DNA from: Spiroplasma platyhelix PALS-1
Lineage (GTDB): Bacteria; Bacillota_I; Bacilli_A; Mycoplasmatales; VBWQ01
NCBI RefSeq assembly: GCF_021496725.1
Contig: NZ_CP051215.1
Coordinates: 248,001 to 312,000, forward strand
Reading direction: 5' to 3'
Length of the DNA: 64,000 bases
Part shown: positions 1-64,000 of the stretch, piece after piece
How positions within the stretch are numbered: the stretch's first letter is position 1
How the letters are laid out: every line of letters begins with the position of its first letter
Notes under the pieces: generated by a model
What the model saw: the letters and a program-made list of their open reading frames with translations, nothing else
Told to the model about the DNA's origin: nothing
Database searches by the model: none
Translations under genes and position numbers: made by a program

Positions 1-7
1 AAAAGAG

Positions 8-544
8 ATGAAAAAAATTTTAAGTTTAGCTGCACAGGCATTAGTAGTTAGCAGTGCAGGTTTGACAACTGTAGCTTGTAGCAATTCTTTGAATAGTGCT
101 GAAGATGGCAAATCAAAGCCACCTGATCCAATTGTCCAGAATATCAAATACTATCAAGTATTAATTAAAGAAACAGAAAACTATATCCTTGACTGTGATG
201 AAATGTTAGTAGAAATTAAAGATAATCGTGATGGTTACGATGATGAAGTGGACTATCAAAGTGCGCTTGATGAAGTTAAGGCACAACGCTTTGCCTATCA
301 AGCTGAGATTTGTGACTATCAGTATCAAATTTTATTGTTAGAGTTTAATGAAAAGTTTACTGCTGAGCAGGTGTTAGAAGGTATTGTTATTTTTAGTACT
401 AGAGTTAGTAGTTTAGAGCAAGAGTTGAAACTAAAAGAAAAGTATCCAGATTACTATACTGAAAAAGAGTTAGAAATAATTAGAAATGATATTCAAGTAG
501 CAAAGCTAATTTTAGAGATATTTTTAGCGCTTAAGGAGGACTAA
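8..544 (+). CDS. ICE-associated lipoprotein
   Basis: A 178-residue predicted lipoprotein. The N-terminus is a short Lys-containing, then hydrophobic signal peptide ending in a lipobox (TTVAC, Cys24), so it should be lipidated by Lgt and cleaved by LspA (an lspA gene lies near 52.7 kb). The mature part is acidic and mostly helical by composition, with repeated Glu/Lys/Tyr-rich stretches suggesting coiled coil; no catalytic motif is visible. It is followed after one base by a pilin-like gene and then a VirB6-like gene. The same order, a lipoprotein before the small membrane proteins, is known from mycoplasma ICEs, so a surface role in conjugation is inferred. The ATG at position 8 is close to the window edge; a purine-rich AAAAGAG precedes it. 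Function is not established. Confidence 0.8.
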   Translation: MKKILSLAAQALVVSSAGLTTVACSNSLNSAEDGKSKPPDPIVQNIKYYQVLIKETENYILDCDEMLVEIKDNRDGYDDEVDYQSALDEVKAQRFAYQAEICDYQYQILLLEFNEKFTAEQVLEGIVIFSTRVSSLEQELKLKEKYPDYYTEKELEIIRNDIQVAKLILEIFLALKED

Positions 545-545
545 A

Positions 546-860
546 ATGACACAATTTGCTTTATCAGTCATAACTATTTTAGCAGATGTACCTGACTTTA
601 GTGCTGTTACAAAAGAGGTGACAATTTGAGTTAACGCAGCCTTAGCAGTTTTGATTGCTTTAGAGATAATATTTGCTGCTCTGAAAGCGATTTGAATTTG
701 ATGAAGTGTGATTCGTAACTCTGATGAACCAGATTCAAGAGCAGTTTATTTAAATGCCTTAAAATGACCAGTTATTGCAATTGTTGGTACTTTGGCAGTA
801 GTAGGAATAGCTAATGTTGTTATCAAAATGGTTGAAACACCAAGTTTAGGTGGTAGTTAG
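546..860 (+). CDS. pilin-like conjugal transfer membrane protein
   Basis: A 104-residue protein with two hydrophobic segments (about residues 27-55 and 71-92) and a short polar linker holding Asp/Glu/Arg. It contains TGA (Trp) codons, so it is whole only under code 4. It resembles by size, topology and position the small pilin-like (VirB2-type, Mbov_0395-like) proteins of mycoplasma ICEs that lie directly before the VirB6-like gene. The start lies one base after the preceding lipoprotein stop, with an AAGGAGG overlapping that stop, indicating translation within one operon. It probably forms part of the mating channel in the membrane. Family assignment is from context and topology, not from a sequence search. 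Confidence 0.75.
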
Positions 861-899
861 AGTGAAGTTGGTTAACTCTCTTAGAAAGGGGATGAATTT

Positions 900-2258
900 A
901 TGATTTGAAATGCGATTTTGAAACTAACATGGTTTATTTTTGTTCAAGGACCATTAAATTTAATTTCAGCATTTAACACAGTACTAGAATATTTAACAGG
1001 TGGATTAATTACTGATATTTTATTTGGATCGTCAACAGAATTTAATTGGAATAATATTCCAGTACAATTTTGATGATTTGTTGTGGTGGCTTTATGTATT
1101 TTTAGTTTAGTCTTCACTATTCAAATGATTGTCTTAATGTTCAAAGAATCAGTTGAAACAAAAGCAAAATTTGTGCAAGCAATTCAAAATTCTGTCAAGG
1201 CATTTGGTTTTATGTTTCTAATTCCAATTTTCTTTTTCCTTGCTAACTTTATTATCCAAAGTTTAGCAATGACAGTGATTAATCATTTTGGAAACAACAG
1301 CAACATTGCTCAATATCTCTGACATATTGGTGATCCAACTTGAGATGGAACAGCTAATAATGTACCTGGTGATTTTTCAGTACCTGGGAATGTTAATGAT
1401 TACAATATGATGGCTCAAGTGTTTGGGACATGATTTATGTTGTTTGCTATCTTTATGATTGGAATCACTTTAATCCAAAAGATTATTGAATTATTCTTTT
1501 TATTTGTGATTAGTCCGATTGTGATGATAGTCATGGTTGTTGATGATGGCAAGGCTGCTTTTAGCTGAAAAGATATGGTTGGAGCGAAGTTTCTAGCTTC
1601 AACAGGAACTTTAGTTAGTTACTACATCTTTATTTCAGTAACACAAATTTTATTAAGTTCGGGGCTAACAGGGTTAGAGACAAGTAACTTTACTAAATCA
1701 TTGTTTATTATTTTATATTTATGTGGTGGTGGTTTAGCAACAATGGCTGCTTCTGACATGATTGCTCATTTTGTTGGCGAAAGTGCAGGAATTAGAGAAA
1801 GTATGTCTTCAATGCGTTCAACTATGGCAGGAGGAATGATGGCTATGGGAGCAGGGAAAATGGCAGGTAAGGCAATGGGCTTTGCGCGAAGCAAACGTGC
1901 GATTAGACATTCAGGATCTTTAGGCAATAGTTTTGCCAGTGCCATGAGTAATCAGTCTGGTGAAGCAAGTTCAGAGGGAATAAATTTTACGAGTTATCGT
2001 AATGCAACCACAGGTTTATCTGCAAGAGCAGGTATCTTAGGTCTAGCTGGTTTAGCAATTGGTGCTACAGCAATTGGAGTTTCAAACTTTAGAGATGGAA
2101 AATCTAAAAATGGTATCAAAGGTGGAGTTAGAGACTTTTCTAAAGGAGTAGCAAAAGCAGCAGGAGCGCCATTTGTTAGTGTTGGAAAGACATTAAATCC
2201 AATTATAAAAAGCAATAAAAAAAGCCTTCAATCTGATAAAACTGATAAAATTAAATAA
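900..2258 (+). CDS. VirB6-like ICE transmembrane protein
   Basis: A 452-residue polytopic membrane protein. About six hydrophobic segments occupy residues 1-300, interrupted by a polar loop with several Trp (all TGA). The last 150 residues are a soluble Gly/Ala/Met/Ser-rich tail (AGGMMAMGAGKMAGKAMG) with basic residues. This layout, a multi-span membrane half and a low-complexity cytoplasmic tail, is typical of VirB6/TrbL proteins and of the Mbov_0396-type proteins of mycoplasma ICEs. The start at 900 is chosen because it follows AGAAAGGGG with good spacing; the ATG at 892 runs into a stop. It is expected to be the inner-membrane channel component of the type IV secretion system. No frameshift is present. 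Confidence 0.8.
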
Positions 2259-2284
2259 ATAAAGGGTTGTATGGAGGTTAATAA

Positions 2285-2935
2285 ATGAGTATTTTTACTT
2301 TGCTAGGGTTTGGAACTAATTGAGATCGTGTTGATCGAATGCGATTAAAAGAATCTTTATGGCAAGCAGGTATTGTTGTCAAAGAAGTAACACATTTAGA
2401 ATATTATGATTATGACATGGAGATTTTTTTTACTAAGTGTTATTGAAAAATTAAAAAAGAATGAGCTTATAAAGTGATTTTAGCTTTTGGTGAAGAATGT
2501 CCAACCAGAACTGAATATAATAAATTTACAGATTTTAGTTCTACTATGGATCTCTTACCTTCAGCACGAAAGTTAAGAAAAAATCCTGCTTTGCAACAAA
2601 GTTGAGATGTTGCTTATGCTTGAGCTGTTCAATACAATAAGCATAAAACTGAAACTATTCTTGCTGAAAAAGAAAAAAAGAATGTTGATTTGGAATTAGA
2701 ACTTAAAACCATGAAAGCTAAGATTGCTAGATATAAAGAACAAATTGAGATTTCTGAGTTGGATAAAAAAAATATCTTAGCTGCAAAAGATCGAAAAATT
2801 GCTAAATTGAAAGAAATCTTAGCTAAAAAAAACTTAAAAATAAACCAATTAAAAAGAAAAAAATCCTATCAAGAGTTTAAAAAAAATCAAATAGAAGAAA
2901 TTGAATTTGAAGCATCAGAAGAGGAAGAAAAATAA
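2285..2935 (+). CDS. ICE-encoded coiled-coil protein
   Basis: A 216-residue soluble protein I do not recognise. Residues 1-125 look globular and are rich in aromatic residues (LLGFGTNWDRVDRMRLKES at the start, seven Trp in total). Residues about 125-205 are a long Lys/Glu heptad-like region, a strong coiled-coil candidate, ending in an acidic tail (EASEEEEK). It begins 26 bases after the VirB6-like gene behind TATGGAGG, and an intrinsic terminator follows, so it is the last gene of the first ICE transcription unit. A structural or scaffolding role in transfer, or a DNA-binding accessory role, is possible; neither is shown by the sequence. Confidence 0.7.
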
Positions 2936-2960
2936 TTAAAGGAACTAAATACTAAATATG

Positions 2961-2989
2961 AAAGGTCTGAGCAAATCAGACCTTTTTTT
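2961..2989 (+). terminator. intrinsic terminator
   Basis: A perfect 10-bp stem (AAAGGTCTGA / TCAGACCTTT) with a 5-base loop runs into a T tract. It closes the first ICE transcription unit. Confidence 0.9.
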
Positions 2990-3039
2990 ATTTTAAAGGC
3001 ATAAAACTATAGTAGCACACACGAAAGGAGGTGATAAAA

Positions 3040-3147
3040 ATGGCAGATAATAAAGAAAAGTTCGTTAGAACACATGTTGAAGGAATGAATAAGTTTAATG
3101 ATTCTTTAAACAAACAAAACAACAACGGCAACAAACGTAAAAAGTAA
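3040..3147 (+). CDS. small basic ICE protein (35 aa)
   Basis: A 35-residue hydrophilic ORF, starting MADNKEKFVRTHVEGM and ending in an Asn/Lys-rich tail with four basic residues (NKRKK). It has one of the best ribosome-binding sites of the window (GAAAGGAGGTGAT, 7 bases before the ATG), sits between a terminator and the next membrane protein gene, and is followed closely by another gene with its own strong site. That supports a real small protein rather than a chance ORF. No family is recognised; composition would fit a nucleic-acid-binding or regulatory peptide, which is speculation. Confidence 0.6.
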   Translation: MADNKEKFVRTHVEGMNKFNDSLNKQNNNGNKRKK

Positions 3148-3174
3148 TTCAAAATCTAAATAGAAGGAGTTGTT

Positions 3175-3387
3175 ATGTTGACAGCATTAAGTATCCTGGT
3201 TAGTAGTTCACTAGCTGGGATTTTATTTTGTTTATTAAGATTACTTAAAATTAATAAACTTAAGAAAATTAATGCTGTTGAGACAATAAGAAACAAAAAA
3301 TGGCGTAAATTTTTAATTTACGCCATTATCATTTTTAGTTTCTTTTTTGTTTTGGCAGTTTCATTATTTTTCTATTTATATCACTAG
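3175..3387 (+). CDS. small two-span membrane protein
   Basis: A 70-residue protein with two hydrophobic segments (about residues 3-22 and 47-68) joined by a strongly basic loop (KINKLKKINAVETIRNKKWRK). It is preceded by AGAAGGAG and followed 12 bases later by the large surface-protein gene, so both are probably co-translated. The DNA encoding the loop-to-membrane junction is an almost perfect inverted repeat (3299-3327), listed separately. No family recognised; its place among transfer genes suggests a membrane accessory of the mating apparatus. Confidence 0.65.
   Translation: MLTALSILVSSSLAGILFCLLRLLKINKLKKINAVETIRNKKWRKFLIYAIIIFSFFFVLAVSLFFYLYH
3299..3327. repeat. intragenic perfect inverted repeat
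   Basis: AATGGCGTAAATT-type arms (3299-3311 and 3315-3327) are perfectly complementary over 13 bp around a TTT loop, inside a coding sequence. In RNA this is one of the strongest hairpins in the window. A weak T-rich stretch follows. Confidence 0.7.
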
Positions 3388-3399
3388 AAGGAGGTTAGA

Positions 3400-6255
3400 A
3401 TGAAAAAGATTTGAACATGGATGCTATCAAGTATTTTATTTTCTGGGTTTGTAGTTACAACAACAGAAACTTTTGATAAATTATCAATTAGTAATTTAGC
3501 AGATTCACCATTTCACCCAGATATTAAAATTTCTAACAGTGCGAGTGCAACAGTGCGTCAAGAAGGTAATTTAGCTAAAGGTTCAACAAAAGAAAACTAC
3601 TATGGCACAACAGAAATCATTTGAACAAACTATGCAAGTACTTGAGAACAATTTAAAAAGTACTATAAAACAATTAGTTTAAATGCAAACGGCTATGCTG
3701 ATGGCAAGCAAGCGGGTAAGAAAAGTTTTTCTAGTGTTAGCATTGCAGTTTCTAGTATTGCACAGCAAAGCAGTTGGCATGCTAATAGTGTATTAAGAGC
3801 AAGTGGGTCAAAATACTGTTTAACTTACACTAATAAATCTTTTACTTGAGGAAGTTACAATCAATCAGGAGTTTATTATGATGCGATAGTTTCTGGTTCA
3901 ACGATAAAATTAAGATTTTATTTATGAACAGAAGCCTATCAATATGGTACTGGTTCAATTTGAACAGAAAGCTATCTTAATTATCGTGGTGGAACAATAA
4001 GTTCATCATGAAAATTAAGTGCAATCAAAGATAGTTTAAATTCAGCACTATCAAATCAAATTAAATTAGAATCAAATTATTCAGGTTCATTAGAAGATCC
4101 TAATAATATCAAAGATCCAACAGGAAAAGGTAATGATGAAACTACTTTAATTAATGGTGTTATTGCAAAAGTTTTAGGCGATGAATATGGTGCTTGAAAA
4201 CAATATATTCAACCATTTTCATTTAGCAATGCAACTAGGCAAGCAACAATAGTTTTTAAATTTCTTGATCCAGTTACTAAGCAACAACAAGTATGAAGTT
4301 TTAATACACCTATTAACATTACTCTATCACATGATTATTGAGGTAAATCATTAAGTGAGCGATTGCATATTGAGCCAGGACAAATTGTTAATCCAGAAGA
4401 TTCAACAAAAGGGATGGTTCCTGATGTTGGTTTGCAGATAGAACCAGATAAAGTTAGTGAAACTTATGGTGGTAATATGCAATATCATACAACAGCACAT
4501 ATTGAGTTTGATGGGTTAGAAGATTCAACTGAATGGATGACAGTCAATGGTCAACTAGTAGAAGTTTTAAATAACAAATTTATTTATGACATGGTTGATA
4601 ATCGTGTTGAAAATGGTGATCAAGCAGTTAATGTTTACGATATTATTATTTATCATGATGATGGTAGTTACAAAGAGCAGTATCAAATTAAATATACAAT
4701 TAGTAGTCTTGTGCCGACTTTAGAAGCAAAATGATATGCTTGAGATCCAGAAACTAATCCTGATCAAAAAAAATTAATTACACCAACCTTATCTAATGGC
4801 AAAACTAATCCAGACTATGATAAAGAAGTCAACCCAAAAACAGGAACTAAAACACAAATTATTTGAGTGAAAAAGAAATCGCAATATCCATTTCCTTTAG
4901 ATCCTTTAAACAAACAGGGAGAATTAATTAATCCCAATGCCAACGCTGAAGACTATGATTTAGGGTTTATTGCTGAAGGATCAGTTGCTGGGATGGGAGT
5001 ACAACAATCATTTAAGCCTAGTCAAGTTAAGTCTGTCTCTCGAGAAGGAGTAGATGATGCTTTAAAAGAATTTACTGAACCAAATGACAAGCAAAAACTA
5101 ACAGAAATTATTCCTAATAAGAATAATACCTATTGAAGTTGACAAGGAATGTGACATTACATCACTAAGACTTTAGATGGTTTAGCATATGAAAAATATG
5201 TTTTAATTGGTCCTAACTATCAAAATAAGTATCCACGATTTTTAGATGTGCTAAATGATTCAACTATCGCAGTTGATTTTTGAACAACAATTCATGGGTT
5301 TCATTTAAAAAATTATTTAGCAAAATATAAAAACTTAGATTCAGGAAATATTAGCATTTTAAATTATGAGCAAGTTGTTAGTTATTGAAAAGAGTACACT
5401 AGTGACATCATAGCGCAAAGAATTCCAGTTGATCCTAATCCAGCAAACTATCTAGATTTAAGTGAAATTTCTTTTTGAACAATTAAGATGAATTTGACTT
5501 CAGTTGATTTAATTAAAGAAGAAATTATCAAACAGGTGCAAAGTCAATTAGCTAAAACTAGTTTAATCTATCAAGAAGATTATCAATTCAAGTCATTTGG
5601 TGATGATAGGATTAAAGAATTGTTAGATTATGATAGTGAAGGTGATGCAACAATTGAGTTAGATATTAGTGCCTTAACTACTTCAACCAGAGCAATTGGT
5701 TCTAATACCATTAAAGTTAAGAATAATATTCATTATGATCCTGATCGGGTTTTTGATTTATCAAAAATTAAACCATGATTTTACACTCAAAATTTTAGTG
5801 AACTAACAATTGAACAACTAAGAGATAATTGAATTTTAGCTTCAATTGAAAAGAAACTTATTAGTGCAAAAGCTGAGTTAGTTTATCAAACTGATTATGG
5901 TGTGCAGTCAATTGATGATGAAACTTTAGCACAATTTATTAGCAGTAAAGAACTTGTTAGTTTATCAATTACTATCTACGCATTAGATAGTTCATTAAAA
6001 GTAATAAATGGTACAACTTTGGAGTTAACTAACGATCCAGAGGGTCAAATTGCTCCAACAAAACCACCAGCTCCTGACCCTGATCCAAATCCACTACCAC
6101 CAAATAATACTTGAATTGCTAAGCAAACAAATTTAATTATTATGTCAGTTGTTGTTGTACTGATTGTTACAACAATAGGAACAATTATCTTTTTTAAATA
6201 TCGTTTGAAAAAAGGGATTGGTGGCAAGAAAAAGAAGAACCAATTAAAAAAATAA
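3400..6255 (+). CDS. large ICE surface-anchored protein
   Basis: A 951-residue protein with a hydrophobic N-terminal signal or anchor (MKKIWTWMLSSILFSGFVV), a very long extracellular part, a Pro-rich stalk (PTKPPAPDPDPNPLPP), one C-terminal membrane span (about residues 908-930) and a Lys-rich cytoplasmic tail. This bitopic arrangement resembles the large Mbov_0399-type proteins carried by mycoplasma ICEs. The extracellular part contains two related segments (around residues 690-780 and 800-890) with a recurring IxxxLISAKAELVYQTDY-like pattern, so some internal duplication is likely. No catalytic motif is seen. AGAAGGAGG precedes the ATG. Likely exposed on the cell and possibly contacting the mating partner; that role is inferred. 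Confidence 0.8.
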
Positions 6256-6308
6256 ATTTAATAAAGGAAATATAATAAATTATCAATAACAATAAGTAAT
6301 TAAATAAA

Positions 6309-6356
6309 AAAACAAGTTCTAATCAAGAATTTTATTAATAGGGGACTTGGTTTTTT
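6309..6356 (+). terminator. possible weak terminator
   Basis: An imperfect stem with wobble pairs (ACAAGTTCT / GGGGACTTGGT) and a long loop precedes a T run after the surface-protein gene. Weak. Confidence 0.35.
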
Positions 6357-6413
6357 ATTTAAGTATATGTAAAATTGAATAAGTAATACTTATGAAGGGT
6401 TGGGTTTATTAAT

Positions 6414-6782
6414 TTGTTTTTAATTGATCAAGATGCGCTTTTAATTGCTTCTCCTCTTGCTACTATTATTGCAGCATTAATAGGAGGCGGTTTAGGCTCT
6501 TTAGGAAGTTTTTATATCCATAAAAGTAAATTAAAACATGATAAAGAACAAAAAGAGAAAGATAGAGAAACTGAAGCAAAAATAGCTGCCTTAAATTATA
6601 TGAAAATAAATAACGTTACAGCAGATGAATTATTTAATATTATGAATGATGGAGCATTTGAAAAAACTGTGGATTTATTAACTAATAGGTTAAGTGAATC
6701 TAAGGAGAATATTCAAGATACAAGTATCAATAATAATGACAAATTGGATAATGATATAATAAAATCAGAAAGTGGGACATAA
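6414..6782 (+). CDS. small membrane-anchored charged protein
   Basis: About 122 residues. An N-terminal hydrophobic, Gly-rich segment (residues 10-35, AALIGGGLGSLGS) is followed by a highly charged region (SKLKHDKEQKEKDRETEA), suggesting a single-span anchor and a cytoplasmic coiled coil. No ATG is available; the frame is open back to about 6387, and a TTG at 6414 behind GAAGGG is the most plausible start, though the true start is uncertain. It overlaps nothing and is followed four bases later by the next ORF, so the two look like one unit. Family unknown. Possibly cargo rather than transfer machinery, since it sits between the surface protein and traE. Confidence 0.55.
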   Translation: MFLIDQDALLIASPLATIIAALIGGGLGSLGSFYIHKSKLKHDKEQKEKDRETEAKIAALNYMKINNVTADELFNIMNDGAFEKTVDLLTNRLSESKENIQDTSINNNDKLDNDIIKSESGT

Positions 6783-6786
6783 TATT

Positions 6787-7284
6787 ATGAATAAAAAAAT
6801 TGATTTTAAAATCTTAAATGCATTTATTAACATGATTATTATGGACGTTGCTCAAAAATATATTTTAAAACTGAAAGAAGAAAGAAAAAAACCACCAAAA
6901 TTAATAGAAGATTATTTAGATAAATCAGTTTTATTACTTAATAAATATAAACCATTAGAAATTTCAAAAATGAAAAATACTATTGGTAATATTGATAAAG
7001 AAGAACAAGATAAATTTAATAAATTATTTGAAGAACATAAAGACTATGAATGATTATGTAAGGAATTAAATTTTGCATTTTTATTGATGATTGATAAAGA
7101 GTTACAAGAAAAAACATTAGTATTGATTTATGATAATGTTTATGAATATAAATTTTTAATAAATCAAGAAATAATTAATAAAAAAATTGTTGATATTAAT
7201 AAAGTTATTGAAAAGTCTAATAAAAATAAAATTAAAAAATTGCATTTTTATAAAAATAATATGAATGGTTATATGAGTGTATAA
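6787..7284 (+). CDS. hypothetical ICE protein
   Basis: A 165-residue, Lys/Asn/Ile-rich, helical-looking soluble protein. It is read as one frame through a TGA codon (Trp) near residue 89, so under the standard code it would look like two short ORFs. It starts four bases after the preceding small gene and ends just before a strong terminator. Its lower GC and many poly-A codons make it look more recently acquired than traE. No domain is recognised. Together with the upstream gene it could be a two-gene cargo module. Confidence 0.55.
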
Positions 7285-7312
7285 ATTTAATATTATGATT
7301 AAATATGTTATT

Positions 7313-7337
7313 AAAAAAGCCCTAAATGGGCTTTTTT
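7313..7337 (+). terminator. intrinsic terminator
   Basis: AAAAAAGCCC / GGGCTTTTTT stem with a 5-base loop and T run, just before the traE ribosome-binding site. Confidence 0.9.
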
Positions 7338-7354
7338 ATCTTTAAGGAGAACTT

Positions 7355-10042
7355 ATGAAGAATTTAATCCCAAAATCAATTAATAAAAGTAAGCTAACAA
7401 TTTGAAGAAATGTTAACTTAATTGATGTTCTCATCATTATGGTGTGGTTTGCTTTGAGTGGTATGTTTGTTTTTGGACTACCCTTAGGTAACTGACAAAA
7501 AATCTTAGCTGTCTTTTTAGTAGCAATTTGTGCTGTGCCTTTAATTATTCCAATTCAACATGGGATGAAGGGTTGAAATGTGATGATTTTATTATTTAGA
7601 CATTGTTCAATGGCAAAAAAGTATCAGCAAGATAGTCGTAACGATACTAGTTTATTAGTTCCTTATAACAAGGTTGTGGGGGATGCATTTATTCAAACAA
7701 ACAAGATTAATGGTAAGAAGAATTTAGTAGGATGTTTAAGTGTTAGAGGATTTGATATTACTTTGTTGAATCCTGAAGAACAAGAACTAAGACTAAGAGA
7801 CTTACAAGATACATTAAAATTTTCTAACTTTCCAATGACAATTTTAAAGTTAGAAAAACCATTAGAGTTTAAGCAAACAATTAAATACTATAAAAGTCAA
7901 TTAACAAAACTTAAGCAAGCTTATGGTAAGCAAGAAATAAAAGAAGATGCTTTTTTAGCAAGAAAGGTTCAACTTAAAGTTTTGATTGCTACTTTAGAAA
8001 AGGATTTAATTGCTACTAGTGAAGGAATCAAAACTAAGAAATGTTTTTATGTTTTTGTTTATGGTAAGAATGAAACTGAATTATTAGAAAATATGAATGT
8101 TTTAGAACATAAATTAATTAATGGTAATTTTGTTTGTGAGTGGTTAAGTAACTATGAAATTGTTCAAATCTTACATTTAGTTTGAAATCCTTATGATACT
8201 CCAATTACTAAAAGTCAGTTTGAAAAATATAAAAATAATCTTAGTGAGTTGTTACGATTTGAAAGTTTTCAGTTACATAAAACATATTTCACTGCTAACA
8301 AGATTTATTATGCAATTAGTGGTGTTTACGACTATCCTTTAATAATTAGTGATTTGTGAGGTGCTGCTTTAGCATGCAATGAGCAAACCATGATTTGAAA
8401 TATTAATCCAGTTGATCAGCAAAGAATGAAAGTGTCTTTAAACAAAGCACTTAATAATGCCTTTACTAAACAATTTATGACTAAGTCTCACATCAATCGT
8501 AGTGAGAACAATTATGAGATTGAAGCCTATCAACAATTAATCGAAGACATTAATGGTTCTAGTGAAATCATCAAAAATGTTGATATTTTATTCTTAAGTT
8601 ATGGTACTGATTTTAAAATTCTTAAGCAAGCTCAAGCAAGATTAAAGAAAGCCTTACAAGAATTAGATATGAAAATTAATCCGCTTACTTATCGTCAATT
8701 AGATGCTTTTAATGCTTTTCTACCGAAGAATTATGATCCATTAATTATGATGTTGGGTCGAGAGATGCCTTGTGCAACAATTGCTGCTGCTTTTCCCTTT
8801 ATGACAGGTGGTTTGAATGATGATAAGGGAATGTATCTTGGTCAAAGTAACATTGCTGATAGCATCTTGTTTGACCCTTTTAAACTAGATAGTAAACGTA
8901 AGAATCACAATCAAATTATTATCGGAACAAGTGGCTCAGGTAAGTCCTTTACAACTAAAAAAATGATTGCTTTTCATTTAAATGTTGGTCGTAATGTGAT
9001 TGTGATTGATCCTGAAAGAGAGTATAAAAATTTAGCTAACTACTATCATGGTCAATGGGTTGATACTGGTGATGCTTCTTTAGGAAGAATCAATCCCTTA
9101 CAAGTTTTAGATAATAATTTTAAAGATTTATCAGAATTTAAAAAAGCACAAGATAATAGCATTGAAATGCTAATGGATGAACAAAATTCAGCTCCTGTTT
9201 CTAATCACTTGCGTTTGCTAACGCAATGATTTAAAACATTGTATCCTGACTTTAATGATCGTGAATTTAATTTATTAGTTAAATATTTAAAGAAACTCTA
9301 TCAACAATTTAATATTACTAATGAAATTGATGTCAATAAGTTAAGTAGGATTCAGTTTCCTACAATGTCTGATTTCTATCAGCTTTTAGTAAGAGAGTAT
9401 GAAAAAGATTCTAGTGTTTTGTTAAAAGAGTTTATTGATATTATTGCCACAGACTTTTTAAATGATGGTAAATATGAAAAGTTATGAAATGGTCACACTA
9501 CGTTAACATTTAATAATCAATTTGTTGTTTATGATGTGCTAACAATGTTTGAACAAGATGAACCTAAAGTCACGGCTGCACAGTTACATTTAGTGCTTGC
9601 TGTGATTAAAGCAGAAGTTAAGCATAATCGCTTTAGAGACAAGAATGAAATAGTAATCATTGTTGATGAAGCTCATTTAGCAATTGATCGTGATAATCCA
9701 GCTGCTTTGAATTTTATGTATCAAATGGTGAAGCGAATTCGTAAGTATCAAGGTTCAATTATCATTACAACGCAAAACTTAAATGACTTTACTGGTACTG
9801 AAGATATCAAAAAGAAAACTACAGCGATGATCAACAACACACAGTATTCTTTAATTTTAAATCTTGCTCCACAAGATTTAAAAGATGTTGCAGATTTGTA
9901 TCGTAGTTATGGGGGGCTAACAAAAACAGAAAGAGACTACATCGCAAGAGCTTCTAAAGGACAAGCTTTGTTTGTTGTTTCAGGGTACGAACGTCACTGC
10001 ATCAATATTGAAGCTAGTAGAAAAGAGCAAGAAGGATTCTAG
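7355..10042 (+). CDS. traE: VirB4/TraE conjugal transfer ATPase
   Basis: An 895-residue protein. Two N-terminal membrane spans (about residues 25-45 and 50-70) form a PrgI/VirB3-like anchor, followed by the VirB4 N-terminal domain and a C-terminal P-loop ATPase. Walker A is GTSGSGKS (residues 524-531) and Walker B is IVIIVDEAH (Asp771, Glu772); a QNLNDF sensor-like motif follows. VirB4 ATPases power assembly and substrate passage of type IV secretion systems; the mycoplasma ICE equivalent is TraE. Several TGA codons are Trp, and no frameshift interrupts the gene. AAGGAGA precedes the ATG. With the downstream coupling protein it marks the element as potentially transfer-competent. Confidence 0.95.
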
Positions 10043-10046
10043 CAAA

Positions 10047-10092
10047 TAAAAAAGTAACTAATTAGTAGAACAAACTATTAGTTACTTTTTTA
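10047..10092 (+). terminator. intrinsic terminator
   Basis: A long A-rich/T-rich stem (AAAAAAGTAACTAAT with its complement ATTAGTTACTTTTTT) closes the traE transcript. Confidence 0.85.
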
Positions 10093-10139
10093 TTTGTATT
10101 TTTTTATAAATATTTGTTAATTAGTAAAGGAGAAAATTT

Positions 10140-11981
10140 ATGAAAAAAATTGTTGAATATAAATGGCATTTAGTAATTGGATTACTTATCTTACCAATTA
10201 TTTTTATTTTTTTAATAACAGTTATTGGAATGATTATTGATTTAATTGAATATAGTAATATTGATTTTAATTTATTTAATTATTGAAGTAAAAGTTTTAG
10301 CAATTGATACTATAGTTTACTATCATTTTTATTAAGTTTTATTATTTACTTTTATTATGGTTATAAAGTTTGTTTTGCTACGAAAAAAGAAGCTACTTTA
10401 AAAGCAACTAAAAAGAATGATTATGGTAACGCTAGATGATTAAATAAAAAAGAAATTAATCAATTATATCCTTTAGTTTATGGAAACAGAAATCATAAAC
10501 AACATGGATTTGTAGTTAATAGTAAAAAAGAAAAAAATACTTTATTTCATAACATTAGAACTAATACTCATAGTTTAGTAATTGGAGGAACAGGTAGTGG
10601 CAAGACACAAGGATTAGTTTTACCAACAATTAACTGTAATGCTAAGAGTGAAATTAAACCAAGTATGGTGATTACAGATGTTAAGGGTGAACTCTATAAA
10701 TGTCAAGCTAGAAGGCTACAAAAACAAGGTTATAGCGTTAAAGTTCTTAACTTGCGTAATATCAGAGAAAGTATTACCTGAAATCCCTTGCAAGCAATCT
10801 ATGATCAATTTAAAACAATGTTGCTAAGTCATAGGAAACAAACAAAACTTCATTTAAAAGTTCAAATTCAATCTGATATTCAAGATTTAACTAAAACTTT
10901 ATTTGCTAGTAAGAATCAAATAGATTCTTTTTGAAATGAAAGTGGAGCTTTAATTACTGAAGCTATCATATTAGGAATTTTAGAAAAAACTGAAGCATTA
11001 ATTAATAAAAATGAATCTCAAGAAAATAAAACAATTAGCAAATTATTAAATAAATATTTGCCAGTTAATCAATTTAATTTAGCATCAGTTACAGTGATTG
11101 CATCATTAGATAAAGATATGGTTTCATGATTTAAATCTTTTCCAGATACAAGCATTGCTAAGATAACTGCTAATCAAGTCTTACAAAATGGATCAAAAAC
11201 TCTGACAAGTATTATAATGACAATGTCTACTAATTTATCAATCTTTAAAAATGAGTTTATTAGAAATCTTACATGTCAGAATGATTTAAATTTTAATAAT
11301 TTTATTAAGAAGCCAACAGCTTTATTTGTAATTATTCCTGATGAAAATAAAAACTACTATATTTTTGTTACTTTATTAATTATGCAACTTTATAAGTTTT
11401 TAGTTACGCAAGCTAATAAAAAACAAACTGGTAAATTAGAAAGACCAGTTTATTTTTTATGTGATGAATTTGGTAATCTACCAACAATTCCTAATATGGA
11501 ATCTATCATTACTATTGCCCGTGGTAGAAATATCTTTTTTCAATTAATCATTCAAGATTTACAACAATTAAAAGAAAAATATGGTTCTGAAGTAGCAAAT
11601 ATTATTTTTACTAACTGTAGTTTACATATATTCTTACAAACAATGGCTTTAGAAACAGCAGAAAAATATAGTAAAATGATTGGATATTCAACAGTCATAC
11701 AAATTGGAATTAGTGGGAAAGGTGAAGTTAAAAGGCAATCTGAAAATCTAGCAGGTCGTCCTTTAATTTTAGCTAGTGATTTAATGAGACTGTCATCTAA
11801 TCAAGCAATCATTTTTTATGCTAAGGAAAATGCTTTTAAAGCTACTTTAATTCCTTGATACCAAATTAGTAGTAATCACGATCAATTAGAAATATATAAA
11901 AAGAGATTAAAATTAATTAATTTTGAAAAAGATTATTACTATAATATAAAAAATGAAAAAAATAGTTTAATATTTATTTAA
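10140..11981 (+). CDS. traG: VirD4/TraG type IV coupling protein
   Basis: A 613-residue protein with two N-terminal membrane spans (residues 10-35 and 60-80) and a cytoplasmic ATPase. Walker A is GGTGSGKT (residues 149-156), Walker B is VYFLCDEFGNLP (Asp442, Glu443), and the characteristic NARWLNKKE and ITDVKGELY motifs of the TraG/VirD4 family are present. It would bring the relaxosome or DNA substrate to the mating channel. AAAGGAG precedes the ATG. The last 45 residues are Lys/Asn/Tyr-rich and may form a substrate-contacting tail. It is intact and lies in the same direction as traE, in a separate transcription unit. Confidence 0.94.
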
Positions 11982-12014
11982 TATAAATAAATATTTTATT
12001 ATTGGGAGGTTTTT

Positions 12015-13700
12015 ATGAATATAAAATATAAGATTAAAAGATTTAGATCAATAATTGAAAGTCAAGAACTAGAATTAGTATCAGATAAAATTAATATATT
12101 AATAGGAACAAATGGTAGCGGTAAATCGAATTTTTTAGATGCTATTAGATGATTTTCTGCTGGAGATGTTAAGAATATAAAATCTAAAAAGACAAAATTT
12201 CACCCAAATTTTAACATTAATGATTTATATTTAGATTCACCCGAGATTATTTATCAAGCTGAATTAGATGAAGATGAAAAAAAAGTTGTATTAGAGCATT
12301 TGCATAAAATAAATATTAAAAAATTTAATGATTCTAAGTTTTATAGATATTTCATTAAATATAAAGATTTATATTATAAAGATTTAAATATTAATTATAA
12401 AGGTTTAACAGATTTAGCAAAAATTAAAGAAGCTATAGTTTTAAAATTTGAAGATTATTGACCTAGTTATATTTTTGTTGAAAAAGAGATTGACCGTTAT
12501 AATTATTTTGAGATTAATATGCCTCTTGAAATTGCTAAAGAAGAAATTGAAAATTCAACAAAACGAGGATTAAATAGAGATATTAAAGATATGTTATGTA
12601 CTGCTCTTGATAGTTGAATTGCAATTGAAGAAATGTTTAAATACCATCCAAATATTTTATTTTCTCAAAATTTAGAAAATGATAACCGTATATTATTTGA
12701 ATATCCAATTCAAAGTGTTAAGAATCAGGAAACTATGAATCCTACTTTTAAAGTTTTATTAAATATAATTGGTAAAGAAAGTATTGAAAATCTTAAACAA
12801 ATAATTGACTTATCCACTTCTGAAGTGAAAAGAGCTGAAATTAGAATTTTAAAAGACACATTGAGTATGAAATTTCAAAAATGTTTTAAAGAAATTTTTA
12901 AAAATTTTAGTATTGATGTGCTCCCAGAAGTTCTTATTGATGATAATATGTTTCAAATTCTTATTAATGGAAATGAAGAAAGATATTATGGTTCATCAGA
13001 AACTTATAATCAAAGTTCAGGCTTTAAAGCTTTTTTTTGATTAGTTATTATGTTGGAAGCTACAAAAAAGGTGGATGAAACAACATATGGTAAGGCTCTT
13101 TTAATTGTTGATGAACCAGATAAAAACTTACATATTTTATTACAATATGAATTAGCAAAATATCTAAAATTGAATTTTACAAATAAAAATAATATTTTCA
13201 TTTTAATAACTTCGCACTCACCTTTTTTAATTCCTAATTTAAATGAGAATATTTATATTTCAGAAATTGATAAAAATGGTTGTACAAAAATAACAAAAGC
13301 AAAAGAAGTTAATGATATTAGAAATTCTGGAATATTTCCTTTGATTACTTTATTTTATATGGATAAATTAAAAGACGAATTATTTCCAAAATTAGATGCT
13401 AAAACAAAAAGAATTTATTATAAAGATTTAAATGATTCTAAAAAGAATGATTTATTAGAACAAGAATTAAAAAAAATTATTAATAATAAATTTGATTACA
13501 AAATTTTTAAACTTTCTGAAAGTGAATCTAATAATATTTTTGATATTAGTAGTAATAATTTTTTTTCAATACATATTTATGGAATTAATAAATTACATGA
13601 ATTAATTATTAATGAACATTATAAAGATAAAAAAGATATATTTTTAACTAAGAGTTTTATTGATGGTCTTTTTTCTAAAGATATATTAGATTCTGTATAA
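12015..13700 (+). CDS. AAA/OLD-like ATPase, candidate defence cargo
   Basis: A 561-residue ABC/SMC-like ATPase. Walker A is GTNGSGKS (residues 31-38) right after an N-terminal strand motif (KIKRFRSII) typical of OLD/RecF-type ATPases. The distal part has a signature-like QSSGFKAFFWL (residues 333-343), Walker B LLIVDEPD (Asp366, Glu367) and an H-loop ITSHSPFL (His401). About 150 residues follow without a visible Toprim motif, so it is not a standard OLD nuclease. Such ATPases often serve in phage defence or DNA repair, and often lie on mobile elements, as here between traG and a transposase-like gene. GGGAGGT precedes the ATG. ATPase fold is clear; defence function is inference. Confidence 0.8.
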
Positions 13701-13760
13701 TATTTATTTACAATTTTGTTAGATTAACTTGTTTTATTCTTTCTTCTATTAGCGTTATAA

Positions 13761-13785
13761 TTTCCCCAAAGGAAGCAGGGGAAAA
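13761..13785. repeat. inverted repeat upstream of transposase-like gene
   Basis: TTTCCCC (13761-13767) and GGGGAAA (13778-13784) flank a 10-base purine-rich spacer. A TATAAT box (13756-13761) abuts it, so it would lie at the 5' end of a transcript; it could be an operator or a leader hairpin masking the start region. No -35 box at good spacing is seen. Confidence 0.45.
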
Positions 13786-13791
13786 GATAGT

Positions 13792-15093
13792 ATGGGTATA
13801 GATAAATTGGGAAATAATGACTTTAATAATCAATATTTGTTTTTTGAAGATTATCAAGAAAATAATTTAATTAGAATTAGGAATGATTTAAAAAATTATT
13901 TTGAAAGTATTGATCGAGAAATATTTTTTGCAGCATGAAGGAAGAATAAGGGTTACATTCCAGATGGCTTTAAATCACGAACACTGCTAACTATTTATGG
14001 ACCAGTTACATTTAAAAGAAGAATTTATAAGTATTGAGACAAGACAAGATATCATTATGTTTTCTTAGCAGATAAGAAGTTACAAATAGAAAAATATAGT
14101 AGAGTTACTAGTCATTTAAAGTTTAAGATTTTAGAGCAGGTTGCTACAGGCAAAAGACAAAGAGATATTTGTGATATGTTTGCTTCAGCTAAGCTTACTA
14201 GAACAACTGTTAGCAATATTATTAAATTATCTGATTTTCAAAAGTCATTTGATCATATTAATAAAAATATTACTAAAGTTAAGATTCATCAATATCTTTA
14301 TATCAATATGGATGAAACATTTCTTAAATTAAGAAAGAACAATAAAATGAAAAAGTACCGTATTCGTTTAGTTACGTTTCATACTGGCTACGATCAAACT
14401 TATTCTACTGCTAAAAGAAAAGTGCTAGCTAATAAACGTGTGTACTATCAATTACTACCTATCTCAAAGAGAATTAACACATTTGAATTTATGCTTACTT
14501 TAGAAAGAGTTGCCAGAAAATTTTATGATAATTTAGATGAAACTAAAGTAATTATTGGAGGAGATGGAGCACCTTGAATTAGAGAAGCTGCTAATTATTG
14601 ATTGAATTCTGAATATGTTTTAGATAAGTTTCATGCCGTGCGTTATCTAAAGCAAATTTTTTCTAATAGCAAAAATCAATCAACTTATCAGTCTTATAGA
14701 GCAAGTAAAAAGTTATTTGAGCAAGGAGCATCGAAAGAATTAATTAATCAATTAAAAGAAGTTAAAGTTAAACCAGCAAAAGAACAAAAGTTAGAAAAAA
14801 TAATCAATTATTTTAGTAATAATTCTTTTGGTATTAGCAATCAAAAATTAGCATGAAATATTGGTGTTAGTGCAGAAGGAGATATTTCTCATATTGTTAA
14901 GTGACTACTAGGTTATGGATCAAAAGCTTTCAATTATCAAACTTTTAAGAATATGCTGTTCTTAAAAACAGCTGAAATTAATCAATTAAATATTGTTGGT
15001 TTTTTAAAAGAACAATATCAATTAGAGAAAGAAGCAATTAAATCTTTTTATTGAAAAAGCTACTGAGCAACTAGAGAAAACATTAGATGCTAG
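13792..15093 (+). CDS. UPF0236 / ISLre2-type transposase-like protein
   Basis: A 433-residue protein, read through six or more TGA (Trp) codons. Motifs match the UPF0236/ISLre2 transposase-like group: SRTLLTIYGPVTFKRRIYK near residue 65, NMDETF with Asp174, IGGDGAPWIR with Asp258, and LDKFHAVRYLKQ after it, giving a DDE-like acidic set. In mycoplasma ICEs a related gene (Mbov_0401/CDS22 type) stands at the end of the element and is thought to drive its excision and integration. Position here, last in the element and just before chromosomal rplJ, fits that role. No flanking IS terminal repeats were identified, so a free-standing insertion sequence is less likely but not excluded. Confidence 0.85.
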
Positions 15094-15372
15094 CACGATT
15101 AAAAATTAAAAATTTTCTTTAAAAATATCCAAATTCATGTGGTATATTTTTTGGCATCATGATATAATTTATAAGAATTGAAAGAGATGATTTAGCAACT
15201 AAAGTTCAGTTGCTAGAAATCTCAATCCGTAAAATACTTTATTCAATCCATGTGGATGCAAGTAAATAATAAGCAGTAATTTTCTTTAAAACAAAATTAA
15301 AAAATAAAAAGAAATAATCATTTTATTTATGAATAAAGTTAACTGTTTAATTTTTTTAAAAAATAGTAATAA
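15094..15372 (+). other. noncoding element end with structured DNA/RNA
   Basis: No ORF. It holds a TATAAT box (15163-15168), a strong hairpin (15184-15223: GAGAT, internal loop, TAGCAACT, 7-base loop, AGTTGCTA, ATCTC), a short dyad ATCCA-TG-TGGAT (15246-15257), a repeated CATGTGG (15136 and 15249), and a 14-bp direct repeat AATTTTCTTTAAAA (15111-15124, 15278-15291) that brackets them. This is the junction between the ICE and the ribosomal-protein operon, so it may contain the ICE right end, a transfer origin, or a small RNA. Confidence 0.5.
15111..15291. repeat. 14-bp direct repeat pair AATTTTCTTTAAAA
   Basis: Copies at 15111-15124 and 15278-15291 are identical and 167 bp apart. They flank the structured region beyond the transposase-like gene. 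In AT-rich DNA a 14-mer can recur by chance, so its meaning is uncertain. Confidence 0.4.
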
Positions 15373-15375
15373 ACA

Positions 15376-15404
15376 TTGTATTTTATTTAATACTGTATTA
15401 TAAT
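15376..15404 (+). promoter_or_regulatory. promoter of the rplJ-rplL(-rpoBC) operon
   Basis: TTGTAT (-35, 15376-15381) and TATAAT (-10, 15399-15404) with a 17-bp spacer. Transcription would start just before the L10 leader. Confidence 0.8.
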
Positions 15405-15410
15405 AATAAA

Positions 15411-15556
15411 GCTAGAAAATAAGCCTAAGACAGCAACGGACGCAAGTCTTAATCATGTTGCCCAGGTAAATTCCATGTTTTCTTTATGTGGTAATTATTA
15501 CTCGGGTTCACTCGAGTTTTTACATTGCTTATTAATTCTAGTTTGAAAATCTAGAA
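15411..15556 (+). promoter_or_regulatory. ribosomal protein L10 leader
   Basis: The 5' untranslated RNA matches the L10 leader pattern known from Firmicutes and Mollicutes (ordered blocks GCTAGAAAATAAG, AGACAGCAACGGACGCAAGT, ATGTTGCCCAGG, then CTAGTTTGAAAATCTAG just before the start). It binds L10 (or the L10-L12 complex) and represses synthesis when those are in excess. It contains an ACTCG...CGAGT stem followed by five T (15500-15521), possibly an attenuator. Confidence 0.85.
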
Positions 15557-15572
15557 AGAAGGAGGTGTATTG

Positions 15573-16073
15573 ATGCGCCCAGCAATGGTTGAAAAACAAA
15601 AGATAATTGATCAAATTCATGGTCAAATTACAAAAGCTAAAACAACGATAGTTGTTCAGTTTCAAGGATTAGATGTTAGTTCTTTAAGTGAGTTAAGAAA
15701 AGAATTACGTGATGCAGGAGCAGAGATTAAAATTTACAAGAATAACTTGTTTGATCGTGCTTTAGCAAACACTGAGTTTACTGATTTATCAAAAGAATTA
15801 ATTGGTCCAAATGCGTTTGTTTTTGGTTTTGAAAATGATTTGAGTACTGCAAAGGTGTTAGCAAATTTTGCTAAGAAAAATAAAATTTTAAAACTAAAAG
15901 CAGGTATTTTTGAAAATCAAGTAATTAATAGCCAAAAATTGGTTGTTATTGCATCACTACCACCAAAAGAAACCTTATTATCAATGATGTTGAGTTGCTT
16001 ACAAGCCCCTGTACAAAAATTAGCTGCAACTATTAAAGCAGTGGCTGAACAAAAAGAAGCATCAAACAACTAA
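15573..16073 (+). CDS. rplJ: 50S ribosomal protein L10 (uL10)
   Basis: A 166-residue uL10. The N-terminal RNA-binding part has AMVEKQKIIDQIHGQITKAK and the family hallmark VVQFQGLDVSSLSELRKELR; the C-terminal helix that binds L7/L12 dimers is PVQKLAATIKAVAEQKE. Together with L12 it forms the stalk of the large ribosomal subunit that recruits translation factors. The ATG at 15573 has AAGGAGGT six bases upstream; a TTG three bases before is less likely, and an ATG at 15585 would be too close to the body. First gene of the operon, controlled by its own leader. Confidence 0.97.
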   Translation: MRPAMVEKQKIIDQIHGQITKAKTTIVVQFQGLDVSSLSELRKELRDAGAEIKIYKNNLFDRALANTEFTDLSKELIGPNAFVFGFENDLSTAKVLANFAKKNKILKLKAGIFENQVINSQKLVVIASLPPKETLLSMMLSCLQAPVQKLAATIKAVAEQKEASNN

Positions 16074-16111
16074 AAAAATAATTATAGAATACAATAAAAA
16101 GGAGTAAGAAA

Positions 16112-16495
16112 ATGGAAAACTTAACAAATGATCAAATTATTGAACATATTAAAACTATGACTGCTCTTCAATTAAAAGAATTAGTTTCTGCAATTGAAGA
16201 AACATTTGGAGTTACTGCTGCAGTTGCTGTTCAAGGTCCAGTTGCAACTGGAGCTTCAGAAGCATCAGAAGCTAAACAAGCAAGTGCAATCTACTTAAAA
16301 GAAGTAGGAGCTGCTAAAGTTCAAGTTATTAAATTAATGAAAGAAAAATTAGGAATGGACTTAATGTCAGCTAAAAAGATGACAGATGCAGTTGCTGAAA
16401 AGCCACAATTATTAAAAGACAATGTGTCACCTGATGAATTAAAAGAACTTGAAGAAGAATTTAAGAAATTAGGAGCAATTGTTGAAATTAAATAA
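16112..16495 (+). CDS. rplL: 50S ribosomal protein L7/L12 (bL12)
   Basis: A 127-residue bL12. The N-terminal dimerisation part (TNDQIIEHIKTMTALQLKEL), an Ala-rich hinge and the conserved C-terminal domain (KVQVIKLMKEKLGMDLMSAK) are all present. It is the multicopy stalk protein that activates elongation-factor GTPases. AAAGGAG lies before the ATG, and the gene follows rplJ by 38 bases. The hinge contains a short extra polar stretch (ASEASEAKQ). A terminator-like hairpin follows, giving an expected excess of ribosomal protein mRNA over rpoBC. Confidence 0.97.
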   Translation: MENLTNDQIIEHIKTMTALQLKELVSAIEETFGVTAAVAVQGPVATGASEASEAKQASAIYLKEVGAAKVQVIKLMKEKLGMDLMSAKKMTDAVAEKPQLLKDNVSPDELKELEEEFKKLGAIVEIK

Positions 16496-16538
16496 TTGCA
16501 AGCAGTCTTAAAAAAACTTAGAAAACTTAAGAAAATTT

Positions 16539-16565
16539 AAAACCAGTTTATAGCTGGTTTTCTGT
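16539..16565 (+). terminator. rplL-rpoB attenuator/terminator
   Basis: AAAACCAG / CTGGTTTT stem with a 7-base loop and a short T run. Partial termination here would lower rpoBC transcription relative to rplJL. Confidence 0.7.
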
Positions 16566-16582
16566 ACTTTATAAAAGGTACC

Positions 16583-16602
16583 GCACATAAAAAATTATGT
16601 GC
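16583..16602 (+). promoter_or_regulatory. hairpin in the rplL-rpoB spacer
   Basis: A perfect 8-bp stem GCACATAA / TTATGTGC with an AAAA loop, not followed by T. It lies where other bacteria have an RNase III processing site between rplL and rpoB; that role is inferred. Confidence 0.5.
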
Positions 16603-16629
16603 AAGAAATAAACGAATTGGAGCTGGCCA

Positions 16630-19600
16630 ATGGAGTATACAACAAAAAAATTTGGACATTATGCAACAAGAAGAGACTACACTAAAGTTTCAGGAAACTT
16701 AGAACTACCTGACTTAATAGCAATACAAAGAGATACTTATGATTGATTTATTAAAACAGGAATTCAAGAAGTATTTGATGATATCTTCCCAATTACTGAT
16801 AACGATAACCGTATTATACTTTCTCTATTAGGATGAGAATTTCGTCATCCAAGAAGAAACATCAAAGAAGCTAAGAATGAATCAAAAAATTATGAAGCGC
16901 CGCTTTATACTATTCTATCTTTAGCAATCTCAGATGCTAATCGTAAGTTAGCAATTTCACCTAAAGAAAATATTTTAAACTATTTAATTCGTTGAATTAA
17001 AGAACAATTTAACATCACTAACATTAAAGAACCACAAATTAGTGGTAGCACTTATTATTTTGAAGAAAAAGAGCCACATAGTAATGGTGATTTTTCTAAT
17101 ATTGAAATTACTGTTCAAGGAAGAAATGAATTAGAATTAATTGTTGATTTCACTTTAAATCGTCAAGGCGATGTCTTTTTAGGAGACTTCCCGTTGATGA
17201 CTGATAAGGGAACATTTATCATCAATGGTAGTGAAAAAGTTATTGTTTCTCAATTAGTACGTTCTCCTGGAGCTTACTTTAAAGTTGAGATTGATAGCAA
17301 AACAGGATTAAAGAAATTCTTTGGTGATTTAATTCCTTCAAGAGGAACATGATTAGAATTAGAAACAGATGTTAAACGTAATAAGATTCTAAAAAATAAG
17401 AATAGTTTAAAAGAAATTATTCAAGTTAAGATTGAGAAATCAAGAAAAGTTCCAGTGACAACATTGCTTACAGCATTAGGACTATCAAAAGATGATGTGC
17501 TTAATATCATTGGAAATGATGAAACACTTTTAAATACTTATCAATATGATGAGCATGTTTCATGAGAAGATGCCATTCAAGAAGTTTACAAGAAGATTAA
17601 AGCTGGAGAAACTGCAAGTATTGATGGTGCCTTTAAGTTCTTAAATGGGCTGTTATTTGATCGTAAGAAATATGATCTAACAAAAGCAGGAAGATACAAA
17701 TTAATTCAAAAATTATCAGTTAGTGAACGAATTTTAAATTGTACGATTGCCCAAGACATCAAAGATGTTGACGGGAATGTTGTGTTTAAAAAGAATACTC
17801 TTATTAGTAAAGATAAATTAGAATTGTTGAAACAAACTTTAAAAGCTGGTGCTTGTTTAATTCCTGTCAATACAATTTTAAATGAAACTCAAGGTGAAAA
17901 GTATCTGCAATTAGTTAAAGTTTATAAAGAAGATGTTGAACGTACTGATGACAACATTATTAATGTTATTGGTGTAAATCCAAATTGTCATGATGACAAC
18001 ATCAATATCGCTGATATTGTTGCAACTTTATCATACATTTTAAACTTCATTCAAGGAGTTGGAAATGAAGATGATATCGATCACTTATCAAACAGAAGAA
18101 TTAGAACTGTTGGTGAGTTGCTACAAAATCAATTCCGTATTGGTATGGGTCGTATTGAAAAGAATGTCAAAGAAAAGATGGCAACAACTGATATTGATCG
18201 TATCAAGCCAACTAACATCACTAACAATAAACCACTAACAGCTGTGATTGGTGAATTCTTTAATCTATCGCAATTATCACAATTTATGGATCAAACTAAT
18301 CCACTTGCAGAATTAGCTAATAAAAGAAGACTAACTGCACTTGGTCCTGGTGGATTATCTAGAGAACGTGCTAGTTTAGAAGTTCGAGATGTGCACTATT
18401 CTCACTATGGCAGAATTTGTCCGAGTGAAACTCCAGAAGGTCCAAATATTGGGTTGATTAGTAACTTAGCTACTTATGCTAAGGTAAACGAATATGGGTT
18501 TATTGAAACTCCTTATCGTAAAGTGGTTGATGCTAAGGTAACTGATGAAGTACTTTATCTAACTGCTGGTGATGAAAAAGACTACATTATTGCTCAAGCT
18601 AATATTGAACTTGATAGTCATAATGTGATTAAGAGTAAGAATGTGATTGCGCGTAATAATGGTCAAAATATTATTGTTAGTCCAAGTAAAGTAGACTTTA
18701 TTGATGTTTCACCAAAACAAATTGTTTCAATTGCGACAAGTTGTATTCCATTCTTGGAAAATGATGATGCTAACCGTGCTTTAATGGGAGCTAATATGCA
18801 ACGTCAAGCAATTCCTTTAATTAAACCAGAAGCACCAATTGTTGGTACTGGTGTGGAGTATGCTGTAGCAAGAGACTCTGGATTAGCAATTTTAGCTAAG
18901 AATCCTGGAGTTATTAAGTATGTTGATGCCAATGAAATTATTGTTCAAGGTGAAAAAGAAGTCAACACTTATGAATTAAGTAAGTTTGAACGTAGTAACT
19001 ATGGTACTGGAATTAGTCATAGCACATTAGTTAAGATTGGTGACAAAGTTGAAAAAGGTCAAATTCTTGCTGATGGTCCATCAATGAAAGATGGTGAACT
19101 AGCTTTAGGACAAAATGTGATCGTAGGATTCATGACTTGAAATGGTTACAACTATGAAGATGCTATCATCATTAGTGAAAGACTAGTGAAAGATGATGTT
19201 TACACTTCAATTCATATTGAAGAGTACACATTAGAGCGTAGACGTACAAAACAAGGTAAAGAAGAAATAACAAGAGAAATCCCTAATACTTCTGAGATAG
19301 CAAGAAAATATCTTGATGATGATGGAATTGTTTTAGTAGGAACAGAAGTAAAAGAAGGAGATATCTTAGTTGGTAAAGTGACTCCTAAAGGACAAACTCA
19401 ACCAACACCAGAAGAAAAACTATTATCAATTCTTTATGGAGAAAAATCTCGTAATGTTAAGGATAATTCTTTAAGAGTACCTAATGGTGGTGCTGGAATT
19501 GTTCAAAGTGTTAAGCGTTATGCTAGAGCAGATGGTTATGAACTACCTTCTGAAGTAGAAGAAATTATTCATGTTTACATTGTTCAAAAGCGTAAGATCC

Positions 19601-20379
19601 GTGAAGGAGATAAGATGGCTGGAAGACACGGAAATAAAGGTGTTATTTCAAAAGTGCTACCAGTTGAAGATATGCCATTCTTAGAAGATGGTACACCAAT
19701 TGACATTATGTTGAATCCATTGGGAGTTCCTTCAAGAATGAACATTGGTCAAATTTTAGAGCTTCATTTAGGAATGGCTGCTAAGACATTAGGAATTAAA
19801 GTAGCTACTCCAGTGTTTGATGGTTTAAAAAATGATGACTTACTAAATATTATGAAAGAAGCTAACTTTAATGGCTTTGATAAAGTTACATTATATGATG
19901 GGATGACAGGAGAAAAATTTGACAACAAAATTTCTGTTGGAGTTATGTACATGTTGAAACTTTCTCACATGGTTGACGATAAGTTACATGCAAGAAATGT
20001 TGGTCCATATTCATTAATTACTCAACAACCACTTGGTGGAAAAGCTCAAAATGGTGGTCAAAGATTTGGAGAAATGGAAGTATGAGCACTAGAAGCTTAT
20101 GGTGCAGCTCATACCCTACAAGAAATCCTAACAATCAAGTCAGATGACATTAAAGGTCGTATTAAGACTTATGAAGCAATTTTACGTGATAAGGATATCC
20201 CACAATCAGGAATTCCTGAATCATTTAATGTTCTAACACGTGAACTACAAGGACTAGGAATTAATGTTACTTTAGTTGATGCTCAAGGTAAAGAACAAGA
20301 AGTTATTGCTTATGATGATGCAGTGATTTTAGAAGAAAATCTCGACAACAATAATTTTGTTGAAGAAGATACAATTTAG
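16630..20379 (+). CDS. rpoB: RNA polymerase beta subunit
   Basis: A 1249-residue RpoB, normal for Mollicutes. All landmark regions are seen: the [16 protein letters not shown] rifampicin region, [44 protein letters not shown] and the C-terminal [20 protein letters not shown]. It forms the catalytic core with RpoC. Residue 564 (codon 18319-18321), at the position of E. coli His526, is Asn, a change known in Spiroplasma citri and linked to natural rifampicin insusceptibility of Mollicutes. GGAG lies 8 bases before the ATG. A dozen or so TGA codons encode Trp. rpoC follows 11 bases after the stop. Confidence 0.98.
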
Positions 20380-20390
20380 GAGGAACAAAG

Positions 20391-24146
<3,756 letters not shown>

Positions 24147-24182
24147 TACGAAATATATTAGTTAAAATTTAATACTAAAAAT

Positions 24183-24216
24183 AAAAATCACTTTTTGATA
24201 GTGATTTTTTATTTTT
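24183..24216 (+). terminator. rpoC terminator
   Basis: AAAAATCACT / AGTGATTTTT stem with a 7-base loop, followed by more T. Ends the rpl-rpo operon. Confidence 0.85.
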
Positions 24217-24226
24217 TAAAAAGTTC

Positions 24227-24255
24227 TTGAATTACAAAAGAAAGGTAGGTAAAAT
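24227..24255 (+). promoter_or_regulatory. promoter of the five-repeat lipoprotein gene
   Basis: TTGAAT (-35) and TAAAAT (-10) with a 17-bp spacer, 42 bases before the ATG and directly after the rpoC terminator. Confidence 0.6.
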
Positions 24256-24296
24256 TTCTAGAACAAAAAACATTATACATTTTAGGGAGGTTAAGA

Positions 24297-26639
24297 ATGA
24301 AAAGGCAAATAAATTTTAAAAAAATGTTGTCATTAATTGGTACAAGTATAGTTGCTGTTCCTGCAGTATTAAGTGTTGTAGCTTGTGGAAATATACAAGT
24401 TGCAGAAAATGGTGAAAAGCCAAAAGAACCAAAAGATTGAACACAAGAAAAGAATTTAGATCAGCAAGTAGTTGATGCAATTAATGGTGTTGATTCTTAT
24501 CAATTAAATGTTTTATTTAATAGTAAATTAGATAATTTAAAGTCACAGATTACTACTAATTTTATTAAAAATCAATTAATAGGAGAAGATAATAAGAGTT
24601 TTAAAGATAATTTATTTACTTTAAATAACATTTTTAACAAACAAAATCAAGAACTAACGGATAAAGATTTAGCAGGTACTGGAATAATTAATGCAAAAAT
24701 TAATTATGATTATGGATCTATTACTAATCAAAGTACTAATATAATAATTGTTGTTACTGTTTCAGATCAGCAAATAGTGGAAGATATTAGTACTAGAAAG
24801 TATTCTAAAACGGTTATTTTAAATAGTGACGTTATTGCTTTAAAAGCATCAATTGATTGTAATTTTATTAAAAATCAATTAGGTGAAAATATTCAGTCAA
24901 CTTTTGATGAAGAAAAATTTAATTTTACTAATATTCTTAATGATAAAGGAACAAATTTATCAAATAGTGATTTAAATGTTAGTAGAACAATTAGTACAAA
25001 AATTATTTACGACTATGGAAAAATTAGTAATCAAAGCGTTAATTTAACTATTAATGTGGGTATTTCAGATCAGCAAGTAGTTGATGCAATTAATGAAAGT
25101 ACCTATACTAAAGATGTTAAGTTTAATAGTGAGATAAATTCCTTAAAGTCAACAATTGATACTAATTTTATTAAAAGTCAGTTAACAGAAGATATTAATA
25201 AGACTTTTAAAGACGATTTATTTACTTTAAATAGAATTATTGATAGTAGAGGTACAGATTTATTAGATAGTGATTTAAATATTAGTAGAACAATTAATGC
25301 AAAAATTATTTATAACTATGGAAAATTTAATAATCAAAGTACTAGTTTAATTATTACTGTTGGCGCTTCAGATCAGCAAGTAGTTGATGCTATTAATAAA
25401 GAGTTATATTTTAAAAATATTAATTTAAATGGTAAAGTAAACGATGTAAAGACACAAATTAATGCTAACTTTATTAAAAATCAGTTAGATAAAAGTACTC
25501 AATCAATTTTTGCTGATGATAAATTTACTTTATTTAATGTTCTTCTTAATAGTAAGAGCACAGATTTGTTAGATAGTGACATAGTTAATAGTGGGACAAT
25601 TGTTGCTAAAATTGTTTATAATTATGGATCTATTACTAATCAAAGTACTAATTTAATAATTTCTGTTACTGTTTCAGATCAACAAATAGTTGATGCAATT
25701 AATGAAAGTTCATATTCAACAAATGTGGAATTGAATAGTAAAGTAAGTGATTTAAAAACAATAATTACTTCTAATTTTATTAAAGATAAATTACCTGAAG
25801 AAATTGCGGATGTTTTTAAAGATAGTTCGTTTACTTTAAATAAAATCACTAATGATAAGAATATGGAACTATCATATAATGATTTTAAAGTTCCTGGAAG
25901 AATTAATGCAGAAATTAATTATAATTATGGTAAATTTAGAAATCAAAGTACTAATTTAATTATTGATATTAAAGAAAATCGTGCTTCATTAACTGATGTT
26001 TTTAAGGATTTCAATTTTAAAGATTTAAGAGATGTTGAAGGATTTTTAGATTCTAATGATTTAAAAAATATTACTACTCAAATTGAAAAGTATTTAGGTA
26101 AATCTTTAGATGAAGCAGGTTTAATTTTAGAAAATCAAAAAGCTACTTCAATTCTTTTAAAAGCAAAATCAGATGCTAAGGATTATCAAGGTGAAGTGAC
26201 ATTAACTTGAAATTTAAAATTATTTGAAGCTTTAGGTCAACCACTTTTAAGTAGTACTGATGAATCTGTTCGTAAAGGAATTAAATTATATATTTATTTA
26301 GATCATCAAGATAATCAAGTTAAAGCTTTTGATTTACCAGGATATAAAGATGCACTAACAGTAGTTGGTTATGCTAATAGTCTAACAAATCCAAGAACTC
26401 ATAATTTTTCGTTTTCTAATAATAAAGGAGTTAATAAATCATTTAATATTTATTCTAGAGATTTATCTTCAGTTCTTCCATCAAGATTTGGTAGTTTTGA
26501 CTTTACTAATGGTATTCAAGTTACATTAAATCCTACTACAGCACCTTATTACAAAGGAGTATTTAACAAAAATAGTAATAGATGAGTTACTTCATCAAAA
26601 AGAACTTATTTTATTGATCATCTTGGCAATGTTAATTAA
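24297..26639 (+). CDS. large lipoprotein with five tandem modules
   Basis: A 780-residue lipoprotein: signal peptide with lipobox SVVACG (Cys about 31), then five tandem modules of 101-102 residues, each opening with DQQ(V/I)V(D/E) (residues 55, 157, 258, 359, 461) and closing with an Asn-Gln-Ser-rich strand (YNYGKFNNQSTSLIITV). A distinct C-terminal domain (about 565-780) follows, which is also present in the two lipoprotein genes at 26.8 and 30.3 kb. The repeats look like stacked beta/alpha surface domains. GGGAGGT precedes the ATG. No enzyme motif is seen; a variable-length adhesin or surface coat is inferred. The regular repeat invites size variation by recombination. Confidence 0.85.
24459..25976 (+). 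repeat. five tandem ~303-306-bp coding repeats
   Basis: Units begin at 24459, 24765, 25068, 25371 and 25677, giving periods of 306, 303, 303 and 306 bp. Each begins with the DQQ(V/I)V codons. Copies are clearly related but diverged, unlike the perfect duplication in the lipoprotein gene at 30.3 kb. Confidence 0.85.
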
Positions 26640-27381
26640 TAAGTTTAAAATAGAAATAAAAAAATATATCGTATGATATATTTTTTTATAAGTCTTGATA
26701 ATTATAGAAAAAAAAGAATTAAATATAAAAGAAATATCGTATTTAACAAAATTTGGAGGGTTTTTATATGATGAAAATGAATTTTAAAAAAATGTTAGCA
26801 TCAATTGGTTTATTAACTATTGTTGTTCCTGGAACATTAAGTGTTGTAGCTTGTGGTAACAAAGAAGTAGAAAATACTGATCGAAAATAGTAGAGGCAAT
26901 TAATAAGGTTAGGTATTTAGGAAAATTTAATATTAATTCTAGTGTTGATGAAGTTAATAGTTTAGTAACTAGTCAAAAATTTATTAAAGATGAATTAACT
27001 GATGATGTAGCAAATGCCTTTAAATATAATTTATTTAAGTTTGAAAAAATTACTGTTGATAGTAATGATTTAAATGAAGAGGATTTAACAAAAGTTGCTG
27101 ATATTAGTGCTGAAATTAACTATAGTTATGGCAAGATTAGTAAACAGAAAACTAAATTAACAATTAATGTTAGAGATACTAGGCTTAAATTAACTGATGT
27201 ATTTAATTATTTTCAATTTAGAGATCAAAAGGATGTTGAAGGATTTACAGATAATAATGATGTAGCTAATATTACTACTCAAATTGAAAAGTATTTAGGT
27301 AAATCTTTAGATGAAGCAGGTTTAATTTTAGAAAATCAAAAAGCTACTTCAATTCTTTTAAAAGCAAAATCAGATGCTAAG
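26067..27381 (+). repeat. 114-bp identical block in two lipoprotein genes
   Basis: Positions 26067-26180 and 27268-27381 are identical over 114 bp, encoding ITTQIEKYLGKSLDEAG and the next residues, while flanking codons have diverged. The interval given spans both copies. Confidence 0.85.
26658..26687 (+). terminator. intrinsic terminator
   Basis: AAAAAAATATATC / GATATATTTTTTT stem with a GTAT loop after the five-repeat lipoprotein gene. Confidence 0.85.
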
Positions 27382-27837
27382 AATTATAAAGGTGAAGTAA
27401 CATTAAATTGAAATTTAAAATTATTAGAACTTTGAGGAACAAATTTTGAAGAAACTACTGATTCATATATTCGTGAAGGACTTAAATTATATTTCTACTT
27501 AGATTATCAAGATAATCACATTAAAGTTTTTGATGTAGCAGCATATAAAGGTGTAAATGGTGTACCTATGATTCATGAAGGACCACCATACTCTGAGTCT
27601 CATAGTTTTTATTTTGCTAACAACAAAGGTATTAACAAAGAATTTGGCATTAGTTCGGGTTCTTTAACTTTTGAAGTTCCAGCATTATTTAATAGTTTTG
27701 ATTTTACTAATGGTGTTCAACTTATATTAAATTCTGAAGAACGCGATTATACTAAAATATTTCAAAAAGAGACTGGTCAGTGAGTTGCAATTTCAAAAGA
27801 AGACTATTCTATTGATTATTTTGGAAATATTAATTAA
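26768..27837 (+). pseudogene. frameshifted lipoprotein gene
   Basis: The first 40 codons encode a normal lipoprotein start (SVVACGNKEVENTDRK) and then hit TAG at 26888. The protein continues in another frame from 26887 as IVEAINKVRYLGKFNINS through one module and the shared C-terminal domain to the stop at 27835. Restoring one A after GATC (GATC-A-GAAAATAGTA) would give the DQKIVEAIN motif of the paralogues, so this is a one-base deletion at a known motif. TTTGGAGGG precedes the ATG. Either a decayed gene, a phase-variable off state, or a sequencing error. Intact length would be about 356 residues. Confidence 0.8.
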
Positions 27838-27858
27838 TGAATTTTAGAAATTAAAAAT

Positions 27859-27891
27859 AAAAAAGTCTTACTAAATAGTAAGACTTTTTTT
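27859..27891. terminator. bidirectional terminator
   Basis: AAAAAAGTCTTACT / AGTAAGACTTTTTT with an AAAT loop, between the convergent lipoprotein pseudogene and the GNAT gene; T-rich on both strands. Confidence 0.85.
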
Positions 27892-27896
27892 AATCA

Positions 27897-28325
27897 CTAG
27901 TTAATGTTTTTTTCCATTAGATAGTGTTCGATGTTTGAATCAATAAATGGTTCTGAGCATATTTGGTAGCCAAGTTTTTTATAGAATGGTACAACTTGGA
28001 CTTGAGCACTTAACATGGTACCTTTAAATCCTTGTGTTTGTGCTTCTTTTTCAGCATGAAGCATTAACTTTTCGCCAATTTTTTTGCCACGATAAGGTTT
28101 TAAAACACACACTCTTTCAATTTTAAGCTTATTTTTATATGCTCTTGTTCGACAAGTTGCTACTGGTCTATTTTTTAAGTTATAGACAAGATAGTGAGTA
28201 GATGTAGTATCGTACTCATCTACTTCTTCAGAAAGCGGTACTTTTTGTTCGTTGATGAAAACTGCTTCTCTAATTCGTAAAGCTTGATTCATCATTTTTT
28301 GATTATGAACAATTTTAATTTTCAC
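27897..28325 (-). CDS. GNAT family N-acetyltransferase
   Basis: A 142-residue GNAT protein of the YjcF/ElaA type. The N-terminal part (MNQALRIREAVFINEQKVP) is characteristic of that branch, motif A is CVLKPYRGKKIGEKLM (acetyl-CoA pyrophosphate loop), and motif B is FYKKLGYQICSEPFID. Substrate unknown. The start is a GTG at 28325, with GGGAGG seven bases upstream. It is monocistronic and convergent with the neighbouring lipoprotein gene, with which it shares a terminator. Confidence 0.88.
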   Translation of the reverse strand: MKIKIVHNQKMMNQALRIREAVFINEQKVPLSEEVDEYDTTSTHYLVYNLKNRPVATCRTRAYKNKLKIERVCVLKPYRGKKIGEKLMLHAEKEAQTQGFKGTMLSAQVQVVPFYKKLGYQICSEPFIDSNIEHYLMEKNIN

Positions 28326-28536
28326 TAATATCCTCCCTTAAGAATTTTGTTTAAATAATTTTATCATTATTTGTTTAAGAACCTTGCTTAAAACTCATTC
28401 TTAATAATTAGAAATAATATTATATCTAATTTTAGTAATTTTGTAAACTTTCTATTAAGGTAGGAGAGTAGATATTAAAATGGATGAAGAACCTTTATAA
28501 GTTTTCTTTAGCTATTATATAATTATGTTGATTATG

Positions 28537-28562
28537 TTGACATGAAAAAGAAAAAATGCAAG
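28537..28562 (+). promoter_or_regulatory. promoter of the propeller lipoprotein gene
   Basis: ATTATGTTGACA (-35 TTGACA at 28537-28542) is shared with the next lipoprotein gene's promoter. The -10 is unclear: 17 bp downstream reads AAGTAT, a TATAAT lies 6 bp farther. The rest of the 28326-28611 gap is AT-rich without a gene. Confidence 0.5.
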
Positions 28563-28611
28563 TATTATAATATCAATAATATTTTAAGTGATAGTGGCGG
28601 CGTGATAATTT

Positions 28612-30141
28612 ATGAAAGAAAAAATGAATTTTAAAAAAATGTTGGCCATGATTGGTTCTTTAGCTATTATAATTCCAGGTTCTTTAAGCGTTGTGGCTTG
28701 TGGTTCAAACGAAACAGCAGCCCCAAAAACTGAATTAAGTGAAGTTATTAAAACTACAGAAGTTGATGGAAATATCGCTAATGAAAAAGATATCGTGCTT
28801 GCAGAAGTTATTAAGTTAAATTCTAAGTTAACAGATAAAGATATTGAAATTACAGATTTTAATAAAGCAACAGAAAATGCAACTGGTTTAGCAAAGATTG
28901 TAGCAAAAGCAAATAGTAAATATACTGGTGAGGTTAGCATCACAATTAGTAAATTAGAAGATAACAAAAGTGATGAAATTATTAAAGAAATTAATGATGG
29001 TGATTATACAACAACAGTTAATTTTAAAAGTTCAATTGTAGAGTTAAAGGCTTCCATTGATGAAGAATTTATTAAGAGCAAATTGTCTGAAGAAATTGCG
29101 AATTATTTTAAAAAAGATTTATTTGACTTAAAAACAATTACTAATGATAAAGATGAAATTCTAACAGATGAAAATTTTGAAACTGTTGGCAGTTTTGAAG
29201 CAAGAATTGTTTATAGTTATGCTAAATCAGCAAATCAAAGCACTAAATTAATAATTACTGTTGATGAAGCTCAAATTGCTGATAAATTTGAGTTAAATGA
29301 TGGTAATGTAAATACATTAATTCAGGCTAAGAATGGTAAATTATATGCAGGAACTGACAATGGTAACATTTGAGAAATTGATTTAAGTAATAATGAAAAA
29401 AGCAAAAAATACCAATTAAATAATGAACATATATATACATTAATTCAGGCTAAGAATGGTAAATTATATGCAGGAACTGTTAAATCTAGTATTTGAGAAA
29501 TTAATTTAGAAGATAATACAGTTCTAAAAATTCTTAATGATTGACCAGGTGCAGATCATCGCGATATTGCAACTTTAATTGAAGGATTAGATGGTAAATT
29601 GTACGCTGGTAGTGGTATTGGAAATGTTTGAGAAATTGACTTAAAAGATCTTGAAAATCCAACAAAATATCGTTTATTAGATTGAAGTTTTGTTAATACT
29701 TTAGTTCAAGCTTCAAATGGTAAATTGTATGCTGGTACAACTGATGGTAATTTATGAGAGATTGATTTTACTGCTACTGAAGTTAAAACTCCAAAATTTA
29801 GTTTTGAAAATAAAAGTAATTCAATTTTAGATATGAAAGAAATTGCTGATGACAAATTAGTTTTAACTACAAAAGATAAAATTTATCAATTTAATTTGAA
29901 TAGTAATGAAATGTCTGAAGTACTTAATTTAGAAGAAGGGCACATTTTTTCTTTAGTTCAAGGAACCAACCAAGAGATATATGTTGCAACAGAAAAAGGA
30001 AATATTTATGAACTTGATTTAGATGCTAAGAGCATAAAGAATTCCTATCAACTAAATGCTTCAGTATATTCATTAGTGATAATTGATAAAGTTCTTTATG
30101 CAGGGACAAAAACTAGTGTGTGAGAATTAGCAATTGTATAG
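28612..30141 (+). CDS. lipoprotein with beta-propeller-like repeats
   Basis: A 509-residue lipoprotein. The signal peptide ends in SVVACGS (Cys about 27). Residues 30-125 carry one TELSEVIKTTEVDGNIAN module also found in the neighbouring lipoprotein; 125-225 carry one module like those of the five-repeat gene. From about 228 to the end, repeats of roughly 40-45 residues of the type LIQAKNGKLYAGTDNGNIWE recur six or seven times, as in WD40/PQQ-like or ligand-sensor propellers. So the gene joins modules from two families to a propeller. No good Shine-Dalgarno is seen before the ATG at 28612; the ATG at 28624 is an alternative. Role unknown; surface binding is inferred. Confidence 0.85.
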
Positions 30142-30143
30142 TT

Positions 30144-30174
30144 AAAAAACTACTCCTTTAGTGAGTAGTTTTTT
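30144..30174 (+). terminator. intrinsic terminator
   Basis: AAAAAACTACTC / GAGTAGTTTTTT stem, 7-base loop. Confidence 0.88.
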
Positions 30175-30210
30175 AATTATATTTTGGAATTTTAGTTCTC
30201 ATTTATTATG

Positions 30211-30239
30211 TTGACACAGCAAGAGAAAAATGAGATAAT
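30211..30239 (+). promoter_or_regulatory. promoter of the duplicated-module lipoprotein gene
   Basis: Consensus TTGACA (30211-30216) and GATAAT (30234-30239) with a 17-bp spacer. The preceding TTATG matches the promoter of the upstream paralogue. Confidence 0.75.
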
Positions 30240-30278
30240 ATACTTATATTTTTTATTGGTTATGGAGACTTGAAATTT

Positions 30279-31727
30279 ATGAAAGAAAAAATGAAATTTA
30301 AAAAAATGTTAGCCCTAGTTGGATCTTTAGCTATTGTAGTTCCAACTTCTTTAACTGTTGTGGCTTGTGGTTCAAAGGAAACAGAAGCACCTAAAACTGA
30401 GTTAAGTGAAGTTGTTAAAACTATAGAAGTTGATGGGAACATTGCTAATGATGCAGTTAAAGTTCTTGAAGAAATAGAAGCAAAAAATTTAGAAGTGAAG
30501 GGTGCTATTGAAATTAATGATTTTAAAGCAGCAACACAAATTCAAAATGGATCAGCAGTTGTTAGAGCAAAGGCAAATACTAAGTTTACTGGTGAAGTAA
30601 TTATTACTATTAAATCTTTAGATAAAACTGAGTTAAGTGAAGTTGTTAAAACTATAGAAGTTGATGGGAACATTGCTAATGATGCAGTTAAAGTTCTTGA
30701 AGAAATAGAAGCAAAAAATTTAGAAGTGAAGGGTGCTATTGAAATTAATGATTTTAAAGCAGCAACACAAATTCAAAATGGATCAGCAGTTGTTAGAGCA
30801 AAGGCAAATACTAAGTTTACTGGTGAAGTAATTATTACTATTAAATCTTTAGATAAAACTGAGTTAAGCGATGTGATTAAGAATACAGAAGTTGATGGGA
30901 ACATTGCTAATGATGCAGCTAAAGTTCTTGAAGAAATAGAAGCAAAAAATTCAGAAGTGAATGGTGCTATTGAAATTAATGATTTTAAAGCAGCAACAAA
31001 TTTAGAAAATGGTTCAGCAATAATTTCAGCTAAATCAAATACTAAGTTTACTGGTAAGGTAAATATCATTGTTACAACCATCAAACTTCAATTGAGTGAA
31101 GTATTTAGTAATTTTAAATTTACTGATGAAAAAAATGTTCAAGGTTTTTTAGATAATAATAATTTAGATAGTATTACTAATAAAATTTTGAGTCATATTG
31201 GTGCTTCAAGTTTAGATGAAGCAGGTTTAAGTTTAGAAAATCATTCAAGTAACTCAATTCTTGTGAAAGCGAAACCAGATTCTAAATATCGAGGAGATGT
31301 AAAATTAACTTGAAATTTAAAATTGTTTGAAATTTCAGGAATTGGTGCAAATGCAAGCAATGTTAATATTAAAAATGGACTTAAAGGATATATTTATTTA
31401 GATAGTACAACTAATAAAATTAAATTTTTTGATGTTGTAAAATATTTTCAAAAAGCATCTGTTCAAGTACATCAAAATTTTATTAAGTATCATACTTTTA
31501 ATTTTTCTGGACAAAAAGACTTTACTTTTAATGGAAGAACCTGAGTTGATAATCTTCCAAACATATTTGGTAGTTTAGAATTTATTCCAGGAAGTAAGAT
31601 TACTGTGGATAGTCCAGAATTACACAGAATTCTAGTATTTGATAAAAGTACTAATAAATGACAAGGACTAACTAAAAAAACAGAATTTATTTTGAATGAA
31701 TTAGGTGACTTGACTAAAAGCAATTAA
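30279..31727 (+). CDS. lipoprotein with perfect internal duplication
   Basis: A 482-residue lipoprotein: lipobox TVVACGS (Cys about 27), then three copies of a 77-residue module starting TELS(E/D)V and ending KFTGEVIITIKSLDK, then the C-terminal domain shared with the 24.3 and 26.8 kb genes (LDEAGLSLENHSSNSILVKA). Copies 1 and 2 are identical at the DNA level, copy 3 has diverged. The ATG at 30279 has GGAG 11 bases upstream; a TTG at 30270 is too close to it. Read through TGA codons as Trp in the C-terminal domain. The perfect duplication implies recent expansion and probable size variation among strains. Surface role inferred. Confidence 0.86.
30393..30854 (+). repeat. perfect 231-bp tandem duplication
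   Basis: Units 30393-30623 and 30624-30854 are identical base for base (77 codons each); a third, diverged unit begins at 30855. In frame, so copy-number change would preserve the protein. Confidence 0.92.
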
Positions 31728-31733
31728 AGCTAA

Positions 31734-31767
31734 TAAAAAAACTATTCTTTTACAGAGTAGTTTTTTT
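31734..31767 (+). terminator. intrinsic terminator
   Basis: AAAAAAACTATTCT / AGAGTAGTTTTTTT stem (one wobble), TTTAC loop. Confidence 0.85.
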
Positions 31768-31915
31768 ATTGTGTTTTTTTTGTAGTTAATTTTTATGATA
31801 AGCTGATATTCTTATCATTTTTTTATTTTGAAACCTTATTTAATAATTTTTAGTATAATGATATTATTGTTTAATAGAATTTTAAAAAAGATTTCTTTAA
31901 GAAAGTAGGAATATA

Positions 31916-32698
31916 ATGTCTTCTGAAAATGATTATTGTGTCATTGGTTTAGGAAAGTTTGGAATGTCAGTTGTTAGAACTCTAGAAGAATTAGGTAAGG
32001 TTTGTTTGGCGATTGATAAGAATGAAGAACGTGTACAATTAGCAGCAAATATTGCTAGTGAAGTTTTGATTTTAGATTCAACAAATCGTAATGCTTTAGA
32101 AGATGCTGGGATTTATAAAATTAAGAACATCATCATTGCTGTGGGATCAGATTTAGCAGCTTCAGTTGTTACAGCAGTTCAAATTTTAAATTTACAAAAA
32201 GAATATAATGATGGTACTGAAATTAATATTGTTGCTAAGGCTGTTGATAGCACTCATCAATTGCTTTTACAAGCGATTGGCATAAATAATATCATTCTTC
32301 CTGAAATAGAAGCTGGTAGAAGAGCAGCTTATCGAGCAATCTGAAAGTTAGGATTAGATCTAACAACAGTTGATGAAAAGCATTCGATTGTTAATGTTAC
32401 AGTTAAGAATATTCGTTTGACAAATAAGAAGTTAGAAACATTAAAAATTCCTAATACTTATAACATCAATCTAATTGCTATTAAAAGAGATAATAAAGTT
32501 ATCATTCCTCGTAGTGATGAAAGACTGTTCTTAAATGATGAAGTACTTTTCATTGGCAAGAATGACAACATTAGTCGAGTTTACAATGATTTTAATTTAA
32601 ATATTGGACCTTCAACAATAATTAAAGAAAAGGCCCAAAAGGTTAAGAAAAAAATTAAAAAACGTAAGAAAAGTTTATTTAAGAAAAAGAAACGTTAG
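31916..32698 (+). CDS. ktrA: TrkA/KtrA family K+ channel regulatory subunit
   Basis: A 260-residue protein with an RCK_N/TrkA_N nucleotide-binding domain (GLGKFGMSVVRTLEELG dinucleotide loop at about residues 11-27, then Asp34 of CLAIDKNEE) and a TrkA_C domain (TNKKLETLKIPNTYNINLIAIKR, DEVLFIGK). The last 25 residues are almost pure Lys/Arg. It gates potassium uptake by a KtrB/TrkH membrane partner according to ATP/ADP or c-di-AMP binding; no such partner is encoded nearby. GTAGGA precedes the ATG, and a TATAAT (31854-31859) lies upstream with a poor -35. The extreme basic tail is unusual for the family. Confidence 0.88.
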
Positions 32699-32730
32699 CA
32701 ATTAGTTTTAAGTTTTTTAGTTGTTTTTTA
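32699..32730 (+). terminator. probable weak terminator
   Basis: CAATTAG / TTAGTTG stem with two wobble pairs and an 11-base loop, then six T, directly after the ktrA stop. Confidence 0.5.
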
Positions 32731-32782
32731 AAATAATTTACGATAGAATGGATTTATTAGATAAGTATAATTAAGTTTGTTT

Positions 32783-32946
32783 TTTAGAGAGAGTGAGATT
32801 GGTGCAATCACTTAAATTACTTAATTAGAAGCTACTAAGATTTGACAAAATTAATAAACTAATTGAGAGCTTTGGTATTTAAAATACTGAAGAATTAGGA
32901 TGGTACCGCGTTGAACAAACGTTCCTAAATTTAGGAACGTTTTTTA
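32783..32946 (+). promoter_or_regulatory. T-box leader of alaS
   Basis: The leader carries the T-box sequence AGGATGGTACCGCG (32896-32909), whose TGGT bulge can pair with the ACCA end of uncharged tRNA-Ala, and a following terminator AACGTTCCTAAATTTAGGAACGTT plus T run (32917-32944). A GCT alanine codon in TAGAAGCTACT (near 32829) is a candidate specifier. Uncharged tRNA-Ala would favour the antiterminator and raise alaS expression. A TATAAT at 32766-32771 is the likely -10. Confidence 0.88.
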
Positions 32947-32968
32947 TTTTTAAAAAGGAGATCAAACA

Positions 32969-35695
<2,727 letters not shown>

Positions 35696-35704
35696 AAGAG
35701 AACT

Positions 35705-35735
35705 AAAAATGGTTAGCTCAAACTAACCATTTTTT
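35705..35735. terminator. bidirectional terminator alaS/spx-like
   Basis: AAAAATGGTTAG / CTAACCATTTTT stem with a 6-base loop between convergent genes. The minus-strand gene's stop codon overlaps its T tract. Confidence 0.88.
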
Positions 35736-36129
35736 AAAAAAATTCACATTGTTCATTATTCTCGTTGTTGCTATCGTTTCTTAAAAATATTTCAATTTCA
35801 TCTTCATTGTAACCAATTTGCAGTCTTTCTTTATTTTCCTGTAAAATAAGTGGACGTTTTAAAACTGTTGGTGAAGTACTAATTAAATGATAAATTTGAG
35901 AAAGTTTTAAACTTTCAATATTAAACACATGGTGTTTAATTAGTTTAGCTCTTGATGAAATAATATCATTTATGCCATTAGTAGCAAATCGTAATAAAAC
36001 TTTGATTTCACTTTCAGTTAGTGGTTCTTTAATAATATTTCTTTTGATGTAAGAAATATTATTTTTGTCGAAAAATTGCATTACTTTCTTTGAAGATAGA
36101 CAACTAGGAGAAACATACACCTTTATCAT
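35734..36129 (-). CDS. Spx/ArsC family regulator
   Basis: A 131-residue thioredoxin-fold protein of the ArsC/Spx family. The N-terminus has VSPSCLSSKK, so the redox site is Cys10-X-X-Ser13 rather than the CXXC of Bacillus Spx; the conserved distal loop TSPTVLKRPLILQENKERLQIGYNEDEI is typical. Spx proteins bind the RNA polymerase alpha subunit and redirect transcription in oxidative stress; the CXXS form occurs in some paralogues (MgsR- and YusI-like vary). The acidic C-terminal tail ends QCEFF. Monocistronic, divergent from mgtA. Regulator versus reductase cannot be decided from sequence alone. Confidence 0.8.
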   Translation of the reverse strand: MIKVYVSPSCLSSKKVMQFFDKNNISYIKRNIIKEPLTESEIKVLLRFATNGINDIISSRAKLIKHHVFNIESLKLSQIYHLISTSPTVLKRPLILQENKERLQIGYNEDEIEIFLRNDSNNENNEQCEFF

Positions 36130-36321
36130 ATTTCTTTACCCTTAAATTTTCATAAAACCAATTTTTAATATGTTTTTAAAAGATATGTTTTTTAAATTAA
36201 AATTGCTTTATTTATCATCCTTTCTTTTCTTTTTACCCTATTTTGTTTACTTGAAAACAATAGTATCACTTTTAAATATTATTTGTTGTTTAATAAAAAA
36301 TGGAAATTTTTAGTTAAATAA

Positions 36322-36350
36322 TTGTTAATTGATTAAATTTTTGTTATAAA
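36322..36350 (+). promoter_or_regulatory. promoter of the M-box/mgtA transcript
   Basis: TTGTTA (-35, 36322-36327) and TATAAA (-10, 36345-36350), 17-bp spacer, 34 bases before the riboswitch. Confidence 0.65.
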
Positions 36351-36383
36351 TAAGGTAAATAAATTAAATAAGTAATTTTATTC

Positions 36384-36589
36384 TGTTAGGTGAGGCTACT
36401 TTATGGATATATGCTGCTACCCACCTTTTGTCTAAAGACAAAAAACTGGGTGAACAACTCTTGTCGGATTAAGGCTTGAGTTAATGTAGCTGACTTTCAA
36501 AAGTCAAAGTTGTAAAGTGCTAAAGCTCAACGTGGAGAATAAATTCTTTTTCAGTGAGTCAGGATTTATTCGATAATAAGTCCTTTTTT
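36384..36589 (+). promoter_or_regulatory. M-box (Mg2+) riboswitch
   Basis: Sequence blocks match the M-box/ykoK leader: GTTAGGTGAGGC, GGATATATGCTGCTACCC, GGGTGAACAACTC, TTGTCGGATTAAGGCTTGAG, GTAGCTGAC and GTAAAGTGCTAAAGCTCAACG. The expression platform is visible: terminator GGATTTATT-CGAT-AATAAGTCC plus six T (36562-36589), and an alternative pairing of GAATAAAT (36537-36544) with ATTTATTC (36564-36571) that would prevent it. High Mg2+ should favour the terminator and shut off mgtA. Confidence 0.92.
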
Positions 36590-36620
36590 AATTTTTTTAA
36601 AAAATCATATGAGGTGTAAA

Positions 36621-39335
36621 ATGCTTCTAAAGAAGAAAAAGAAAGATGTTGCAAAGAATACTAACTTTTTTAAAGAGATTTCGCAAGCATCGCAAACAGA
36701 AGCAATTACTAAACTTGAAAGCAGCTTAGCAGGATTGAGAAGATCAGAAGTTGAGGACAAGGAAAAAATTTATGGTAAGAATGTGTTTGCAAGAAAAGGT
36801 TTTATTTGATACAAACGTCTTTTTGCAAATATTGCCAATCCTTTTGTTATCATCTTATTTATTATCTTTATCTACAACTTAATTAGTTATTTTGTGATTA
36901 ATGCTAATAATGCTGATGAAAGAATTAGTGACTTATGAAGTGCAATCATTGTGATAGTGATGATTGTTTTGAGTGTGGGAATTTCTTATTTTCAAGATTT
37001 TCGTAGCTATAAGTCATCAGAAAAATTAAGAGAGTTAGTTGAAACTACTGCCAGTGTTTTTCGTTTTAGTAAGAAAAATCCTGAGTATAAAGCAAATTTA
37101 AAAGATTTGAACAGTGTTTCTAAATATACTAAAGAAATTTTAATTGAAGAATTGGTACCAGGAGACATTATTTTTCTTTCATCAGGAGATATGGTGCCTG
37201 CTGATGTGCGAATTTTAAGTTCAGTTGATTTGTTTATTAATCAAGCATCATTAACAGGAGAAGCACTTCCTGTTGAAAAGCATGCTAAGTATAGTCCAGT
37301 AAATCCTAAAAGAGTTTCAAATATTTTGGAATTTCAAAATTTATGTTTTATGGGAACAAGTGTTGTTTCTGGTGGTGCTATTGCACTTGTTGTGGCAACA
37401 GGAACAAGTAGTTATTTTGGCACAATTGCTAGTTCAATTACCGCTAAAAGACCAACAACTTCTTTCAATAAAGGAATTAAAAAAACTAGTTATATTTTAG
37501 TTGGTTTTATGGCAGTGATCGTACCAATTATCTTTATTGTTAATGCATTCATGAAACATGATGCACTAGCAGCTTTGATTTTTTCAATTTCTGTTGCAGT
37601 TAGTTTGACTCCAGAGATGCTCCCAATGATTGTTAGTGCAAATTTAGCTCGAGGAGCAGTAAGACTATCAAAGAAAAAAGTTATTGTTAAGAATTTAAGT
37701 AGTATGCAAAACTTTGGTGCGATGGATATTTTATGTACTGATAAAACAGGAACGCTAACTGAAGATAAAATTGAATTAGTGAAGCATTTGGATGCTAAAG
37801 GAAAAGAATCAGAAAAAGTTCTAGAAATGGCTTATTTGAATAGTTTTTTTCAAACAGGATTAAAAAACAATATTGATAAGACAATTATTGAACATATTAA
37901 ATCTCGTCATGACAAAATTATTGGGATGCCTTACACAAAAATTGATGAGATACCATTTGATTTTGCTAGAAGAAGAATGTCAGTTGTTGTTGCTAAAGAT
38001 AAAGCAACAGATACTTTAATTACTAAAGGTGCAGTTGAAGAAATTTTAAAGATTTGTCAAGATGTTGAGATAGATGGCAAGATAGTGCCATTAGATAAAG
38101 CAATTAAAGAAAATGTTCTAGCTTTAAGTAAAGAATTAAATGCTGAAGGTTTAAGAGTAATTGCGATTGGTTCAAGAGACTATAAGCATACTAATCATGT
38201 TTACAAAATTAAAGATGAATCAAAGTTGACTTTACTTGGTTACATTGGGTTCTTTGATGTACCAAAGAAGAGTGCTATTAGTGCCATTAAAACACTAAAA
38301 AGTCATGGTGTTGATGTAAAGATTCTAACTGGAGACAACGAAATTGTAACTAGAGCAATTTGTAACAAAGTTGGCTTGGATCCTAAAACACCATTATTAG
38401 GAACAGAAATAGACAGTATGAGTGATAAGAAGTTAAGAGAACTTGCAGTCAACACAACAATTTTTGCTAAGATGAATCCTTTACAAAAAGCAAGAATTAT
38501 TGACATCTTAAAGCTAAAAGGTCATACAGTTGGTTTTTTAGGTGATGGAATTAATGATGCTGTTGCCTTGCATCATGCTGATGTTAGTATTTCAGTAAAT
38601 AGTGCGACAGATATTGCTAAAGAAGCTTCAGATATCATTTTGTTAGAAAAAGATTTAGATGTCCTAGAGCAAGGAGTAGTTGGCGGAAGAATTACTTTTG
38701 GGAACATTTTAAAATATATCAAGATTACAATTTCTTCTAACTTTGGGAATGCGTTAAGTCTTTTAGTGGCTTCATTCTGATTGCCATTCTTTCCAATGGT
38801 TGCAATTCAAATTCTGCTACAAAATCTGTTGTATGATATTTCTCAACTATCAATTCCTTGAGATAATGTTGATCAAGAATTTATTGCTAAACCACAGAAA
38901 TGAAATAGTAAAAGTATCATTCCATTTGCTTTATGGAATGGTCCTTTAAGTTCGATTTTTGATATCACAACCTTCTTGTTTATGGGTTATGCCTTTAATG
39001 TCTTTGATCACTTTAATGATCCTTATTATCTTGGTCTTTTCCAAGCTGGATGATTTATTGTTGGTATTACAACTCAAACTTTAATTTTCCATTTATTAAG
39101 AACACCAAAAATTCCATTTATTCAAAGTATTGCTTCATGACCAGTTCTTATTGTCACAGGTTTAATTACAGTAATTGGAATTGCGATACCATTCACACCT
39201 TTAGGTCATAATATTGGTTTTGTTAACTTATCTGGTATTTATTTTGCCTATCTTGCTGGTGTTGTCGTTTTATACTTTATTCTTAGTCAGTTATGGAAAA
39301 TGTTGTATATCAAAATTACCAAAAGTTGGATTTAA
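36621..39335 (+). CDS. mgtA: P-type Mg2+-importing ATPase
   Basis: A 904-residue P3B-type ATPase. Actuator motif SLTGEALPVEK, phosphorylation motif CTDKTGTLTED (Asp374), nucleotide-binding part, hinge GDGINDAVALHHADV and about ten membrane spans, with the SLTPEMLPMIVS segment (M4) characteristic of MgtA/MgtB. It imports Mg2+ across the membrane at ATP cost. The M-box upstream independently supports the substrate. The ATG at 36621 is chosen over 36609 because GAGGTG lies five bases before it; residues 4-8 form a KKKKK run. TGA codons are Trp in the C-terminal half, where the gene continues past 38780 without interruption. Confidence 0.95.
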
Positions 39336-39339
39336 ATTT

Positions 39340-39377
39340 AAATTGATAGATGTTGCGAAAAATGTCTATCAATTTTA
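39340..39377 (+). terminator. probable mgtA terminator
   Basis: AAATTGATAGA / TCTATCAATTT, 11-bp stem with a 14-base loop, weak T tail. Confidence 0.6.
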
Positions 39378-39447
39378 TAATTAGAATCGTTATTCAATTT
39401 TAAAATGAAATAAAAGTATATAATTGTTTTATAACAGTGGAGGTATT

Positions 39448-40476
39448 ATGAAAATAGCATTTGATGTGATGGGCTCAGATAATGGCAGTAAAAATCCAAT
39501 CTTAGCTGCTTTGCAAATGATTAAAGAATTTAAGGATTTAGAGATTATTTTAGTTGGTGATGAAAAAGAGATTACTGAACATTTAAAGCAGATTTTTAAG
39601 GATGAAAAAACTCCTGATGCAATCTCAATTCATGGTGCTAAGGATGTAGTACCAATGACTGCTGGTCCTTTTGAAGCAGTAAGAATGCCTAATTCGTCAA
39701 TGAGTCAAGCTGTAAAATTAGTCAAAGAAGAAAAAGCAGATGGAGTACTTTCATCTGGTTCAACAGCTGCTTATTTAGGAGTTTGTCATTTAATCTTAGG
39801 AGAAATTAGTGGGATTAAACGACCAGCCTTTATGCCGATTATGCCAACTTTAAAAGGTGGTAAAGTACTGTTGTTAGATGTGGGAGCTAATATTGAGAAT
39901 AGTGTTGACGAGTTGATTAGTTTTGCTTTAATGGCTCATATTTATAGTCAAACAATTTTGAATATTGCTCGTCCATCGATTGCTTTATTAAATATTGGAA
40001 CAGAAGAAAATAAAGGTCCTGCTGTGACAAAAGAAACTTATGCGAAATTAAAGCAACTAACGCAATCAAATGCTAGTCTTAGTTTTTTAAACTTTCATGG
40101 CAACATTGAACCAAGAGATGTCTTATCAGGTGATGTTGATATTATTGTTTGCGATGGGTATTCAGGGAATGTTGTTTTAAAGTCACTTGAAGGAATGGCA
40201 ACCTTAATCTTTAGTCTAATTAAAAAAGGCTACACAAAAAATTTATGAACGAAGTTTCTAGCATTATTGTCTAAACCTGTGTTTAAGGGAATCAAAAATA
40301 CTTTTGATTATAAAAATACTGGAGGAGCACAATTAATTGGGATTAATGGCATTTGCTTTAAAGCACATGGATCAAGTGACAGTAGATCTTACTATAGTAC
40401 TTTAAAATTATTAAGACAAGCAATTGACCAAGATGTAACAAATAAAATTAAAACACAAGTTGCTGAACTTTTATAA
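39448..40476 (+). CDS. plsX: phosphate acyltransferase PlsX
   Basis: A 342-residue PlsX. The family start MKIAFDVMGSDNG is present, followed by LSSGSTAAYLG, GVKRP-like SGIKRPAFMP, DVGANIENS and GFVGNV-like CDGYSGNVVLKSLEG. It makes acyl phosphate from acyl-ACP (or from acyl phosphate of imported fatty acids) for PlsY and phosphatidic acid synthesis. GTGGAGG lies before the ATG, and rnc follows 12 bases after the stop, the common plsX-rnc pairing. A TATAAT (39419-39424) lies 24 bases upstream without a clear -35. Confidence 0.96.
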
Positions 40477-40488
40477 GAAGGAATAAGT

Positions 40489-41184
40489 ATGGAAAATGAA
40501 ATTAAAAATATTTTAAAAATGCCCTTAGAAGAAAAAATTAAAACAAATCAGTTCTATCAAGCAGCCTTTACTCATAAGTCTTATTCAAATGAAAATCATT
40601 TAAGTTATTCATATGAACGATTGGAGTTTCTTGGTGATGCTGTTTTAAGTGTCCATATCACTCATTTTATTTGAGAACATTTTCCTAATATGGATGAGGG
40701 TGAACTTACTAATTTAAGAAGTAAGGCAGTAAGACAAGAAACACTTGCAGCTGCAAGTCTTTCTTTAGGTCTAGAAAAATATCTTTTTCTTGGCCATGGT
40801 GAAGAAAATACTGGTGGTAAGCAAAGAGTGAGTATCTTATCTGATGTGTTTGAAAGTTTTCTAGCTGCAGTGTATTTAGATTTGGGACATCAAGCAGTTG
40901 ATAAGGTCTTGAATCTAACTTTATACGAATGAATTATTTCTAATAGTTTTGATAGTATGGTTGACTACAAAACAAAGTTACAAGAGTATGTCCAAAATGA
41001 AAAACGTAATCCGATTGTCTACAAACTTTTAGAGCAAAACAAAAAAAATAATATAACATTTTTTGTAATTGGAGTTTATTTAGATGATATCCTTTTAGGA
41101 AAAGGGCAAGGGTCAACTAAAAAGAAAGCAGAGCAGGAAGCAGCTAAAGCTGCTCTAGAAAAGCTATCAAAAGAAGTAAAATAG
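40489..41184 (+). CDS. rnc: ribonuclease III
   Basis: A 231-residue RNase III. The catalytic signature is [12 protein letters not shown], with the second acidic set in [14 protein letters not shown]; a C-terminal double-stranded-RNA-binding domain ([11 protein letters not shown] ... [19 protein letters not shown]) completes it. It processes rRNA precursors and structured mRNAs. AGAAGGAA lies before the ATG; the gene is co-directional with plsX and probably co-transcribed. One Trp in the middle is TGA. Full family length. Confidence 0.97.
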
Positions 41185-41227
41185 TAGCAATTAAACAATA
41201 TTAGATAAATGGGATTGGGAGATTAAG

Positions 41228-44200
41228 ATGTTTAAGTTACTAACTAACTATATTCGAGAACAAAAAACAAGTTTAGTACAAGTTTTTGGCTTGGGTTTTG
41301 TTATTATCATCATGGTTAGTTCTTTCTTATCATTAAATTTTGGTACTTCTTATGTTAGCGATAGTTATTGAGAAGATATTGCCAAAGAAGAGTTTCATCA
41401 AGATGTTTACTTTAATCCTGATGCAAGATTTAAAAATGGATTTATCAAAGAAACTTGATTAAATAATCTTGACTATATGCTGAGAGGCAATGAGATTGAT
41501 AGTGAGAAGATGCTTAAAGCTACTTTTCAACTTGAAAAGTTACCAGGAGATGCAGCAAATAATTTGTATCTTTATCGTTTTCATTTTAATAGCACTAATA
41601 GTGATGATCACATCAGTGTTGGTTCAAAAGTTGCTGAAGATACAGGACATGACTATGTTGATTTTAAATTAAGTGCTCCTTTTAATTATCCTTCTGTTGC
41701 TGAGCATAACCAATTTCTAAAAGATGAAGCTACTATATTGGATAGTTATGTTTACGATGGTAGCGATAATAAGAATAAAATTAATTTTTTCATCACTAAT
41801 AACAAGGCTTTAGAATATCATAATAGTAATAAACCAGCATGAGATACTCATGGTGACTATACTGCACAAGATATCATCAATCAAGCAAAACTGTATCAGT
41901 ATCTTCTTACTGGTATGTTGTATGGTGATAATTTATCATGGTCAAAAGTTTACTACATTAATGATTTATTAATTACTGGTAAGACAATGAGTTTTATTCA
42001 AACAACTGCTAAAGATAAAGTTCTTGCTCCAATTCTAACAGATGGCAACACTCGTCAATTTGATCCAAGAAATTTAGCAGATGATGAAATTTTAGTTTAT
42101 CGTCAATTTGCTGAAGAAAACAATTTAAAGATTGGTCAAGATTACATTTTTGCTGGCTATAAGTTTCATATTGCAGGCTTTGCAACGAGTATTTTAGCAG
42201 CAAATAATGCAACTTATTTTTACTATCAAAGTGATAATAAGAATCAAACAGTAGCGTTTACTAATCAAGCAACAATGAATAAAGTGATGAATAATCCTTA
42301 TACTGTTATTTATGAAAATCAATTTTTTGGGTTTAATCCAGAAGTATCTGCTAAAAGTATTGGTGTAACAGATGAGAATCCAACAGGGAATGAATGACTT
42401 TATAATTATTTGCATCAAAGAATTCTTGATGATAAGACAGTTAATCGAACAAAATTGTATTCTGCTAATCAGAATGCCATTCATAATAGAATCTTATTAA
42501 ACCCACTTAATATTAGAACAACATATAAAGTTGAAGCAATAGAAGCTGTAGTTTGAACAAATGTTAATGATTTACGAGGCATCTTTTTAGAAATTGCTTC
42601 TGCTTTTTTAGGGTTGATTTTTGTTGTTGTTAGTGTGATTGTTTTCATTGTTATTTTTAAAATGATTGACCGTAATAAAAGGTTGATTGGAATTTTAAAA
42701 GCGCATGGCTATCCAAGTTGAAAGTTAAATCTTGCCTTAGTTGCTTCAACAATTTTTCCGATTCTTTTATTTGCTATTTTAGGGAGTGCTATTGCTATTT
42801 TATTTGGTCATTTGATTATTAGCACTTATAGTACAGCAATTATTCTAGTGTCTTATGGTTGACCTTTTTATTGGTCAATTGCTTTAATAGTAATTTTTGT
42901 TCCTTTTGTTGTGCTATCAATAATTAGTTTTATTATGGTAGCTTTTCTTTTAAAAGTGAAACCTTTGACTTTAATCAATAATAGTTGATCAAAACCAAAA
43001 AATAATTTTAGCATTAATGCTTTTTTTGGTTCATTAATTTCAGGGGTGACAAAGAATTTCAACTATTACAATAAGTTAGCAATCACAACAACTTTTCGTG
43101 GGTTTGGTAAGTTGCTTTTTGTTATCATTGTTAGCGTTTTTGCTAGTACTTTATTGTTGTTCTCTTTTTCTTCAGGTGGATTAGTTAATAATTTATTAGG
43201 ATTACAATTTGCTTCAATTAATTATAAATTTAATACCACCTATAACTTTGATAGTGATATTAGTAGTAATTTTATTAATGGTAATAATGAATTATTGTAT
43301 AAGAAAGAAACAGTTAGTGAAATTAAAGCTAGTCCTTCTTTATACTTGCCAATTAGAAAAGCTCTTGAACAAATAAGAGATGATCATTCTAATACACCAA
43401 AATTAATTGATACTCGTTACGGATATTTAATGGGTAGTGAAATGTATAAAATTCGTAGTGAAGTTGTTGATCCAAATTTGACAGAATTTCCACAAGAATT
43501 TCAAGATTTTTGAAATCAAAATATTTTCTTCATTGATTATTTAACTAATGACAATGGTAAGAACAAAACTGATTTAATGATTAACTTTGGGCTTTTACCA
43601 TATAACACAGAAGTAGAAACACCTTACACTGAGCTTGAATTTTCAGATGCTCATGATTTTAATATTAATACTATTGATAGTAGTGAATACTATTATGATA
43701 ACGATAGTAATGTCTTGCAAGGTGATTGAACAAAATTAAGAGGAAATAAAAGAACTGTTTATGGTGTGGGTGACAGTGCTGCCACTTATCTTTCTCCTTC
43801 ATTTAAAAATACTAATTTTAGTAATTTTACTAACTTAACTCTGTCAGGGATGGATACTGCTGGAGGATGACTAAATACTAATTTTTTAAATGTTAGAAAT
43901 TCAATTATTGAAAAATTTAATATTCAAAATCCTGATACTGCAGCAATAAAAATTATTCCAATGATTGGTTCAACAGTACCTGGAATAAAGAATAAGGCTG
44001 GTGGTGATGGAGATAGTATTGGTAAGACTGTTTTATATCGCTATCAAGGACTAGACAGTCAAACTAAATATATTATTGGAGTTATTTATGATGGAGCCAG
44101 AAATTTATTGCAAAATACTATCTTGATGCCTGAAACATGATTAAATCCAGCAATTTTTGGTAACTATACTAATTTAGCAGCAAGTTTTGCAAATACTAAG

Positions 44201-44788
44201 TTTACTAAATTTAATGAAAGTGAACTGCATCAGTATCTACCAATTATTAGCACTAAAAATGATTATTTATTTGATTTAACAAAAATTGCAGATAATAGTT
44301 ATCTAAAAGATAAAGGAATTGCACCTGCTCTAACGATGATTTATGATGTTGATGCAATTAAGGAAATGTTTCAAGCAAGACAATATACTTTACAAACTTT
44401 GATTGTTCTATTTGCTGTCTTTAGTGTTATTTTGTCGTTTATGATTATCATCATTATTAGCAACATTAATATTCGTGATAATTTGGTTTTAATTGATATC
44501 TTACGTAGTTTGGGATATTCAGCAACAGAAATTTCTTATGTCTTCTTGCTAACAACGATTCCAATTTTAATTATTTTTTCTTTATTTGCTATTTTTATAG
44601 CTCCGGTGCTAGTTGGAGTTGTTGCAGGGGCAATTTCTAATTTTCTTTCATTAAATGTACCAATTATTTTTAAATGATGGTACTTTGCGTTAACTTTATT
44701 AGTTGTATTATTAATTTATTTTATTAGTTATCTTATTACTTGAAGTGTCAATGTTAACAATAAAAAATTAATGTCTCAAACAAAGTAA
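41228..44788 (+). CDS. FtsX-like ABC transporter permease
   Basis: A 1186-residue membrane protein with MacB/FtsX topology: one N-terminal span (about residues 19-40), a large extracytoplasmic domain (about 45-440), three spans (445-580), a second N-terminal-like span (about 620-650), a second large domain, and three last spans (1050-1180, including LIDILRSLGYSATEI, the FtsX coupling helix). Such duplicated permeases work with a separate ATPase in lipoprotein release, peptide export or cell-surface remodelling. No ATPase gene is adjacent. GGGAG precedes the ATG. The extracytoplasmic domains are Asn/Asp/Tyr-rich and of unknown function. Substrate unknown. Confidence 0.88.
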
Positions 44789-44817
44789 AAATATCAGTAT
44801 TTATGCTGATATTTTTT
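44788..44817 (+). terminator. intrinsic terminator
   Basis: AAAATATCAG / CTGATATTTT stem with an 8-base loop, beginning within the permease stop codon. Confidence 0.85.
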
Positions 44818-44825
44818 AGATTTTT

Positions 44826-44854
44826 TTGCTTATTTTATATAGCCATGATAGAAT
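44826..44854 (+). promoter_or_regulatory. promoter of murR-like gene
   Basis: TTGCTT (-35, 44826-44831) and TAGAAT (-10, 44849-44854), 17-bp spacer. Confidence 0.6.
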
Positions 44855-44906
44855 AAGTAAAAAAATAAAGGATTTTAATTGTTTTAAAATTTAGGGTTAA
44901 TAAAAC

Positions 44907-45740
44907 ATGGAAATTGATATTATTCGTGAAATTAAAAAAATTAGTTTAAATAATAAACATCGATTTTATTTTATTGCTAAGTATATTATTGATCACATCA
45001 CTGAGATACCTAAAATTACTATCACAGATTTAGCTAAAGTAACTTTTTCTTCACCATCAACAATTAATCGTTTTACTAAATCTTTAGACTTGTCAGGATA
45101 TAAAGAATTAGTTCATATCATTAAGTATTTTAATTACACTTTAGTTGATAGTGATAAATTAGCCAAGCAAGATAGTGAAAGTAATATTTTATATCAAAGA
45201 TATCATGATGTTCTTAATAGTATTCAAGATACTTTCAATTTATTTGTGGCACAAGAAGATTTAGCAACGCAAGTGGTTAGTAAGTTAAGAAACGCTAAAA
45301 GAATTAATATTTTTGCAGTTGGTGGTACTTATAATCTTGCTAGAGATTTTCAAGAAAAACTTTTAAGAATGGGTTTTAATGCTGTTTCGTCTAATAACTT
45401 TCATGATGGTTACTTTTTAGTTAAGCAAACTAATAAAGACACTGTTAATATGTTTATTTCCTATTCAGGAGAAACAAAAGATTTAATTAAATTGGCTTCA
45501 ATTTGTAAAGAAAATAATAGTCAAGTAGTTACAATTTCAAAGAAAAGTAATAACACGCTGGGTAGACTTGCTGATTTTAAATTAGAAATTAGTAGTAACG
45601 ATCCAATTGTTAGAATTGTATCTTTGACCAATAGGTTAGCTTTAATATTTTGTCTGGATATGATTTTGTATAAACTATTGTTTACTGATTTTGAACATTA
45701 TAAGGATCTTTTGCAAAAAACTGCATTAAATAAGTTTTAA
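44907..45740 (+). CDS. murR: MurR/RpiR family transcriptional regulator
   Basis: A 277-residue RpiR-family regulator: an N-terminal HTH (ITDLAKVTFSSPSTINRFTKSL, residues about 40-61) and a C-terminal SIS sugar-phosphate-binding domain (about 120-250, INIFAVGGTYNLARDFQEKLL, MFISYSGETKDLI). SIS members sense phosphosugars. With a murP-like PTS gene and murQ downstream on the same strand, control by MurNAc-6-phosphate (or a related phosphosugar) is the obvious inference. Monocistronic under its own promoter. A weak GGGTT precedes the ATG. Naming as murR rests on context. Confidence 0.85.
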   Translation: MEIDIIREIKKISLNNKHRFYFIAKYIIDHITEIPKITITDLAKVTFSSPSTINRFTKSLDLSGYKELVHIIKYFNYTLVDSDKLAKQDSESNILYQRYHDVLNSIQDTFNLFVAQEDLATQVVSKLRNAKRINIFAVGGTYNLARDFQEKLLRMGFNAVSSNNFHDGYFLVKQTNKDTVNMFISYSGETKDLIKLASICKENNSQVVTISKKSNNTLGRLADFKLEISSNDPIVRIVSLTNRLALIFCLDMILYKLLFTDFEHYKDLLQKTALNKF

Positions 45741-46291
45741 ATGAAAAAAAATTACTTTTTTTGAGATAAAAATCTATAATGTAATTTTTGCTTGTTTTTA
45801 CTAAATTATATTTTTAATATAAATGTGGGGGTTATAAAAAAATTGTTTCATAAAATTTTAACAAAATTAAACCCGATTCAATAATTTTTGCAGACATTAA
45901 ATCTTTACCCGAAGTGATAGAAACTCTATCTCCCTCTGCAATAAATTAATTGTTTTAGAATTAGAATTGTCTTTAAAGTAATTAATGCCCTTACTGAATC
46001 AATTAATCATAATGATGAGACAATTATTAATTCTAAAAATGTTAAATAGATGAAACAATACCCTATTCAAGTATTTTTATTATTTTTTCTGAGATTTTTT
46101 ATTAATATCTTGGATTTTGATAAAAAATCTTATCTGGTATTGCTGGATTATGCAAAGCATATGGAGTGTTGAAATAACAACTCCACCAGCAGCAATATCA
46201 TGATTTGAAGTTTGAACTTGATTTAAAAACAGCAAAATGAAATGATATCAACTATTTAAAAAACAAAAAATTGTTAAAAGGGATGAATAGT
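45741..46291 (+). pseudogene. decayed region between murR and the PTS gene
   Basis: No intact gene. Short coding-like stretches in different frames remain: NFNKIKPDSIIFADIKSLPE up to a stop at 45947; FKVINALTESINHNDETI near 45980-46046; and LSGIAGLCKAYGV at 46130-46168. The last shares an 18-bp exact match (46130-46147) with the first EIIC span of the downstream PTS gene (46715-46732), suggesting a remnant of a related permease. ATTGTTTCAT (45842-45851) recurs inverted as ATGAAACAAT (46050-46059), a possible regulator site. Nature of the ancestral gene is uncertain. Confidence 0.4.
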
Positions 46292-48058
46292 ATGAGTAAA
46301 AAGAATTCATTAAAAACCGCTGAAGAAATAGCAAAACTTTTTAATCAGGGAGACATTGTATCTTTTACTAATTGTATGACTCGTTTGAGAATAACAGTTA
46401 GAAGAGGAGCAAATATTGATCAAGAAAAAATTAAATCAATTGAAAATGTAACTGGTTTAATTGTTAATGACACAGAATATCAAATTATTTTAGGTCCTGG
46501 GTTTGTTAATCAAGTAACTAATAACTTTAAAAAATTTGTTAATTTAGAAACTGAATCAGTTGAAGATAACAATATTCAAGCATCACAATCTCTAGCAGAT
46601 TTAGCGAGTTTTGAAAAGCAAAAATTGCGTGCTGGAGGAAGTGTTAAGAAATTCTTAACTAAAATTTCTAAAGTATTTACACCATTAATCCCAGCCTTTA
46701 TTGGTGCTGGACTTTTATCTGGTATTGCTGGAATTATTCTTTCAAGTGGAGGAGGAGCAGATAATGCATCTGAAACAATAAAATCTTGAAATAGTGTTCT
46801 TGCATTTGCTTTAGCAATTTTAACAAATGTCTTTATCATTGCTGTAGGATGACGATTGGGTGAAGAATTTGGTGGTAATGCTGGATTATGTGCTTTAATT
46901 GCAGCAATGTTTTGTGGTTTTGCTGGAGCGAATATTTCTGGGATTTTTATTCCAGTTAAAGATACTGATGGCTTCATCACAGCTTATAATTTTTTAGGGA
47001 TACTAATTAATAAAGATACTATTCAACACAATTGGTTTACAGTTGGATTTGTTAATCTTGATACTCAAGGAAATCCAATTTTAGGTGCTCCACATGCTGG
47101 ATTAATTGGAGCAATGATTGCTGTTGGTTTCACAATTTTTGTTGAAAAACAATTTAGAAAATTTATGCCAGGAGCATTGGATACAATTGTGACACCAATT
47201 TTAGTAATTCTTGCGATGATTTTTTTAAATTTTGTTTTCATAATTCCAGCTGCTGGTTACTTGTTTACTGCAATAACTTTCTTATTTAATAATTTGTACA
47301 CTAATCCATTTGGTGCAGCACTACTTGCTGGAATCTTCCTTTTTGCTTTAGCATTTGGAGTTCATCAAGGATTCTTACCAATTTATTTTGCTTTAATTGC
47401 TGACACTGGAGTAAATGGTTTATTCCCAATTATGTGTATGGGTGGTGTTGCTCAAGTTGGAGTTGCAATTTCAATGTGAATTATGGCAGGTAAAGGTTCA
47501 CTTTTAAGAAAACAAATTTCTGGTGCTATCATACCTGGATTTTTAGGAATTGGAGAACCATTAATTTATGGTATTTCATTGCCAAGAGTTAAGCCATTCT
47601 TTGTTTCATGTATTGCTGCTGCTTTTGGTGGATTCATTATGGGAGCATTAAATACTTGAGGCGGTTTAGGGATTGGAATGAATGCTGCAACAGGTCCAGG
47701 TGGTCTAACAGCTGCGATTATGATGACTACTGTTGATGGTAATGTTGTAAAAGGAATTTTAGTTTATTTATCAGTTGTATTTGTTACTTACTTTATTGGC
47801 GCAGGGCTTTGTTTCTTTGCTTATTCTAGAGTTGCTCGTTATGGTGCAGAAAAAACTACAAATATAACAAGAGAATGACTTGTAACTATGAAAGATAAAG
47901 ATCAAGAAATTTGAAATAAAATAGTTAGTTCATTAAAGCAATTTGGATTAATGCTTACTTATGTAACATTAATTGGCTTACCAATTATTTGACTAACTTG
48001 ATATTATAAATCAAGTAATGAAGATAAAATGAATTTAAAAGAATTTAAATTAGTTTAG
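46292..48058 (+). CDS. murP: PTS EIIBC component, MurNAc (MurP-like)
   Basis: A 588-residue PTS permease. EIIB comes first (residues 1-90, phosphorylated Cys28 in NCMTRLRITV), then a linker and EIIC (about 115-520) with the glucose-superfamily signature GFLGIGEPLIYGISLP and the channel entry KVFTPLIPAFIGAGLLSGIA. A short tail with one more hydrophobic segment ends the protein; there is no EIIA domain, so EIIA must come from elsewhere. Import with phosphorylation to MurNAc-6-P fits murQ downstream and the RpiR regulator upstream. AAAAGGG favours the ATG at 46292; an in-frame ATG at 46283 is an alternative. A sucrose or beta-glucoside substrate cannot be excluded. Confidence 0.88.
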
Positions 48059-48068
48059 AAAGTTAAGT

Positions 48069-48902
48069 ATGAATATTTCAATTTTAATTCCAATTCTTAT
48101 TATCATTGCTTTATTAGTTTCAGTTCTTGGATCTATTTCTGGAGTTGGTGGGGGAGTATTATTTATTCCAGCAATGTTGTTGCTGATATCTGATTACTAC
48201 TCTTTTAATCAAATTAGATTTGTTTCTACTTTATTAGTATTTGTGAGTGCTTTTATTAATGTTTTTTTAGAATTTATTAATAAAAGATTTAGTTGAACTT
48301 TAATTAGTTTAATTGCAATTATTGCAATTCCAACCATTTTTTTAGGAAATTATGTATCTTCATTAATTAGTCAAAGAATTACTCAAATTATTGTAATTGT
48401 ATTACTAAGTATTGTTACGATTTTATTAAGTTGTAACAATATAATTAGTAAAAAAATCTTATTATGAAAAAAAGATAAAGTCGTAAAAAAATCATGATAT
48501 TTATTAAAAACTAATTATGGTCTAACAATAAATATCTTTACAATTATTTTAATTACTTTTTTAGGGGGCATTATTACTACACTCACAGGAATGGGTGGAG
48601 GACCAATATTAATGCCTTTGCTTTTATTAACTTGTGGACTAACAATGAAACAAGCTACACCAATTTCACATAGTGTGATTGCAATTACTGCGTTTGTTTC
48701 ACTTTGCTTGAGCTATCAATACTTTAGTAATCAAACATTGAATTTGCAAATTTCTTTGCCTATGACTTGTGGAGTTGTTATTGGAACGATAGTTGCTTAC
48801 TTTATTAAAAACAAAATTAAAAATGAAGAAATAATAAAGTGAATTTTAATTGTTTTAATTTGAATTTCAATTATTAAAATGATTATTGATGTTACTGCAT
48901 AG
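48069..48902 (+). CDS. TauE/SafE family membrane transporter
   Basis: A 277-residue protein with about eight membrane spans in two related halves. The halves carry GSISGVGGGVLFIPAMLLL and TLTGMGGGPILMPLLLL, the duplicated Gly-rich motif of the TauE/SafE (DUF81) family, which exports or imports small anions such as sulfite, sulfoacetate or sulfonates. It begins 10 bases after the PTS gene and ends 9 bases before murQ, whose ribosome-binding site overlaps its stop, so it belongs to the MurNAc-type operon. In that setting it may export D-lactate, the product of MurQ; this is a hypothesis. No strong Shine-Dalgarno is seen. Confidence 0.85.
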
Positions 48903-48911
48903 GAGATAACA

Positions 48912-49799
48912 ATGGATTTAACAAAAATTACAACAGAGAAAAGAAATAAAAATAGTAAGAATATTGATAGAAGTTCTACTATGGAAATTCTTAAAATTAT
49001 TAATAAAGAAGATGCGTTAATTGCGAAAGTTGTTAGTAAAAAATTAGCAGATATCTCAGAAGTAGTTGATTTAATTTATCAAAAATTTCAAGCTGGAGGA
49101 AGATTAATTTATATTGGCGCTGGAAGTTCTGGAAGAATTGGAATCTTAGATGCATCAGAAATGTTGCCAACTTATGGAATTAGTACTGAACGTATTTTTG
49201 GAATTATTGCTGGTGGCGATGATGCTTTGAAATTAGCAAAAGAAGGTGTTGAAGATAATGAGTTGCTAGCAATCGAAGATTTAAAAGCAGTTAACTTTAA
49301 TGCAAATGATATCTTAATTGGTATCACAGCTTCAGGAAGAACGCCATATGTTTTGTCAGCTTTAAAATATTGTCGCGCAGTTAAAGGATTAGCAATTGGA
49401 TTGACTATGACTACTGATCCAGAATTATCTTCTTATGTTGAAAAGGTAATTATCATTGAAACTGGTCAAGAAGTAATTACTGGAAGTACAAGAATGAAAG
49501 CAGGAACTGCAACAAAATTGGTACTTAATATGATTTCAACAGCGTTAATGGTGAAATATGGAAAAGTGTATCAAAATTTAATGGTTGATCTTGTTGCCAG
49601 TAATGAAAAATTAAAAGCTAGAGTAGTCAATATTGTTGCTACAATAACAGATGCTGATAGTGAAGTAATTCTTAAAACTTTAGCAACAGCAAATTATAAT
49701 TGTAAAAATGCAATTGTTATGTTAGTTAAAAATGTTGACTATCAAGATAGTGTTCGTTTACTAGCTAAACATAATGGTAGCCTTGCTCAAATTTTATAA
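48912..49799 (+). CDS. murQ: N-acetylmuramic acid 6-phosphate etherase
   Basis: A 295-residue MurQ. Family motifs are clear: TEKRNKNSKNIDRSS at the N-terminus, SIS-domain GRLIYIGAGSSGRIGILDASE with the active-site Glu region, PTYG, ITASGRTPYVLSAL and TGSTRMKAGTATKLVLN. It splits MurNAc-6-P into GlcNAc-6-P and D-lactate. AGGAG overlaps the upstream stop codon. A wall-less organism makes no murein, so the pathway would serve uptake of MurNAc from other bacteria in the host or diet. Confidence 0.96.
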   Translation: MDLTKITTEKRNKNSKNIDRSSTMEILKIINKEDALIAKVVSKKLADISEVVDLIYQKFQAGGRLIYIGAGSSGRIGILDASEMLPTYGISTERIFGIIAGGDDALKLAKEGVEDNELLAIEDLKAVNFNANDILIGITASGRTPYVLSALKYCRAVKGLAIGLTMTTDPELSSYVEKVIIIETGQEVITGSTRMKAGTATKLVLNMISTALMVKYGKVYQNLMVDLVASNEKLKARVVNIVATITDADSEVILKTLATANYNCKNAIVMLVKNVDYQDSVRLLAKHNGSLAQIL

Positions 49800-49812
49800 G
49801 TAATTAAAAATG

Positions 49813-49848
49813 AAAATTATCTTGTTTGAAAAATAAGATAATTTTTTT
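49813..49848 (+). terminator. mur operon terminator
   Basis: AAAATTATCTT / AAGATAATTTT stem with a loop of about 11 bases and a T run. Confidence 0.85.
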
Positions 49849-49928
49849 ATTTATAAAAAACTTTATTTCTACTAGGTTTATAATTATAATTATGTAATAC
49901 AAATGAATTATTTTAATTAGGAGTAATA

Positions 49929-52697
<2,769 letters not shown>

Positions 52698-52702
52698 AAA
52701 GA

Positions 52703-53281
52703 ATGAAAGATTTTAAGGTTAGAACAAAAAAATATTTTTTGGATTATGATTGGAAATTATTTGTTAAACTAATTACTTTTATTGGGTTACTTTTTTTACT
52801 TGAGTTAGATCAATTAACTAAATTCTGAGCAAGAACCAACTTAACGCAAGATGTTGAACGTAGTTTTATTCCAGGATTTATTAACTTAAAGTATGTGATT
52901 AACTATGGTTCGGCTTTTGGTCTTAATCAAAATAAAACTGCTGTGTTAGTTACCATTGCTTTTTTAATTGCCTTTGTATTGTTAATTTGATGAATCTTTA
53001 GCCGCTCAACAACTAATATTATTGCTGTTACTTTTATTCTAGCAGGAACAATTGGTAACTTAAGTGATCGTTTTGTTTTTGATGGTGGTGTGATTGATTT
53101 TCTAAAGTGAGATATGTTTGAACCAAAAACAATTTTTAATGTTGCAGATATCATGGTGACAATAGGTATCATTATTATTGTTGTTCGTTTAATTGTTGAT
53201 GGTGTGATGTTCCTTATTGAAGAAAAAAAAGAAAAGAAAGTGCAGCATAAAACTCATGAAAAACAAAGAAAAGCAGTTTAG
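52703..53281 (+). CDS. lspA: lipoprotein signal peptidase
   Basis: A 192-residue aspartyl protease of the membrane with four spans. The two catalytic motifs are GTIGNLSDRF (Asp near residue 117) and NVADIMVT (Asp near 151). It removes signal peptides from the prolipoproteins, of which this window alone encodes five. It begins five bases after ileS and its last codons overlap the start of rluD. The C-terminal tail is unusually Lys-rich. The usual LspA is about 160-190 residues. Confidence 0.94.
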
Positions 53282-54197
53282 TTTGCAATATCAATCATCA
53301 GAAGCAATTAGACTTGATAAGTTTTTAGCACAAGAGTTACAAAAACATGGTTATTCAAGAGTTTTTCTTAGTAATTTAATTGAACAAGGTCAAGTAACAG
53401 TAAACAATGAAGTTGTCACTAGTGCTAAAAAATTATTAAAATCAGGTGATGAAGTTAGTATTGAAATTATTAATGAAAATCAACCAAGTGATTTAGTAGC
53501 AAAAAAGATTGATATTCCAATTATTTATGAAGATGAAGATGTGATTGTTATTAATAAACCAAATAATTTAGTTGTTCATCCTGGAGCAGGAAACTTTGAT
53601 AATACATTAGTGAATGGATTATTATTTAATATGAAAGAGTTATCATCAATTGATGAAACAAGACCAGGGATTGTTCATCGTTTAGATAAGCAAACAACAG
53701 GTTTATTAATTGTTGCTAAGAACAATCAAAGTCATTATTTTTTAAGTCAAGAGTTGAAAAATCATGAAATAAAACGCGAATATATTGCTTTAGTTCATGG
53801 TAAAATTAATACAAGATCTGGGACAATTGATGCACCAATTGCTCGAGATAAGCATAATCGTCTTAAAATGACAGTTAATCAAGAAAATGCAAAAAATGCA
53901 GTGACTCATTTTGAAGTGTTAGAAAGATTTGAAAGATATACTTTAATTTCTTGTCAATTAGAAACAGGAAGAACACATCAGATTCGTGTTCACTTACAAT
54001 GAATTAATCATCCTGTGGTAAATGATCCAGTATATAGTAAATATCCAGTTGAGAATAGTAATTTTGGTCAGTATTTGCATGCTAGTAGAATTACTTTTAT
54101 TCACCCAAGCACAAAAAAAGTTATGACTTTTAAGTCTGATTTGCCAGATTTTTTTGAAAATAGGTTACAATTATTAAGAAAGGAAAGTGGCAATTAA
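53256..54197 (+). CDS. rluD: RluD-type 23S rRNA pseudouridine synthase
   Basis: A 313-residue RluA/RluD family enzyme. An S4 domain (IRLDKFLAQELQKHGYSRVFL) precedes the synthase domain with the catalytic GIVHRLDKQTTGLLIVAK (Asp) and ETGRTHQIRVHL. It converts uridines of 23S rRNA to pseudouridine. The ATG at 53256 is chosen; it overlaps lspA by 26 bases, and a TTG farther upstream would only add a Lys-run shared with lspA's tail in another frame. The stop overlaps the next start (TAATG), indicating translational coupling. Confidence 0.95.
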
Positions 54198-55540
54198 TGG
54201 AAGAAAATATTTTAGATGTCTTAGGTTTACAATTAGTTGATTATTTTATTAATTTTCAAGAATACCAGCCATTTAATGTTCCTGAAAAGCTTCGTGATGA
54301 AGAGAGAGGAAAAGTTTATTTAGTTAATAAGAATAGTAGAAAATATCAAGTAATTAAAATTATTAAACAAAGTTCTTATGATGCAAATGAAATTAAAACT
54401 AAAGATGATCAAGTAGTTGAAATCTTAAAAAAAGATTTAGCTGTAAACGAAGCTGATTTTAAAATGTTGATTTTAATTCTTAATAGTGATCATCAAAATG
54501 AATTTCGTCAATCTCCAACAGTAGATATCATTGTTGCTACTCCTAATAATATTGTTCGTGAATTAGCAAAAACTTTTCCTTCAATTACTAAAGCAATCAA
54601 AACAGATAATTTAGAAGAATTTCAAGATGAAGAAAAGCAAGATGAAGAAGAAGGATCTGAAGAACTAACAGATCGTCAAAAAAATTGAAAGAAAATTAAC
54701 TTTCAAAATCGTAGATTTTTAAAAGATGCTCTTTTAAAATCTACTAATCCGCATTTAGTTGTGACATGATTATTCTTTGCCTTACCGATTGTTTCATATG
54801 TAATTTTTACAATTTTAATTAATAGTAATCCAAATATCTTTCAAGGTGGAATAGAATTAAATTTAATTAAATTAGTATTTGGTGCTTCGCATCGTAATCT
54901 TATTTTTGGAGCCAACCAATATTGAAGATGACTAACTTATCCTTTAGTTCAATTTGATTCTTTAGCATTAGTCTTTTCATTATGAATGTTTTATCGAGTG
55001 GGTCGTTACATTGAAGGATTCTATGGATTGTGAAAGTCACTTATTATTTGAGTTTCAGCTGTAATCCTAACAGGAGTTATCCAATCAACGGTTGATCATG
55101 TTCAGATTATGAATGGTTTTGAGATTTTAAGTTTAATTTCAATTGGTGCAATGATTCCAATTATTTGAAATTATCGATTGTTTAAATCACCAGTGATGAA
55201 TAAAATAATTATCACTTTTATCTTAATGTTGCTATTTTGAATTTTCTTTAGTGGAATGCAAGTTATCACTTTATTATATTGAATGATTGCCATTGGTTCA
55301 GGTTGATTAGTTGGAGCAGTTGTTAGTTATCATAATCGTAAGTTAACTCTCTTTTATGCTTTTAGTCCTGTTGCAATTGGTTTATTAATTTTATTTGCCA
55401 TCTTAGTAGCATTTTTAAATCCTTACTATCACTTTGATGAACAAGGATTGACAAGAGATACACTAAACATTTATCAGCAATTTAATATTGTTAGCGAAGG
55501 CTTTGTTAGCTGGGTCATGTCACATTACTTTGGTCAATAA
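54197..55540 (+). CDS. rhomboid-like membrane protein, probably inactive
   Basis: A 447-residue protein. Residues 1-160 are soluble and end in a strongly acidic linker (EEFQDEEKQDEEEGSEEL). Residues about 185-430 carry six or seven spans with the rhomboid pattern: WRWLTYPLVQFDSLALVFSL, FYRVGRYIEGFYGLWKS. The loop that should hold the catalytic GxSG reads SIGAMIP (residues 315-321), with Met319 where Ser is expected, and the helix-6 His is missing (AIGSGWLVGA). So it is best read as a rhomboid-like pseudoprotease. It is coupled to rluD by TAATG. Function unknown; binding or handling of membrane proteins is plausible. Confidence 0.75.
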
Positions 55541-55568
55541 AAAAATGCAGATTAGTCTGCATTTTTTT
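55539..55568. terminator. bidirectional terminator
   Basis: AAAAATGCAG / CTGCATTTTT with an ATTAGT loop between the convergent rhomboid-like gene and tsaE; A- and T-rich on either side. Confidence 0.88.
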
Positions 55569-56028
55569 ATTTAATATCAGCAAATAAAGTTTGTTCTGCT
55601 TCAGAGGTTAGATTATTTGTTGCGATTGTTAGATTTCTAATGTCACTATCAACTTTAAAAGTAATCGCAATAGTTTTTAGCTTATCAAAATTTCAATTAA
55701 CTTTTTCTGGTCATTCAGCAATAGTAAAGTTGTCAATTGTTAGTTCAAAATATTCGCTAAAATCATTTTTTTTATCTAAACGATAGGCATCAATATGGAT
55801 TAGTTTTCAATCATATTTTGTTTGATACTGATTTAAAATTACAAAAGATGGAGAATTGATGACATCTGTGACACCAATTTCAGCACCAATAAATTTTGTT
55901 AGTTGTGTTTTGCCACTAGCTAATTCACCACTTAAAAGTAGATAAATATTTCTATCAGCAATTTTAGCAATTGCTTTAGCAAGAAGTTTTGTGTCATCTA
56001 AAGTTTTTAATTGGTAGTTTTGTGTCAT
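55567..56028 (-). CDS. tsaE: tRNA threonylcarbamoyladenosine protein TsaE
   Basis: A 153-residue P-loop ATPase of the TsaE/YjeE family. Walker A is GELASGKTQL (residues about 34-43), INSPSFVILNQYQTKYD and LIHIDAYRL follow in the usual order. It works with TsaB and TsaD to make t6A37 of tRNAs. TGA codons (Trp) interrupt it under the standard code in its second half. It is the second gene of a minus-strand pair behind the NUDIX gene, 35 bases away, with AAGGAAA before its ATG. Confidence 0.93.
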
Positions 56029-56063
56029 ATTAATTTCCTTATCCTTTAATTATGTCATAAGCA

Positions 56064-56606
56064 CTAGACAATCAAATTAGGATTATTAAGAATTTTTTCT
56101 AGTTTCAATTTTCCGTAAATAGCTAATGCTAGGGAGTCATTTGTTTTGTCAAGGTCAACTTCGTTGACAAAGACACCATTGATGTTTTTTTCACCAGCTG
56201 AACCGTCACCCTTACCATGATAAGTTTCTTGGAGATTCAAATTTAGTGATGTTAGATCAACAGCATATAAATGTCAAATTTTGATGTTAGTTTTGTTAGC
56301 ATAGTAGCTTCCTAAATCATGAAAAATAACATCTTCATTTTTTTTAACATTAATTCCTGTTTCTTCATAAAGTTCGTTCTTAACTGTTGTTAGCAAGTCA
56401 AGTTTTAATTCACAACCTCCAGTTAGCGTTCCATAGCTTTGATGTAGTCTGCCTTTAAGTAAAGGATTGGCTTCATGAATTAATAAGAATCAGTATTGAT
56501 TATATTGATAAATAAAAGGTAAAATAGCAACACCTTGATCATCACATCAAGGTTCACTAACCCCATACATAAAGTCAGCTTTAATTAGTTTGACTCACTT
56601 TTTCAT
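56064..56606 (-). CDS. NUDIX hydrolase family protein
   Basis: A 180-residue protein, visible only when TGA is read as Trp (MKKWVKLIKADFMYGVSEPW). The central GTLTGGCELKLDLLTTVKN followed by ELYEETGI is a divergent Nudix box: the distal REXXEEXG is NELYEETG, but the first conserved Glu is displaced or replaced, so activity is uncertain. A short insertion (NLQETYHGKGDGSAGEK) matches a phosphate-rich ligand loop in some family members. Substrate could be a nucleoside diphosphate derivative. GAGGTG lies before the ATG. First gene of the minus-strand NUDIX-tsaE pair, divergent from asnS. Confidence 0.8.
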
Positions 56607-56722
56607 TTTCTGCACCTCAAATAAAAATATTAAGTTTTTTCTTATCTATTATTATAATATATTATTAATTAAGTTATAATAAATTAAAAATTAACTACGA
56701 AAAACAGTAAGGAGTTTTAATA

Positions 56723-58129
56723 GTGATAGTAGCAATCAAACAATTATATAATAACGATAACGAAGCTACAAAAGTAGTGACAATTCAGGGGTGAGTTAAA
56801 TCAAATCGTAATGGTAATAAAGTTGGCTTTTTAGATATTAATGATGGTAGTACATTGAAAACTTTACAAGTTGTTTATAATGTTGAAAATCCAGCATGAA
56901 AACAATTAATAGAAGTTACTACTGGTAGTGCTATTAGTGTGACTGGAGAAATTGTCTTGACAGATAAGGCACAACAACCATTTGAATTAAAATTACAAAG
57001 TTTAGATTTTCTTAACTTAGCGGATAAAAATTATCCAATTCAGAAAAAAGCTCATAGTCATGAATTTTTGCGTGAACAAGCACATTTGAGATCAAGAACT
57101 GATACCTTTTTAGCAATTTTTAAAGTTCGCAATCAGATTGCTTTTGCAATTCATCAATTCCTACAAAACTCTGATTTTATTTATTTAAATAGTCCAATAA
57201 TTACAGCAAATGATGCTGAGGGTGCTGGAGAAAACTTTATTGTTACCACAATTACTAGTGATCAATATGAAAAAGATTTCTTTGGCAAAAAAGCTGCTTT
57301 GACTGTTAGTGGTCAGTTAAATGCTGAAGCATATGCACAAGCTTTTAAAAAGGTTTACACATTTGGTCCAACTTTTCGTGCCGAAAATTCTAATACGACT
57401 CGTCATGCAGCAGAATTTTGAATGATTGAACCCGAGGTTGCTTTTGCAGATTTAGAAAGTACTATTAAGTTAGCTAAAGATTTAGTAATTTCAGTTGTTA
57501 GCAATGTGCTTGAAAATTGTCCAGCAGAGGTTGATTTTTTTAATCAAAGATTAAAGTCAACAGAACAAAGTCAGGACAATTTAATGAAAAGACTAGCAAT
57601 GCTAACAAAAGCAGAATCTTATAAAGTACTGACTTACACAGAAGTAATTGAGATTTTACTAAAAGCAAAAGAGCAAGGAAAAGAATTCATTTTTAATGAT
57701 ATTAAATGAGGAATGGATTTGCAATCTGAACATGAAAGATATCTTTGTGAAGAAGTTTCTAAAGGTCCTGTTTTTGTGACAAATTATCCACAAGATATTA
57801 AAGCTTTTTATATGAAAGCAAATCCAATTTCACAAGATACTCCAGAAAGAAGAACAGTTGCAGCAATGGACTTATTAGTTCCTGGCATTGGTGAATTAAT
57901 TGGTGGTTCAGTCAGAGAAGATGATTATGATAAGTTAATTGCTAATAAAAAACAATTTAAAATTGAGAATAATGATTTACAATGATATTTTGATTTACGA
58001 AAATCAGGTTTTGCACCAAGTGCTGGTTTTGGTTTAGGTCTGGAACGTTTAATTATGTTGATTACAGGAATTAATAATATTCGTGATGTGATTCCGTTCC
58101 CTAGAACGCCAAATAATTTGACTTTTTAA
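56723..58129 (+). CDS. asnS: asparaginyl-tRNA synthetase
   Basis: A 468-residue class IIb synthetase: N-terminal OB fold ([24 protein letters not shown]), the AsnRS marker [17 protein letters not shown], motif 2 [25 protein letters not shown] (given in parts: [17 protein letters not shown]) and motif 3 [13 protein letters not shown]. It charges tRNA-Asn directly, so the amidotransferase route is not needed. The start is a GTG at 56723 behind AAGGAG; no ATG is available nearby. Divergent from the NUDIX gene across a 116-base AT-rich gap with several TATAAT-like boxes. Confidence 0.96.
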
Positions 58130-58135
58130 AAAAAT

Positions 58136-58165
58136 AAAAAAATAGTTAGTTCTAACTATTTTTTT
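58136..58165 (+). terminator. asnS terminator
   Basis: AAAAAAATAGTTAG / CTAACTATTTTTTT stem with a two-base loop in the given pairing (opens to four), T run. Confidence 0.85.
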
Positions 58166-58222
58166 ATTTTTTATTTTGATTATTCTTTTGGCAAGAGAAA
58201 GATAATTCTACTTAATAGTGGT

Positions 58223-58251
58223 ATGACAATAAAAAAATCCTTTTATATAAT
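58223..58251 (+). promoter_or_regulatory. promoter of the first collar-like paralogue
   Basis: ATGACA (-35, 58223-58228), 17-bp spacer, TATAAT (-10, 58246-58251). A 26-bp block 58215-58240 covering the -35 is identical to the one upstream of the second paralogue. Confidence 0.85.
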
Positions 58252-58292
58252 CAATGTGTAAAAATAGAATTATATAAAAAGGAGGGTTTAAT

Positions 58293-58958
58293 ATGAACCG
58301 AATATTAAAAGACTGCATGAATACATGTTGTTGCAAAAAAGAACAAAATATTTGTGATGTAATTGATGGTCTTGGTAAGGTAGTAGAAGAAATTGAATGC
58401 AATAAAAAATCAGCTAAAGAATCAGAAAAAATAAAGAAAGATATCAGAGAAGAAACAACTGAACTAATCACAGAGGCTAAAGAAGAATTATTAACTTTAA
58501 TAAACAAAGTTGATAGTGAAAAATGAGTTATTGGTGAATATAAATGAATGCCAGTTGGATCAAAAATGCCAGAAGGATGAATTAAGATTGATTTGGGTCA
58601 AGGACAAACATTAGTTCAAGGTATTGAGGCAGGTAAAACAGAAGGAATTGTTAAGTCACATAGTCACTTCTTTCCATATGAATTTGGTGTTTGAGCAACT
58701 CATAAAGTGATTTATGGAAAAGGTACTGCCACTGGTGCTGATGATGTTCTTTTCCCTTATGTAAATGATATTAAAGATGCAGCTGTTTTATTTAACACTG
58801 CTGGATATGGTGGGAACTTAAGCGAAGATCAAAAAGAAAATTTAGCAGCAGGAACATATGCTGAACTTTGACAATATAAAGGTACTGGTTACAAGAAGGA
58901 AATGTTAAAGAAATGTTTAGCAAAATCTATTAGTGATTGTTTAGATAAGAAAGAATAA
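58293..58958 (+). CDS. Cys-rich, phage-collar-like protein (paralogue 1)
   Basis: A 221-residue soluble protein with no signal peptide. The N-terminal 22 residues hold a Cys cluster (Cys8, 12, 13, 14, 21; another at 36). Residues 40-78 are a charged coiled coil. A constant block SEKWVIGEYKWMPVGSKMPE and GW follows, resembling the entry of phage tail-collar domains (GSxxPxGW), then a variable core with SHSHFF, and a constant end LAAGTYAELWQYKG with Cys-containing helices. GGAGGG precedes the ATG. The upper half is identical in layout to the paralogue 190 bases downstream. Function unknown; a trimeric fibre or metal-binding stalk is a hypothesis. Confidence 0.75.
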
Positions 58959-58988
58959 AATTTATTCTTTAAACCTCAAATAATTTAA

Positions 58989-59032
58989 TTTAAAATCAAA
59001 AAAATAATAACAACTATTTTTTTGATTTTAAA
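58989..59032 (+). terminator. long intrinsic terminator
   Basis: A perfect 18-bp stem (TTTAAAATCAAAAAAATA and its complement) with an 8-base loop, between the two paralogues. Confidence 0.85.
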
Positions 59033-59079
59033 TCTTTTATTTACTAAATGAATATTTTATTATCTTGACTGATAGTGGT

Positions 59080-59108
59080 ATGACAATAAAAAAATCCGTA
59101 TATATAAT
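59080..59108 (+). promoter_or_regulatory. promoter of the second collar-like paralogue
   Basis: ATGACA (59080-59085), 17-bp spacer, TATAAT (59103-59108). It carries the same 26-bp ATAGTGGTATGACAATAAAA-containing block as the first paralogue's promoter. Confidence 0.85.
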
Positions 59109-59148
59109 TAATCTGTAAAAATATAATTTATACAAAAGGAGGTTTAAT

Positions 59149-59826
59149 ATGAGCCGATTATTAAAAGACTGCATGAATGCATGTTCTTGCAAAAAGGAAG
59201 AAAATATTTGTGATGTAATTGATGGTCTTGGCAAAGTAGTTGAAGGAATTGATTGTGCTAAAAAAATAGCTAAAGAAATAGAAAAAGCGAAAAAAGAAAT
59301 AGAAGAAAAAACAGATAATTCAATTGAAAGTGTTAAAGAAGAATGACTAGCTTTATTAGAGAAATTTAATAGTGAAAAATGAGTTATTGGTGAATATAAA
59401 TGAATGCCAATTGGATCAAAAATGCCAGAAGGATGAGTTAAAGTAGAACTTACTGCAGGACAAACATTAATTCAAGGTGATAAAGAAGGAAATACAGCAG
59501 GAGAAGTTAAAGAACATTATCATGACTTTTTTGGAAAACGTCAATGTATATCAATTCCGCATGATCAAACATTTTATGCAATGAATCGTCCAACAAATAT
59601 TGAGTTAGATCCTGAAACATTTATTCAATTTACAAGAAGAGAAGCACCTACAATAGGACTTACTAGAACTGATCCTGTAGGTGGAACAAATAATTTAGCA
59701 GCTGGTAAATTTGCTGAACTTTGACAATACAAAGGTATTGATGAAAAAAAGAAGAATATGAAGAAATGTCTTGAAAAGTATTTGGAAGACTACATGGATT
59801 GCATTGAAAATAGCAAGAAAAAATAA
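59149..59826 (+). CDS. Cys-rich, phage-collar-like protein (paralogue 2)
   Basis: A 225-residue paralogue of the preceding gene. The Cys pattern is kept (Cys8, 12, 14, 21, 36), the coiled coil is longer in Lys/Glu, and the constant block SEKWVIGEYKWMPIGSKMPE is nearly identical. The middle differs fully in sequence (HDQTFYAMNRPTNIELDPE) but retains an HxH (KEHYHDFF) like the SHSHFF of paralogue 1. The end (LAAGKFAELWQYKG, then Cys-rich KKCLEKYLEDYMDC) is again constant. AAAGGAGG precedes the ATG. Constant-variable-constant layout hints at diversification of a binding face on a common scaffold. No known family could be assigned with confidence. Confidence 0.75.
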
Positions 59827-59892
59827 TTATATTAAATTCACTATAAAAATTTTAATTAAATATAAAACTTACCTAATTTAATATGTTTATAT

Positions 59893-59920
59893 AAAAGTCA
59901 ATCATGAATGATTGACTTTT
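59893..59920 (+). terminator. intrinsic terminator
   Basis: AAAAGTCAATCAT / ATGATTGACTTTT perfect 13-bp stem with a GA loop. Confidence 0.88.
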
Positions 59921-59958
59921 ATTTCCTTAAAATTGAAGTATTCAATTTTCATTTTTAC

Positions 59959-59988
59959 TTGATTATTTATGCTCGTTAATGATAAAAT
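59959..59988 (+). promoter_or_regulatory. promoter of the APC permease gene
   Basis: TTGATT (-35) and TAAAAT (-10, 59983-59988) with an 18-bp spacer. Confidence 0.6.
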
Positions 59989-60039
59989 TATTCAATATAT
60001 AAATTTTTATATATTTAATTTCAAAAGGAGGAAATAACA

Positions 60040-61638
60040 ATGGAAGGAAAAGTTTCAAAGAAGAAATTATCCTTAAGAGAATTTATTTGATTAGGTTTTA
60101 ACTATACCGTTGGAATTGGTTTTGTTGGGAATTTTGCTATTCTATCAAATGTTAATGCTCCAAATTCAATTGGTATGCATGCTATTTGAGTGTATTTAGT
60201 TATTGGATTTATTGCTGGTAATTGTGCTTGAGCTTTTGCTAAAATGGCAAAAATTCATAATTCAGACGCTAATGGGGCTGCTTATATTTATGTAAGAACA
60301 AGCTTTGGTCGATTCTGAGGATGAATTGTTGGATTTATGCAATATGTTATGTTACCTTTTATCATCACAATTCAAATTATGATGTTGATGAAGGGAACAT
60401 TTTCAGCCGAATATGCAGGAAATCATTGATACACTTTACATTGAGGAAATTTTGGAGATTTTTATCTAGATTTAATTGGAATTGTTATTTATCTAACAGC
60501 AGCTTCAGTTATATTCTTTGGTATTAAATGATATAAAAAACTTGCACATGGTACTGGAATTATTAAATGAGGAACAGCATTTTTCTTAATTATAGCGGCA
60601 TTTGCTCTAGCAATTGGAAATGGTAGTTCAAACTGACAACATTGAACATCAGAAAGTCAACTATCATTTGCTGGATTTATGAATACCTTTACTTCATGTT
60701 TCTTCTTCTTTGCTGGATTTGAAGTATTTGCTACAGCAGGAAGAAATATTGAAAATCCTGAGAAAAATATTGGTAAGGGAATTACATCAATTATTTTAAT
60801 TTCAACAATCTTTTATGTTGTGACTTCACTTATCTTCTTCTTGGCTTATGATGAATTTTTCCAAAACATGAATATGGGAGCATGAGGAAAATTCTCAAGT
60901 AAGGTAATTCTATATGGTGGACCAATCATCATGATTATTAGTGGTATCGCTTTAAAAATTAATGTTGCAATGCAAAATGCTTTATATGGTGGAACAGCGT
61001 TACAACCACTTTCACAAGAAGGATATATTTCTGATCGTTTATTTAAATTAAATGATGATGGGATTCCTGTAAAGGCTGCTATCATAAACTTAATTATCAC
61101 TTCAGTAATGATTTGCTTGTGATTAGTTATTCCAGATTTAATTAAAGGAATTTGATTACAAGGTCATCCAGACGTTCTTCCAGAAGATTATAAATCAGCT
61201 TTTAATATTTCATCATTAACAGCTGCATCTTCATTTGTAACAATCTTTATTTATATGATGGTGTTAGGTGTGGTGCTTAAACTAGCATTAACTAAAAAAA
61301 TTAAATTAGGATGATATGAAAAAATTGTTTTCCCAATTGTTGTTGCCTTTTTAGCACTAACTTTAGTTTGACATTATTATGCTTTAATCACAGATACAAT
61401 TAAAGAAATGCAAAAACCTGGAGCTACTTCTTCTCCAATTGTTGCTCTAATTATTGAAGCACTATTTATTGTTGGAAGCTTTACATTTGCTGTTTGCTGA
61501 TACCGTTGATACTATCTACCAAAGTATGAAAAACGTTTGAAAGCCAACCCAGACTTACAAGTTGAGTTAAATGCAGCTTTTGATTTCAATCAAGATCATA
61601 AAGAAACATTAAATGAACTAGTTACTGGCAGCAAATAA
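60040..61638 (+). CDS. APC family amino acid permease
   Basis: A 532-residue transporter with about twelve spans. The first span has the APC motif LGFNYTVGIGFVGNFAIL; span 6 region has SCFFFFAGFEVFATAGRNIENPEKNIGKG, the second APC hallmark, and span 8 leads to LYGGTALQPLSQEGYISD. It is an H+-coupled or exchange-type amino acid transporter of the YfnA/GadC-like branch; the substrate is not evident. AAAAGGAGG precedes the ATG. Many Trp are TGA. Monocistronic, closed by a terminator shared with the convergent greA. Confidence 0.92.
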
Positions 61639-61655
61639 ATAATAATAATTAATAA

Positions 61656-61686
61656 AAAAATGGTTTCTAATTAGGAAACCATTTTT
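61656..61686. terminator. bidirectional terminator APC/greA
   Basis: AAAAATGGTTTC / GAAACCATTTTT stem with a TAATTAG-type loop between convergent genes. Confidence 0.85.
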
Positions 61687-61696
61687 CTTTTATGCT

Positions 61697-62206
61697 TTAG
61701 TTTTGTACTTTTAAAATTTTTACTTTATAAGGATTTTGAACCCCTTTAATTTCAATGATGTCACCAGTGACAGCATTTAAAATAGATGTTGCTAGGGGAC
61801 ATTCATTAGAAATTAATCCTTCAAAAGGATTAGATTCAATTGATCCAACAATTTTGAATTTTTCTTCTGAATCTTTTACTATTTGATCATTTCTTCCAAC
61901 ATGACAAATTGTTACTCAAGATCCGACACGAATTGAGTTACTATTCTTTTTATTACTTTGCTGTTCTTCAATAATCACAGCACTAGCAATAATAATTTCT
62001 AACTCTTGAATTCTGGCTTCATTTTTTGCTTGTTCTTCACGAGCACTAGTATAATCAGCATTTTCTGATAAGTCTCCATCAGCACGAGCAGCCTTTAATC
62101 TTTCTTTAATTTCTTCACGTTTGAAATTAATTAGATTATTTAATTCTTCTTTTAATTCTTGTAAACCTTGTTTAGTAATAATTATTTGGTTATTTTTTTC
62201 AGCCAT
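61697..62206 (-). CDS. greA: transcription elongation factor GreA
   Basis: A 169-residue GreA. The N-terminal coiled coil carries the tip residues in RADGDLSENADY (Asp/Glu pair that activates the polymerase active site for RNA cleavage); the C-terminal globular domain has IVGSIESNPFEGLISNECPLA. It rescues backtracked RNA polymerase. The ATG at 62206 is used, with AAGGAA seven bases upstream; the frame extends to a TTG at 62212 that is not needed. It lies 15 bases after ptsH, so both form one minus-strand operon. Confidence 0.96.
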
Positions 62207-62221
62207 TTTCAATTCCTTAAA

Positions 62222-62563
62222 TTAAGCAATTAAGTTTTCGTCTTTTAAAACTTTTTTAATTGCTGTAATAATTTCTTTACAATTTGGTCCTTGAATAATA
62301 AAAGCAATTTTATTTTCATTTTTAACAGCTAAGCCAATAAAACTTAGGATTGATTTCCCATTAGCTTTTGGTTCTTCACCAGTAAAGCTGATTTCATTGT
62401 TAAGATCAGTATTGTCTGCTAATTTTATTACTTCAACAGTAGTATCCTGATATTTTTTGTCGCTTGTAATTGCAACAATTTTAGCTACAGGTCGAGCATG
62501 TAACCCAACTTTAGCTTTATCTAATATTTGTACAGCATAAATTTCTTTATTTTCATTGTTCAT
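62222..62563 (-). CDS. ptsH: phosphocarrier protein HPr
   Basis: A 113-residue HPr. The phosphorylation site is AKVGLHARPVAKI (His22), and the regulatory serine is in GKSILSFIGL (Ser71). It passes phosphate from enzyme I to the EIIA/EIIB domains such as that of the MurP-like permease here. It is longer than the usual 85-90 residues because of about 15 extra residues between the two sites (KLADNTDLNNEISFTGEEPK) and a longer N-terminus. The start at 62563 has GGAGGGAA nine bases upstream; the frame's further N-terminal extension (YFFFFGGNK) lacks support. First gene of the ptsH-greA operon. Confidence 0.92.
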   Translation of the reverse strand: MNNENKEIYAVQILDKAKVGLHARPVAKIVAITSDKKYQDTTVEVIKLADNTDLNNEISFTGEEPKANGKSILSFIGLAVKNENKIAFIIQGPNCKEIITAIKKVLKDENLIA

Positions 62564-62655
62564 ATATTTATTCCCTCCAAAAAAGAAAAAGTACAATATT
62601 ATTTATAACATATTTTAAGCCAATATTAGCAAAAATAATCAAAAATTTTTAAAAA

Positions 62656-62688
62656 ATAATATCATACTTAATAAAACTATGATATTAT
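62656..62688. promoter_or_regulatory. dyad between ptsH and rpmB
   Basis: An 11-bp inverted repeat ATAATATCATA (62656-62666) / TATGATATTAT (62678-62688) around an 11-base spacer, in the divergent promoter region. The right arm overlaps a likely -10 (TATATAA nearby) for rpmB. Operator or fold-back; unproven. Confidence 0.5.
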
Positions 62689-62724
62689 ATATAAGTTGAA
62701 AAGTGAAAGGAGCAAAAGACAAAC

Positions 62725-62901
62725 ATGGCAAGAAAATGTGCAATTAGTGGTATTGGACCACTTTCAGGAAATAATCGTTCACACGCAATGAATGCAACTA
62801 AAAGAAAATGAAACCCTAACTTACAAAAAGTTAGAATTAATGGTAAGGTAGTTTTTGTTAGCGCTCGTACTTTAAGAAGTTTAAGAAAAGAACGTATTTA
62901 A
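62725..62901 (+). CDS. rpmB: 50S ribosomal protein L28 (bL28)
   Basis: A 58-residue bL28: starts [20 protein letters not shown], followed by the family block MNATKRKWNPNLQKV, ending [10 protein letters not shown]. It is a structural protein of the large subunit. AAAGGAG lies about 12 bases before the ATG. Too short for many ORF tracks, but the family match is clear. Confidence 0.95.
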
Positions 62902-62932
62902 AAATCCTTGAATTAAATAATATTTTATTAAT

Positions 62933-62962
62933 GATGACTTTAATTTTTTAGAGTCATTTTTA
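62933..62962 (+). terminator. probable rpmB terminator
   Basis: ATGACT / AGTCAT 6-bp stem with a 12-base loop followed by TTTTT. Confidence 0.55.
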
Positions 62963-63041
62963 AACATTTTGCTATTTTAATTAATAGAAATTTGTTATAA
63001 TTTAAGAAAATTTGCTAGAAAGATTTAGCTAGGAGTGTTTA

Positions 63042-63917
63042 ATGAAAAAGAAAATTGGCATTATTACTGATTCATCAACAGGATTAAGTTTAGAAGAAAT
63101 TGAAAAATATTCTGATCTTATTGTTGTGCCTTTAGTAATAATTAATGAAGATAATCAAGTTTATGAGGATAATCATTTTGATATTAATAGTGAAAAAATT
63201 TATCAAGCAATGATTAAAGAAGATAAATTTTTAAAAACTAGTCAAACTAATCGAGAAAAATTACGTCAGTTTTGAATTCAAGCTTTAAAAGAATATGATG
63301 AAGTTTTATTTTTGCCAATTGCTCAAGCTGCATCAGGACAATATGATAGTGCTGTTGTTTTACAAAAAGAACCAGAATTTGCTAACAAAGTTGTTGTTTA
63401 CGAAACTGGGGCTGCTTCTGTACCTTTAAAAGCAATGGCTTTAATTGCTTTAAAACTAGCAAAAGAAAATCATAGTATGAAAGAAATTATTAAAGCATTA
63501 GATGAATTTCGTATTACTTATGAATGCTTCTTAACACCAGATAATTTATCATTTTTAGTTCGTGGTGGAAGAATCCCAAGTTCTTTGGCTAACATTGCTA
63601 ATTTCTTACGATTAAAAGCAATTATTGCTTGTAAAGAAAAGATTAAGAATCAAAAAATTAAACGTACTATGAGTTCTGCAATTAAAGAAATGTTGGAATT
63701 AATCATTGAACGAACAAAAAATTCTTTTGAACAAACTTTATATGTCATCAATGGATGATGTGATCAAAGTTTAATTGATAAAGCAGTTGCAACTGCACGT
63801 GAGTTAGGCTTTAAAAAAATTAAGATTGAACCATTGTGTAATATTTTGCAAACTCATACTGGTGACAATACAATTGGTTTTTCTGTTGTTGCTAATAAAT
63901 GAAATATTGAAGTATAA
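63042..63917 (+). CDS. DegV family fatty-acid-binding protein
   Basis: A 291-residue DegV protein. Hallmarks are IGIITDSSTGLS at the N-terminus, KTSQTNREKLRQF, LPIAQAASGQYDSAVV, the lid-strand TPDNLSFLVRGGRIPSS and the C-terminal ETHTGD-like LQTHTGDNTIGFSVV. DegV/FakB proteins bind a fatty acid and deliver it to the FakA kinase, giving acyl phosphate for PlsX/PlsY. That matches plsX in this window. TAGGAG precedes the ATG. Last third depends on TGA as Trp. Confidence 0.93.
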
Positions 63918-63952
63918 TATAGTTGTTTTAAAATTTAATAAAGGGGGAATTT

Positions 63953-64000
63953 ATGAAACGACTTTTGGTCTCGTTTTCTTTATTTAGATTAATAATTTTT
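63953..64000 (+). CDS. start of a further gene, cut by the window edge
   Basis: Sixteen codons (MKRLLVSFSLFRLIIF) behind a strong AAAGGGGG site, 35 bases after degV. The hydrophobic, basic-start N-terminus suggests a membrane or exported protein. Too short to identify. Confidence 0.5.
   Translation, partial: MKRLLVSFSLFRLIIF

Follow-up and report, generated by a model that had tools for sequence, protein, structure and literature searches.

Within a 64,000-nucleotide stretch of DNA (hereafter the window, positions 248001-312000 of the single 744,499-base contig that constitutes its genome), Spiroplasma platyhelix PALS-1 carries two neighbouring genes for small cysteine-rich proteins that agree closely in some parts and hardly at all in another, which raises the question of what these proteins are and where they came from. 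The initial annotation suggested a domesticated fibre-like or metal-binding system with diversifying tips. The reading preferred here, to which a probability of about 0.58 is given, is that the two genes encode orphan phage-type receptor-binding fibres, probably trimeric and metal-pinned, with diversified tips and an adhesin-like or decoy use. The nearest other genus to this genome is the one containing S. ixodetis. TGA is read as Trp in this genome (genetic code 4), and both reading frames, which contain five TGA codons apiece, are intact and open only under this code; the table 11 reading, interrupted by TGA in both frames, was rejected. The two genes are tandem paralogues on the same strand, flanked upstream by asnS and downstream by an amino-acid permease gene, housekeeping neighbours identified by reading, and the locus is organised as follows:

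58129..58172, + strand: AT-rich hairpin in the interval between asnS and copy 1, a 21-bp perfect inverted repeat (fold z -6.6)
58215..58251, + strand: copy 1 promoter-like site, ATGACA-N17-TATAAT (11/12), including the 26-bp block 58215-58240, which occurs only at the two genes
58279..58285, + strand: copy 1 ribosome-binding site AAGGAGG, by direct reading
58293..58958, + strand: copy 1 (P0001), 221 aa in code 4, with Cys-rich N-terminus, helical stalk, tip and short helical tail
58293..58400, + strand: copy 1 Cys-rich N-terminus, residues 1-36, with Cys 8, 12, 13, 14, 21 and 36
58521..58586, + strand: copy 1 constant tip block KWVIGEYKWMPVGSKMPEGWIK, residues 77-98, 91% (aa) and 95% (nt) identical to copy 2 and conserved in the family
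58659..58667, + strand: copy 1 HxH (HSH), residues 123-125, invariant in 8/8 aligned tips
58668..58838, + strand: copy 1 variable middle, residues 126-182 (z 0.9 against copy 2, z 4.5 against the G060 tip)
58839..58883, + strand: copy 1 constant end NLAAGTYAELWQYKG, from family alignment and blockwise comparison
58988..59033, + strand: hairpin between copy 1 and copy 2, a 19-bp perfect inverted repeat (fold z -9.1)
59072..59108, + strand: copy 2 promoter-like site, ATGACA-N17-TATAAT (11/12), including the exact repeat of the 26-bp block at 59072-59097
59136..59142, + strand: copy 2 ribosome-binding site AAGGAGG, by direct reading
59149..59826, + strand: copy 2 (P0002), 225 aa in code 4
59377..59442, + strand: copy 2 constant tip block KWVIGEYKWMPIGSKMPEGWVK, from family alignment and blockwise comparison
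59515..59523, + strand: copy 2 HxH (HYH), residues 123-125, from family alignment
59524..59691, + strand: copy 2 variable middle, like that of no other member (z at most 1.8 against all others)
59692..59736, + strand: copy 2 constant end NLAAGKFAELWQYKG, from family alignment and blockwise comparison
59891..59922, + strand: hairpin 3' of copy 2 (fold z -5.1)

Each gene thus has its own promoter-like site, ribosome-binding site and strong hairpin. The duplicated promoters described earlier were borne out, the 26-bp block being exact at both genes (chance expectation in the window 0.00) and absent elsewhere from the 744-kb genome with up to three mismatches allowed. The promoter scan taken alone does not rise above shuffles in this AT-rich region (18 sites versus 14.9 in shuffled sequence). 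The T-rich arm of the hairpin at 58129..58172 is similar to the hairpin that precedes copy 2. Further copies of the genes had been proposed for search, and no third one was found: the genome holds exactly two, with either the full-length protein or the N-terminus alone as query. In the sister genome G002, the interval between asnS and the permease gene is filled by an unrelated 516-aa reading frame of no known function (L082:1780-3330), which points to a lineage-specific gain of the two window genes at this site.

The proteins share Cys8/12/14/21/36, as the initial annotation had stated, followed by a helical stalk, a W-GEYKWMP(V/I)GSKMPEGW block, the HxH and AAGxxAELWQYKG; two further Cys lie near the C-terminus. 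Amino acid identity between the copies is 81% over residues 1-36, 53% over 37-76, 91% over 77-98, 52% over 99-125, 21% over 126-184, 85% over 185-197 and 42% in the tail, so that the near-identical GSKMPEGW block and the constant-variable-constant layout both hold. Two details of that description had to be amended: the middles are indeed no closer to each other than to shuffled sequence, but the HxH stands just ahead of the variable stretch rather than inside it; and the constancy of the end stops at ELWQYKG, beyond which the final 24-29 residues diverge. Between the copies, dS is about 0.3-0.5 across most of the gene. The constant blocks have a dN of 0.04-0.08 and the stalk one of 0.40 (dS 0.29), while in the middle dN reaches about 1.1 at a dS of 0.80, on an alignment that is itself unsafe. 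Change has been far greater in the stalk, and greatest in the middle of the tip, than in the frame that holds them. Since the middle of copy 1 resembles that of P0005 from G060, and weakly those of the G149 and S. ixodetis members, while the middle of copy 2 resembles none, copy 1 probably retains the older tip type and the middle of copy 2 was probably replaced or remade.

The likeness to phage fibres is best judged from a prophage-like element found in other Spiroplasma genomes. The window tips match the C-termini of both fibre-type genes of G143 (BLASTP E about 1e-15 to 1e-21), which lie at L034:8837-10333 and L034:13944-15257 inside a cluster of genes without known function. These two genes are themselves a duplicated fibre in which the body is 100% constant and the tips are divergent. 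A 53%-identical counterpart of the G143 fibres occurs in G170 (L049:394-2019), and its tip matches the window proteins weakly (E 0.002-0.003). Alongside a terminase large subunit (PHROG 2, 9e-7), the related cluster of G170 encodes proteins resembling a major head protein (1.3e-3) and a holin (4e-4), and one of 457 aa that is portal-like by reading; no terminase was found in the stretches of G143 that were read. G063 holds a third such cluster, with the same fibre body and another C-terminus. The sister genome G001 encodes a repetitive 1534-aa protein (L035:7137-11741) whose repeats are nearly identical, with a tail-fibre PHROG match and a diverged tip at its end. The prophage-like fibres are thus like the window proteins in having a homologous tip with HxH and AAGxxxxLWxY and in combining constant bodies with variable tips; they are unlike them in carrying a conserved N-terminal domain of about 300 residues and in lying in a virion-type cluster, whereas the window proteins have a short Cys-rich stalk and no phage genes. 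The statement that no phage genes lie nearby was upheld and, for phage genes of this lineage, extends to the whole genome, in which neither a terminase nor the 683-aa protein of the element was matched.

Among well-studied systems, the tips of T4 gp12 and gp37 start with a PEGW-like sequence. The phage collar and receptor-binding likeness proposed earlier stands in that the tip is homologous to a prophage fibre C-terminus, and falls as to the collar family itself: PF07484 matched neither protein, none of eight tips (E up to 1 or 10) and nothing elsewhere in the genome, while T4 gp12 as positive control matched it at 7e-14. HHalign against T4 gp12 gave nothing. Mu S and P2 H were dropped as collar references, being without PF07484, and the Phage_Mu_F family search was uninformative. 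In known fibres, the HxH motifs of three chains bind one Fe or Zn ion on the axis, and in the R-type pyocin fibres R1 and R2 one axial iron is held in this way (PMC6116203). T4 gp12, which has the PF07484 collar and the PF14928 receptor-binding domain, and T4 gp37 likewise have a fibre tip with a metal-binding HxH in a trimer (PMC6116203); the window proteins match gp12 neither in Pfam nor by HHalign. The pyocin fibres share the HxH; unlike the window proteins they belong to a contractile particle, and no sequence match to them emerged from the PDB search. The tail fibre S of phage Mu, with its alternative tip S', also combines a constant base with alternative tips. In Mu, the tips are switched by an invertase. 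In the window the alternative tips belong to separate genes, two in number, and lack flanking long inverted repeats.

The tip is a module of about 120 residues, and 18 columns are invariant in the eight aligned tips, including the HxH, an N, a G and LWxY. In a profile search of 392 genomes spread over the phylum, all convincing members outside this genome came from a handful of genomes of the same order; weak matches in G014, G029, G084, G278, G288 and G466 were near threshold and were rejected. The tips recur mostly on stalks other than that of the window pair. The S. ixodetis member P0003 has a coiled-coil stalk in which three Cys (residues 107, 121 and 135) are spaced at intervals of 14, the stalks of G081 and G060 are long repetitive coils, the latter like YadA stalks, and the G149 member is a bare tip. 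P0004 has one Cys, and P0005 and the G149 protein have none, with HxH and tip frame still present; the Cys-rich N-terminus is specific to the two window genes rather than a conserved feature of the family. The S. ixodetis tip is 56-59% identical to tips of another family versus 43-46% to the window's own-family tips, which hints at lateral movement, or else at a difference in rate, and the tip tree, with its branching order not resolved, does not prove a direction of transfer. The tip gene of S. ixodetis SHM is frameshifted (L013:3233-4083) and that of G003 ends abruptly beside a transposase gene (L007:198-1845), so the gene is dispensable in S. ixodetis. In G081 and G060 alike, the orphan tip gene is adjoined by a small reading frame that is HNH endonuclease-like by reading (L032:10229-10531 and L031:11228-11599).

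Searches of Pfam, PHROGs, NCBIfam and PDB sequences with the tip returned no family, and the phage and plasmid collections returned no match to it. The plasmid matches of P0005 were set aside as YadA-like coiled coils, mostly from its stalk, and L040 in IMG/VR as a chance GEYKWMP match. Scans of genomes and viruses with back-translated peptides gave no match, which the use of TGA for Trp may explain; S. ixodetis SHM was recovered by a pattern that allowed for TGA.

Taken together, the homology of the tip to prophage fibres, its invariant HxH and its occurrence on exchanged stalks favour a binding tip of phage-fibre type, and the origin and architecture, namely such a tip on a short Cys-rich helical stalk, are likely and the well-supported part. 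The missing matches to known families and to T4 gp12, together with the weak match to the G170 tip, count against it, as do the lack of a terminase in the G143 stretches read, the lack of an export signal and the broken S. ixodetis copies. The proteins are orphans, having neither the N-terminal domain of the prophage type nor phage genes of that lineage elsewhere in the genome, and since the copies differ most in the prophage-homologous tip, they resemble attachment parts of a phage that the bacterium has retained and modified. The domesticated, fibre-like system proposed at the outset survives to this extent, with tips varying on constant bodies in both the window and G143 and no phage genes of that lineage in the genome, and loses its collar family membership. 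Its diversifying character is partly supported, on the thin base of two paralogues and the other species.

In operation, the chains would form parallel trimers on a Cys-rich base that may be crosslinked or metal-bound, and the paired His of three chains would hold one axial metal ion, by analogy with T4 gp12/gp37 and the R-pyocin fibres. The stretch between the HxH and AAGxxAELWQY would be the exposed binding surface, in which case the two copies may bind different partners. AlphaFold models of the monomers, built on four-row alignments, reached pLDDT of 43.5 and 36.8 and contain, at this low confidence, a long N-terminal helix. The proteins would most likely be released or surface-associated binders, either adhesin-like or decoys competing with phage fibres, a role that is a guess with the odds against it. 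The absence of a signal peptide stated earlier was confirmed, and neither protein has a lipobox or a membrane span: the mean hydropathy over 19 residues reaches at most 0.75 and the N-terminus is without hydrophobic stretch, so there is no visible route to the outside. It is a rather speculative extension that the receptor-binding tip of a resident phage lineage has been captured again and again by Spiroplasma hosts, refitted to the bacterium's own stalks and diversified into phage decoys or adhesins for the arthropod host.

Other explanations have to be weighed against these observations. The pair could be decaying cargo, left over from a prophage or satellite since lost, open by recency and useless to the bacterium, as the broken S. 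ixodetis copies, the patchy distribution of the tip and the lineage-specific site between asnS and the permease gene would allow. Two intact copies whose frame has been held at the dS and dN values given above, each with its own expression signals in a reduced genome, and stalks that differ from the prophage type make this unlikely. That the proteins are virion or tail parts in use, as spare receptor-binding fibres for a phage, satellite or tailocin of the species, is distinctly improbable, even though phage fibres of the family do exchange tips on constant bodies and same-family genomes are full of the prophage-like lineage. With the genome retaining no virion genes of this lineage, they are not taken for virion parts; the prophage-type N-terminal domain is missing as well, and the separate promoters look constitutive.

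The least probable alternative, at long odds, is a cytoplasmic metal-binding or redox protein in which the Cys-rich base and the HxH serve metal storage or sensing and the likeness to fibres is incidental. The five common N-terminal Cys, the two near the C-terminus, the HxH and the lack of an export signal are all compatible with it, but the Cys pattern is confined to the window pair while HxH and frame are kept by members almost or wholly devoid of Cys, and the tip is homologous to that of a prophage fibre. If the preferred reading of orphan phage-type fibres is true, wall-less symbionts with reduced genomes have taken over and diversified phage receptor-binding tips, and the pair offers small proteins for direct tests of host attachment or phage blocking.

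The analysis also exposed the prophage-like element as an uncatalogued Spiroplasma phage lineage, with up to 39 matches to one protein in S. ixodetis-type genomes; three of its proteins had no match in 50,697 phage records. The element extends over L051:14877-18543 and L052:1153-8166 in G170, L063:3342-15381 in G063 and L034:3496-15257 in G143, and the lineage also encodes a small lipoprotein-like gene. In the S. ixodetis-type genomes G003, G004, G005, G006 and G008, the 683-aa protein is matched 4 to 39 times per genome, chiefly over its C-terminal half, and several terminase-like matches occur as well. The gene for the 1534-aa protein of G001 is followed by a UPF0236-family transposase gene. 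In G143, a 688/707-aa protein that neighbours the fibre is duplicated as well (L034:6239-8305 and L034:10290-12413), with flanks about 90-100% identical and unrelated sequence around residues 300-420, and forms a second constant-variable-constant pair.
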